Translations under genes and position numbers: made by a program
The notes under the pieces: generated by a model
Seen by the model: the letters and a program-made list of their open reading frames with translations, nothing else
What the model was told of the DNA's origin: nothing
Databases searched by the model: none
Source: Gemmataceae bacterium
Lineage (GTDB): Bacteria; Planctomycetota; Planctomycetia; Gemmatales; Gemmataceae
Length of the DNA stretch: 41,838 bases
NCBI GenBank assembly: GCA_019747655.1
Contig: JAIEQO010000166.1
Span: 1 to 41,838 of the forward strand
Reading direction: 5' to 3'
In this document: positions 1 to 41,838 of the stretch, piece after piece
Layout of the letters: every line of letters starts with the position of its first letter
Numbering within the stretch: the stretch's first letter is position 1

Positions 1-59
1 CGCCAGGACCGGTGAGGCCTGCCATTACGTTCTCGCGGCAGGCCTCACCGGTCCTGGCG
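1..59. repeat. Perfect 23-bp inverted repeat (hairpin) at window start
   Basis: Arms 1-23 and 37-59 are perfectly complementary, with a 13-nt loop. The hairpin lies just downstream of the minus-strand isomerase gene, so it may act as a terminator, but there is no T tract. Bases 37-78 resemble 6887-6929, which holds the same position after another minus-strand gene. Confidence 0.9.
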
Positions 60-75
60 GACCGCTCGACCCGCC

Positions 76-891
76 CTACGAGGGCTCGCACTCCCGCATG
101 TACCGGATGCTCTCCCGGGCGATGGTGTCCGGGTCGGGCGAGTAGTCGAACACCTCGACCGACACCCAGCCGGTGTAGTTCGCGTCCCGCAGGGCGCGGA
201 AGATCGGCCGGAAGTCGGTCGCCCCGAACCCCGGGCCGCGGAGGTTCGGGTCGTTGGCGTGGAAGTGGTGCAGGTCGGCGGCGTTCGCGCGAATCACGTC
301 CCGGGTCGGCTCGGGCTCGGCCGACATGGCCTTCACGTCCAGGTGCAGCCGGACGCGGGGGTGGGCCAGCCGGCGGATGAGGGCGACGGCCTCGGCCGCG
401 GTGTTCAGGAAATTCGTCTCGGCCGGGGTGAGCGGCTCCAGGCAGAGGGTGACGCCGGTGTCGTCGAGGACCCGCAGACAGTGTGACAGTGTGTCGGCGG
501 CGCGGGCTTCGCCGTCGGCCTTCGTCACCCCGGCCGGCAGGTTCCGCTGGGCCGGCGACCCGAGGACGAGGAGGTCGCCGCCGAGGTCGGCCGCCGCCCG
601 GGCGAGGTCGGCCAGGTACTCGCCGGTCCGCTTCCGGACCGCCGGGTCGTCGCCGGTGAGGTGGAACCCCTCGGTCTTGGCGAGCAGCCAGTGTAGACCG
701 ATGATCCGCACCCCGGCGGCCTCGGCCTGCTGCCGCAGCTCGGCCCGGCGGGCGGCCGGCACGTCGGTGATCCGCGGGGCCAGGGTGAACGGGGCCACCT
801 CCAGCCCGGCGTACCCCAACTCGGCCGCCCGCCCGCACACCCGCGCGTGGTCCCACCCGCCGAACGTCTCGTTGCAGATGGCGTACATCAT
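76..891 (-). CDS. Sugar phosphate isomerase/epimerase-like TIM-barrel protein
   Basis: This is a protein of about 271 residues of the AP-endonuclease-2-like TIM-barrel family, which includes sugar isomerases and epimerases. The usual divalent-metal ligands can be seen: Glu in 'CLEPLTP', Asp in 'LHLDVKAM', His in 'HHFHANDP' and Glu in 'VSVEVFD'. The substrate cannot be told from sequence. The frame is open further upstream to 957, but those 22 codons read through an inverted repeat ('KLETSNSKLETS'), so I start at the ATG-ATG pair at 891/888, where the conserved 'MYAICNETF' strand begins. No Shine-Dalgarno sequence is seen; the repeat arm ends 6 nt upstream of the start. The TAG stop (78-76) lies inside a dispersed GTAGGG repeat. 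There is no signal peptide, so it is probably cytoplasmic. Confidence 0.85.
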   Translation of the reverse strand: MMYAICNETFGGWDHARVCGRAAELGYAGLEVAPFTLAPRITDVPAARRAELRQQAEAAGVRIIGLHWLLAKTEGFHLTGDDPAVRKRTGEYLADLARAAADLGGDLLVLGSPAQRNLPAGVTKADGEARAADTLSHCLRVLDDTGVTLCLEPLTPAETNFLNTAAEAVALIRRLAHPRVRLHLDVKAMSAEPEPTRDVIRANAADLHHFHANDPNLRGPGFGATDFRPIFRALRDANYTGWVSVEVFDYSPDPDTIARESIRYMRECEPS

Positions 892-897
892 TCGGGA

Positions 898-1008
898 AGT
901 TTCGAGTTTCGAGTTTGAAGTTTCGAGTTTCAAGTTCTTATCAGCCGCGTCGGCCACAGGTCGGGCGGTCGCGGCACACTCGAAACTTCAAACTCGAAAC
1001 TCGAAACT
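898..1008. repeat. 31-bp perfect inverted repeat built of a 7-nt unit
   Basis: Arms 898-928 and 978-1008 are perfectly complementary, with a 49-nt spacer. Each arm is built from copies of the heptamer AGTTTCG (or its complement), with one GTTTGAA variant. The right side has one more unit, to about 1015. It lies between the protease stop and the isomerase start on the minus strand and is strikingly AT-rich against the surrounding sequence. Confidence 0.93.
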
Positions 1009-1013
1009 CGAAA

Positions 1014-2483
1014 CTACGGGATCGTGACCTCCCGCCGCCGGCCGTTCGGGTCGGTCGGGTCGTAGACGGTCAGCTTGGCCGACTTCAGCTTGCCGGCGGC
1101 GTCCCGGAACTCGGCCGGGGTGTTGACCGGGTTGCCGTTCACCTCTTTGACGGCCCACCGGCCCTCGCCCAGGGCCTTGAACTTGGCCGCCGCCGGGCCG
1201 CCGGGGACGACCTCCCGGACCAGCACCCCGGCCGGGACCCCGGCGTCCCGGCGCCCCAGGGCCAGGACGCTGGTGTACTCGACCCGCAGCCCGAGGACCG
1301 GCTCCGGCCGGACCGACGCCAGCCAGGGGACCTCGTTGCGGTACTTGGCCACCCGGACCGGGAGGGTGAGCGACTCGCCGCCCCGCCGGACCTCCAGGTC
1401 GATCGTGTTGCCGGCCAGGGCCGTTCCGACGTACTGAAGGAGGTCCTCGTACACGTTCGCCGGGTAGCCGTTGATCCGGACGATCCGGTCGCCCCGGCGG
1501 AGCCCGGCGGCCGCCGCCGGGCTCAGGTGCGTGACCTCCATGGCCAGGACCCCGCCCTCCTGGGCCGATTGGGGCAGCACCCCGAGGAACCCATACTCCA
1601 CTTCTTCTCCCCGGCGGAGGGCGTCCACCACCCGGCGGAGGTTGGCGTCGAACGGGAGGGCCCGGGCCGGGTCGCCGGCGGCCGCGACGGTGGTGGTCAG
1701 CCCGGCCAGCTTGCCGTCCAGGGTGAGCAGGGCGGCCCCGCTGCACCCCGGGTCGGCCCGGGCGTCGAGTTCGAGCACCGGGCCGTACTGGTACACGCTC
1801 CGGGCGGCGTCGAAGTTGGCCTCGGGGCGGGGCCGGTGGACCCCGGCCACGACCGCCAGCCCGCCGGCGGCTTTACCCCCCCCGGGGACGGGCGGCCCGG
1901 CCGCGAGGAGTAGCCGCCCGGGGACGAGGTTCGGGAACTCGTCGGCCCGCCCGCCGGGGAGCCGGACATCGGCGAACGGGAGTGCCTTCAGCCCGGCCGG
2001 CGGGGTCTGGAGTTTGAGGACGGCCAAGTCGCTCCGCCCGTCGGCGGCGTGGATGTCGGCGTATGACCCGCCGGCCGGGAGGTGGACGTAGATTTTCGTC
2101 GCGCCGTCGATCGTGTGGTAGTTGGTCAGGACCAGCCCGGCCGGGTCGATGACGACCCCGCCGGCGGCCCCGTGGTCGGCGACGGCCCGCGGGTCGGCCA
2201 GGTCGAGCCGGGCGGCCAGTTCGGCCCGGGCCGGGGACGGGTCGGCCTTCAGGGACGCCTTGCGGTCGAACCCGCCGAGCTGGCCGGGGTGGGCCGGCGG
2301 GGCGGCCGGTTTGGGGTACTGGTCGCTCCGTGAGACGACCACCGCCCCGACCGCCGCCCGGGCGGCGGCGTGGGCCGCGACCAGCTTCTTCTCCAGCGCC
2401 TCCAGCTCGTCCTGGGTGTCCGGCTGGGCGGCCGCGGGCGCGGCGCAGAGCAGGACGGCGGTGAGCGCGGGGAGCAGACGCAT
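1014..2483 (-). CDS. Secreted HtrA-like serine protease with two PDZ domains
   Basis: This 489-residue protein begins with a Sec signal peptide ('MRLLPALTAVLLCAAPAAA'). A trypsin-like (S1C) domain follows, with a recognisable triad: His123 in 'LTNYHTI', Asp152 in 'SDLAVLKL' and Ser248 in 'DPGCSGAAL'. The Ser motif departs from the usual GNSGGP, so specificity or activity may differ from DegP-type enzymes. PDZ 1 spans about residues 295-385 ('GFLGVLPQSA...GLRRGDRIVRINGY') and a more divergent PDZ 2 about 395-485. By family it should act in the periplasm or at the cell surface in protein quality control or processing. The ATG at 2483 directly starts the signal peptide. It is a minus-strand gene downstream of hemE, separated from it by a repeat. 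Confidence 0.88.
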   Translation of the reverse strand: MRLLPALTAVLLCAAPAAAQPDTQDELEALEKKLVAAHAAARAAVGAVVVSRSDQYPKPAAPPAHPGQLGGFDRKASLKADPSPARAELAARLDLADPRAVADHGAAGGVVIDPAGLVLTNYHTIDGATKIYVHLPAGGSYADIHAADGRSDLAVLKLQTPPAGLKALPFADVRLPGGRADEFPNLVPGRLLLAAGPPVPGGGKAAGGLAVVAGVHRPRPEANFDAARSVYQYGPVLELDARADPGCSGAALLTLDGKLAGLTTTVAAAGDPARALPFDANLRRVVDALRRGEEVEYGFLGVLPQSAQEGGVLAMEVTHLSPAAAAGLRRGDRIVRINGYPANVYEDLLQYVGTALAGNTIDLEVRRGGESLTLPVRVAKYRNEVPWLASVRPEPVLGLRVEYTSVLALGRRDAGVPAGVLVREVVPGGPAAAKFKALGEGRWAVKEVNGNPVNTPAEFRDAAGKLKSAKLTVYDPTDPNGRRREVTIP

Positions 2484-2536
2484 GGCCGGCCCGGCGAGTC
2501 GGGGGAGGGGTGTTGTAAGCCCGGGCGGCGTGATGT

Positions 2537-2594
2537 GTAGGGTGGGTCGGAATGACCCCTCCCCCCGGCCCCCTCCCCCACGGGGAGAGGGGGA
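2537..2594. repeat. Dispersed GTAGGGTGGGTCG element plus C-rich/G-rich hairpin
   Basis: Bases 2537-2549 are a copy of the GTAGGGYGGGTCG element also found on the minus strand at 66-78 and 6917-6929. It is followed by a C-rich stretch and a matching G-rich stretch (about 2568-2594) that can fold into an imperfect hairpin. Together they fill most of the 136-nt gap between hemE and the protease gene. Confidence 0.7.
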
Positions 2595-2619
2595 GCAAGC
2601 CCCGAGCCGTCGGGCCCGG

Positions 2620-3636
2620 TCACGCCCCCCGCTCGCCGGCTTCCCGCGCCGCCCGGACGTAGGCCGCGAAGTTATCCACCGGGGTGCCCTTGTCGACCCC
2701 GTGGTTCAGGTTGACGATGTGGCGGTTCCCGCCGCCGGCCCGGACGCACGCCCGGACGGCCTCGGTCACTTGGTCCGGGGTGCCGGTCCGCAACACCTCC
2801 TCGTCCACATTCCCTTGAAAGACGAGGTCCGTGTAGTCCCGGCGGGCGGCCGCGAGGTCGTGCCGGCTACCGAGGCTGACCACCTCGGCGCCGGCCGCGG
2901 CCATCCGGTCGTGGTACGGCCCTTCCTTCACGAACAGGATGCGGGGGACGCCCGTGGCGGCGGCCAGGATGCGCCGGTGGTGCGGCTGGGCCCAAGAGTC
3001 GTACTCGGCGGGGGTGAGCATCCCGGCCCACGAGTCGAAGAGCTGGTACAGGTCGGCCCCGTCGGCGACGAGGGTGCGGAGGAAGCCGACCGTGGCCGCG
3101 GACAGCTTGTCGAGCAGGCCGGTCCAGACGGCCGGCTGTTCCGCGGCGAAGCGGCGGGTGGCGGCGATGTCCTTGCCGGTGCCGATGCAGTAGGTGGCGA
3201 CGGTGAACGGGGCCCCGGCGAAGGCGATCACCGGCAGCTCGCCCCGCAGTTCGTCCTTCACCCGCTTGAGCAGGTCGCGGATGTGTTGGTACGTCGCAGG
3301 GTCCGGGTCGGCGGTGAGCCGATCGAGGTCGGCGAGCGTCCGTACCGGGCGGTCGGGGACTGGGCCCGCCCCGGGCTTGAGGGCGAACGGCAGCCCCATC
3401 GAGTAGGGGAGGGTGGTGATGTCGTAGAAGAGGATGATGGCGTCGACGCCGAACCGGCGGGGGCAGAGCGACGCGGCCGCCGACCGCTCGACATCGGCCG
3501 AGAACTCGTAGAACCCCAGGCCGTCGCGGACCCGGCGGAACTCCGGGTCCCACCGCCCGGCCTGCCGCATGGCCCAGACCGGCGGCCGGTCGACGGCCTC
3601 CCCGCGGGCCGCCCGGACGAGCAGGTGTTCCGGCAT
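2620..3636 (-). CDS. hemE: Uroporphyrinogen decarboxylase
   Basis: HemE converts uroporphyrinogen III to coproporphyrinogen III by removing four carboxyl groups in cytoplasmic heme synthesis. The 338-residue length fits the family. The N-terminal signature 'PPVWAMRQAGRWDPEFRRVR' matches the family PVWxMRQAGRxxPE motif, and 'FAGAPFTVATY' and 'LFDSWAGMLTPAEY' match later active-site segments. The ATG at 3636 overlaps the stop of ubiE by one base (TGATG), so the two are probably co-transcribed and translationally coupled, with ubiE first. Confidence 0.97.
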   Translation of the reverse strand: MPEHLLVRAARGEAVDRPPVWAMRQAGRWDPEFRRVRDGLGFYEFSADVERSAAASLCPRRFGVDAIILFYDITTLPYSMGLPFALKPGAGPVPDRPVRTLADLDRLTADPDPATYQHIRDLLKRVKDELRGELPVIAFAGAPFTVATYCIGTGKDIAATRRFAAEQPAVWTGLLDKLSAATVGFLRTLVADGADLYQLFDSWAGMLTPAEYDSWAQPHHRRILAAATGVPRILFVKEGPYHDRMAAAGAEVVSLGSRHDLAAARRDYTDLVFQGNVDEEVLRTGTPDQVTEAVRACVRAGGGNRHIVNLNHGVDKGTPVDNFAAYVRAAREAGERGA

Positions 3637-4421
3637 CAGAGGGTCCCGGTGGCCCCGGCCGCCGCGGCCGGCTTCACCCCAACATACAGGGTGGCGACGC
3701 CGAAGGTGAACGGCCGGTAGGTCACGTCGATGAGGCCGGCGGCCCGGAGCTTGGCCGCCAGGGCGTCGTAGTCCGGGAACCGCAGCACGCTTTCGGGCAG
3801 GTAGCGGTAGGCGTTCTCCCGGCTGCCGGTCAGCAACTGGCCGATCCGCGGCAGGACGTGCCGGAAGTAGGCCGTGTACACCCGGGCGAAGAGTCGATTC
3901 CGCGGGCGGGAGAACTCCAGCACCGCCACCCGCCCGCCGGGCTTCGCCACCCGCACCATCTCGGCCAGCCCGCGGTCCGGGTCGGTGACGTTCCGCAGCC
4001 CGAACGCCACCGCGACGAGCTGGAACGTGTCGTCGGCGAACGGTAGCGATTGGGCGTCGGCCTCGACGAACCGGATGCGGTCGCCGGCCCCGGCTTTCGC
4101 CGCCTTTTTGCCGGCCAGTTCCAGCATCTCCGGGCTGAAGTCGGCCCCGACGATCGGGACCACCCGCTTGGCAGCCCGGTCGTAGGCCAGGGCCAGGTCG
4201 CCGGTGCCGGTGCAGAGGTCAAGGATCGGGCCGGCCGACGCCGGGCCGGGCGGGACGAGTTTGGTGGTCCGCCGCCGCCAGTGCTTGTCGACGTTCAGGC
4301 TGAGCAGGTGGTTGAGGAAGTCGTACCACGGGGCGATCTGGCCGAACATCCGCTGGATGCGGGCCTCCCCCTTGTCGAGCAATTCGGCTGGCGGCACGGC
4401 GAACACCCGATGACGGACCAC
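3636..4421 (-). CDS. ubiE: UbiE/MenG-type quinone methyltransferase
   Basis: This 261-residue SAM-dependent C-methyltransferase of the UbiE/MenG family methylates demethylmenaquinone (or the ubiquinone precursor) late in quinone synthesis. The N-terminal 'IQRMFGQIAPWYDFLNHLLS' matches the family signature (FxxIAxxYDxxNxxLS). The SAM-binding loop is 'LDLCTGTGDLALAY', and 'AFGLRNVTDPDRGLAEM' is the second family signature. The start is a GTG at 4421, 87 nt from the divergent gene at 4509. It overlaps hemE by one base. Menaquinone is the likelier product in a planctomycete, but that is an inference. Confidence 0.93.
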   Translation of the reverse strand: MVRHRVFAVPPAELLDKGEARIQRMFGQIAPWYDFLNHLLSLNVDKHWRRRTTKLVPPGPASAGPILDLCTGTGDLALAYDRAAKRVVPIVGADFSPEMLELAGKKAAKAGAGDRIRFVEADAQSLPFADDTFQLVAVAFGLRNVTDPDRGLAEMVRVAKPGGRVAVLEFSRPRNRLFARVYTAYFRHVLPRIGQLLTGSRENAYRYLPESVLRFPDYDALAAKLRAAGLIDVTYRPFTFGVATLYVGVKPAAAAGATGTL

Positions 4422-4508
4422 GGCGGACGGCCCGCCGTCGGTTTATAACCTGAACCGGAGCCCGGCCCGGGGGACAACCGGCCGGCCGCCCCCGCGAGGA
4501 CGCCCGCC

Positions 4509-5135
4509 GTGCTGGACCGGAACACGTTCGTGGTCAAGGAGCGGGTCAAGCTGGTCTCGAACTCGAACACCTACGACATCCTGGACGGGGAGTCGGGCGA
4601 GGTGCTGGGGACGGCCGAGGAGCGGATCGGGACGCTCGTGCAACTGGCCCGGTTCTTCATCAGCAAGCACCTGATGCCGACCCGGGTGGAGGTCCGGGAG
4701 AAGCCGGACGACGCGCTCGTCTTCACCATCCGCCGGGGGGCGTACATCTTCAAGACCCGGGTGGAGGTCCACGACGCCCAGGGCGAGCTGGTCGGGTCCT
4801 TCAAGAGCAAGTTCTTCACCATCAGCGGCGGGTTCCACATCTACGACAAGGACGGCCGGCACTTCGCCGAGATCAAGGGGAAGTGGCTCGGGTGGGACTA
4901 CCGGCTGGTGACGCCCGACGGCAGCCTGGAGATGGGGAGGGTGTCGAAGAAGCTCGGGGCGATGGGGCTGGTCAAGGAGTTCTTCACCTCGGCCGACACC
5001 TACGCCGTCAGCATCAACCCCGAGATGGAGGAGGAGCCGCTGGCCAAGATGCTGATCCTGGCCGCCGCCCTGGCCATCGACACGATCTACAAGGAAGAGT
5101 CCCGGACGGTCGACCTCGGCGGGCTCGGGGAGTAG
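4509..5135 (+). CDS. LURP-one-related / scramblase-like protein
   Basis: This 208-residue cytoplasmic protein resembles the LURP-one-related/phospholipid-scramblase group (tubby-like beta-barrel fold around a central helix). Visible features are the opening 'NTFVVKERVKLVSNSNTYDI', alternating strands such as 'ARFFISKHLMPTRVEV', the 'YDKDGRHFAEIKGKWLGWDY' hairpin, and a C-terminal hydrophobic helix 'LAKMLILAAALAIDTIYKE' that would fill the barrel. The start is GTG. It is transcribed away from ubiE, and a hairpin followed by T residues lies just after its stop. The biochemical role of bacterial members is not established. Confidence 0.75.
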   Translation: MLDRNTFVVKERVKLVSNSNTYDILDGESGEVLGTAEERIGTLVQLARFFISKHLMPTRVEVREKPDDALVFTIRRGAYIFKTRVEVHDAQGELVGSFKSKFFTISGGFHIYDKDGRHFAEIKGKWLGWDYRLVTPDGSLEMGRVSKKLGAMGLVKEFFTSADTYAVSINPEMEEEPLAKMLILAAALAIDTIYKEESRTVDLGGLGE

Positions 5136-5144
5136 GAGTACAAC

Positions 5145-5270
5145 ACGGGGCCGCTGATGACGCAGACTTCGGCGCAGATGAGGCCGGATTAGAACGACAT
5201 CAATCTTCCGATCTGCGTTCCATCTGCGTCCGCCGATCTGCGTCATCAGCGGCCCCGTCTTCTGTTTTTT
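5145..5270 (+). terminator. 22-bp inverted repeat followed by a T tract
   Basis: Arms 5145-5166 and 5237-5258 are perfectly complementary (22 bp), with a partly paired 70-nt middle containing several CGCAGAT motifs. The right arm is followed by a T-rich run ending in six T at 5265-5270. This resembles an intrinsic terminator for the upstream gene, though the loop is unusually long. It belongs to the group of repeats seen between genes in this window. Confidence 0.65.
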
Positions 5271-5282
5271 CGGGAGGCGCCA

Positions 5283-6359
5283 ATGATCACCGCGGACGGC
5301 TGCCGGGCCCGGCGGCAGCGGCTCCTCGACCGGCTGAAGCCGGCCGGCCCGGTCGTCTTGGCCGACCCGAACCATCTCCGGTACTTCGCCAACTTCGCGG
5401 TCGAACCGATCAGCCACGGGGCCGGGTTCGGCGGGCTCTTGGAGATCCGACCCGACGGCCACAGCACCATCACCCACGACAACAAGCTGCCGAAGTCGAT
5501 CGAGGCGGCCCACGTCGACGAGCGGAAACCGGTCGAGTGGTACACCGGGCAGGCCCCACAGACCGGGCCGCGGGCGGACGTACTCCGGCCGGCCGTGGTG
5601 GCCGCCGGGGGCCGCATCCACGACGCCCTCGACGACGCCGACGCCCACCGCCTGTACGCCGTCACGGCCGACCTGCGCCGGCGGAAGGACCCGGACGAAC
5701 TGGACCAACTCCGGGCCTGCATGACGGCCACCGACGTCGGCCACGCCTGGGCCCGGGCCAACGTCAAGCCGGGGATGGCCGAACTGGACGTGTACGCCGG
5801 GGTGTGCCGGGCGATCTACGCCCACCTCGGCGAGTGGGCGCTCGTCTACGGCGACTTCACCGTGGCCGACGGGACGAAGCGGGGTGGGCCGCCGACGCCG
5901 CACGTCCTGGCCGCCGGGGAGACGTTCATCATCGACTACTCGGTCGTCCTCCGCGGCTACCGCAGCGACTTCACCAACACGCTCGTGGTCGGAGGGCAAC
6001 CGACCGCGGACCAGAAACGCATCTTCGACCTGTGCGTCGGGGCGATGCGGGCCGGGGAGGGGCGGTTGAAGGCCGGGGCGACCTGCCAGACGGTCTACGA
6101 CGCCGTGCGGGGCGTGTTCGAGGCGGCCGGCATGGCGGACCACTTCCCGCACCACGCCGGCCACGGCATCGGGCTCGAACACCCCGAGGCCCCGTTCCTG
6201 GTCCGGCACTCGACGGAAACGCTGGCCGCCGGCGACGTGGTGACGCTCGAACCCGGCCTGTACATCCCCGGCGTCGGCGGCGTCCGGATCGAGAACAACT
6301 ACCTGGTGACGGACGCGGGCTACGAGCGGCTGAGCGGCCACGTCATCTCGCTGACGTGA
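5283..6359 (+). CDS. M24-family metallopeptidase (Xaa-Pro aminopeptidase-like)
   Basis: This 358-residue protein has a creatinase-like N-terminal domain (about 1-130) and a pita-bread M24 catalytic domain. The five metal ligands are all recognisable: Asp218 ('IIDYSVV'), Asp229 ('YRSDFTNT'), His294 ('GHGIGLE'), Glu323 ('TLEPGLY') and Glu337 ('VRIENN'). The expected function is removal of an N-terminal residue before proline, in the cytoplasm, with two divalent metal ions. The ATG at 5283 follows a GGGAGG Shine-Dalgarno sequence. No signal peptide is present. Confidence 0.9.
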   Translation: MITADGCRARRQRLLDRLKPAGPVVLADPNHLRYFANFAVEPISHGAGFGGLLEIRPDGHSTITHDNKLPKSIEAAHVDERKPVEWYTGQAPQTGPRADVLRPAVVAAGGRIHDALDDADAHRLYAVTADLRRRKDPDELDQLRACMTATDVGHAWARANVKPGMAELDVYAGVCRAIYAHLGEWALVYGDFTVADGTKRGGPPTPHVLAAGETFIIDYSVVLRGYRSDFTNTLVVGGQPTADQKRIFDLCVGAMRAGEGRLKAGATCQTVYDAVRGVFEAAGMADHFPHHAGHGIGLEHPEAPFLVRHSTETLAAGDVVTLEPGLYIPGVGGVRIENNYLVTDAGYERLSGHVISLT

Positions 6360-6451
6360 TCCGTACGTGCCAGCAAGCTTTTCCTTTTTTGGTTCCCATT
6401 CGGAGCGTGGCGCCCTCCACTCCGTAGCCCCGCGTCGTCCGTAGTAGACGG

Positions 6452-6480
6452 TTGACTTACATCCGCTAAGTGCGTATAAG
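6452..6480 (+). promoter_or_regulatory. Sigma70-like promoter, TTGACT-17-TATAAG
   Basis: A -35 box TTGACT (6452-6457) and a -10 box TATAAG (6475-6480) are separated by exactly 17 nt, in a locally AT-richer patch. It points at the small secreted-protein gene that begins about 40 nt further on. A short GGTAT/ATACC inverted repeat at about 6481-6496 lies near the expected transcription start. Confidence 0.7.
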
Positions 6481-6520
6481 GGTATGTGGGTATACCTTCC
6501 GTAACCTACAGGGTACACCT

Positions 6521-6877
6521 GTGGAACACGTGTCGCGACGTGGGGCGATCGGGATGGTAGCTGCCGGGGCCGTTCTCGCCAGCGGGTCCGAGGCCAGGGC
6601 CGAGCATCGGCCGCCCAAGCTGTGGCACACCTGGGTCTGGCTGGATCCCGAGCAACATGCGCACCGGTTCACGATCGAGGACCTCGGGTCGGGGGCGTTC
6701 AAGCTGAAGGATCACACCGGGCAGACCGGCACGGCCACCTTCAACCGCGACCTGAACAGATTCGATGTCGTCGAGGGGCCGCTCAAGGGTTACGGCTTTC
6801 ACATCCCGGAGTTCAAGCAGTTCGTCCTCGTAACCAAAACCGGGTCGATTGCTTTGTATAAAGAGAGCTTGAACTGA
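6521..6877 (+). CDS. Small secreted protein with twin-arginine-like leader
   Basis: I do not recognise a named family. From the GTG at 6521 the product is 118 residues: 'VEHVSRRGAIGMVAAGAVLA' is an RR-containing leader with a hydrophobic core ending near 'SEARA', suggesting Tat export. The mature part (about 95 residues) is compact, with 'KLWHTWVWLDPEQHAHRF' and 'FKLKDHTGQTGTATFNRD', and looks like an all-beta domain. The frame is open back to a GTG at 6470, but that codon lies between the promoter boxes, so it is unlikely to be translated. The GTG at 6530 is an alternative start. It converges on the DUF1080 gene. Confidence 0.6.
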   Translation: MEHVSRRGAIGMVAAGAVLASGSEARAEHRPPKLWHTWVWLDPEQHAHRFTIEDLGSGAFKLKDHTGQTGTATFNRDLNRFDVVEGPLKGYGFHIPEFKQFVLVTKTGSIALYKESLN

Positions 6878-6886
6878 CGTGGAGAC

Positions 6887-6929
6887 GGCAGGCCTCGCCG
6901 GTCCTCCGGACCGGCGCGACCCACCCTAC
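6887..6929. repeat. Second copy of the window-start repeat
   Basis: Bases 6887-6905 match 37-55 at 18 of 19 positions. After a short gap both continue to a GTAGGGYGGGTCG element read on the minus strand, and in both places this element contains the TAG stop of a minus-strand gene. Confidence 0.75.
6896..6916. terminator. Hairpin between convergent genes
   Basis: A perfect 9-bp GC-rich stem (6896-6904 with 6908-6916) closes a 3-nt loop in the 48-nt gap between the convergent genes ending at 6877 and 6926. It could terminate both transcripts. No T tract is seen. Confidence 0.55.
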
Positions 6930-7609
6930 TTCAAGCTCTTGATCTCGATGTCCTTGAAGTGAATCTCGGTCCCCTCGCTCTGGAGGGCGATGCGGCCCTT
7001 CGTCAGGTTGCCCTTCGCCCCGCCGTTCACCACCTTGCCGTTCACCGCCACCGTGATGTCGCCGCCCTGGCAGGTGATCTCGTACCGGTTCCACTCGCCG
7101 AACGGCTTCTCGACGGCCTCGTCCTTCGGCGACCGCCAGATGTGGCGGTTGGTCTTGTCGGCCGCGTCCCGGCGGTCGGCCGGCACGTCCAGCTTCACCT
7201 CGGCGGCGGTTTGCAGCCACAGGTCGCCGGCCCGGCCGCTGCGGAGCTGCACCTCGATGCACACCGGCCAGACGGTGTCGCCCTTTTGGCAGTGGACGAG
7301 GACGCCGCTGTTGCCGGCTTTCAGCTCCTTCGGGTAGCGCCACTTCAGCCGCAGCGTGTAGTCGCCGTACTCCTTGTCGGTGACGAGGTAGCCGGTCGGC
7401 TTGCCGGTGCCGCGCAGCTCGCCGTCCACGACCGACCAAGAATTTTTCGGGTCGAAGGCAGCCGTCGGGCCGTCCTTCTGGGCCCGGCCGAACGCCTTCC
7501 AGCCGGCGAAGTCCTTGCCGTTGAAGAGCGGGGTGAAGCCGTCCCGGTCGTCCGCCGGTGCGGCAGCGATCAGGAGGGCGAGGGCGGCCGGAGCGAGGAC
7601 GAGGCGCAT
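6926..7609 (-). CDS. Secreted DUF1080 (3-keto-disaccharide hydrolase-like) protein
   Basis: This is a 227-residue protein with a Sec signal ('MRLVLAPAALALLIAAAPA') and one DUF1080 domain, a concanavalin-like beta-jelly roll. It shows the usual opening 'FTPLFNGKDFAGWKAFG', the central 'LRLKWRYPKELKAGNSGVLV' and the closing 'GRIALQSEGTEIHFKDIEI'. Members bind or cleave (3-keto-)glycosides outside the cytoplasm. The frame is open to 7651, but the extra 14 codons read through an inverted repeat, so I choose the ATG at 7609. It follows the DUF1501 gene on the same strand with only the repeat between them. Its TAG stop lies in a dispersed repeat. Confidence 0.88.
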   Translation of the reverse strand: MRLVLAPAALALLIAAAPADDRDGFTPLFNGKDFAGWKAFGRAQKDGPTAAFDPKNSWSVVDGELRGTGKPTGYLVTDKEYGDYTLRLKWRYPKELKAGNSGVLVHCQKGDTVWPVCIEVQLRSGRAGDLWLQTAAEVKLDVPADRRDAADKTNRHIWRSPKDEAVEKPFGEWNRYEITCQGGDITVAVNGKVVNGGAKGNLTKGRIALQSEGTEIHFKDIEIKSLK

Positions 7610-7619
7610 GGGGAGTTCC

Positions 7620-7686
7620 TGGGACCGCGGCCGTCCCGGCCGCATCGGCACAAGCCCAGGAAGCGGCCGGGACGGCCGCAGTCCCA
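7620..7686. repeat. 24-bp inverted repeat between DUF1501 and DUF1080 genes
   Basis: Arms 7620-7643 and 7663-7686 pair along 24 bp with one mismatch, which is a G-U wobble in the minus-strand RNA. Each arm also contains a near-palindrome of its own (CGGCCGTCCCGGCCG). It starts 4 nt after the DUF1501 stop and ends 10 nt before the DUF1080 start. Confidence 0.92.
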
Positions 7687-7690
7687 GGGG

Positions 7691-9085
7691 TCAGCCGAAC
7701 AGTTTCGTCACCGGCTGCCCGGTCACCACCCGCTGCGGTCGGCTGGTCAGGTCGTCGTAGTGGGTGTCGGCCGGGACGCCGAGGGCGTGGAACAGCGTGG
7801 CCGCGAGGTCGCCGGGCGTGACCGGGTTCTCGGCCGGGTAGGCGGCCCGGGCGTCCGACCGGCCGTACACCGCCCCCGGCGCCACCCCGGCCCCGGCCAG
7901 CACCACCGAGTAGCACCCGCCCCAGTGCTTCCGGCCCGGCGTCGTCCCGACGAAGTTCTTCTCCTTGGCCACCAGCGGGGCCCGGCCGAACTCGCCCATC
8001 ACGCACACCAGCGTCTCTTTCAACAGCCCGCGCTGGCCCAGGTCTTCAAGGAAGACCGAGACCGTGCGGTCGAAGCTCGGCAGGAGCGGGTCCTTGAGCG
8101 TCTCGAAGATGTCGTTGTGGGTGTCCCAGCCGTACTCGTCGGGGTCCTCGGGGTGGTCGTCCTGGCCGCGGATGCCGTGGGCCAGGAACGCCGTCACCCA
8201 CGGCACCCCGGCCTCGACCAGCCGCCGGGCGGTCAGGGCCGCCTGCCCGCAACGATCCCGGCCGTAGCGGTCGCGGAGCTTTTGCGGCTCGCGGTCGAGG
8301 TCGAACGCCGACCGGACGACGGGCGTGTTCATCAGCTCGACGGCCTGCCGGGCGAGCCCGGCGAAGTCGGCGTCGGGCACCCGCGTGTCGAGCCCGCCGG
8401 CCAGCTTGCGGCGGTCGGCGAGCCGATCCGGGGGCACGTCGGCCGGCAGGTCGAGGCCGGCGAGGAGGCGGTCGAGTTCGAGCGGGTTGCCGACCTCGAA
8501 CGGCTCGAACGCCCGGCCGAGGAACCCGCCGAACTGCCCCGGCGACTCCTCCCGCGGGGCGAGGAGCGGCCCGTTGACGTGGACGGCCGTGTGCGGGAAC
8601 AGCTTGGCCGGCCGGACCCGCTTGAGGACCGCCCCGAGGGCCGGGAAGTCGGTCGGCCGGGGCGGCGGGTTGGACGACTTCCGCGGGTGGTGCCGGCCGG
8701 TCAGGGCGAGGTAGCAGGCCGACCCGTGGTCGAGGTCGTCGTGCGTCATCGTCTTGACGACGGCGTACTTGTCGGCCAGGGCAGCGAGCTTCGGCAGGTG
8801 TTCACAGAGCCGCAGGCTCGGCACTTTCGTGGGGATACTGCCGAACGCCCCGCGGACCTCTTCCGGGGCGTGGGGCTTCGGGTCCCAGCTTTCGAGCTGG
8901 CTCTGGCCGCCGCTGGTGAACAGTACCACGACCGACTTGGCCCGGCCGAACCCCGGCCCGCCGGTGGGGGTGGCAGCGCGGCCGAGGGTCGGCAGCCCGA
9001 GCAGGGCGGGCAGCCCGAGCCGGAGCCAGTCCCGGCGGGACGGCGGCCGACCGGCCGGACCGAGTTGTGCGACAAGGCGGGGCAT
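7691..9085 (-). CDS. DUF1501 family protein with Tat leader
   Basis: This 464-residue DUF1501 protein belongs to a sulfatase-like alkaline-phosphatase-fold family that is abundant in planctomycetes. It begins with a twin-arginine leader ('SRRDWLRLGLPALLG'). Family segments are present: 'AKSVVVLFTSGGQSQLESWD', 'VKTMTHDDLDHGSACYLALT', 'GVPWVTAFLAHG', 'WDTHNDIF' and 'VCVMGEFGRAPLV'. The real function of the family is not settled; genes often sit beside glycan-degradation genes, as with DUF1080 here. The frame is open to 9193, but the extra 36 residues read through an inverted repeat, so I choose the ATG at 9085. Confidence 0.9.
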   Translation of the reverse strand: MPRLVAQLGPAGRPPSRRDWLRLGLPALLGLPTLGRAATPTGGPGFGRAKSVVVLFTSGGQSQLESWDPKPHAPEEVRGAFGSIPTKVPSLRLCEHLPKLAALADKYAVVKTMTHDDLDHGSACYLALTGRHHPRKSSNPPPRPTDFPALGAVLKRVRPAKLFPHTAVHVNGPLLAPREESPGQFGGFLGRAFEPFEVGNPLELDRLLAGLDLPADVPPDRLADRRKLAGGLDTRVPDADFAGLARQAVELMNTPVVRSAFDLDREPQKLRDRYGRDRCGQAALTARRLVEAGVPWVTAFLAHGIRGQDDHPEDPDEYGWDTHNDIFETLKDPLLPSFDRTVSVFLEDLGQRGLLKETLVCVMGEFGRAPLVAKEKNFVGTTPGRKHWGGCYSVVLAGAGVAPGAVYGRSDARAAYPAENPVTPGDLAATLFHALGVPADTHYDDLTSRPQRVVTGQPVTKLFG

Positions 9086-9094
9086 CCAGAATCT

Positions 9095-9155
9095 GCACAG
9101 GCCTCCCGGCCTGTGCCACCGAGTCATTTGGTGGCACAGGCCGGGAGGCCTGTGC
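9095..9155. repeat. 26-bp perfect inverted repeat between divergent genes
   Basis: Arms 9095-9120 and 9130-9155 are perfectly complementary with a 9-nt loop. It lies between the divergent DUF1501 and tyrA genes, 9 nt before the DUF1501 start codon. Each arm also contains an internal palindrome (CAGGCCTCCCGGCCTG-like). Confidence 0.95.
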
Positions 9156-9204
9156 TCCCCCCCATTATGCCTCCGGACCGGACCGGCCGCCATATACTCT
9201 CCGC

Positions 9205-10044
9205 ATGTTGTTCGGGCAGATCACCATCGTCGGGGTCGGGCTGATCGGCGGGTCGGTCGGGCTGGCGGCGAAGGCTCGGGGCGTCGCCAAGCGGGTGGTC
9301 GGGATCGGCCGCGACCGGGTGTGCCTCCACCGGGCCGTCCTCCGCGGCGCCATCGACGTGTTCAACGTCGACTTCGAGCGCGGGATCGCCGACGCCGACC
9401 TGATCGTCGTCTGCACCCCGGTCGATCAGATCGCCGCCGTCATCCGGGAGGCCGCCTTCCGCTGCGGTGCCGGGACCGTGTTCACCGACGGCGGCAGCAC
9501 CAAGAAGGGGATCGCGGAAGCTGTCGGCAAGCTACCGCCGGGGGTCCACTTCGTCCCGGCCCACCCCCTCGCCGGGTCGGAGCGGAACGGGGTCGAGAAC
9601 GCCCGGGCCGACCTGTTCGACGGCCGGCTGACCATTCTCACCCCGACGGACGGAACTGACCCGGCGGCCGTCGAGCGGGTGGAGGCGTTCTGGCGGGCGC
9701 TCGGGTCGCGGGTCGTCCGGATGTCCGCCGACGAGCACGACCGCGTACTCGCCACCACGAGTCACCTGCCACACGCGGTCGCCGCCGGGGTGGCGGGTGT
9801 CACGCCGCCCGAATGGCTGACCCTCTCCGCCGGCGGGTTCCGCGACGTGACCCGGATCGCCGGCGGCGACCCGTGGCTGTGGGCCGCGATATTCGAGGCC
9901 AACCGGGACGCCGTCCTGGCGGCTCTGGACCGGTTCACCGACCGACTCGCCGAGTTTCGGCGGCTCCTCGAGAACGGCGACCGCGACGGGCTGGTGGACT
10001 GGCTCGCCGACGCGAAAAGGGTGCGCGATGCTCTGGGAACTTGA
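9205..10044 (+). CDS. tyrA: Prephenate dehydrogenase (TyrA family)
   Basis: This 279-residue protein oxidatively decarboxylates prephenate (or arogenate) with NAD(P)+ in tyrosine synthesis. The N-terminal Rossmann loop is 'ITIVGVGLIGGSVGLAAKAR'. 'HPLAGSERNGVENA' is the TyrA substrate-site signature, and 'TSHLPHAVAAG' carries the conserved His. The frame is open to 9067, but that part reads the repeat; the ATG at 9205 opens the nucleotide-binding strand. Its end overlaps the purL start by 17 nt, implying co-transcription. Prephenate or arogenate preference cannot be told. Confidence 0.92.
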   Translation: MLFGQITIVGVGLIGGSVGLAAKARGVAKRVVGIGRDRVCLHRAVLRGAIDVFNVDFERGIADADLIVVCTPVDQIAAVIREAAFRCGAGTVFTDGGSTKKGIAEAVGKLPPGVHFVPAHPLAGSERNGVENARADLFDGRLTILTPTDGTDPAAVERVEAFWRALGSRVVRMSADEHDRVLATTSHLPHAVAAGVAGVTPPEWLTLSAGGFRDVTRIAGGDPWLWAAIFEANRDAVLAALDRFTDRLAEFRRLLENGDRDGLVDWLADAKRVRDALGT

Positions 10045-12916
10045 GGTCCGCCCGGCCGGCCGGGACGCCGAGCGGGAGCGGGTGTGCGACGAGTTCGACC
10101 TGCTCACCCACGCCCGCCGCGGGGGCGATCTCGTCGCCGCGTCGGCCCGCGGCTACCTGCTCGAAGGCGAGCTGTCCGAGGCTGATGTCGGCCGGCTGGC
10201 CGCCGAGGTCTTGGTCGACCCGCTCGTCGAGGCCGGCGACGTGAAGCCGCTCGGGGCCCGGGGCGGCCACGCCTACACCGTGCTGCTCAAGCCGGGGGTG
10301 ATGGACCCGTCGGCGCAGACGGTGCTCGACGTGGGCCGGGTGCTCGGGCTGCGGCTGACCGAGGTGCGGACGTTCCGCCGGTATTACGGCCCGGCCGCGA
10401 TCGACCCGGCCGATCGGGATGTCTTGTTCCGCAAAGTACTGGCCAACGACGCCATCGAGCAGGTCGTGGCCGGGCCGGTCCGGGCCGACCACCTCGGCCT
10501 CGGCTCGGCGTACACCTTCCGGCTCGTGACGGTGCCGCTGCTCGGGCTGGACGACGCCGGGCTGGTGAAGCTCAGCAAGGAGGGGATGCTCGCACTCACG
10601 CTGGACGAGATGAAGGCGGTGCAGGCGCACTTCCGGGAGCTGGGCCGCGAGCCGACCGACTGCGAGCTGGAGACGATCGCCCAGACGTGGTCCGAGCACT
10701 GCTCGCACAAGACGCTGAAGGGGACCATCCACCTCAAGGACCACACCACCGGCGAGACCCGCACCTACAAGAACCTGCTCAAGGAGACGGTGTTCGCGGC
10801 CACCCAGGAGATCCGCCGCCGGCTCGGGGCCGACGACTGGTGCGTCAGCGTGTTCGCCGACAACGCCGGGGTGGTGATGTTCGACGACGACCACCACGTC
10901 TGCTTCAAGGTCGAGACCCACAACCACCCGTCGGCCATCGAGCCCTACGGCGGGGCCAACACCGGCCTCGGCGGGGTGATCCGGGACGTGCTCGGGACCG
11001 GCCTCGGGGCCAAGCCGATCGCCAACACCGACGTGTTCTGCTTCGCCCCGCCGGACTTCCGCCCCGAGGACCTGCCGCCGGGCGTCCTCCACCCCCGCCG
11101 AGTGATGCAGGGCGTCGTGGCCGGGGTCCGCGACTACGGCAACCGGATGGGCATCCCGACGGTCAACGGGGCCGTCCTGTTCGACGAGCGATACCTGGCC
11201 AACCCGCTCGTCTTCTGCGGTACGGTCGGGCTGTTGCCGAAGGACAAGGCGTTCAAAGAAGTTCAGCCCGGCGACCTGATCGTGGCCGTCGGCGGGCGGA
11301 CCGGCCGGGACGGCATCCACGGGGCCACCTTCTCGTCGCTGGAGCTGACCCACGAGTCCGAGACGGTCAGCGGCGGGGCGGTCCAGATCGGCAACGCCAT
11401 CACCGAGAAGAAGGTGCTGGACGTGCTGCTCCAGGCCCGGGACCGGGGGCTGTACACGGCCGTCACCGACTGCGGGGCCGGCGGGTTCAGTTCCGCCGTC
11501 GGCGAGATGGGGGCCGAGGTCGGTGCCGTCGTCGACCTGGAGAAGGCCCCGCTCAAGTACGAGGGATTGAGCTACACCGAGGTCTGGATCAGCGAGTCGC
11601 AGGAGCGGATGGTCCTGTCGGTCCCGCCCGGCAAGTGGGACGAGCTGCGGCGGCTCTGCGAGGCCGAGGATGTCGAGGCGGCCGTACTGGGCACGTTCGA
11701 GCCGACCGGCCGGCTGAAGCTCCGCTACGGGGGGAACCCGGTCGCTGACCTGTCGATGGCGTTTTTGCACGACGGCCGACCCCAGCAAATGCGGAATGCG
11801 GAATGGGGAATGCGGAATTCCGAACCGGTGTCTCCGTCTGCCGAATCCGCAATCCGCAATCCGCAATCCGCATTGCTCGCCATCCTGGCGAGCTACTCGG
11901 TCTGCTCGAAGGAGTGGATCGTCCGGCAGTACGACCACGAGGTCCAGGGCGGGAGCGTCATCAAGCCGCTCGTGGGGGTGGCCGACGACGGCCCGTCCGA
12001 CGCCGCGGTCATTACGCCGGTGCTCGGCTCGACCGTCGGCGTGGCCATCGGCTGCGGGGTCAATCCCCGGTACGCCGACCTGGACCCGTATGCCGCCGCA
12101 GCCGCCGCCATCGACGAGGCCGTCCGGAACGTGGTCGCCGTCGGGGCCGACCCGGCCCGGACGGCCATCCTCGACAACTTCTGCTGGGGGAACGTCAATG
12201 ACCCGCATGTCCTCGGGGCGCTGGTCCGCACGGCCGAGGCCTGCCGGGACGTGGCCGTCGCCTTCGGCACCCCGTTCATCAGCGGCAAGGACAGCCTGAA
12301 CAACACCTACGCCGGGCCGGACGGGGTTCGCCGGGACATCCCGCACACGCTGTTGGTGTCGGCCCTCGGCCGGGTGCCGGACGTTCGCCAGTGCGTGACG
12401 ATGGACCTGAAGGAGCCGGGTAACGACCTGTACCTCGTAGGCATCACCCGGGACGAACTCGGCGGCTCGCACCTGCACCTCGTCACGGGGCGGGGCGGGG
12501 GCACCCCGCCGCGGGTCGATCCGGAGCTGGCCCCGAAGCTGTTCGCGGCCGTCCATACGGCCATCACTCAGGGCCTCGTCCGGGCGTGCCACGACCTGAG
12601 CGAGGGCGGGCTGGCGGTCGCCGCCGCGGAAATGGCCTTCGCCGGCGGGGTCGGGGCCGACCTCACCGAGTTGCACGGCGGCAATCTGTCCGACGAGGCC
12701 CGGCTGTTCAGCGAGTCGCCGACCCGGTTCCTGATCGAGGCGAAGCCCGAGCACGCCGACGCCCTGCGGGCGGTTTTCGCGGACGTGCCGTGCGTGCGGG
12801 TGGGTGTCGCCACCGCCGAGCCCCGGTTGCGGGTCGCCGGGGCCAACGGCGAGTGGCTGATTTGGTTGAAGCTGGCAGAACTCAAGGAGGCGTGGCAGAA
12901 GCCGCTACGGTGGTAA
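10028..12916 (+). CDS. purL: Phosphoribosylformylglycinamidine synthase, PurS-PurL fusion
   Basis: PurL makes FGAM from FGAR, ATP and glutamine-derived ammonia in purine synthesis. This 962-residue form is longer than the small PurL (about 740). Residues about 85-125 ('YTVLLKPGVMDPSAQTVLDV') resemble PurS, so PurS appears fused at the N-terminus. There is no C-terminal glutaminase, so a separate PurQ is expected. The catalytic segment 'TWSEHCSHKT' is at 220-229 (His224), and 'KVETHNHPSAIEPYGGANTG' is the first AIRS-like ATP site. A second pair of AIRS domains follows ('YDHEVQGGSVIKPLVG', 'PFISGKDSLNNTY'). Residues about 587-617 are encoded by an in-frame inverted repeat between the two halves. 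Overlaps tyrA. Confidence 0.95.
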   Translation: MLWELEVRPAGRDAERERVCDEFDLLTHARRGGDLVAASARGYLLEGELSEADVGRLAAEVLVDPLVEAGDVKPLGARGGHAYTVLLKPGVMDPSAQTVLDVGRVLGLRLTEVRTFRRYYGPAAIDPADRDVLFRKVLANDAIEQVVAGPVRADHLGLGSAYTFRLVTVPLLGLDDAGLVKLSKEGMLALTLDEMKAVQAHFRELGREPTDCELETIAQTWSEHCSHKTLKGTIHLKDHTTGETRTYKNLLKETVFAATQEIRRRLGADDWCVSVFADNAGVVMFDDDHHVCFKVETHNHPSAIEPYGGANTGLGGVIRDVLGTGLGAKPIANTDVFCFAPPDFRPEDLPPGVLHPRRVMQGVVAGVRDYGNRMGIPTVNGAVLFDERYLANPLVFCGTVGLLPKDKAFKEVQPGDLIVAVGGRTGRDGIHGATFSSLELTHESETVSGGAVQIGNAITEKKVLDVLLQARDRGLYTAVTDCGAGGFSSAVGEMGAEVGAVVDLEKAPLKYEGLSYTEVWISESQERMVLSVPPGKWDELRRLCEAEDVEAAVLGTFEPTGRLKLRYGGNPVADLSMAFLHDGRPQQMRNAEWGMRNSEPVSPSAESAIRNPQSALLAILASYSVCSKEWIVRQYDHEVQGGSVIKPLVGVADDGPSDAAVITPVLGSTVGVAIGCGVNPRYADLDPYAAAAAAIDEAVRNVVAVGADPARTAILDNFCWGNVNDPHVLGALVRTAEACRDVAVAFGTPFISGKDSLNNTYAGPDGVRRDIPHTLLVSALGRVPDVRQCVTMDLKEPGNDLYLVGITRDELGGSHLHLVTGRGGGTPPRVDPELAPKLFAAVHTAITQGLVRACHDLSEGGLAVAAAEMAFAGGVGADLTELHGGNLSDEARLFSESPTRFLIEAKPEHADALRAVFADVPCVRVGVATAEPRLRVAGANGEWLIWLKLAELKEAWQKPLRW
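11785..11876. repeat. In-frame heptamer inverted repeat inside purL
   Basis: The left part (11785-11820) is a run of AATGCGG-type heptamers; the right part (11841-11876) is a run of AATCCGC-type heptamers. They pair as an imperfect inverted repeat around a short spacer. The segment is translated in the purL frame as 'MRNAEWGMRNSE' and 'SAIRNPQSALL'. It falls in the linker between the two halves of PurL, which explains why it is tolerated. Confidence 0.88.
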
Positions 12917-12963
12917 GGGGTATAATGCCAAGTGGCCGGCGCCGCCTCGGCGGCGGATCGGAC

Positions 12964-13064
12964 TAACCACAGAGTCACAGAGGACACCGAGCGGCCCCGA
13001 GCCGAGAGTTTGAATATTGATCTCGGTCTTTCTCTGCTCCGTGGTCTCTGTGACTCTGTGGTTA
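12964..13064. repeat. 29-bp inverted repeat downstream of purL
   Basis: Arms 12964-12992 and 13036-13064 pair at 26 of 29 positions, including 19 consecutive outer pairs, and a shorter CCGAGA/TCTCGG stem lies inside. The arms carry the CACAGAGTCACAGAG motif. The repeat fills most of the 183-nt gap between purL and the next gene. Confidence 0.9.
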
Positions 13065-13099
13065 ATCCTCCTTAACCGGTCCAACACGGGGGCCCGATC

Positions 13100-15634
13100 A
13101 TGTCCCGGCTCGTGCTCGTGACCGGCCTCGTGGCGGGGCTGGGTACAGTCGTCCTCGTCCCGGCGGCCCCGGCCCAACCGCCGGTGAAGCTCCCGGAGCC
13201 CGGCCCCGCGCCGCCGGCGGCCGCCCCGCCGAAGGCCGACGAGGAGCTGGTCAACAAGGTCCGGGACGCGATCAAGAACGGCGTCCGCTACCTGAAGAAG
13301 CAGCAGACCCCCCGGGGCGACTGGGAGGGCATCCTGCTCAACACCCTGGCCGACATGGAGGGCGGGGCCACCGCCCTCGTCGTCCTCGCGCTGCTCAACT
13401 GCGGCGAGTCGCCGGACGACCCGGCCGTCGCCCGGGCCCTCCAGTACCTCCGCACCCTGCCGCCGAAGAAGACCTACGTGGTCGGGCTCCAGAACCTGGT
13501 GTTCCTGGAGGCCCGGCAGGCGAAGGACCTGGCCAAGATTCAGGCCAACGCCGACTGGCTGGCGGCCAAGGCCCTCGGGTACAACGGCGGGGCCGCCCCG
13601 CTCGACGGGTGGAGCTACCCCGGCAACGGCACGGCCGACAACTCGAACACCCAGTACGCCCTGCTGGGGCTGTACGCCGCCAAGCAGGCCGGGGCGTCGA
13701 TCGACGACCGGCTCTGGCGGGCCATCCAGGACTACTACACCCGCACCCAGGGGAAGCCGACCCCGACCACCGGGTTCTGGCAGTACCACAACTTCGACCG
13801 CACCCCGAGCTTCACCATGACGGTGGCCGGGGTGTGCGGCCTGCTGATCGCCCGGATGGGGCTGGACCAGCCGGCCCAGGGGCTCGACCCGGCCACCGGG
13901 GTGGCGGCCGACTGCGGGAAGTACGACGAGAGCGGGCCGACCGCCCGGGGGATGAACTGGATCGGGGCGAACTTCAACTTCGAGCAGGGCAAGTCGATCT
14001 TCTACAACGTGTACGGGATCGAGCGGCTCGGGCGGCTGTCCGGCCGGCGGTTCATCGGCACCCACGACTGGTACCGGGAGGGGTGCGAGTACCTGGTCAA
14101 GGCCCAGGACCCGCAGACCGGGGCCATCGCCAAAGGCCGCGGGATCGACGGGTCGGACGTGATCTCGACCGCGTTCGGGCTCCTGTTCCTGTCGAAGGGC
14201 CGGACCCCGATCCTGGTCAGCAAGTTCGCCTGGGGCGAGTTCCGGGACAACGGCGGCGGGACGTTCGCCGAGCTGGGCGGCCCGGACGGGGTGGTGAACT
14301 GGAACCGCAAGCACAACGACACCCGCCACCTGGTCGAGTTCAGCAGCCGGGAGCTGTTCAAGGGCGTGCCGCTCGCGTGGCAGGTGTACGACGCCCGCCG
14401 GCTCGACCTGGACACCGACGAGAAGATCGGGGCCGAGGTCGGGGTGCTGCTCCAGTCGCCGGTGCTGTACCTGAACGGCCACGGCCGCATCCCGTTCGTC
14501 GGCCGGCAGGGCGAGCTGCTCAACACCCAGGAGAAGATTCTCCAGCGGTATGTGGACGAGGGCGGGTTCATCCTGGCCGAGGCGTGCTGCGGCGACCGGG
14601 AGTTCGCCGCCTCGTTCCGGGAGCTGATGGGCCGCATCTTCAAGGGGAACGACTTCAAGCCGCTGCCCGAGACGCACGCCATCTGGACCTCGTTCTTCAA
14701 GGACGAGGGGCTGGCCGCGTTCGCCGGGCTGGAGGGGCTGGAGAAGGGCTGCCGGACGGTGGTGGTGCTCAGCCCGAAGCCCTTGGCCGGGTACTGGGAG
14801 GAGCACCGGTACATGCCGGAGAAGGGGAAGCCCGGGGCCAAGCCGGGCGACGCCACCCACCGCGGCGAGATGGCCTACAAGCTGGCCGGCAACATCATCG
14901 CCTACGCCACCGGGCTGGAGCTGCCCAAGCCGCGGCTGACCCGGGCCGTCTTGGTCGACCCGGCGGCGGCCGAGCGGGGCACCCCCCGCGGGTATTTCAA
15001 GGCGGCCCAGCTCAAGACCGGGACCGAGGCCGAGCCGGCCCCGGCGGCTGTTCGGAACCTGATGGGGTACATCCGCGACCGCTACCGGCTGGACGTGGCC
15101 CTGAGCAAGGAGTCGCTCTACCCGGGCGACGACAACCTGTTCAAGTTCAAGTTCATGTACCTGCACGGCCGCAAGCCGTTCGACCTGCGGGACGAGGACG
15201 CCGAGAACCTGCGGGCCAACCTGAACACCGGCGGCCTCTTGTTCGCGGACGCCGGGTGCAACGGGTTCGCCGCCTGGAAGCGGTTCGACGAGTCGTTCCG
15301 GGCGGCGGTCAAGCGGCTCTACCCGGACCAGCCGCTGACGGTGGTGCCGGCCGACGACCCGCTCTTCACCGGCAAGCTGGCGTCGGGGTCGCCGGTCGGG
15401 CTGTTGCGGTGCCGGCGGGAGACGGCCGACGGGGCCGGCCCGGACCCGGAAATGAAGACCGTCCCGCCGCTGTTGGAGGGGATCAGGGTCGACGGGCGGT
15501 GGGTGGTGCTTTACAGCAAGTACGACGTGGGATGTGCCCTGGAGGGGCACAAGTCGTCCGACTGCATGGGGTACGACAAGGAGTCGGCCCTGAAGTTGGC
15601 CACGGCCGTGGTGCTGTACTCGCTGAAGCGGTGA
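13100..15634 (+). CDS. Secreted terpenoid-cyclase-like toroid protein with two DUF4159 domains
   Basis: This 844-residue protein starts with a Sec signal ('LVTGLVAGLGTVVLVPAAPA') and a Pro/Ala linker. Residues about 50-420 form an alpha/alpha toroid like prenyltransferase/squalene-cyclase repeats ('AIKNGVRYLKKQQTPRGDW', 'TALVVLALLNCGESPDDPAV', 'WSYPGNGTADNSNTQYALLG'), with no evident cyclase DxDD acid. Two DUF4159 domains follow: one around 'SPVLYLNGHGRIPF' to 'FILAEACCGDREFAASF' (about 450-620), the other around 'KFKFMYLHGRKPFDLRDED' to 'LLFADAGCNGFAAWKRF' (about 670-840). DUF4159 has a glutamine-amidotransferase-like fold. The function is unknown; the signal puts it outside the cytoplasm. 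Confidence 0.85.
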   Translation: MSRLVLVTGLVAGLGTVVLVPAAPAQPPVKLPEPGPAPPAAAPPKADEELVNKVRDAIKNGVRYLKKQQTPRGDWEGILLNTLADMEGGATALVVLALLNCGESPDDPAVARALQYLRTLPPKKTYVVGLQNLVFLEARQAKDLAKIQANADWLAAKALGYNGGAAPLDGWSYPGNGTADNSNTQYALLGLYAAKQAGASIDDRLWRAIQDYYTRTQGKPTPTTGFWQYHNFDRTPSFTMTVAGVCGLLIARMGLDQPAQGLDPATGVAADCGKYDESGPTARGMNWIGANFNFEQGKSIFYNVYGIERLGRLSGRRFIGTHDWYREGCEYLVKAQDPQTGAIAKGRGIDGSDVISTAFGLLFLSKGRTPILVSKFAWGEFRDNGGGTFAELGGPDGVVNWNRKHNDTRHLVEFSSRELFKGVPLAWQVYDARRLDLDTDEKIGAEVGVLLQSPVLYLNGHGRIPFVGRQGELLNTQEKILQRYVDEGGFILAEACCGDREFAASFRELMGRIFKGNDFKPLPETHAIWTSFFKDEGLAAFAGLEGLEKGCRTVVVLSPKPLAGYWEEHRYMPEKGKPGAKPGDATHRGEMAYKLAGNIIAYATGLELPKPRLTRAVLVDPAAAERGTPRGYFKAAQLKTGTEAEPAPAAVRNLMGYIRDRYRLDVALSKESLYPGDDNLFKFKFMYLHGRKPFDLRDEDAENLRANLNTGGLLFADAGCNGFAAWKRFDESFRAAVKRLYPDQPLTVVPADDPLFTGKLASGSPVGLLRCRRETADGAGPDPEMKTVPPLLEGIRVDGRWVVLYSKYDVGCALEGHKSSDCMGYDKESALKLATAVVLYSLKR

Positions 15635-15678
15635 ACGAACCAGCCCAGCGGCGGCCGTCGGACGCCCCCGCCCAGCGG

Positions 15679-15697
15679 GCCGGCTTCGAGCGCCGGC
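15679..15697. terminator. Short hairpin between convergent genes
   Basis: GCCGGC at 15679-15684 pairs with GCCGGC at 15692-15697 around a 7-nt loop, immediately beside the stop of the minus-strand gene at 15698 and 45 nt after the plus-strand stop at 15634. It is a weak terminator candidate. Confidence 0.35.
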
Positions 15698-15919
15698 TCA
15701 CGCGCGGGGTTTGACCCGGCCGGACTTGCGACGCTCGCCGTGGCCCGCGCCGCCGGTCGGAACGGGCTTGCCCGGGCCGGCCGTCGACCCGGCCAGGAAT
15801 CGCTCGAGCGCCTCGGCCACCTCCGACCGCCCGGTCGGGGATGCCCGGCCCCCCTCGGGGCCCGCCATCGCCGCCGCCAGCCGGGCTCGCACCTCCGCCA
15901 GCGTCACGCCGCCCATCAT
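15698..15919 (-). CDS. Small protein coupled to the HExxH gene
   Basis: No family is recognised. The product is 72-73 residues: a helical first half ('GVTLAEVRARLAAAMAG', 'RSEVAEALERFLAGS') and a disordered, basic tail ('HGERRKSGRVKPRA'). Two adjacent ATG codons (15919 and 15916) overlap the stop of the upstream HExxH gene, giving an ATGATG/TGATG arrangement that strongly suggests translational coupling. The frame is open further upstream, but only inside the neighbouring gene. It may be a partner of the HExxH protein. Confidence 0.6.
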   Translation of the reverse strand: MMGGVTLAEVRARLAAAMAGPEGGRASPTGRSEVAEALERFLAGSTAGPGKPVPTGGAGHGERRKSGRVKPRA

Positions 15920-16398
15920 AGCAACTCCCCCAGAAGCCCCCACAGGTCGCCCACCAGCCGGGCGGCCCGATCCGGTCCTACTCCTGCGTCGAGCAGGTCG
16001 GCGGCCGCCTTGGCGACCAACGCCTCCCGGTCCGACCCCGGCCCTACCAGCCGCGCGCCGATCAAGGAGGCCAGCACCTCCTCGGCCGCCACCGGCAACC
16101 CCGCCGCCCGGGCCGCGAGCCGCCGGTCACGGGCCAACACCTGATGACCCCGCTCGTGGGCGACGATGGCCCGGAGTGAGAAGTCATCCGGGTTGGCGTC
16201 CCGCCGGAACGCCTCGGCGTAAACCACCAGGGTATCGCCGGCCTGCCCGGGGACGAACTGTGCCCCGCCGGAGTCTGTTGGGGCGTGGCGGTACAGGACG
16301 CGGCCGACGAACCCGACCGCCCGGGCCAGCCGCCGGGCCCGGTCCCGCCGCCGGCGGGTTTCGGCCGGGGTGATCGGGTCCGGCGGGCGGGGCGTCAT
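15916..16398 (-). CDS. Small HExxH-motif putative metalloprotease
   Basis: This 160-residue cytoplasmic protein carries 'AIVAHERGHQVLARDRRLAA', with His81-Glu82-x-x-His85 forming an HExxH zinc-binding motif. A possible third ligand lies further on in the helical region ('AAEEVLASLIGARLVG'). The N-terminus is very basic ('TRRRRDRARRLARA'). Context resembles ImmA/IrrE-type or phage-like small peptidases, but I cannot assign a family. The open frame extends to 16728; the ATG at 16398 is chosen because the upstream part is low-complexity shadow. Its stop overlaps the start of the next small gene. Confidence 0.68.
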   Translation of the reverse strand: MTPRPPDPITPAETRRRRDRARRLARAVGFVGRVLYRHAPTDSGGAQFVPGQAGDTLVVYAEAFRRDANPDDFSLRAIVAHERGHQVLARDRRLAARAAGLPVAAEEVLASLIGARLVGPGSDREALVAKAAADLLDAGVGPDRAARLVGDLWGLLGELL

Positions 16399-16459
16399 GC
16401 CACGATTATAGCCTCGTGACGGATAGCCGGCTCGATCATCCTTGCTGCCGTCGCCCCGT

Positions 16460-16837
16460 TCAGAAGCTGTGCTCCAGCAGATACTTGCTGACAACCCTGC
16501 CGTCCGACACGCCGACGTAGACGGTGCGGTCCGCGCCCACCCAGCGCCCGCGCTCCTGCCAAATGTAACACCGCCCGCCCCAGACCACACCGAGCCAGCC
16601 GTCCGGTGCGTCTGGAAACTTGGAATGCGGAGCCACGCCGGGTATGCCGTCGAACGAAATTTCCTCGCCCGGCGAGTCGAGGAGGGCCTGTACCCGCTCC
16701 AGCTCCATGCCCTTCTCGATCCGCTCATAGTTGCGGTGCGAACGGCAGCCGGGCTGGATCCACCACGCCACGCAGCTCAGCACGGCCAGCGTCGGCAACA
16801 GCACGACCAGGGGGATGGCGAACCTCCGTCGGAACAC
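16460..16837 (-). CDS. Small membrane-anchored SmpA/BamE-like protein
   Basis: The product is 125 residues from the GTG at 16837, which has a strong Shine-Dalgarno sequence (GGAGGG, 6 nt upstream); a TTG at 16909 would give 149 residues but has no such site. An N-terminal membrane segment ('FAIPLVVLLPTLAVLSCVAW') is followed by 'YERIEKGMELERVQALLDSP', which resembles the helix-turn-helix opening of SmpA/OmlA (BamE-like) domains, then beta strands ending in 'TVYVGVSDGRVVSKYLLE'. It is probably anchored in the membrane with the small domain outside. The role is unknown. Confidence 0.65.
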   Translation of the reverse strand: MFRRRFAIPLVVLLPTLAVLSCVAWWIQPGCRSHRNYERIEKGMELERVQALLDSPGEEISFDGIPGVAPHSKFPDAPDGWLGVVWGGRCYIWQERGRWVGADRTVYVGVSDGRVVSKYLLEHSF

Positions 16838-16921
16838 TGCTGCCCCTCCGGTAGCCTTCAACACCGGACGCCCCAGTTCACCTGCCAACGGGGCCGAGCG
16901 AGCAATCAACTCCCGAACCGC

Positions 16922-17248
16922 CTACATGCCCCGCCGGTCGGGTGCAGCCCCGGGCTCGGCCTCGGGACGCTCATCCGGACTCGCCTCCCAAGCACGCCGC
17001 CAGCCCCTTCCGCCGAGCAACCCTTGAATGAGGTAGCCCGCGAACCCGCCGACGAGAGCAACGAATCCGGTGCAGCAGATCGAGTCGAGCTTATCGTCGT
17101 CCCCACCGGGAGAGGGCCCACCGGTGCCAAGGGAGATGACGGCAAACGCGGCGAGGACAGCCAAGACGGCCCCGGCGATTGGTCCCCCGAGCCGAGGCCG
17201 GCGGCTGCGGTCCTCGGGATCAGTCGGTGGCGGCACGGGGAGGAACAT
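16922..17248 (-). CDS. Small two-helix membrane protein
   Basis: No family is recognised in this 108-residue protein. Two hydrophobic segments are seen, 'IAGAVLAVLAAFAVISLGTG' and 'ICCTGFVALVGGFAGYLIQG', separated by an acidic loop ('GGDDDKLDS'); the tail is charged and Pro-rich. The ATG at 17248 has an ideal Shine-Dalgarno sequence, AAGGAGG, 6 nt upstream, and that site lies inside a duplicated PDZ-gene fragment whose edge coincides with the start codon. Confidence 0.6.
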   Translation of the reverse strand: MFLPVPPPTDPEDRSRRPRLGGPIAGAVLAVLAAFAVISLGTGGPSPGGDDDKLDSICCTGFVALVGGFAGYLIQGLLGGRGWRRAWEASPDERPEAEPGAAPDRRGM

Positions 17249-17340
17249 CGGCCGCCTCCTTCCCGGGCTTGATCCGGCCGGCCGCCCGGAACGTGTCGGC
17301 CACGCTGTCCGTCCACCGGCCGCCGACCGTCAGGAGCCGG
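17249..17340 (-). pseudogene. 92-bp duplicated fragment of the PDZ region of the retropepsin-like gene
   Basis: Bases 17249-17340 match 18279-18370 at 89 of 92 positions. In the intact gene the segment encodes part of the C-terminal PDZ domain ('LLTVGGRWTDSVADTF'). Here the frame continues only to 'KEAADVPPRAATD' before a stop at 17220, and nothing upstream resembles the rest of the gene. It is an orphan gene fragment lying between two small ORFs. Confidence 0.85.
17255..17261 (-). promoter_or_regulatory. Shine-Dalgarno site inside the duplicated PDZ fragment
   Basis: AAGGAGG on the minus strand, 6 nt before the ATG at 17248. The same bases in the parent gene (18285-18291) are ordinary coding sequence (part of Lys-Glu-Ala). 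Confidence 0.65.
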
Positions 17341-17620
17341 CCGCCGGGCCGGCGTCGGCCCCCACCGCCGTTGCCGGCTCGGCGTCCCACGGGCGGACCA
17401 GCGACCAGTCGATCCGCGCCGCCCATACCCCTTCGCAGGGCGAGTAGACCGCCTCCCCGTCCGCCGCCAACTCCTCGTCGTGGATGGTCACGGGCAGCCC
17501 GTCCCGCAGTCGCACCCCCTGCCGGGCCAGGTCGTGGAGTGTCCCCGCACCGTTCAGGCGGACGCGGCCCTCGGCGTCGGCGTTGTTGAAGTCGGCGTAG
17601 AGCGTCAGCGGGGCCGCGGC
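17330..17620 (-). pseudogene. Broken small ORF with no usable start
   Basis: The minus-strand frame from 17620 reads 'LTLYADFNNADAEGRVRLN' then 'LARQGVRLRDGLPVTIHDEE' and 'VWAARIDWSLVRPWD', which looks like a real small beta-rich protein of about 90 residues. An in-frame TGA (17623-17621) lies directly upstream and no ATG, GTG or TTG precedes the conserved part. A GTG start at 17624 exists in another frame; removing one base in the following CGCGGCCCC run would join the two. The 3' end runs into the duplicated PDZ fragment ('GPAAGS', stop). I read it as frameshifted and perhaps truncated. Confidence 0.55.
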
Positions 17621-17700
17621 TCACTCCTCGTGGCGGGCGGGGTTCGGCACCGTCGGCGTCAGCCGGAGGTCGCCTCCCGACGAGCGTGGCGTGGTCGGGG

Positions 17701-17913
17701 CTACAGCAGTTTGCGAAACGCTTCGGGCGTCAGGCCGGCGTCCCGCACGATCCCGCCCATCGTGAACGCTTTGATCGGATTGTGCCGCGGGACCGTAACC
17801 TGCCGGGTGCCGTCGCTCATGACGATGTGCTTGCCCTGACGGACGACCGCGAAGCCGGCCTGCCCCAACGCACGGACCGCGTCCAGGTGGTTGACGCCGG
17901 CGATCTTCGGCAT
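17701..17913 (-). CDS. hicA: HicA-family toxin (mRNA interferase)
   Basis: This 70-residue protein has the HicA double-stranded-RNA-binding-like fold: 'MPKIAGVNHLDAVRALGQAG' (helix 1), 'FAVVRQGKHIVMSDG' with the conserved active-site His in the strand, and 'VTVPRHNPIKAFTMGGIVRD' then 'AGLTPEAFRKLL'. HicA toxins cleave mRNA and are neutralised by HicB. The ATG at 17913 is 2 nt after the stop of the hicB-like gene, so the order is antitoxin then toxin. Confidence 0.88.
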   Translation of the reverse strand: MPKIAGVNHLDAVRALGQAGFAVVRQGKHIVMSDGTRQVTVPRHNPIKAFTMGGIVRDAGLTPEAFRKLL

Positions 17914-17915
17914 GG

Positions 17916-18113
17916 CTACACCGCCACCTCGACCTCGCGGACATCCGCCCCGCGGACCCGGTCGTCGAGGGCGGCCAGGTACTCCCGGATGGCGTCCCGG
18001 ATGTTCTCCAGGGCCTCGTCTTCTGTATCGCCCTCCGACCAGCACCCGGGCAGTGCCGGGACCGTGACGCTAAACCCTTCCTCGTCGGAGTAGAGCGCGA
18101 CTTTATACGTCAC
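17916..18113 (-). CDS. hicB: HicB-family antitoxin
   Basis: The product is 65 residues from the GTG at 18113, supported by GGGGAGGG (18127-18120) 6 nt upstream; the frame is open to 18167 but without such a site. 'YKVALYSDEEGFSVTVPALP' and 'GCWSEGDTEDEALENIRDAI' are the hallmark HicB partial RNase H-like fold. No C-terminal DNA-binding domain is present, so this short form may rely on the complex for autoregulation. It is immediately followed by hicA. Confidence 0.88.
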   Translation of the reverse strand: MTYKVALYSDEEGFSVTVPALPGCWSEGDTEDEALENIRDAIREYLAALDDRVRGADVREVEVAV

Positions 18114-18175
18114 GGCGAACCCTCCCCGCCGTAAAAAGCGGATCCCAATCTTCCGCCGATCGTACACCGGACCTG

Positions 18176-18202
18176 GGGCCGACGCAACGCTTGCGTCGGC
18201 CC
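18176..18202. terminator. 12-bp perfect hairpin between the retropepsin operon and hicBA
   Basis: Arms 18176-18187 and 18191-18202 are perfectly complementary around a 3-nt CGC loop. It lies 15 nt after the stop of the 18217-19077 gene and upstream of hicB, so it probably ends the protease transcript. No T tract follows. Confidence 0.7.
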
Positions 18203-18216
18203 GACCGGTCCACTCC

Positions 18217-19077
18217 TCACACCCCCTTCGCCGGCTTGACGGTCAGCTTGACCTCCTGGCCGTCCCGGCGGACCACGACGGCCGCCTCCTTCCCGGGCTT
18301 GACCCGGCCGGCCGCCCGGAACGTGTCGGCCACGCTGTCCGTCCACCGGCCGCCGACCGTCAACAGCCGGTCGCCCGGCTTTACCCCGGCCGCGGCCGCC
18401 GCCCCGCCTGCATGGACCGCCTCGACCACCACCCCCGCCTCCTCGTCGTCCTTCTCCTTCGAGACAGCCAGCCCCCACAGCCCGGCCGGGGCCAAGACCG
18501 CCGCGTCCTGGTTCTGCGAGGCCGTCATCATCTTGTTCATCAGCCCCTCCAGGTAGTCGCCGGGGACGTACCCGTTGGGCACCAGCGTCAGCTCCTTCTT
18601 CTGGTAGTCGACGGTCATGCTGTACCGGGCGAAGAACGGGAACCCGATGATCCCGTCGATCGGCCCCAGGGCCTCGGAGATGGCCGCGACGGTGGGGTGG
18701 TCCATCACCATCGTCGACACCTTCTCCAGCTTGGCCGGGCCGACCTCCAGCGTCTTGATCGTCTGGGCGTTCGGCATGGCCCCGAACGGGGCGAACGCCG
18801 GCCGCTTGGCCTTGGCGTCGACCACCCCGGCCTCCTTGGCGATCCGGTTGTTGATCAGGTTCATCGGGGCCCCGGTGTCGAACACCAGCCGGTACGGCCC
18901 CTTGCCGTTCAGCTTCACCTGGACCGCCATGTGCCGGGACGAGAGCAGCTCGAACGGCACCACCACCGCCCCGGCCTTGCCGGCTTTCGTTTTGCCGACC
19001 TCCTTGTCCAGCCCCGGGGCCGGCCCGGCCAGCCCGCCGGCCGCAACCACCGCCGCCACCGCGAACAGCGCCCGCAT
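18217..19077 (-). CDS. Secreted retropepsin-like aspartyl protease with PDZ domain (paralog 2)
   Basis: This 286-residue protein has a Sec signal ('MRALFAVAAVVAAGGLAG'), a single-lobe retropepsin-like domain with the catalytic motif 'LVFDTGAPMNLI' (Asp67) and the second signature 'GPIDGIIGFPFFARYSMTVD', then a C-terminal PDZ domain ('AAAAAGVKPGDRLLTVGGRW' onward). Having one catalytic Asp, it would need to dimerise. It starts 2 nt after the stop of its paralog at 19080, so the two form an operon. Part of its PDZ region is duplicated at 17249-17340. Confidence 0.82.
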   Translation of the reverse strand: MRALFAVAAVVAAGGLAGPAPGLDKEVGKTKAGKAGAVVVPFELLSSRHMAVQVKLNGKGPYRLVFDTGAPMNLINNRIAKEAGVVDAKAKRPAFAPFGAMPNAQTIKTLEVGPAKLEKVSTMVMDHPTVAAISEALGPIDGIIGFPFFARYSMTVDYQKKELTLVPNGYVPGDYLEGLMNKMMTASQNQDAAVLAPAGLWGLAVSKEKDDEEAGVVVEAVHAGGAAAAAGVKPGDRLLTVGGRWTDSVADTFRAAGRVKPGKEAAVVVRRDGQEVKLTVKPAKGV

Positions 19078-19079
19078 GG

Positions 19080-19946
19080 TTACAGCCCCTTCCCGAGTTC
19101 GAGGGTGAGGTCCTTCGGGGCGTCGCCCCGCTTCACGGTCACGGTCAGCTTGACCCCGACCCCGGCCTTGGCCAGCGCCTTCGTCAGGTCCTTCAGCTCG
19201 TCCACGTCGGCCGCCTTCGCCACCTTCACCGACTGGACCACGTCGCCGACCTTGAAGCCCGCCTTGTCCGCCGGGCTCCCTTCGAGCACCTTCGTCACCT
19301 TCACCCCGTCGGCGTCGTCGACCTCGACCCCGACGAACCCGCGGGGGACGGCGTTGAAGTTCGGCTTGATCCCCATCAGGGCGGCCATCGTCTTCATCAA
19401 GGGCCCGATCATCTCCAGCCCGCCCTGGCCCTTGCCGCCGATCGGCACCAGCTTCGGCGGGTCGAAGTCCGGGAGCGGCTCGAACCCGATGGTGTCGGCC
19501 GTGAAGTCGTACCGGATGCGGTACTTGGCCAGCACGTTGTAGCCGATGACGCCGTGCAGCTCGACCCCGGCGAGGCCCATCCCGTTCATCCCTTCGAGCT
19601 GGAACAGGTCCTCGACCCGGCCCTTCGCCCCGGGCACCTTCAGGCCGCCCTCCAGCTCAAACGTCTCGAAGTTCGCCCAGCCTTTCGCGTCCGTGTCGGA
19701 CTTGGCCTTCTTGGCCACGGCCTTGGTGATGAACACCGCCGGGGCCCCGGTGTCGAGGATCAGGTTGAACGGCCCCTTGCCGTTGATCTTCGCCCGGACC
19801 ATGACGTGCTTGGTCTCGGTCAGTTGGTACGGGACCTCGACGGTCTCGCCCTTCGCCGCCGGCTTCGGCTTGTCCGGGTCGTCGGCCCGGCCGAGGCCGG
19901 CGGCCACGAGCCCGCACGCCAGTGCGAGCGGGAATCGCCGTCTCAT
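19080..19946 (-). CDS. Secreted retropepsin-like aspartyl protease with PDZ domain (paralog 1)
   Basis: This 288-residue protein has a short signal ('RRFPLALACGLVAAGLGRA'), the catalytic motif 'LILDTGAPAVFI' (Asp65), the second signature 'ELHGVIGYNVLAKYRIRYD', and a C-terminal PDZ domain ('EGSPADKAGFKVGDVVQSV'). The same layout and spacing as the downstream gene mark a tandem duplication that has diverged well. The frame is open to 20033; the ATG at 19946 is chosen because it starts the signal peptide. A 203-nt region separates it from the divergent membrane-protein gene. Confidence 0.82.
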   Translation of the reverse strand: MRRRFPLALACGLVAAGLGRADDPDKPKPAAKGETVEVPYQLTETKHVMVRAKINGKGPFNLILDTGAPAVFITKAVAKKAKSDTDAKGWANFETFELEGGLKVPGAKGRVEDLFQLEGMNGMGLAGVELHGVIGYNVLAKYRIRYDFTADTIGFEPLPDFDPPKLVPIGGKGQGGLEMIGPLMKTMAALMGIKPNFNAVPRGFVGVEVDDADGVKVTKVLEGSPADKAGFKVGDVVQSVKVAKAADVDELKDLTKALAKAGVGVKLTVTVKRGDAPKDLTLELGKGL

Positions 19947-20042
19947 CGTGGTTCGTCCTTTCGGGAACGGGGGCGGCGGGCGGCCGCCCCGGACACACCC
20001 GATTTTACGCCACGCCGGGCCGTCCGGTTTCATTCGGCCGGA

Positions 20043-20066
20043 TGCCAGGGGTTCGCACCCCTGGCA
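20043..20066. repeat. 10-bp perfect hairpin with TCGC tetraloop
   Basis: Arms 20043-20052 and 20057-20066 are perfectly complementary (TGCCAGGGGT with ACCCCTGGCA). It lies in the 203-nt region between divergent genes. It could be a regulatory structure or one more dispersed palindrome. Confidence 0.75.
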
Positions 20067-20149
20067 ACTATCCCACCGACCCCGGCCCGGCCTTGACCGC
20101 CGGCCCCCCGGCCCGAAGATCGACGGTAGCTTTCCTCCCCGGAGCCGCC

Positions 20150-23100
20150 GTGACCGACCCCGACCTGGAGGCCGCCCTGCGGGCCGTCGAGCCGGCCGCC
20201 CGGCTGGTGCCCGAGCGGCGGCTCCTCCGGCTGCTCGTCTACCTCCGCGACCACGGGGCGGCCGTCCCGCTCAACGCCGAACCGCCCTTCTGGGTCAGCC
20301 GAAATGATGCGATCGCGGCCGATGTCCTCCCGCCGGCCGTGCTCGCCGGAGATTCGCCTTCGCTCCTGCTTCTGACCAACCCGGACGACCGGCTGCTCGC
20401 CGGGCTGCCGCGGGCCGAACTGCTCCGGGCGTACTGGCGGCTGGTGTTCCGGGCCCGGGTGGCGGCCGCCGTCCGCAAGGCCGACCCCGCCGCCGTCGCG
20501 GCCGTCCTCGACGCCCTCGGGCCGCCGGCCGTTCGGGAAATCCGTTACGTCCTCGAAGCCGACCACCGGATCGACCCCCGGGCGGACGCGGTGGAGTTAC
20601 TGACCACCTTCGCGGCCACGTTCCTCGACCTGCGGACGTTCGCCCCGGCGGCCGTCGCGGACACGTTCCCGAGCCTCCCGCCGGTCGGCGAGGTGGTGCG
20701 GGCGCTCGCCCCGGTGATCGACCCGGCCGGCTGGCTGGCGGCGTCCCGGCCGATCGGGGCCGCCGGGCCGGGGGCCGACGCCCGCACCGAGCCGACGCCT
20801 GAACTACCCCACGAGTCGCCGGCCGAAGGTGCGCTTCAAGCGGCCGAAGCCGAGGCCCGGGGGAACTACGTCCGGGCGGCCATCGTCCATGTCCAGGCGG
20901 CGACGAAAGGCAAACGGCGGGACCGGGAGCGGTCGCTGACCGCCGCCCGCGACCACATCGGGCTGCTGGTTCACAAGTTGGCCGACATCCTCGGCTGGGA
21001 CCGGCGGACGGCCCGGCGGTGGAAGGACGCCCTGACCCCGCTCCTGCCGGCCGCAGCCCGCGGCCGGTGGCCCCGGGCGGCCCGCTGCCTGTACGAACTC
21101 CAGAAGGTCACCGCCGACCTGTCGGGGGGGCTGTTCGCCGTCGACCTGATCGAGTGGGGGCGGACGCTCGGCCGCCGGCCGGTCGTCCGGCCGCTCCCCC
21201 GGGCCCGGGAGGTCCGCATCCTCACCCGCCTCCGGGCGGCCCACGCCCAGCTCCTCAAGGCCGGTGTTCCCGACCGCACGGACGCCACGCTCCTGGAGCT
21301 GTTCCACGACGAGCTGCACCGAATCGAGGACCGGGCCCGGCACGACCTCACCCCAGTCCTGACGGACGCCCTGGACGAGTGCGGCTTCCGCCCGGCCAAT
21401 CGTGTGGAAGGGGTCGCCCGCGACAAACTGGTGGCCGAACTACTCGACCGGGTGTGCGAGCGCGGCTTCCTGCGGCTCGGCGACCTGCGCGATGCCGTCG
21501 CCCGGAACCGGCTGAAGATGCCCGACCTCCGCGGCCCGGGTGAGTTCTTCGCCGGCGACCCGCTCCTGAAGGCCGACACCCGCCTTTCGACCGACCTCGA
21601 CGGCGTCTACCGCCGGGGTGAGTTCTACCTGCGGTGGCTCCAGCGGGCGAGTTCGCTGTTCTTCGGCACCCCGGTCGGGCGGGTTCTGACGCTGTACCTC
21701 ATCGGCCCGTTCCTGGCGGCGTTTCTGCTGCTGATGACGATCGAGGAGTTCCACCACCTCGGCAGCAAGGCGGCGGCCGTCGTCGGCAAGGTGCTGGCCC
21801 CGCGGCCGGCCCCGCCGCCCGACGCACCGCCGGCCGACGACGAACCGTTTTGGTGGCCGGACGACGACGGGCTCCCCCAGCTCGACCGGCAGGCGGCGTC
21901 CGAGTTGGTCGTCGGGGCGGCCACCTCGTCGGCGGCCGAGGCCCACCACGGGGCCGGGCTGGTGACGGGACCGGCCGTCCTCGGGCTCGGCCTGTTCTTC
22001 CTGTTGGTGTTCCACGTCCCGCCGTTCCGCCGGGCCGTGCTCGACGGCCTGCGGGTGCTCGGCCGGGGCGTTCGGGTGGTCGTGTGGGACCTGCCGCGGG
22101 CAGTCTGGGGGTCGCCGCTCGTGCGGGCGATCTGGTACAGCCGGCCGGCCCGGCTGGCCGGGCGGTGGCTCGGCGGGCCGCTCGCCGTGACGGCCGCGGT
22201 CCTGTTCGGGCTGTGGCTGCTCGGGGCGTCCCCGGGTCGGATGCTCCGCTGGGGCGGGGTCATCCTGGCGGCGGCCGTCGTCGCCCTCAACACCGCCTGG
22301 GGCCGTGTCGTCCAGGACCGGTTCGCCGAGCGGCTGTCCGACGCCTGGCGGCTCATCCGGGTCAACCTTCTGCCGGGCCTGGTCGGGGCCGTACTCGACG
22401 GCTTCGCCCGGCTGGCCAACTGGGTCGAGGCCCGGCTCTACGCCGTCGACGAGTGGTTCCGCTACCGCCGGGGCGACAGCCGCGGGTCGGTGGTCGGGAA
22501 GGCCCTCCTCGGGCTGGTCTGGTTCCCGGTCGCGTACCTGGCCCGGTTCGCCTTCTACCTGCTGATCGAGCCGCAGATCAACCCGGTCAAGCACTTCCCG
22601 GTCGTCACCGTGTCGCACAAGGTCCTGCTCCCGCTGGTCATCAGCCCGGACCCGGAGACGGTGGCGTCGACCGGCGGGCAACTCCTGGTCGACCTGTTCG
22701 GCCTGGGCGTCGGCCAGGCCAACTTCTGGGCCTTCTGGATCATCGCCTCGGTCCCCGGCGTGTTCGGGTTCATCGCCTGGGAGCTGATGGCCAACTGGCG
22801 GCTGTACGCGGCCAACAGGCCCGGCCGGCTCGGGCCGGTGACGGTCGGGTCGCACGGGGAATCGGTCCGCGGCCTGTTGCGTCCCGGGTTCCACTCCGGG
22901 ACGGTGCCGAAGCAGTTCGGCAAGCTCCGGGCGGCGGCCCGGCGGGGCGACCGGCCGAAGGCCGACCGGGCCCACCACGAACTCGATCACGTCCGGGAGG
23001 CGGTCCACCGCTTCGCCGAGCGGGAGCTGGTCGGGCTGCTGGACACCCGCCCGGGGTGGGCCGACCTGGGTGTGGCGGTCGGCGCGGTCCGGTTCGGGTG

Positions 23101-23434
23101 CCAGCGGCTCGTCATCGAAGTCGTCGCTCCGGCGGTTGATCCGAAGGCGTTCGCCCTCGCGTTCGAGAACCGCTCGGGGACGATTTCGGCCGGGGTCGAA
23201 ACCTGGGGCTGGGCGGACCGGCTCGACCCGGCTCGGCGGGACAATTTCCGGGCGGCCGTCCGGGGGCTGTCGGATATGGCGGCGGCGGACCCGGCCGACG
23301 ACGACCACGGGCCGCCGTTCACCTGGGCCGACTGGGTCGCCCGGTGGGGCGGCTCGGATCCGCCACGCCGGCCGCAACCCCCGAACGGGCAAATCACTTC
23401 CGGCCACCCGGCCGACCGGCACAGCCCGGCCTGA
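20150..23434 (+). CDS. Large polytopic membrane protein of unknown function
   Basis: I do not recognise a family. From the GTG at 20150 (GGAG 6 nt upstream) the product is 1094 residues. The first half (about 1-500) is soluble, Ala/Arg-rich and mostly helical, with 'DILGWDRRTARRWKDALTPL' hinting at a helix-turn-helix-like segment. About six membrane segments follow, near 510-530 ('YLIGPFLAAFLLLM'), 600-625, 672-694, 697-718, 781-807 and 858-880 ('NFWAFWIIASVPGVFGFIAW'). A Pro-rich acidic linker (about 550-590) separates the first two. The C-terminal 200 residues look cytoplasmic and include 'FAERELVGLLDTRPGW'. The frame extends to 19922, but that part crosses a repeat. Confidence 0.75.
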   Translation: MTDPDLEAALRAVEPAARLVPERRLLRLLVYLRDHGAAVPLNAEPPFWVSRNDAIAADVLPPAVLAGDSPSLLLLTNPDDRLLAGLPRAELLRAYWRLVFRARVAAAVRKADPAAVAAVLDALGPPAVREIRYVLEADHRIDPRADAVELLTTFAATFLDLRTFAPAAVADTFPSLPPVGEVVRALAPVIDPAGWLAASRPIGAAGPGADARTEPTPELPHESPAEGALQAAEAEARGNYVRAAIVHVQAATKGKRRDRERSLTAARDHIGLLVHKLADILGWDRRTARRWKDALTPLLPAAARGRWPRAARCLYELQKVTADLSGGLFAVDLIEWGRTLGRRPVVRPLPRAREVRILTRLRAAHAQLLKAGVPDRTDATLLELFHDELHRIEDRARHDLTPVLTDALDECGFRPANRVEGVARDKLVAELLDRVCERGFLRLGDLRDAVARNRLKMPDLRGPGEFFAGDPLLKADTRLSTDLDGVYRRGEFYLRWLQRASSLFFGTPVGRVLTLYLIGPFLAAFLLLMTIEEFHHLGSKAAAVVGKVLAPRPAPPPDAPPADDEPFWWPDDDGLPQLDRQAASELVVGAATSSAAEAHHGAGLVTGPAVLGLGLFFLLVFHVPPFRRAVLDGLRVLGRGVRVVVWDLPRAVWGSPLVRAIWYSRPARLAGRWLGGPLAVTAAVLFGLWLLGASPGRMLRWGGVILAAAVVALNTAWGRVVQDRFAERLSDAWRLIRVNLLPGLVGAVLDGFARLANWVEARLYAVDEWFRYRRGDSRGSVVGKALLGLVWFPVAYLARFAFYLLIEPQINPVKHFPVVTVSHKVLLPLVISPDPETVASTGGQLLVDLFGLGVGQANFWAFWIIASVPGVFGFIAWELMANWRLYAANRPGRLGPVTVGSHGESVRGLLRPGFHSGTVPKQFGKLRAAARRGDRPKADRAHHELDHVREAVHRFAERELVGLLDTRPGWADLGVAVGAVRFGCQRLVIEVVAPAVDPKAFALAFENRSGTISAGVETWGWADRLDPARRDNFRAAVRGLSDMAAADPADDDHGPPFTWADWVARWGGSDPPRRPQPPNGQITSGHPADRHSPA

Positions 23435-23886
23435 CGGCCGACCCGGCTCCCCCCGTCCGGCCGTTACGACCGGGTGATCCGTCCGACCCGATCTGATGGG
23501 TCCGGGGTCCCGGTCCGGCCGCCTTGACCCGGCCGATTTCGCCCGTTTCCGTCGTGTGCTGGTTGGGCCGGGCCGACCGGTCCGCCGTGCGGCGCCGGAC
23601 CACGGTTGGCGGCCGGCGAGAATTTTCCGGCATCCGGACCGACAGGTTCCTCGTCTGAGGAAAGAGTAACCGTGCCGAGACGGGGGTGGGGACGGTCCGG
23701 GCGTTGGTGCGGGCGGCCGGTCGGGCCGGCCGTACCGGCGGTGCGGGCCGGGTAAAGGATGACCCCGCAACCCTCTGATGGGGTCTCCTGGTTCCCCCCC
23801 GACGGGGCCGGTAATCTCCACGCTACCGGTAGACTCACTCGAAACTCGCGCGAGCCCCCACCCTCCTCGCACCCGAGGGCAGGTCC
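23435..23886 (+). other. 452-nt leader/intergenic region before the giant gene
   Basis: No gene is seen here. The region is less biased than coding DNA and probably holds the promoter and 5' untranslated region of the giant gene. A small inverted repeat (GACCCC 23761-23766 with GGGGTC 23780-23785) is the clearest structure, and a GGCAGG near 23880 may serve as a Shine-Dalgarno site. No convincing -35/-10 pair was found. Confidence 0.45.
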
Positions 23887-26800
23887 ATGTCGAAGTTCGC
23901 CCGGCGCCGCCGGCCGTCCGGCCGTCCGGCCCCCGCCGCCCCGGCCCGCCCCCGCCCGGCCTTCCGCCTCGAGCAGCTCGAGACCCGGGACACCCCGGCC
24001 ACCTTCGTCTGGACCGGGGCCGGGGCGGACAACCGGTGGGCGACCCCGGAGAACTGGCTGGGCGACCAGGCCCCGACCGGGCTGCCGGGCGAGCAGGCCG
24101 ACCTCGTCTTCCCGGCCGGGGCCGACCGGCCGACCAACCAGAACGACATCCCCTCCGGGACGTTCAACTCCCTGACGATCGGCGGGCCGAACTACCGGCT
24201 GATCGGGCTGGCCCTGACCCTCGGCATCCCCGGGGTGGTCGGGAGCGGGACCCTGGTGGTCAACGACGGGGCGGCCGGGAACAGCCTGAACATCGACACC
24301 ACCCTCGGGCTGGCGGCCGGCAGCGACCAGACGTTCACCGTCGGCACCGGGGCCGACCTGACCGTCACCTCCCGCCTGTCCGGGCCGCTCGGGGCGACCC
24401 TGACCAAGGACGGGGCCGGGACCCTGACCCTCTTGAACGACAACAGCGGGCTGACCGGGACGGTCCGGGTCGACGACGGCGGCGGGCGGCTGGTCATCGG
24501 CCACCGGTTCGCCCTCGGGAACACCGCCAACGGCACCACCGTCGGGGCCAACGCCACCCTCGGGGTGTCCAACGTGACCGGCCCGATCCTCGAGTCGCTG
24601 ACGCTCAACGGCCCCGGGGCGGACAACGCCGGGGCCCTGAACAACCTGGCCGGGAACAACGTCTGGGCCGGGCTCATCACCCTGGACAGCAACGCGACCA
24701 TCGGGGCGGTCACCGAAATTGTGAACGGGCGCGAAGAGCCCACGGTCCTGATCGTCACCGGCCAGATCCGGGACAGCAGCTCCGGGTACGACCTGACCAA
24801 GGAGGGGCGGGGCGAGGTCCGGCTGAACACCAACGACCCGGTCAACGACCCCTCCAACGCCGGGAACACCTACCGCGGCACCACCTTCGTCAACAACGGC
24901 ATCCTGACCGTCGGCCACCCCCGGGCCCTCGGCACGGCCGGGTCGCCGGCCAACGGGACGGTGGTGAGCGAGACCCTGACCGGGGCCGGCCAGCTCCGGC
25001 TGTCGGACGCCACCGCCTTCGGGTTCGCGGTGGTCGACGAGTACCTGACGCTCAACGGCGAGGGGATCGTCACCCTGCCCAACCGGGGCGCCCTCACCTC
25101 CGTCGGGGCGAACCACACCTGGGCCGGGCCGGTGGTGCTCGGCAGCCCGGCCCCGGACGGGCTGGACGTGACGGTCGGGGCCGAGGCCGGGCGGGAGCTG
25201 ACGATCACCGGCCAGGTGTCGTCCCCGAACGGCCCGTTCGTGCTGACCAAGCGGGACCGGGGGCGGGTGATCCTGGCCGGGGCCAACACCTACACCGGGG
25301 CCACCCAGGTGGTCGAGGGGGCCCTCCAGGCCCGGGACTCGAACGCCCTCGGGGCCCCGCTGAACACCGGGGCCGAGGTCCAGGTCGTCCAGGTCCTCGC
25401 CTACCCCGGGTTCCCGGCCCTCGGGTACCCCCCGGTCCCGGTCCCGTTCCGGCTCACCTTCCGCGGGTACACGACCCGGACGATCACCGTCACCCCGACC
25501 TTCAACCCGCTCCTGGCGGCCGACCTGGAGGGGGCCCTGAACGGCCTGCCGTCGATCGGCGGGGTCGGCGGGCGGGTGATGGTCACCGCCGCCCCGGTCC
25601 TGACCCGCAGCTCGTTCGGGGTGACCGAGGGTGGGACCCGGTTCACCGTCACCTTCGCCGGGTCCTTGATCGGGTCGGACATCGAGCCGCTGGCGATCGT
25701 GACCGACACCGGCCCGTTCGACTTCCTCCCGCCGTGGCCGATCTTCTACCCGTACCCGCACATCACCCGCCCCGGGTCGGTGTACACCGTCCAGGAGGGG
25801 TCCGACACCGCCGCCGAGGTCCAGTCCGTCCGGGTGACCAAGCCGACCGGGAATTTCCGGCTCGGGTTCAACGGGACCCCGCTCCAGTCGTTCCCCGTCG
25901 GGGCCACCGCCGCCCAACTGGCGGCCGCCCTGAACGCCGCCCAGGGGGTCCCGGCCGGCGGCCGGGTGGTCGTCGAGCGGGCCGAGCGGGCCAACGGGTT
26001 CGAGTACTTCATCACCTTCGACCGGGCCCTGTTCGGGGTGAACGTCCCGCAGGTCGTCGTCCAGGACCCGGACGACCCGAACGGGCAGCTCGACCCGCCG
26101 GCCGTCGCCGCCTTCACCCACCGCCAGGGCGGGGTCGAGGAGGTCCAGTCGGTCCGGATCACCAGCCCGACGCAGTCCGGGTCGTTCGGGCTGAACTTCT
26201 ACGGCCAGTCGCTGACCTTCCCGTTCGGCTACCCGGAGGCCTTGCTCGAGCGGGACCTGAACTTCCTGCCGTCCGTCGCCCGGCCGTTCGGCCCGTTCAA
26301 CCCGGCCGGGGCGGTCAAGGTCCGGCGGGCCACCCTGCCCGACGGGGACGAGTACTTCCTGACGTTCACGGGGGCGTTCGCGGGGGTCGACGTCGCCCCG
26401 ATCCGGGCGATCCCGGACGGCGGGGTCAAGGCCTTCGTCCAGACCCGCCGGGAGGGCGGCGGCGGCGGGGCCACCGTCCTCCGGCTGGAGAACAGCGCGG
26501 GCGGGTTCCGGGTGCAGTTCGGCGACTTCACCATCCCGCCCCTCCCCCCGGCCCCGCCGGCCCCCCAGCTCCCGGCCCCGCTGCCGTACAACATTCCGGC
26601 GTTCGGCGGCGACCCGACCGACCCGACCTCGAGCCTGGAGAACGCCCTCAACTTCCCGGGGTATACCTTCGGGCTGACCGGCCGGTTCGTGGTCCGGGAC
26701 GCCCTGGCCCCGGCCCCGGGCGGGCGGGAATTCCGGATCACCTGGGTCGGGGACGACGGGTTCAACGCCCCCCCGCCGCTGACCGCGACCGGGGAGAACG

Positions 26801-29800
26801 GGACCAAGGCGTTCGTCGTGCTGGACCGGCTGGGCAACGGCGGCGAACTGCAGGAGGTGCGGGTGACCGGGACGGCCGGCACCTTCACCGTGACCCTCAA
26901 CGCCCAGACCACCGCCGCCCTCCCGGTCGGGGCGTCGGCCGAGCGGGTCGAGAACGCCCTGAACGCCCTGCCGGGGCTGCCGGGGCGGGTGTCCGTACTC
27001 GCCTTCCCGGCCCCGCTCGGCGGGGACACGGTGTACCGGGTCAGCTTCTACGGCGGGTTCGTCGGGACCAACCCGGGGCAGATGACCGCGTCCGGGACGG
27101 GCGGGGCGGCCGCCACCGTCCGGACCGCCCGGGAGGGGTTCGGGGCGGCCGTCAGCGTGTTCGACGGGGCGTCGGTCGAACTCGGGGTCGAGGCGGCCGA
27201 CCCGGCCACCCCCCGGTTCGACCCCCGGGGCGTCGACCTGTGGGCCGACTCGGTCACCGCCGACCCGAACAAGCTGGCCGTCCGCAACCCGATCCACGCC
27301 GCCGGCCGCGGCTTCGGCCAGGCCGGGGCGGTCCGAAACGTGAGCGGGATCAACGACCTGCGGGGCGGGCTGCTCCTGGGGACGGAGGCCACCTTCGTCT
27401 CCACCATCGGGTCCGACCCGGACCCGCGGCCCGGCCACCCGACCGCCGACGCCTCGTACTTCACCAGCGACTACAGCCTGACCGTGTCCGGGCTGATCGA
27501 GGGGCCGGACAACGTCCGGCTGGCCAAGCGGGGCGGCGGGCACCTGATCCTGCCCCGGGCGAACACCTTCCAGGGGGCGTTCGGGATCGAAGAGGGGTGG
27601 GTGACGGTCCAGAACAACGACGCCCTCGGGGCCCCGCTCCTGTCGTTCGGGGAGGGCGCCCAGCCGGGCACCCAGGTGTTCACCGGGGCGGCCCTCCACC
27701 TCCGCCCGCTGACCCCCGGCCGGACCCTGACGCTGGACGAGCCGCTGACCCTCGGCGGGTCCGGCCCGGCCCACCCGTACGCCTACCTGAACCGGGCCGG
27801 GGCCCTGGTCAACCTCGGCGGGGCGAACACCTGGACCGGGGACATCCGGATCAAGGGGCCGGTCGGGATCGGGGCCGAGCAGGTCGCCCCGCGGACGGCC
27901 GACCCGCTGTCCGAGAGCGACCTGGCGGTGGCCACCACGATCGGCCCGGCCCCCCGGTCGTACACCTTCCGGACGTTCAACGAGACGGCGACCGGCGGGG
28001 ACGAGCTGCAGGCGTTCCTGTTCGACACCGGGGCGACCGGCGGGAACCTCACCCTGAACTACCAGTTCTTCGGGCGGGGGTGGCCGAACGAGCCGCCGGA
28101 CCAGGTGGTCGTCAACTACCCGCCGCGGCCGGCCGGGGGGGTGATCTACACCAGCGGCCCGGTCGTCAGCGACGGCCCGTACGGGCCGACCACCGTGACC
28201 GTCCCGTACGGCCCCGGCCCGAGCACCCTCGTCGAGGTGGTGGTCAACCCGGAGTACACCCCGACCGCCGACCACCTGAACGCCTGGCAGGTCACCGTCA
28301 CCCTCCCGGACACCGGGGACGGGGCGGTCAAGACCGACGGCCTCGTCAAGACCGGGTCGAAGCGGGTCCGGCTCCAGGGCGACGGGGCGTACTCCGGGGC
28401 GGTGGACGTCCAGGCCGGGACGCTGGTGGTCCAGCACGACGCGGCCCTCGGGCGGGCGGCGTCCGGCACCCTCACCAGCCAGCAGACGTACTCCCAGTCG
28501 ACCACCACGGTCGCGTCCGGGGCGGTGGTCGAGTTCGCCACCGGGGTGGCCCGCCTGAGCGGCGGGAACACGTCCGGGGTCCAGGTGTGGGACGAGCGGC
28601 TGGTCCTCGGCAGCCCGGCCCAGCAGGTGGCGGTGGCCGGCGGCGGCGGGACGTTCACCCTGACCTACCGCGGGCAGACGACCGCCTCCCTGCAGATCGG
28701 GGCCGCCGCGACCGAGGTGGCGGCCGCCCTGAACGCCCTCACCAACGTCCAGGCCGACGTCGGGTCGGTCTTCGTCACCCGGGCCGGGAACGTCTTCACC
28801 GTCGTCTTCGGCACCGCCCAGTCGACGCCCCCCGCGCCGCTGACCGCGGCCGCCTTCGGCGGGGCCGAGGTGGCCGTCAGCGGCGGCAGCTCCACGCTCG
28901 TCAACCTGGACGGGGACAACGCCTGGCGGGGCCCGGTGGCCCTGACCCGCGGGAACCGGATCGACACCCGGGCGAACTCCCGGCTGTCGCTGTTCGGCCC
29001 GGTCGGTGACGCCGACAACCCGGCGGCGGGCGGGTCCGACCTGGTCAAGCGGGGGGCCGGCGAGCTGCTCCTCGGCGGGGACAACACGTACCGCGGGCTG
29101 ACCCGGATCGACCAGGGGGTCGTGACCGCGATGAGCGGGACGGCGTTCGGGTCGACCGCCGGCGGGACCGAGGTGGCCGACGAGGCCCAGCTCCAGCTCC
29201 AGGGGAGCCTGACGGTGGCCGGGGAGCGGCTGACGGTCCGCGGGAACGGGCCGGACGCCGCCCAGTCGGTCCCGGCCCGGTGGTACAACACCGGCCCGGC
29301 CCCGACGAACAACGGGCTGGCCCCGCTCGGCCTGCCGACCACCGGCCGGATCACCAGCCTGGTGGCCGACCCGACCGACCCGAGCACCCTGTACCTGGCG
29401 TCCGCCGGGGGCGGGGCGTGGAAGACCCGGGACGGCGGCCGGACCTGGCTGCCGCTGTTCGACCAGACCCGCCAGCCGGCCGGGGTGCCGGGCGGGGCCC
29501 TCTTGTACGGCGGGTCGATCGCCGTCGCCCCGTCCAACCCCCGGGTCGTCTACTTCGCCACCGGCGAGACGAACGGCCAGGACACGTTCAAGAACATCTT
29601 CGACTCCTACGCCGGGTCGGGGGTGTACAAGTCGACCGACGCCGGCGAGACCTGGACCCTCCTGTTCGGGCCGGACGACGAGAACCCGCTGTCCGGCCAG
29701 TCGGTCAGCCGGGTGGTGGTGGACGACCTCGACCCGGACGTGGTGTACGCCGCGTCGGGCAGCCGGCCGAAGGTCACCGGGCTGCCCGGCGGGGTGGCCA

Positions 29801-32800
29801 ACCTGGCCACCGGCCGGCGGTTCCGGGTCTCGTTCGAGGGCCGACTGAAGGAGCTGAACCAGCCGCTGCTGGCGGCGGCCGACACCGGGGACGTGCAGGT
29901 GTTCGTCGAGACGGCCGTCAACGGCCGGCCCCCGATGGACGACCAGGACCCGCCCCTGCCCGGGGTGGACGAGGTCCAGTGGGTGACGGTGTACGGGGAC
30001 GGCGGGACGTTCACCCTGACCTTCAACGGGGTCACCACCGGCCCGATCCCGGTGACCATCAAGGCGACCGGCGGGACCTCCGGCAACCCGGCCGACCCGG
30101 ACGCCAGCCTCGACCTGGTCCTCAGCGCCCTGTCGTCGATCAAGGGGACGGACCCGGACCCGGCCAAGCAGGGCAAGGTGACGGTCGTCGAGCAGGTCGG
30201 CAAGCCGACCCCGGGGGTGTGGCGGTACTCCGGCACCCCGGGGGCGGACGGCCGGTGGCGGAACCTGACCGGGAACGACACCCTGTCGCTCAACCGGCGG
30301 CCGTTCAACCCGGACGACCCGGCACTGAGCGGGACCCCCGGGGCGGCCCCGTTCGACGCCCCGCCGAACGGGATCGGGCCGCCCCGCAACGCCGGCCCGG
30401 ACGACGACTACCGGATCGCCTTCCCCCAGGAGGACGCCATCTGGAGCGACCTGTTCGTGTTCGACGGGGTGCTCTACGCCGCCCTCGGGGAGTCCACCCA
30501 GCTCGGGTACCAGGACCCGGTCCTGGACGGGGAGGACCCGCCCCAGTACGCGGTCCGGAACGCGGTGTACAAGTCGGCCAACCCGCGGGACGACGCCCCG
30601 TCGTGGTACGTCGGGCCGCTCGGGGGTGGGCCCGACAGCCGGCCGAGCGGGCAGGGGGCGTTCCCGTACGGCGGGGTGGACGGCGACTTCGGGCGGAACG
30701 GCTGGATCAAGATCGCCGGGACCGGGCGGGAGCAGTGGGCGATCGTCACCGACCCGTCCATCCCGAACCCGGACCACCGGCTGCTCGACCTCCAGTTCAG
30801 CACCGACGGCGGGAACACCTGGACCCAGGCGCAGAACAACCCGCCGCTCCTGTTCGGCCCGACGTTCCTGACCGAGCAGGGGCGGTACGACGTGGCCATC
30901 GCCTACGACCCGACGGTCACCGCGGCCAGCCCGGTCGGGACGGTGTACGTGGCCGGCCGGGACCGCATCTACTTCTCGGTCGACCGCGGGCAGAACTGGG
31001 CGAGCATCAACCCGGACATCCGGGGCGGCGGGCCGGCCCGGTTCTTCCACAGCCTGGCCGTCGACCGGGACCGGAACCTGCTGGTCGGGACCGACGGCGG
31101 GGCCTGGCGGTACGACTTCGCCGCCGGCACCTTCGTCGACCTGGCCGGGACCCTGGGGGCCACCCAGCTCTTCTCGGCCGACCCGCACCCGACCGACCTC
31201 GGGCAGGCCATCGGCGGGGCCCGGAACACCGGCACCCAGTTCTTCCGCAACGGGACGGCCTGGGAGCGGGTGGACAGCGCCGCCGGCGAGAACACCACCG
31301 CCGTCCGGTACGACGGCCGCAACCCCCGGACGGCCTACGCCATCCGCAACGGCGACCTGCGGAAGACGACCGACGGGGGGATCACCTGGGCCTCCCTGGC
31401 GACCGGCACCCTGGGGATGTACGTCGACCCGGTCAACCCGGCCCGGCTGCTGGTCAGCGGGCTGTCGATCCGGGAGTCGGTCGCCGGCGGGGCCGGGCTG
31501 GTCAACCTGAACGCCCCGGTCGTCAAGGACCCGGTCACCGACGCGGTCGTCCCGTACACCTCGGTCGCCTCGGCCACCTTCCAGGGGCCGTTCGCCCCCG
31601 ACCCGGACTTCCCGACGGTCACCGACGTGCTGGCCAACACCTACAACCCGTCGACCATCTACGCGACCGAGGGGGCCAAGCTCTTCCTCACCAAGAACCG
31701 CGGGGTGAGCTGGGTCAACCGGACCCCGGCCGCGGCCCTCGGCGGGACCATCACCGACATCGCGGTGGACCAGAGCAACCGGGACACCGTGTACCTGGCC
31801 GTCAGCCGCCCGACCGGGGTGGCCGGCGGGCGGGTGTTCCGGTCGACCGACGCCGGCCGGACCTGGGTGGACCTGTCCGGGGTGGCCGACCCGGCCCCGG
31901 CCGACGAGGACGTCGGGCCGCTCCCGAAGGTCCCGGTCTGGCGGCTGGCCGTCGACCCCCGGCCGGACGGGACGGCCGTGTACCTCGGGAACGACACCGG
32001 GGTGTGGCGGCTCTCGGACGCCCGGAACGCCGCCCCGAACACCCTGGCCTGGAGCCGGGTCGGGGCCGGGCTGCCCCGGGTGGCCGTCCGCGACATCGTC
32101 CTGAACCAGACCCTGAACACCCTGACCGCCGCCTCCTACGGCCGCGGCATGTTCCAGTACTTCCTGCCCGACCCGGAGGGCAACTCCGGGGCCGTCCGGG
32201 CGGTCAGCGGGTCGTCCGTCTGGACCGGGGAGGTGGTCCTGGCCGGGCCGACCACCCTCGGGGTGGCCGGCACCCAGCAGGTGAGCAACGGGATCGCCAC
32301 CGCCGGGCTGAACATCCTCGGGACGGTGTCCGACGGCGTCGCCGGGGCGAACCACCCGGTCCGCAAGATCGGCGGCGGCACCCTCACCCTGTCCGGCCCG
32401 AACACCTACGGCGGGCGGACCGACGTGCTCGCCGGGGCCCTGTCGGTCAACAACCCCAAGGCCCTCGGGGCTGCCGGGCCGGCGGCCAACACCGTCGTGT
32501 CCGACGGGGCCGTCCTCGAACTCCGCAGCGACCTGGAGGCCGAGCCGGTCCAACTGACCGGCCGCGGGCTGAAGTTCAACGACCGGTTCACCGGGTCGCT
32601 CCGGAACGTCAGCAACGACAACGTCTACACCGGGGTCCTGACCCTGGCCTCGGACGTGACCATCGGGGCCGACTCCGGGACCACCCTGACGATCGGCCGG
32701 AAGGCCGGGCTGTCCGGGACCGGGACGATCACCGACGGGGCCGGCTCGTTCAGCATCACCAAGGAACTGCCCGGGACCCTGGCCCTGGCGGCCGCCAACT

Positions 32801-35800
32801 CCCACGACGGGCTGACCACCGTGGCCGCCGGGGCCCTCCAGGTCCAGCACCCGAACGCCCTCGGCGGGGTCGCCCAGGGCACCGTGGTGCTCGACGGGGC
32901 CCAGCTCCAGGTCGCCCGGAACGCCTTCGGCGGGGCCGACACGGCCGTCGCCGGCGAGCGGCTGACCCTGTCCGGGACCGGCATCAACCGGACCGGGGCC
33001 CTGCTCGGGCTGGCCGGGAGTAACTCCTACGGCGGGCCGATCGACTTCGCCTTCCGGCCGAACTCGTTCCCGCCGACCAACCCCGGCGGGCAGATCGCCG
33101 TCGGGGCGGCCGGGCCGGACGACGTGCTGACCGTCGACGCCGTCCTCGGGCCGAACGCCGCCGACCCCGGCGACGCCGACGACCCGCGGGAGACGTACAG
33201 CCTCCTCAAGGTCGGGTCCGGGACGGTCGTGCTGCCCCGGGCCAACACCTACGTCGGCGGCACCTTCGTCGAGGGCGGGGCCCTCCGCCTGCGGAACAGC
33301 GCCGCCCTCGGGTCGGCCGCCCCGTCCCCGGAGGTCCAGCAGGTCACGGTCGTCGGCACCACCGGTAATTTCACCCTGGCGGTCACGGCCAAGGGGCAGA
33401 CCCGGACGACGGCCGCCATCCAGGTCGGGGCGTCCGCCGCGACGGTCCAGACCGAGCTGGAGGCCATGTCGAACGTCGACCCCGGCGACGTGTTCGTCCG
33501 CAAGGCCGACATCACCGGCGGGGCCGCCTACACCCTGTTCTTCGGCGGGTCGCTGGCGGCCGCGGACGTCCCCCAGATCGTCGGCGCCCCGGCCGCCAAC
33601 CCGGCGGTCAGCGTGGCCACGGTCCGCAACTTCGGCCTCGGCACCGTCGTGTCGGCCGGGGCCACCCTCGAACTCGACGGGTTGACCGCCGCCCAGCCGG
33701 TCAACGAGCTGCTGACCATCAACGGCGACGGGGTCGGCGGGCAGGGGGCCCTCCGGGCGTTCGCCGGGCTGACCAACACCTACGCCGGCAAGGTCACCCT
33801 CGGGTCGAACGCCAGCCTCGGGGCGGCGGCCAACTCCGCCCTGACCGTCACCGGGCGGGTGACCGACCCGAGCCCGGCCCCCGTCCCGCCGTCCCGGCTC
33901 CGCAAGGCCGGGGCCGGGCTGGTCGAGCTGACCGCCGACAACCCGATCGCCGGCCGGATCGTGATCGACGACGGGGTCCTGCGGGTGGCCAACCCGCTCG
34001 CCCTCGGGAGCACCGGGCCGGAGGTCCAGACCGTCCTGGTGACCGGGACGAACGGGACGTTCGCCCTCACCTTCAACGGGGCGACCACCCCGTTCCTGCC
34101 GTTCGACGCGACCGCCGGCGCCGTCCAGACGGCCCTCAACAACCTGTCCACCGTCGGCGGGGTCGGCGGGTCGGCGGCGGTCGGCGGGGTCCCGTCGGCC
34201 GGCGGCACCCTCTTCACCATCGCCTTCGGGCTGAACCTCGGGGCCACGGACCTGCCGCCGATCACCACCCAGACGACCGGGGCGGCCTCGGCCTTCCCGA
34301 CCACCCTCCGGGACGGCCCGGAGGGGACGGTGGTGAACCCGGGCGGGACCCTCCAGATCGCCGGCAACAAGGCGTTCACCCAGGAAGCCCTGACCCTCCG
34401 CGGGGCCGGGTTCCAGGGCCAGGGGGCGCTGAACAACGCCGCCGGGACCAACTCCTGGGACACCCCGATCACCCTGGCCGAGAACGCCACCATCGGGGCC
34501 GCCGCGGGCACCACCCTGACCCTGTCCCAGCCGACCTCGGACGGCGGGAACAAGTACGACCTGGATGTCGTCGGCGCCGGGACGGTGGCGTTCACCGCCT
34601 CCGCCGACAACCAGTACACCGGGACCACCACCGTCCGCGGCGGGGTCCTCCGGCTGTCCCAGCCGGCCGGGGTGGCGATCCAGGGGGCCCTGGTGGTCGG
34701 CGGCGGGGCGACCGCCGCCAGCGTCCGGGCGACGACGAACAACCAGGTGGCCGACGCGTCCACGGTCACGGTCAACCCGAACGGGACGTTCGACCTGAAC
34801 GGCCAGACCGACGCCGTCGGGCTGGTGACGGCCAACGGCGGGACCGACCCGCTGGTCCCGGCCGGGGTCGTCCGGACCGGGGCGAACGGCAAGCTGACCG
34901 CCCCCGGGCTGGCCCTGCCGGGCGGGACGGTGGACATCGGCACCGGCGGCCGGGTGGTCCTCGGCGGGAACGTCACCGCCACCTCGACCGCCGGCCACGC
35001 CGCGGCCATCCTCGGGCCCGGCTCCCTCGACCTCAACGGCACCGACCGGACGCTGAACGTGGCCGACGGGCCGGCGGCCGTGGACGTGCAGGTCGGGGCC
35101 CTCCTGGCCACCCCGACGACGGCCAAGCTGACCAAGGACGGGGCCGGGCGGGCGGCCTTCTCCGCCGCCGCGACCACCGCCGTGGTCGTCGCCGTTCGTA
35201 ACGGGGACGTGCAGGTCGACACCACCCTCGGGGCGGTCGAGCTGACCGCGGCCGGGGCCAGCCTGAGCGGGACCGGGACGGCCGGGGCGGTCCGCGGGGC
35301 GACCCTGTCGGCCCCGGCCGTCGGGACCGTCGCCCCGGGGAACAACTGGGCGGCCAACCCGGCCGGCATCCTCCGGGCCGGGACGACCCGGCTGGGGGCC
35401 CAGTCCACCTTCTTCGTCAACCTGGCCGGCCGGCTGGTCGGAGACCCGGTCGCCGGGACCCACTACGACCAGCTCCAGGTGAGCGGGGCGGTGGTCCTCG
35501 GCGGGGCGAAGCTCGAAGGCACGTTCGGCACCGGCATCCAGAACCTCGACCGGTTCACCATCATCACCGCCACCGGCGGGGTGACCGGCCGGTTCGCCGA
35601 GCCGAACGGGGCCGGGATCGTGTACATCCAGGGGCAGAAGTTCAACGTCCTCTACTCGGCCACCGAGGTGGTGCTGGAGAAGGTCAAGGCGAAGGCGGAG
35701 GTCGGCGTCGTCACCTCGGCCAACCCGTCCACCCTCGACCAGCCGGTGACGTTCACCGCCACCGTCACCCCGGAGTCCGGGGCGACCCTGACCCCGAGCA

Positions 35801-38800
35801 CGGTGACGTTCTTCGTGGACGGGTCGGCGGTGGCCAGCGTCGCCCTGACCGTCCTGGCGAACGGGTCCGGGACGGCCGCCCTCACCCTCCCGGACGCCGG
35901 GCTCGGGCTGCCGGCCCTGACCGGCGGCAGCCACGCGGTCTCGGCCGTCTTCAACGGGGACGCCGACACCTTCAACCCCGCCTCGGTCAACCTGGCGGCC
36001 GACCAGGTGGTCGAGGTGCCGGACATCGGCGACCTGACCGTCACCGCCCCGACCGCCACCCCGCGGTTCATCTCGCCGAACAACAGCCCGGGCGTCCAGG
36101 ACGCGCTCACCGGGACGGCCACCGTCACCGGCGAGCGGGCCCGGGCGACCTGGACGGTCACGGTCAAGAACGCCGGCGGCACCGCCGTCCGGACGATCAC
36201 CGGGACGTTCTTCGGCAACGGCCAGGTCCCGCCGGTCAACACCTTCCCGATCAACGCCGTCTGGGACGGCAAGGACGACGCCGGGAACTTCGTCGCGGAC
36301 GGGGCGTACGCGGTGACGGTGGCGTTCACCGACGAGTACGACCCGACCCCGGCCACCCCGCGGGACCAGACCGCGGCCGTCGGGGTGACGGTGGACAACA
36401 CCTCCCCGGCCCTGTCCGGGGTGACCGTCCCGACCCGGCGGTTCCGCCCCGGGACGACCGCCCGGCTGCTCGACGCGACCATCACCGAGGCCAACCTGAC
36501 CGGCTGGACGGTCACGCTTCGGAACGCCGGCGGGGCGGTCGTCCGGACGTTCACCGGGACCGGCACGACGGCGGCCGTCGACTTCGACGGGACCGACGGG
36601 GCCGGGAACGACCTGGCGGACGGGGTGTACGCGGTCGAGCTGGTCGTCACCGACGCGGCCGGGAACACGGCCGCGGCCGGCAACCTCGACACCGTCCTGG
36701 TGCTGGAGGTCGAGCCGACCGCCGACCCGCTGACCGGCAGCCCGGCGTTCATCTCGCCGAACAACAGCCTCGGGACCCAGGACACGGCGGCCGTCTCGTC
36801 GACGGTCCGGGACGTGTCGGCCCCGACGGCGACCTGGACGGTCACGGTCAAGAACGCCGCCGGCACGGCCGTCCGGACCGTCACCCGGAACGCGGTCATC
36901 AACACCGCCACCAAGACCTTCCCGATCGCCTTCACCTGGGACGGCAAGACGGACGGCGGGTCGTTCGTCCCGGACGGGGTGTACACGATCTCGGCCGGGT
37001 TCACCGCCTTCTACGCCGCCGGGTTCGACGTGACCGGGTCGGCCGGGTCGGTGACGGTGACGGTCGACAACCTCGCCCCGACCGCCGGGCCGGCCGCGGC
37101 CGCGCCCCGGGTGATCGCCCCGGGGACGGCCGGGTCGGTGCCGACCGAGACCGACCTGACCGGGACCGTCGGCGACGGGGTGAACGGCAACCTCCGGGAC
37201 TGGACGCTGACCGTCAAGAACGCCGGCGGGGCGGTCGTCCGGACGTTCACCGGGACCGGCACGGCGGCGGCCGCGACGTTCGACGGGCGGGACGCCGGCG
37301 GGGCGGTCCTGCCGGACGGGACGTACACCGTCGAGCTGACCGCCCGGGACCAGGCCGGGAACACGGCGACCGGGACGGCCGGTACGGTGGTCGTCCTGAC
37401 CCAGCCGCCGACCGTCACCCTGGTCTCGAACACGCCGACGGTGTACGGCCAGACGATCACCCTGACGGCCACCGTCACCACCGCCGCGGCGGTCCGGGAC
37501 CTCCTGAACGGGGTGTCGGTCGACTTCGTCCGCGGCGGGGTGCCGCTCGGGTCGGCCCCGCTGGCCCTGGTTGGCGGGGAGTACAAGGCCACGATCACCG
37601 TCCCGACCTTCGCCGCCGGGACGTATGCCGACCTGTCCGCGTCGTCGGCCGGGACGGACGTGTTCCTGGCCGCGGCGTCGGCCGCCGCCACCCACGTCGT
37701 CACCCCGGCCCCGCTGACGGTCCGGGCGACGAACGCGACGAAGGTGTACGGGGCGGCCGTGCCGGCCCTGGCGTTCACGGCCGAGGGGCTGGTCAACGGC
37801 GACACCGCGGCCGTCGTGGTGTCCGGCAGCCCGGCGACGACCGCGGCCCCGGGCAGCGATGTCGGAACCTACCCGATCACCCAGGGGACGGTGGCGGCGA
37901 ACGGGAACTACACCCTGACGTTCGCCCCCGCCACCCTCTCCGTCACCCCGGCCCCGCTCCTGGTCCGGGCGAACGACGCCAGCCGGGTGGTCGGGACGCC
38001 CAACCCGCCGTTCACCGCGTCGTACCAGGGCCTGGTCCTGAACGACACCCCGGCGGTGGTGAACGGTCTGATCCTCTCCACCCCGGCGACGACCAGCAGC
38101 CGGGTCGGGACCTACCCGGTCGTGGCCGGCGGGGCCCCGACCGCCCGGAACTACGCGATCACCGTGGCCGACGGGACGCTGAGCGTGGTCCCGGCCCCGA
38201 CCGACGTGGTGCTCGGGGGCGGGACGGGGGCCGGCGGCGGGGTCCGGGTGTTCGCCCCGGACGGGAGCGTCAAGTCGGCCTTCAACCCGTTCCCCGGGTT
38301 CACCGGGTCGATCCGGACGGCCTCGGCCGACTTCAACCGGGACGGGGTGGACGACGTCGTGGTGGTCACCGGGCCCGGGGTGCCGGTCCAGGTGGTCGTC
38401 CTGGACGGGGCCGGCGGGCCGGAGCTGTTCCGCGACAGCCCGTACGGGGACTTCGCCGGCGGGGCGTTCGCGGCCGTCGGGGACGTGGACGGGGACGGCC
38501 AGCCGGACCTGGTCGTCACCCCGGACGAGGGCGGCGGCCCGCGGGTGGTGATGTACCGCGGCGGGGACTACGAGCCGGTGCTGAGCTACCTCGGGATCGA
38601 CGACGAGAACTTCCGCGGCGGGGCCCGGGCGGCGGTCGGCGACATGAACGGCGACGGGTTCGCCGAGATCGCGGTGTCGGCCGGGTTCGGCGGCGGCCCG
38701 CGGCTGTCCATCTGGGACGGGGCGGGGCTGGCCCGGGGCCAGTTCCGGACCCTGGTGAACGACTTCTTCACCTTCGAGAGCCGGCTGCGGAACGGGACCT

Positions 38801-39162
38801 ACGCGGCCATCGGGGACGTGAACGCCGACGGGTTCGGGGACCTGATCGTCGGGGCCGGCCCCGGCGGCGGGCCGCGGGTCCTGGTGCTCGACGGGCGGAC
38901 CATCCTCGACCGCGGCGGGGCGGCGGCGGTGGCCGCCCCGGTGGCCAACTTCTTCGCCGGGAACGTGAACAACCGGGGCGGGGTGCGGGTGGCCGCCAAG
39001 TCGCTCGACGGCGACCTGTCGGCCGACGTGGTGACCGGGCCGGGCGAGGGCGACCGGTCGGTGGCCACGGCGTACCGCGGGTCGGCCCTGGCCCGGGGGG
39101 CGGTCGAGGCCCTGTACGACCTGCCCGGGTTCGACGACCTGAACGGGGTGTACGTCGGCTGA
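23887..39162 (+). CDS. Giant multidomain surface protein (5091 residues)
   Basis: Domains in order: a basic N-terminus with the 'FRLEQLETRDTPA' motif (26-38) found in planctomycete surface proteins; autotransporter-associated beta-strand repeats (e.g. 'LTKDGAGTLTLLNDNSG', 'LTKRDRGRVILAGANTYTG') across about 40-1800 and 2760-3930; a BNR/sortilin-type propeller (about 1800-2760; 'AWKTRDGGRTWLPLF', 'VYKSTDAGETWTLLF'); an Ig-like domain (about 3940-4045); four FlgD-like/Ig domains as two pairs (about 4054-4505; 'WDGKDDAGNFVADGAY'); another Ig-like domain; two MBG-like domains (about 4610-4770); C-terminal FG-GAP repeats with calcium-type loops ('DFNRDGVDD', 'DVDGDGQPD', 'DVNADGFGD'). There is no outer-membrane beta-barrel, no classical signal peptide, and no cysteine noticed on reading. 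Adhesion or cell-surface binding is an inference. Confidence 0.92.
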   Translation: MSKFARRRRPSGRPAPAAPARPRPAFRLEQLETRDTPATFVWTGAGADNRWATPENWLGDQAPTGLPGEQADLVFPAGADRPTNQNDIPSGTFNSLTIGGPNYRLIGLALTLGIPGVVGSGTLVVNDGAAGNSLNIDTTLGLAAGSDQTFTVGTGADLTVTSRLSGPLGATLTKDGAGTLTLLNDNSGLTGTVRVDDGGGRLVIGHRFALGNTANGTTVGANATLGVSNVTGPILESLTLNGPGADNAGALNNLAGNNVWAGLITLDSNATIGAVTEIVNGREEPTVLIVTGQIRDSSSGYDLTKEGRGEVRLNTNDPVNDPSNAGNTYRGTTFVNNGILTVGHPRALGTAGSPANGTVVSETLTGAGQLRLSDATAFGFAVVDEYLTLNGEGIVTLPNRGALTSVGANHTWAGPVVLGSPAPDGLDVTVGAEAGRELTITGQVSSPNGPFVLTKRDRGRVILAGANTYTGATQVVEGALQARDSNALGAPLNTGAEVQVVQVLAYPGFPALGYPPVPVPFRLTFRGYTTRTITVTPTFNPLLAADLEGALNGLPSIGGVGGRVMVTAAPVLTRSSFGVTEGGTRFTVTFAGSLIGSDIEPLAIVTDTGPFDFLPPWPIFYPYPHITRPGSVYTVQEGSDTAAEVQSVRVTKPTGNFRLGFNGTPLQSFPVGATAAQLAAALNAAQGVPAGGRVVVERAERANGFEYFITFDRALFGVNVPQVVVQDPDDPNGQLDPPAVAAFTHRQGGVEEVQSVRITSPTQSGSFGLNFYGQSLTFPFGYPEALLERDLNFLPSVARPFGPFNPAGAVKVRRATLPDGDEYFLTFTGAFAGVDVAPIRAIPDGGVKAFVQTRREGGGGGATVLRLENSAGGFRVQFGDFTIPPLPPAPPAPQLPAPLPYNIPAFGGDPTDPTSSLENALNFPGYTFGLTGRFVVRDALAPAPGGREFRITWVGDDGFNAPPPLTATGENGTKAFVVLDRLGNGGELQEVRVTGTAGTFTVTLNAQTTAALPVGASAERVENALNALPGLPGRVSVLAFPAPLGGDTVYRVSFYGGFVGTNPGQMTASGTGGAAATVRTAREGFGAAVSVFDGASVELGVEAADPATPRFDPRGVDLWADSVTADPNKLAVRNPIHAAGRGFGQAGAVRNVSGINDLRGGLLLGTEATFVSTIGSDPDPRPGHPTADASYFTSDYSLTVSGLIEGPDNVRLAKRGGGHLILPRANTFQGAFGIEEGWVTVQNNDALGAPLLSFGEGAQPGTQVFTGAALHLRPLTPGRTLTLDEPLTLGGSGPAHPYAYLNRAGALVNLGGANTWTGDIRIKGPVGIGAEQVAPRTADPLSESDLAVATTIGPAPRSYTFRTFNETATGGDELQAFLFDTGATGGNLTLNYQFFGRGWPNEPPDQVVVNYPPRPAGGVIYTSGPVVSDGPYGPTTVTVPYGPGPSTLVEVVVNPEYTPTADHLNAWQVTVTLPDTGDGAVKTDGLVKTGSKRVRLQGDGAYSGAVDVQAGTLVVQHDAALGRAASGTLTSQQTYSQSTTTVASGAVVEFATGVARLSGGNTSGVQVWDERLVLGSPAQQVAVAGGGGTFTLTYRGQTTASLQIGAAATEVAAALNALTNVQADVGSVFVTRAGNVFTVVFGTAQSTPPAPLTAAAFGGAEVAVSGGSSTLVNLDGDNAWRGPVALTRGNRIDTRANSRLSLFGPVGDADNPAAGGSDLVKRGAGELLLGGDNTYRGLTRIDQGVVTAMSGTAFGSTAGGTEVADEAQLQLQGSLTVAGERLTVRGNGPDAAQSVPARWYNTGPAPTNNGLAPLGLPTTGRITSLVADPTDPSTLYLASAGGGAWKTRDGGRTWLPLFDQTRQPAGVPGGALLYGGSIAVAPSNPRVVYFATGETNGQDTFKNIFDSYAGSGVYKSTDAGETWTLLFGPDDENPLSGQSVSRVVVDDLDPDVVYAASGSRPKVTGLPGGVANLATGRRFRVSFEGRLKELNQPLLAAADTGDVQVFVETAVNGRPPMDDQDPPLPGVDEVQWVTVYGDGGTFTLTFNGVTTGPIPVTIKATGGTSGNPADPDASLDLVLSALSSIKGTDPDPAKQGKVTVVEQVGKPTPGVWRYSGTPGADGRWRNLTGNDTLSLNRRPFNPDDPALSGTPGAAPFDAPPNGIGPPRNAGPDDDYRIAFPQEDAIWSDLFVFDGVLYAALGESTQLGYQDPVLDGEDPPQYAVRNAVYKSANPRDDAPSWYVGPLGGGPDSRPSGQGAFPYGGVDGDFGRNGWIKIAGTGREQWAIVTDPSIPNPDHRLLDLQFSTDGGNTWTQAQNNPPLLFGPTFLTEQGRYDVAIAYDPTVTAASPVGTVYVAGRDRIYFSVDRGQNWASINPDIRGGGPARFFHSLAVDRDRNLLVGTDGGAWRYDFAAGTFVDLAGTLGATQLFSADPHPTDLGQAIGGARNTGTQFFRNGTAWERVDSAAGENTTAVRYDGRNPRTAYAIRNGDLRKTTDGGITWASLATGTLGMYVDPVNPARLLVSGLSIRESVAGGAGLVNLNAPVVKDPVTDAVVPYTSVASATFQGPFAPDPDFPTVTDVLANTYNPSTIYATEGAKLFLTKNRGVSWVNRTPAAALGGTITDIAVDQSNRDTVYLAVSRPTGVAGGRVFRSTDAGRTWVDLSGVADPAPADEDVGPLPKVPVWRLAVDPRPDGTAVYLGNDTGVWRLSDARNAAPNTLAWSRVGAGLPRVAVRDIVLNQTLNTLTAASYGRGMFQYFLPDPEGNSGAVRAVSGSSVWTGEVVLAGPTTLGVAGTQQVSNGIATAGLNILGTVSDGVAGANHPVRKIGGGTLTLSGPNTYGGRTDVLAGALSVNNPKALGAAGPAANTVVSDGAVLELRSDLEAEPVQLTGRGLKFNDRFTGSLRNVSNDNVYTGVLTLASDVTIGADSGTTLTIGRKAGLSGTGTITDGAGSFSITKELPGTLALAAANSHDGLTTVAAGALQVQHPNALGGVAQGTVVLDGAQLQVARNAFGGADTAVAGERLTLSGTGINRTGALLGLAGSNSYGGPIDFAFRPNSFPPTNPGGQIAVGAAGPDDVLTVDAVLGPNAADPGDADDPRETYSLLKVGSGTVVLPRANTYVGGTFVEGGALRLRNSAALGSAAPSPEVQQVTVVGTTGNFTLAVTAKGQTRTTAAIQVGASAATVQTELEAMSNVDPGDVFVRKADITGGAAYTLFFGGSLAAADVPQIVGAPAANPAVSVATVRNFGLGTVVSAGATLELDGLTAAQPVNELLTINGDGVGGQGALRAFAGLTNTYAGKVTLGSNASLGAAANSALTVTGRVTDPSPAPVPPSRLRKAGAGLVELTADNPIAGRIVIDDGVLRVANPLALGSTGPEVQTVLVTGTNGTFALTFNGATTPFLPFDATAGAVQTALNNLSTVGGVGGSAAVGGVPSAGGTLFTIAFGLNLGATDLPPITTQTTGAASAFPTTLRDGPEGTVVNPGGTLQIAGNKAFTQEALTLRGAGFQGQGALNNAAGTNSWDTPITLAENATIGAAAGTTLTLSQPTSDGGNKYDLDVVGAGTVAFTASADNQYTGTTTVRGGVLRLSQPAGVAIQGALVVGGGATAASVRATTNNQVADASTVTVNPNGTFDLNGQTDAVGLVTANGGTDPLVPAGVVRTGANGKLTAPGLALPGGTVDIGTGGRVVLGGNVTATSTAGHAAAILGPGSLDLNGTDRTLNVADGPAAVDVQVGALLATPTTAKLTKDGAGRAAFSAAATTAVVVAVRNGDVQVDTTLGAVELTAAGASLSGTGTAGAVRGATLSAPAVGTVAPGNNWAANPAGILRAGTTRLGAQSTFFVNLAGRLVGDPVAGTHYDQLQVSGAVVLGGAKLEGTFGTGIQNLDRFTIITATGGVTGRFAEPNGAGIVYIQGQKFNVLYSATEVVLEKVKAKAEVGVVTSANPSTLDQPVTFTATVTPESGATLTPSTVTFFVDGSAVASVALTVLANGSGTAALTLPDAGLGLPALTGGSHAVSAVFNGDADTFNPASVNLAADQVVEVPDIGDLTVTAPTATPRFISPNNSPGVQDALTGTATVTGERARATWTVTVKNAGGTAVRTITGTFFGNGQVPPVNTFPINAVWDGKDDAGNFVADGAYAVTVAFTDEYDPTPATPRDQTAAVGVTVDNTSPALSGVTVPTRRFRPGTTARLLDATITEANLTGWTVTLRNAGGAVVRTFTGTGTTAAVDFDGTDGAGNDLADGVYAVELVVTDAAGNTAAAGNLDTVLVLEVEPTADPLTGSPAFISPNNSLGTQDTAAVSSTVRDVSAPTATWTVTVKNAAGTAVRTVTRNAVINTATKTFPIAFTWDGKTDGGSFVPDGVYTISAGFTAFYAAGFDVTGSAGSVTVTVDNLAPTAGPAAAAPRVIAPGTAGSVPTETDLTGTVGDGVNGNLRDWTLTVKNAGGAVVRTFTGTGTAAAATFDGRDAGGAVLPDGTYTVELTARDQAGNTATGTAGTVVVLTQPPTVTLVSNTPTVYGQTITLTATVTTAAAVRDLLNGVSVDFVRGGVPLGSAPLALVGGEYKATITVPTFAAGTYADLSASSAGTDVFLAAASAAATHVVTPAPLTVRATNATKVYGAAVPALAFTAEGLVNGDTAAVVVSGSPATTAAPGSDVGTYPITQGTVAANGNYTLTFAPATLSVTPAPLLVRANDASRVVGTPNPPFTASYQGLVLNDTPAVVNGLILSTPATTSSRVGTYPVVAGGAPTARNYAITVADGTLSVVPAPTDVVLGGGTGAGGGVRVFAPDGSVKSAFNPFPGFTGSIRTASADFNRDGVDDVVVVTGPGVPVQVVVLDGAGGPELFRDSPYGDFAGGAFAAVGDVDGDGQPDLVVTPDEGGGPRVVMYRGGDYEPVLSYLGIDDENFRGGARAAVGDMNGDGFAEIAVSAGFGGGPRLSIWDGAGLARGQFRTLVNDFFTFESRLRNGTYAAIGDVNADGFGDLIVGAGPGGGPRVLVLDGRTILDRGGAAAVAAPVANFFAGNVNNRGGVRVAAKSLDGDLSADVVTGPGEGDRSVATAYRGSALARGAVEALYDLPGFDDLNGVYVG
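25372..34310 (+). repeat. Nine interspersed copies of an approximately 80-120-residue 'EVQ' module
   Basis: Within the giant gene, units start near 25372, 25811, 26134, 26470, 26845, 28620, 29966, 33328 and 34018. The common pattern is EVQxVxVxGTxGxFxLxFNG, then a Thr-rich turn, GA(T/S)AxxVxxALN(A/N)L, a Gly/Val strand, and YxVxFxGxxxGxDV. Divergence is high, so this is an old protein-level repeat, with units placed between beta-strand repeats. The fourth and seventh copies are the most divergent. Confidence 0.72.
36046..37400 (+). repeat. Tandem duplication of a two-domain Ig/FlgD-like unit
   Basis: Two units of roughly 690 nt: 36046-36715 and 36715-37400. Each has an A domain opening with 'FISPNNS' and a B domain with 'NAGGAVVRTFTGTGT'. 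Bases 36522-36567 and 37218-37263 are identical over 46 nt, indicating recent duplication or gene conversion within an otherwise diverged pair. Confidence 0.8.
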
Positions 39163-39168
39163 CGCCGG

Positions 39169-39257
39169 AATGACGAAGGACGAATGACCCACCAATGACG
39201 AAGGAAGACCGGGTCTGTCTTCCTTCGTCATTGGTGGGTCATTCGTCCTTCGTCATT
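39169..39257. repeat. 41-bp perfect inverted repeat, copy A (left of methyltransferase gene)
   Basis: Arms 39169-39209 and 39217-39257 are perfectly complementary with a 7-nt loop. The arm is built of ACGAATG/ACGAAGG-type units of about 7 nt. It begins 6 nt after the stop of the giant gene. The same repeat recurs at 39971-40058. Confidence 0.96.
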
Positions 39258-39345
39258 TCCGCCCCGCCCCTGTCCAACCGGCCGGCCGGCCGGGATAATC
39301 GGCGGTGCCCGCGTCGGGCCGTTCCCATCCGCCGGAGGACGCACC

Positions 39346-39957
39346 GTGAGGACGCTGTTCGCTGCCGCCCTGGGGCTGGCCGTGGCCCTGGCCGCCGGGT
39401 TCCGCCCGGCCGCCGCCGACGACACCAAGAAGGAGAAGCCGGAGATCGAGGTCGTCTACGTCCCGACCAAGCCGGAGGTGGTCAAGAAGATGCTCGTGCT
39501 GGCCGCCGTCAAGGAGGGGGACACCGTCTACGACCTCGGGTGCGGGGACGGCCGGATCGCCATCTCGGCGGTCAAGGACTTCAAGGCCGGCCGGGGGCTG
39601 GGGATCGACTACAACCCGGAGCGGCTGAAGGACTGCGAGAAGAGCGTGGCCGACGCCAAGCTGTCGCCCGAGCAGCAGAAGAAGCTGACCTTCAAGCAGG
39701 GCGACGTGCTCAAGATGAAGCCGGAAGACTTCAAGGACGTGGACGTGGTGACCCTGTACCTGTACCAGTCGGTGAACGTCCGGCTCAAGCCGGTGCTCAA
39801 GGAGGGGCTCAAGCCCGGGGCCCGGGTGGTGTCGAACACGTTCAGCATGGGCGAGGACTGGCCGCCGGAGAAGACCGAGCGGGTGAAGGCCAAGACCGAC
39901 TACGGGGACACCGAGTACACCGTCTACCTGTGGACGATCAAGGGCGACAAGAAGTAG
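39346..39957 (+). CDS. Secreted class I SAM-methyltransferase-fold protein
   Basis: This 203-residue protein starts at the GTG at 39346 with GGAGG 7 nt upstream. A Sec signal ('LFAAALGLAVALAAGFRPAAA') precedes a methyltransferase fold: motif I 'VYDLGCGDGRIAIS' (residues 61-74), 'GLGIDYNPERLKDCEKS' with the acidic residue of motif II, 'LTFKQGDVLKM', and 'DVDVVTLYLYQSVNVRLKP' (motif IV region). Export is odd because SAM is cytoplasmic; the protein may be a binding protein or be membrane-associated. It stands alone between two copies of one inverted repeat. Confidence 0.82.
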   Translation: MRTLFAAALGLAVALAAGFRPAAADDTKKEKPEIEVVYVPTKPEVVKKMLVLAAVKEGDTVYDLGCGDGRIAISAVKDFKAGRGLGIDYNPERLKDCEKSVADAKLSPEQQKKLTFKQGDVLKMKPEDFKDVDVVTLYLYQSVNVRLKPVLKEGLKPGARVVSNTFSMGEDWPPEKTERVKAKTDYGDTEYTVYLWTIKGDKK

Positions 39958-39970
39958 CCCCCTCTGGGAG

Positions 39971-40058
39971 AATGCCGAAGGACGAATGACCCACCAATGA
40001 CGAAGGAAAACCACCCGGTCGTCCTTCGTCATTGGTGGGTCATTCGTCCTTCGGCATT
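39971..40058. repeat. 37-bp perfect inverted repeat, copy B (right of methyltransferase gene)
   Basis: Arms 39971-40007 and 40022-40058 are perfectly complementary with a 14-nt loop. It matches copy A at 39169-39257 except for one base pair: A-T there (39173/39253), C-G here (39975/40054), so pairing is kept. It starts 14 nt after the methyltransferase stop. Confidence 0.96.
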
Positions 40059-40108
40059 TCGCCGCCGTAGAATACCCCCATCGCCCCGCAGCACCTCCGG
40101 TTCACCCC

Positions 40109-41695
40109 ATGCCGACCACCTACGACGCGATCATCATCGGGGCCGGGCACAACGGGCTCGTCACCGCCGCCTACCTGGCCCGGGCCGGGTACACGGTCCT
40201 GGTCCTCGAACGCCGCGAGATCGTCGGCGGGTGCTGCATCACCGAGGAGGTCTGGCCCGGGTTCAAGGTCTCCTCCGCGGCCTACGTCAACAGCCTGCTG
40301 CGGCCGGAGATCATCAAGGAACTGGAGCTGAAGAAGTACGGGTTCGAGATGCTCCCCCGCAGCCCGTCGTCGTTCACCCCGTTCCCGGACGGCCGCTACC
40401 TGATGATGGGCCCGGACCACGAGATGACGCTCAAGGAGATCGGCAAGTTCAGCCGCAAGGACGCCGAAAACTACCCCAAGTACGAGGCCATGCTGACCCG
40501 GGTGGCCGACTTCCTGGAACCGATGCTCACCCAAACCCCGCCCGACCCGTTCTCGAACCGCCTCGGCGACGTCTGGAAGCTCGGCAAGATGGGCTTCGGG
40601 TTCCGCGGCCTCGGCCGGGACGTGGCGACGGACGCCGTCGAGATCATGACCGGGGCGGCCCGGCCGATCCTCGACCGGTGGTTCGAGTCGGACGAGCTGA
40701 AGGCGACGATCGCCACCGACGCCGTCATCGGGGCGTTCGCCGCCCCGTCGCAGCCGGGAACGGCCTACGTCCTGTTCCACCACGTCATGGGCGAGTGCAA
40801 CGGGGTCCGCGGGGTGTGGGGCTACGTCCGCGGCGGGATGGGAACGATCTCGAACAGCCTCGCGGCCGCCGCGAAGGTGAAGGGGGCCGAGATCAAGACG
40901 AACGCCGAGGTCGGCCGCATCCTGGTCCGGGGCGGGCAGGCGGTCGGGGTGGCCCTCAAGGACGGGACCGAGTTCCACGCCCAGCGGGTGATCTCCGGGG
41001 CCGACGCCAACGTCACCTTCGTGAAGCTGATGGACACGGCCGACCTGCCGGCCGACTTCCTGGCCCGCGTCAAGACGATCGACTACTCGTCGGCCACGGT
41101 GAAGATCAACGTGGCCCTCGCCGAGCCGCCGCAGTTCACCGCCCTGCCGGGCACCGGCGTCGGCCCGCAGCACCACGGGACGATGCACGTCTGCCCCAGC
41201 ATGGACTACATCGAGCACGCCTACGACGACGCCAAGTACGGCCGGCCGGCCGGCAACCCGATGCTCGAATGCACGATGGCCACGGCCCTGGACAGCACCC
41301 TGGCCCCGCCGGGCCAGCACATCCTGAGCATGTTCGTGCAGTACGCCCCGTACCACCTGAAGGGGACGACCTGGGACGCCGAGCGGGACCGCTTCGCGGA
41401 TCGCTGCTTCGACATCCTGAACGAGTACGCCCCGAACTTCAAGAAGTCGGTGCTGGGCCGGCAGGTGTTCGCCCCGCCGGACATGGAGAAGGCGTGGGGC
41501 ATCACCGGCGGGAACATCATGCAGGGGTCGATGAGCCTGTCGAGCATGTCGAGCTTCCGGCCGGTGGCCGGGTACGCCAACTACCGGACGCCGGTCCGCG
41601 GCCTCTACATGTGCGGGGCGGCAACCCACCCGGGGGGCGGGGTCATGGGCGCCTGCGGCCTGAACGCGGCCCGGGAAATCCTCCGGGACGGGTGA
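40109..41695 (+). CDS. FAD-dependent oxidoreductase, phytoene desaturase/PYROXD2-like
   Basis: This 528-residue protein has an N-terminal FAD-binding loop 'YDAIIIGAGHNGLVTAAYLA' (Gly11-x-Gly13-x-x-Gly16), then 'VLVLERREIVGGCCITEEVW' with the ribose-binding Glu and the GG doublet of the amine-oxidase/phytoene-desaturase superfamily. The C-terminal FAD signature is 'YMCGAATHPGGGVMGACGLN'. The overall layout ('WPGFKVSSAAYVNSLLRPEI', 'GTAYVLFHHVMGE') fits the PYROXD2-like group rather than carotenoid-pathway CrtI. The substrate is unknown. The start is ATG at 40109; no strong Shine-Dalgarno sequence is seen. It lies just after hairpin copy B. Confidence 0.88.
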   Translation: MPTTYDAIIIGAGHNGLVTAAYLARAGYTVLVLERREIVGGCCITEEVWPGFKVSSAAYVNSLLRPEIIKELELKKYGFEMLPRSPSSFTPFPDGRYLMMGPDHEMTLKEIGKFSRKDAENYPKYEAMLTRVADFLEPMLTQTPPDPFSNRLGDVWKLGKMGFGFRGLGRDVATDAVEIMTGAARPILDRWFESDELKATIATDAVIGAFAAPSQPGTAYVLFHHVMGECNGVRGVWGYVRGGMGTISNSLAAAAKVKGAEIKTNAEVGRILVRGGQAVGVALKDGTEFHAQRVISGADANVTFVKLMDTADLPADFLARVKTIDYSSATVKINVALAEPPQFTALPGTGVGPQHHGTMHVCPSMDYIEHAYDDAKYGRPAGNPMLECTMATALDSTLAPPGQHILSMFVQYAPYHLKGTTWDAERDRFADRCFDILNEYAPNFKKSVLGRQVFAPPDMEKAWGITGGNIMQGSMSLSSMSSFRPVAGYANYRTPVRGLYMCGAATHPGGGVMGACGLNAAREILRDG

Positions 41696-41704
41696 AGCCT
41701 GGTA

Positions 41705-41717
41705 GCCCCGGAGGGGC
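41705..41717 (+). terminator. Short GCCCC/GGGGC hairpin after the oxidoreductase gene
   Basis: GCCCC (41705-41709) pairs with GGGGC (41713-41717) around a 3-nt loop, 9 nt after the stop. There is no T tract. The remaining 121 nt to the window end show no supportable gene. Confidence 0.4.
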
Positions 41718-41838
41718 GTCCGGGAATGGCCCGGGGTTCACAACCGATTGCATCTGTCGGAGGCCGTTGGGCTGGAACGAGTTCGCGCCCCCCGCGACCT
41801 TGCGGGTGTGGGACCCGGACCGCGAGGTGGGCCGTGGA

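Follow-up and report, generated by a model that had tools for sequence, protein, structure and literature searches.

The palindromes on either side of a methyltransferase gene in the 41,838-nucleotide stretch of DNA analysed here (the window) are likely ORF-less members of an element family whose full-length form carries a PF05635 gene. This full-length element would consist of a 23S_rRNA_IVP/four-helix-bundle gene (PF05635, TIGR02436) placed between degenerate AATGACG/AATGACC arrays, and the two palindromes, hairpins A and B, would be IVS-like elements located outside rRNA, in short intergenic gaps right after stop codons. The family is present in many copies, these copies lie between genes and share their arms, the arms go together with the protein, and the two arms of a copy covary. 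The features of the window that concern these points are the following:

898..1008, no strand assigned: third heptamer hairpin of the window, (AGTTTCG)n arms, 49 nt loop, between two minus-strand genes
23887..39162, plus strand: giant 5091-aa ORF, a host gene with PATR, MBG, Ig-like and FG-GAP repeats, which stops 6 nt before hairpin A
39169..39257, no strand assigned: hairpin A, an ORF-less palindrome with arms 39169-39209 and 39217-39257 made of degenerate AATGACG/AATGACC heptamers
39346..39957, plus strand: methyltransferase-fold gene (PF13847) between hairpins A and B, conserved in relatives without this hairpin; a host gene, outside the element
39971..40058, no strand assigned: hairpin B, an ORF-less palindrome of the family of A with arms 39971-40007 and 40022-40058 and C-G at the fifth pair
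40109..41695, plus strand: FAD-dependent oxidoreductase gene (PF01593) located 3' of hairpin B, a conserved neighbour of the methyltransferase gene

Hairpins A and B and the gene between them

A first-pass annotation of this DNA had reported two hairpins with the same arms, and both are present where it placed them. The arms of hairpin A (41 bp, 7 nt loop) and of hairpin B (37 bp, 14 nt loop) are perfectly paired; both palindromes end in AATG/CATT and their overall length is 88-89 nt. Folded as RNA they reach -85.6 kcal/mol (z -14.3) and -83.8 kcal/mol (z -15.6) respectively, a value equalled by none of 200 shuffles in either case, and at the threshold applied the palindrome scan returned no palindrome in 100 kb of shuffled sequence. 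The paired change described at position 5 of the arm is also confirmed: A(39173)-T(39253) in hairpin A corresponds to C(39975)-G(40054) in hairpin B, both stems being perfect. The AATGCC outer end of hairpin B recurs in further copies of the family, on both arms of L060, L065 and L067 and on one arm of L016. Thus the C-G state of hairpin B may be an inherited subfamily variant rather than a local change.

Both hairpins sit between protein genes, outside any rRNA gene, and an Rfam search of the window gave no match. The T run of an intrinsic terminator is absent 3' of either stem, hairpin A being followed by tccgcccc and hairpin B by tcgccgcc; GC-rich hosts may manage without a T run in their terminators.

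One gene bracketed by two copies of one family could suggest a mobile cassette, as the first-pass annotation had proposed, the check being the presence or absence of the gene and both hairpins as one unit in related genomes. Matches to the methyltransferase were found in most relatives, and in nine of those read the gene is adjacent to the same oxidoreductase gene; the hairpin motif of A and B was sought in the stretches read of these nine loci and none was found. In the closest relative (G004) the methyltransferase gene also follows the same giant ORF, and both gaps of the locus hold palindromes unrelated to A and B. The gene is therefore present, and the gene order kept, in relatives without the hairpin. 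Moreover, with at least 56 copies in the genome, two copies close together are unremarkable. The cassette is hardly credible in these conditions: hairpins A and B are independent of the methyltransferase gene.

One of the two G004 palindromes resembles a repeat that flanks a Y1 transposase gene in the window's own genome, G000 (83/115). The one at the site of hairpin A is of the same kind as a GC-rich palindrome at 9095-9155 of the window (GCACAGGCCTCCCGGCCTGTGCCACC), which it matches at 50 of 65 positions. GC-rich hairpins also occupy the methyltransferase-oxidoreductase gap in G005 and G003. Thus the same gap holds hairpins of different origin in different species. As a separate observation, the strand opposite the giant ORF has an open frame of 5255 aa that mirrors it.

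The hairpin family and the genes found between such arms

A DNA search of G000 (7.3 Mb, 1113 contigs) located the family at about 40 places, a pattern search found 98 arm motifs in forward and 97 in reverse orientation, and the paired copies obtained number at least 56. Genes were called with a home-made codon-usage caller, whose calls for the methyltransferase and the oxidoreductase were exact. None of the 56 copies lies inside a called gene: 41 are between tandem genes, 7 between convergent and 3 between divergent genes, and 5 are at a contig edge. In the tandem pairs the centre of the hairpin is at a median of 51 nt past the upstream stop (IQR 40-58), and is closer to this stop than to the next start in 38 of 41 cases. 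The family was found in five of the six genomes searched in the genus, and in two other genera of Gemmataceae. A wider scan of contigs for hairpins matched scattered taxa; these hits were left out of the family, our rough expectation being that outside Gemmataceae they are mostly ordinary terminator-type hairpins.

No target-site duplication was found at the ends of the family copies, where direct repeats are near the level of shuffled pairs. An inner GAAGAC motif recurs in 5 of 42 cases on the left and 8 of 42 on the right compared with 1.7% per background window, an enrichment that is suggestive only and on which nothing here is based. The hairpin of L003 follows a paralogue of the end of the giant ORF, with 72.5% DNA identity to L001 over 870 nt including the hairpin; the left flank of 25 nt is identical in these two loci.

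A single copy in G000 bears a gene. In this copy, L098 (G000:C887:6034-6572), the arms match the family arms at 47 of 49 positions but are 442 nt apart, and they enclose a 135-aa ORF that starts directly at the arm. The protein matches PF05635 23S_rRNA_IVP (E 1.7e-8), the TIGR02436 four helix bundle protein (E 6.8e-15) and PDB entry 2rld (E 4.4e-10); given these family and structure matches we take the fold as settled. Read by eye, it retains RxxxSxxxNxxE, the motif reported for the family being GxxRxxxSxxxNxxE (PMC3936711).

A search of 95 Gemmataceae genomes gave five proteins 63-100% identical to that of L098 (in G000, G002, G001, G059 and G015). Each of the five genes is preceded, on the same strand, by AATGAC repeats, and four have them on both sides, the fifth contig being partly N-masked in the flank. 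Nine proteins that are 38-42% identical have no AATGAC arms, save one single hexamer. In G005 and G058, which carry hairpins of the family, no protein close to that of L098 was found. Two loci considered for the same arm family, L197 and L210, were rejected: their arms are on the opposite strand and their proteins belong to other clades.

To ask the same of PF05635 genes generally, both flanks of each gene were aligned, one to the reverse complement of the other, with swapped flanks as the null and p<0.01 as the threshold. Inverted arms are significant at 38 of 48 loci in eight Gemmataceae genomes, at 25 of 29 across Planctomycetota, and at 22 of 29 in a set drawn mainly from other phyla (Chloroflexi, cyanobacteria, Bacteroidota, Verrucomicrobia, Acidobacteria, one proteobacterium and some further planctomycetes). 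For comparison, 95% of the arm scores of random segments are at or below 13 and their maximum is 17. The arms are periodic: over 84 arms the autocorrelation is 0.607 at lag 7 and 0.59 at lag 14 for a baseline of about 0.29, and the best period is 7 in 54 arms and 8 in 18. Furthermore, the k-mer similarity of the arms follows the similarity of the proteins (Mantel r -0.41, P 0.0002; +0.05 with the wrong strand). The protein of L210 is nevertheless about 80% identical to those of L198 and L205 while its arms are quite different, and so arms can diverge quickly or be swapped.

The arm of the window hairpin at 898-1008, whose family is distinct from that of A and B, matches the arm of a four-helix-bundle (IVP) gene of G004 at 36 of 39 positions. 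In a Lysobacteraceae MAG an IVP gene is flanked by GGGAATC arms; no gene-less GGGAATC hairpin turned up when one Lysobacteraceae genome was scanned with strict criteria. Among the PF05635 loci of G000-G005, G058 and G059 we also observed two protein clades opposed in orientation relative to the upstream gene, the ORF being antisense in 10 of 12 cases in one clade and sense in 27 of 29 in the other (P 3e-6); these clades were read by eye, post hoc, from an approximate tree.

PF13366 genes (GxxExxY, PDDEXK-type; L313-L334) are a second gene type located between hairpin-forming inverted repeats. Their arms have a longer, non-heptamer pattern, e.g. CACAGAGGACACAGAG. At 20 of the 22 loci the score exceeds the random maximum of 17, and one reaches p<0.01 by swapped flanks, a null that is inflated here because arms are common to several loci. 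The window itself holds, at 12960-13068, a hairpin with CACAGAG-type arms that match L326 at 29 of 32 positions, i.e. arms of the type flanking PF13366/GxxExxY genes. Finally, at two Y1_Tnp loci of G000 (L021 and L022) long GC-rich inverted repeats flank the gene, an organisation resembling described TIRYT arrangements.

Covariation of the arms and alternative readings

Among ungapped copies of equal length there are 154 paired co-changes, which are pairwise position comparisons among related copies and not 154 events, where 14.3 are expected if the arms are independent; 12 columns co-vary, and 161 changes affect a single arm. In a set of 8 distinct 36-bp stems, 7 pairs are changed on both sides, for a total of 16 cells; shuffles give 6.7 (0/500). 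The covariation score of this set is 0.140 compared with 0.050 for the shuffled stems, none of 500 being as high, and slid controls do not exceed 0.048. Thus the compensatory pattern first seen in two hairpins, for which a covariation test on further copies had been advised, is real across the family.

Two readings of this pattern had been offered, selection on the structure or correction of one arm by the other, and it is the second that is better supported. RNA selection is expected to pass through G-U, while correction at the DNA level, with one arm rewritten from its partner, is not. Of the 288 cells of the eight-stem set, 12 are broken and none is one-sided; there is no pair with variation confined to one side. 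Paired co-changes without one-sided wobble thus favour arm-to-arm DNA correction. Sense-strand mismatches comprise 4 G-U and 6 A-C, a small count that is insufficient alone to decide. The numbers of repeat modules are correlated between the two arms (Fisher P 0.0026) and are unequal in 19 of 56 copies. We propose that the arms are kept alike by an incomplete arm-to-arm correction acting on top of repeat-unit slippage. Their identity would arise mainly from DNA-level correction, by template switching or conversion between the inverted arms, and the gain and loss of repeat units would also shape them. L012 (G000:C368:1-169) is a nested palindrome whose two arms (76 nt, 2 mismatches) contain the same duplicated inner copy, as would be expected had one arm been replaced by a copy of its partner. 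As a caution, selection on RNA need not be the cause when a bacterial palindrome shows perfect compensatory changes.

The hairpins could nevertheless be host RNA elements, i.e. terminators or stabilisers of mRNA 3' ends, with a stem kept by RNA selection and showing ordinary covariation. Their very stable folds, their location right after stops and nearer the upstream gene in nearly all tandem pairs, and the GC-rich hairpins that G005 and G003 have in the methyltransferase-oxidoreductase gap all agree with this. But a terminator does not need an arm sequence conserved over dozens of copies, nor is it expected that arms remain near-identical when 442 nt apart around an ORF, or that three copies lie between divergent genes. 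Given also the broken cells occurring without one-sided wobble cells and the mismatch counts, this reading seems unlikely, and a terminator role may be a secondary effect of the hairpins. It seems very unlikely that a Y1 tyrosine transposase (RAYT/TIRYT) moves the hairpins as repeats of the REP/TIR type, the arms around the four-helix-bundle gene being incidental. Y1 transposase genes are indeed present in G000, two of the three clear ones between long inverted repeats, and TIRYTs have been described (PMC3733652). But the flanks read at the six Y1_Tnp loci of G000 contain no AATGAC arms, their repeats being GC-rich and of another kind, and across genomes the arms follow the clade of the four-helix-bundle protein.

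That heptamer palindromes are primary, produced by slippage and template switching, and that they merely receive insertions of the four-helix-bundle gene, with no cooperation between protein and arm, would account for hairpins in genomes without the matching protein clade and for close proteins with different arms (L210). We think this doubtful, because random insertion would predict neither that arm sequence and strand track the protein clade nor that the association spans several phyla. The reading of A and B as ORF-less members of a PF05635 element family has its own points against it: the single gene-bearing copy of G000, the unequal arms of 19 of 56 copies, G005 and G058 without a close L098 protein, and the arms of L210. 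According to this preferred reading, the gene-less palindromes would probably owe their spread to the gene-bearing element, of which they would be satellites, and would persist where a hairpin at the 3' end of the transcript is tolerated or useful. Mobility itself we infer, since the data show neither a movement nor a target-site duplication.

A wider proposal, which we put forward tentatively and towards which we do not lean, is that PF05635 genes define small mobile elements outside rRNA throughout bacteria. Each clade would recognise its own heptamer array, the protein or its transcript would move both gene-bearing and gene-less palindromes, and many unexplained heptanucleotide repeats would be arms or relics of such elements. 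The link joins the unexplained heptamer repeats of bacteria to a little-understood protein family. It would predict a recognition code relating protein clade to 7-nt unit, and the gene-less hairpins could be used as markers to follow movement.

Comparison with known systems

By definition, REPs and REPINs are palindromes of 20-40 bp that bear GTAG or CGTC as a tag at one of their ends (PMC3733652). As with REP, REPIN and TIR sequences (RAYT, TIRYT), the present family consists of intergenic palindromes that are present in many copies and have a protein-coding element as partner (PMC3733652). However, A and B end in AATG/CATT, have long perfect arms and measure 88-89 nt as a whole. The gene-less copies share their terminal repeats with a gene-bearing form, as MITEs do with an autonomous element, for which L098 would be a candidate, but target-site duplications were not found and the long form has no known transposase.

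Heptamers have been described in Xanthomonas, where GGGAATC inverted repeats form 70-75 convergent pairs able to adopt stem-loops (PMC4692102), and in Beggiatoaceae and cyanobacteria (Nostoc) (PMC4679880); heptanucleotide repeats are over-represented in many bacteria, without explanation (PMC4692102). All these are, like the arms studied here, intergenic tandem repeats of 7 nt, but of a different unit. Text searches of PMC4692102 and PMC4679880 returned no four-helix-bundle or 23S/S23 term, and no earlier report linking heptamer repeats to a PF05635 protein was found in the literature searched, which leaves out most subscription literature.

There is also a parallel in organisation with the intervening sequences (IVS) of 23S rRNA, which are cut out by RNase III. 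IVS elements with and without an ORF are known in rRNA genes (PMC4990558 for Coxiella; PMC11270868 for CPR rRNA insertions), and the 23S_rRNA_IVP protein is described as functionally uncharacterised (PMC11270868). Unlike them, the present hairpins are numerous, have arms built of degenerate heptamers and lie outside rRNA, 3' of the stop codons of ordinary genes. As in these elements, terminal inverted repeats form one long stem, and the loop is either short, as in the ORF-less A and B, or holds an S23p/23S_rRNA_IVP ORF, as in L098.
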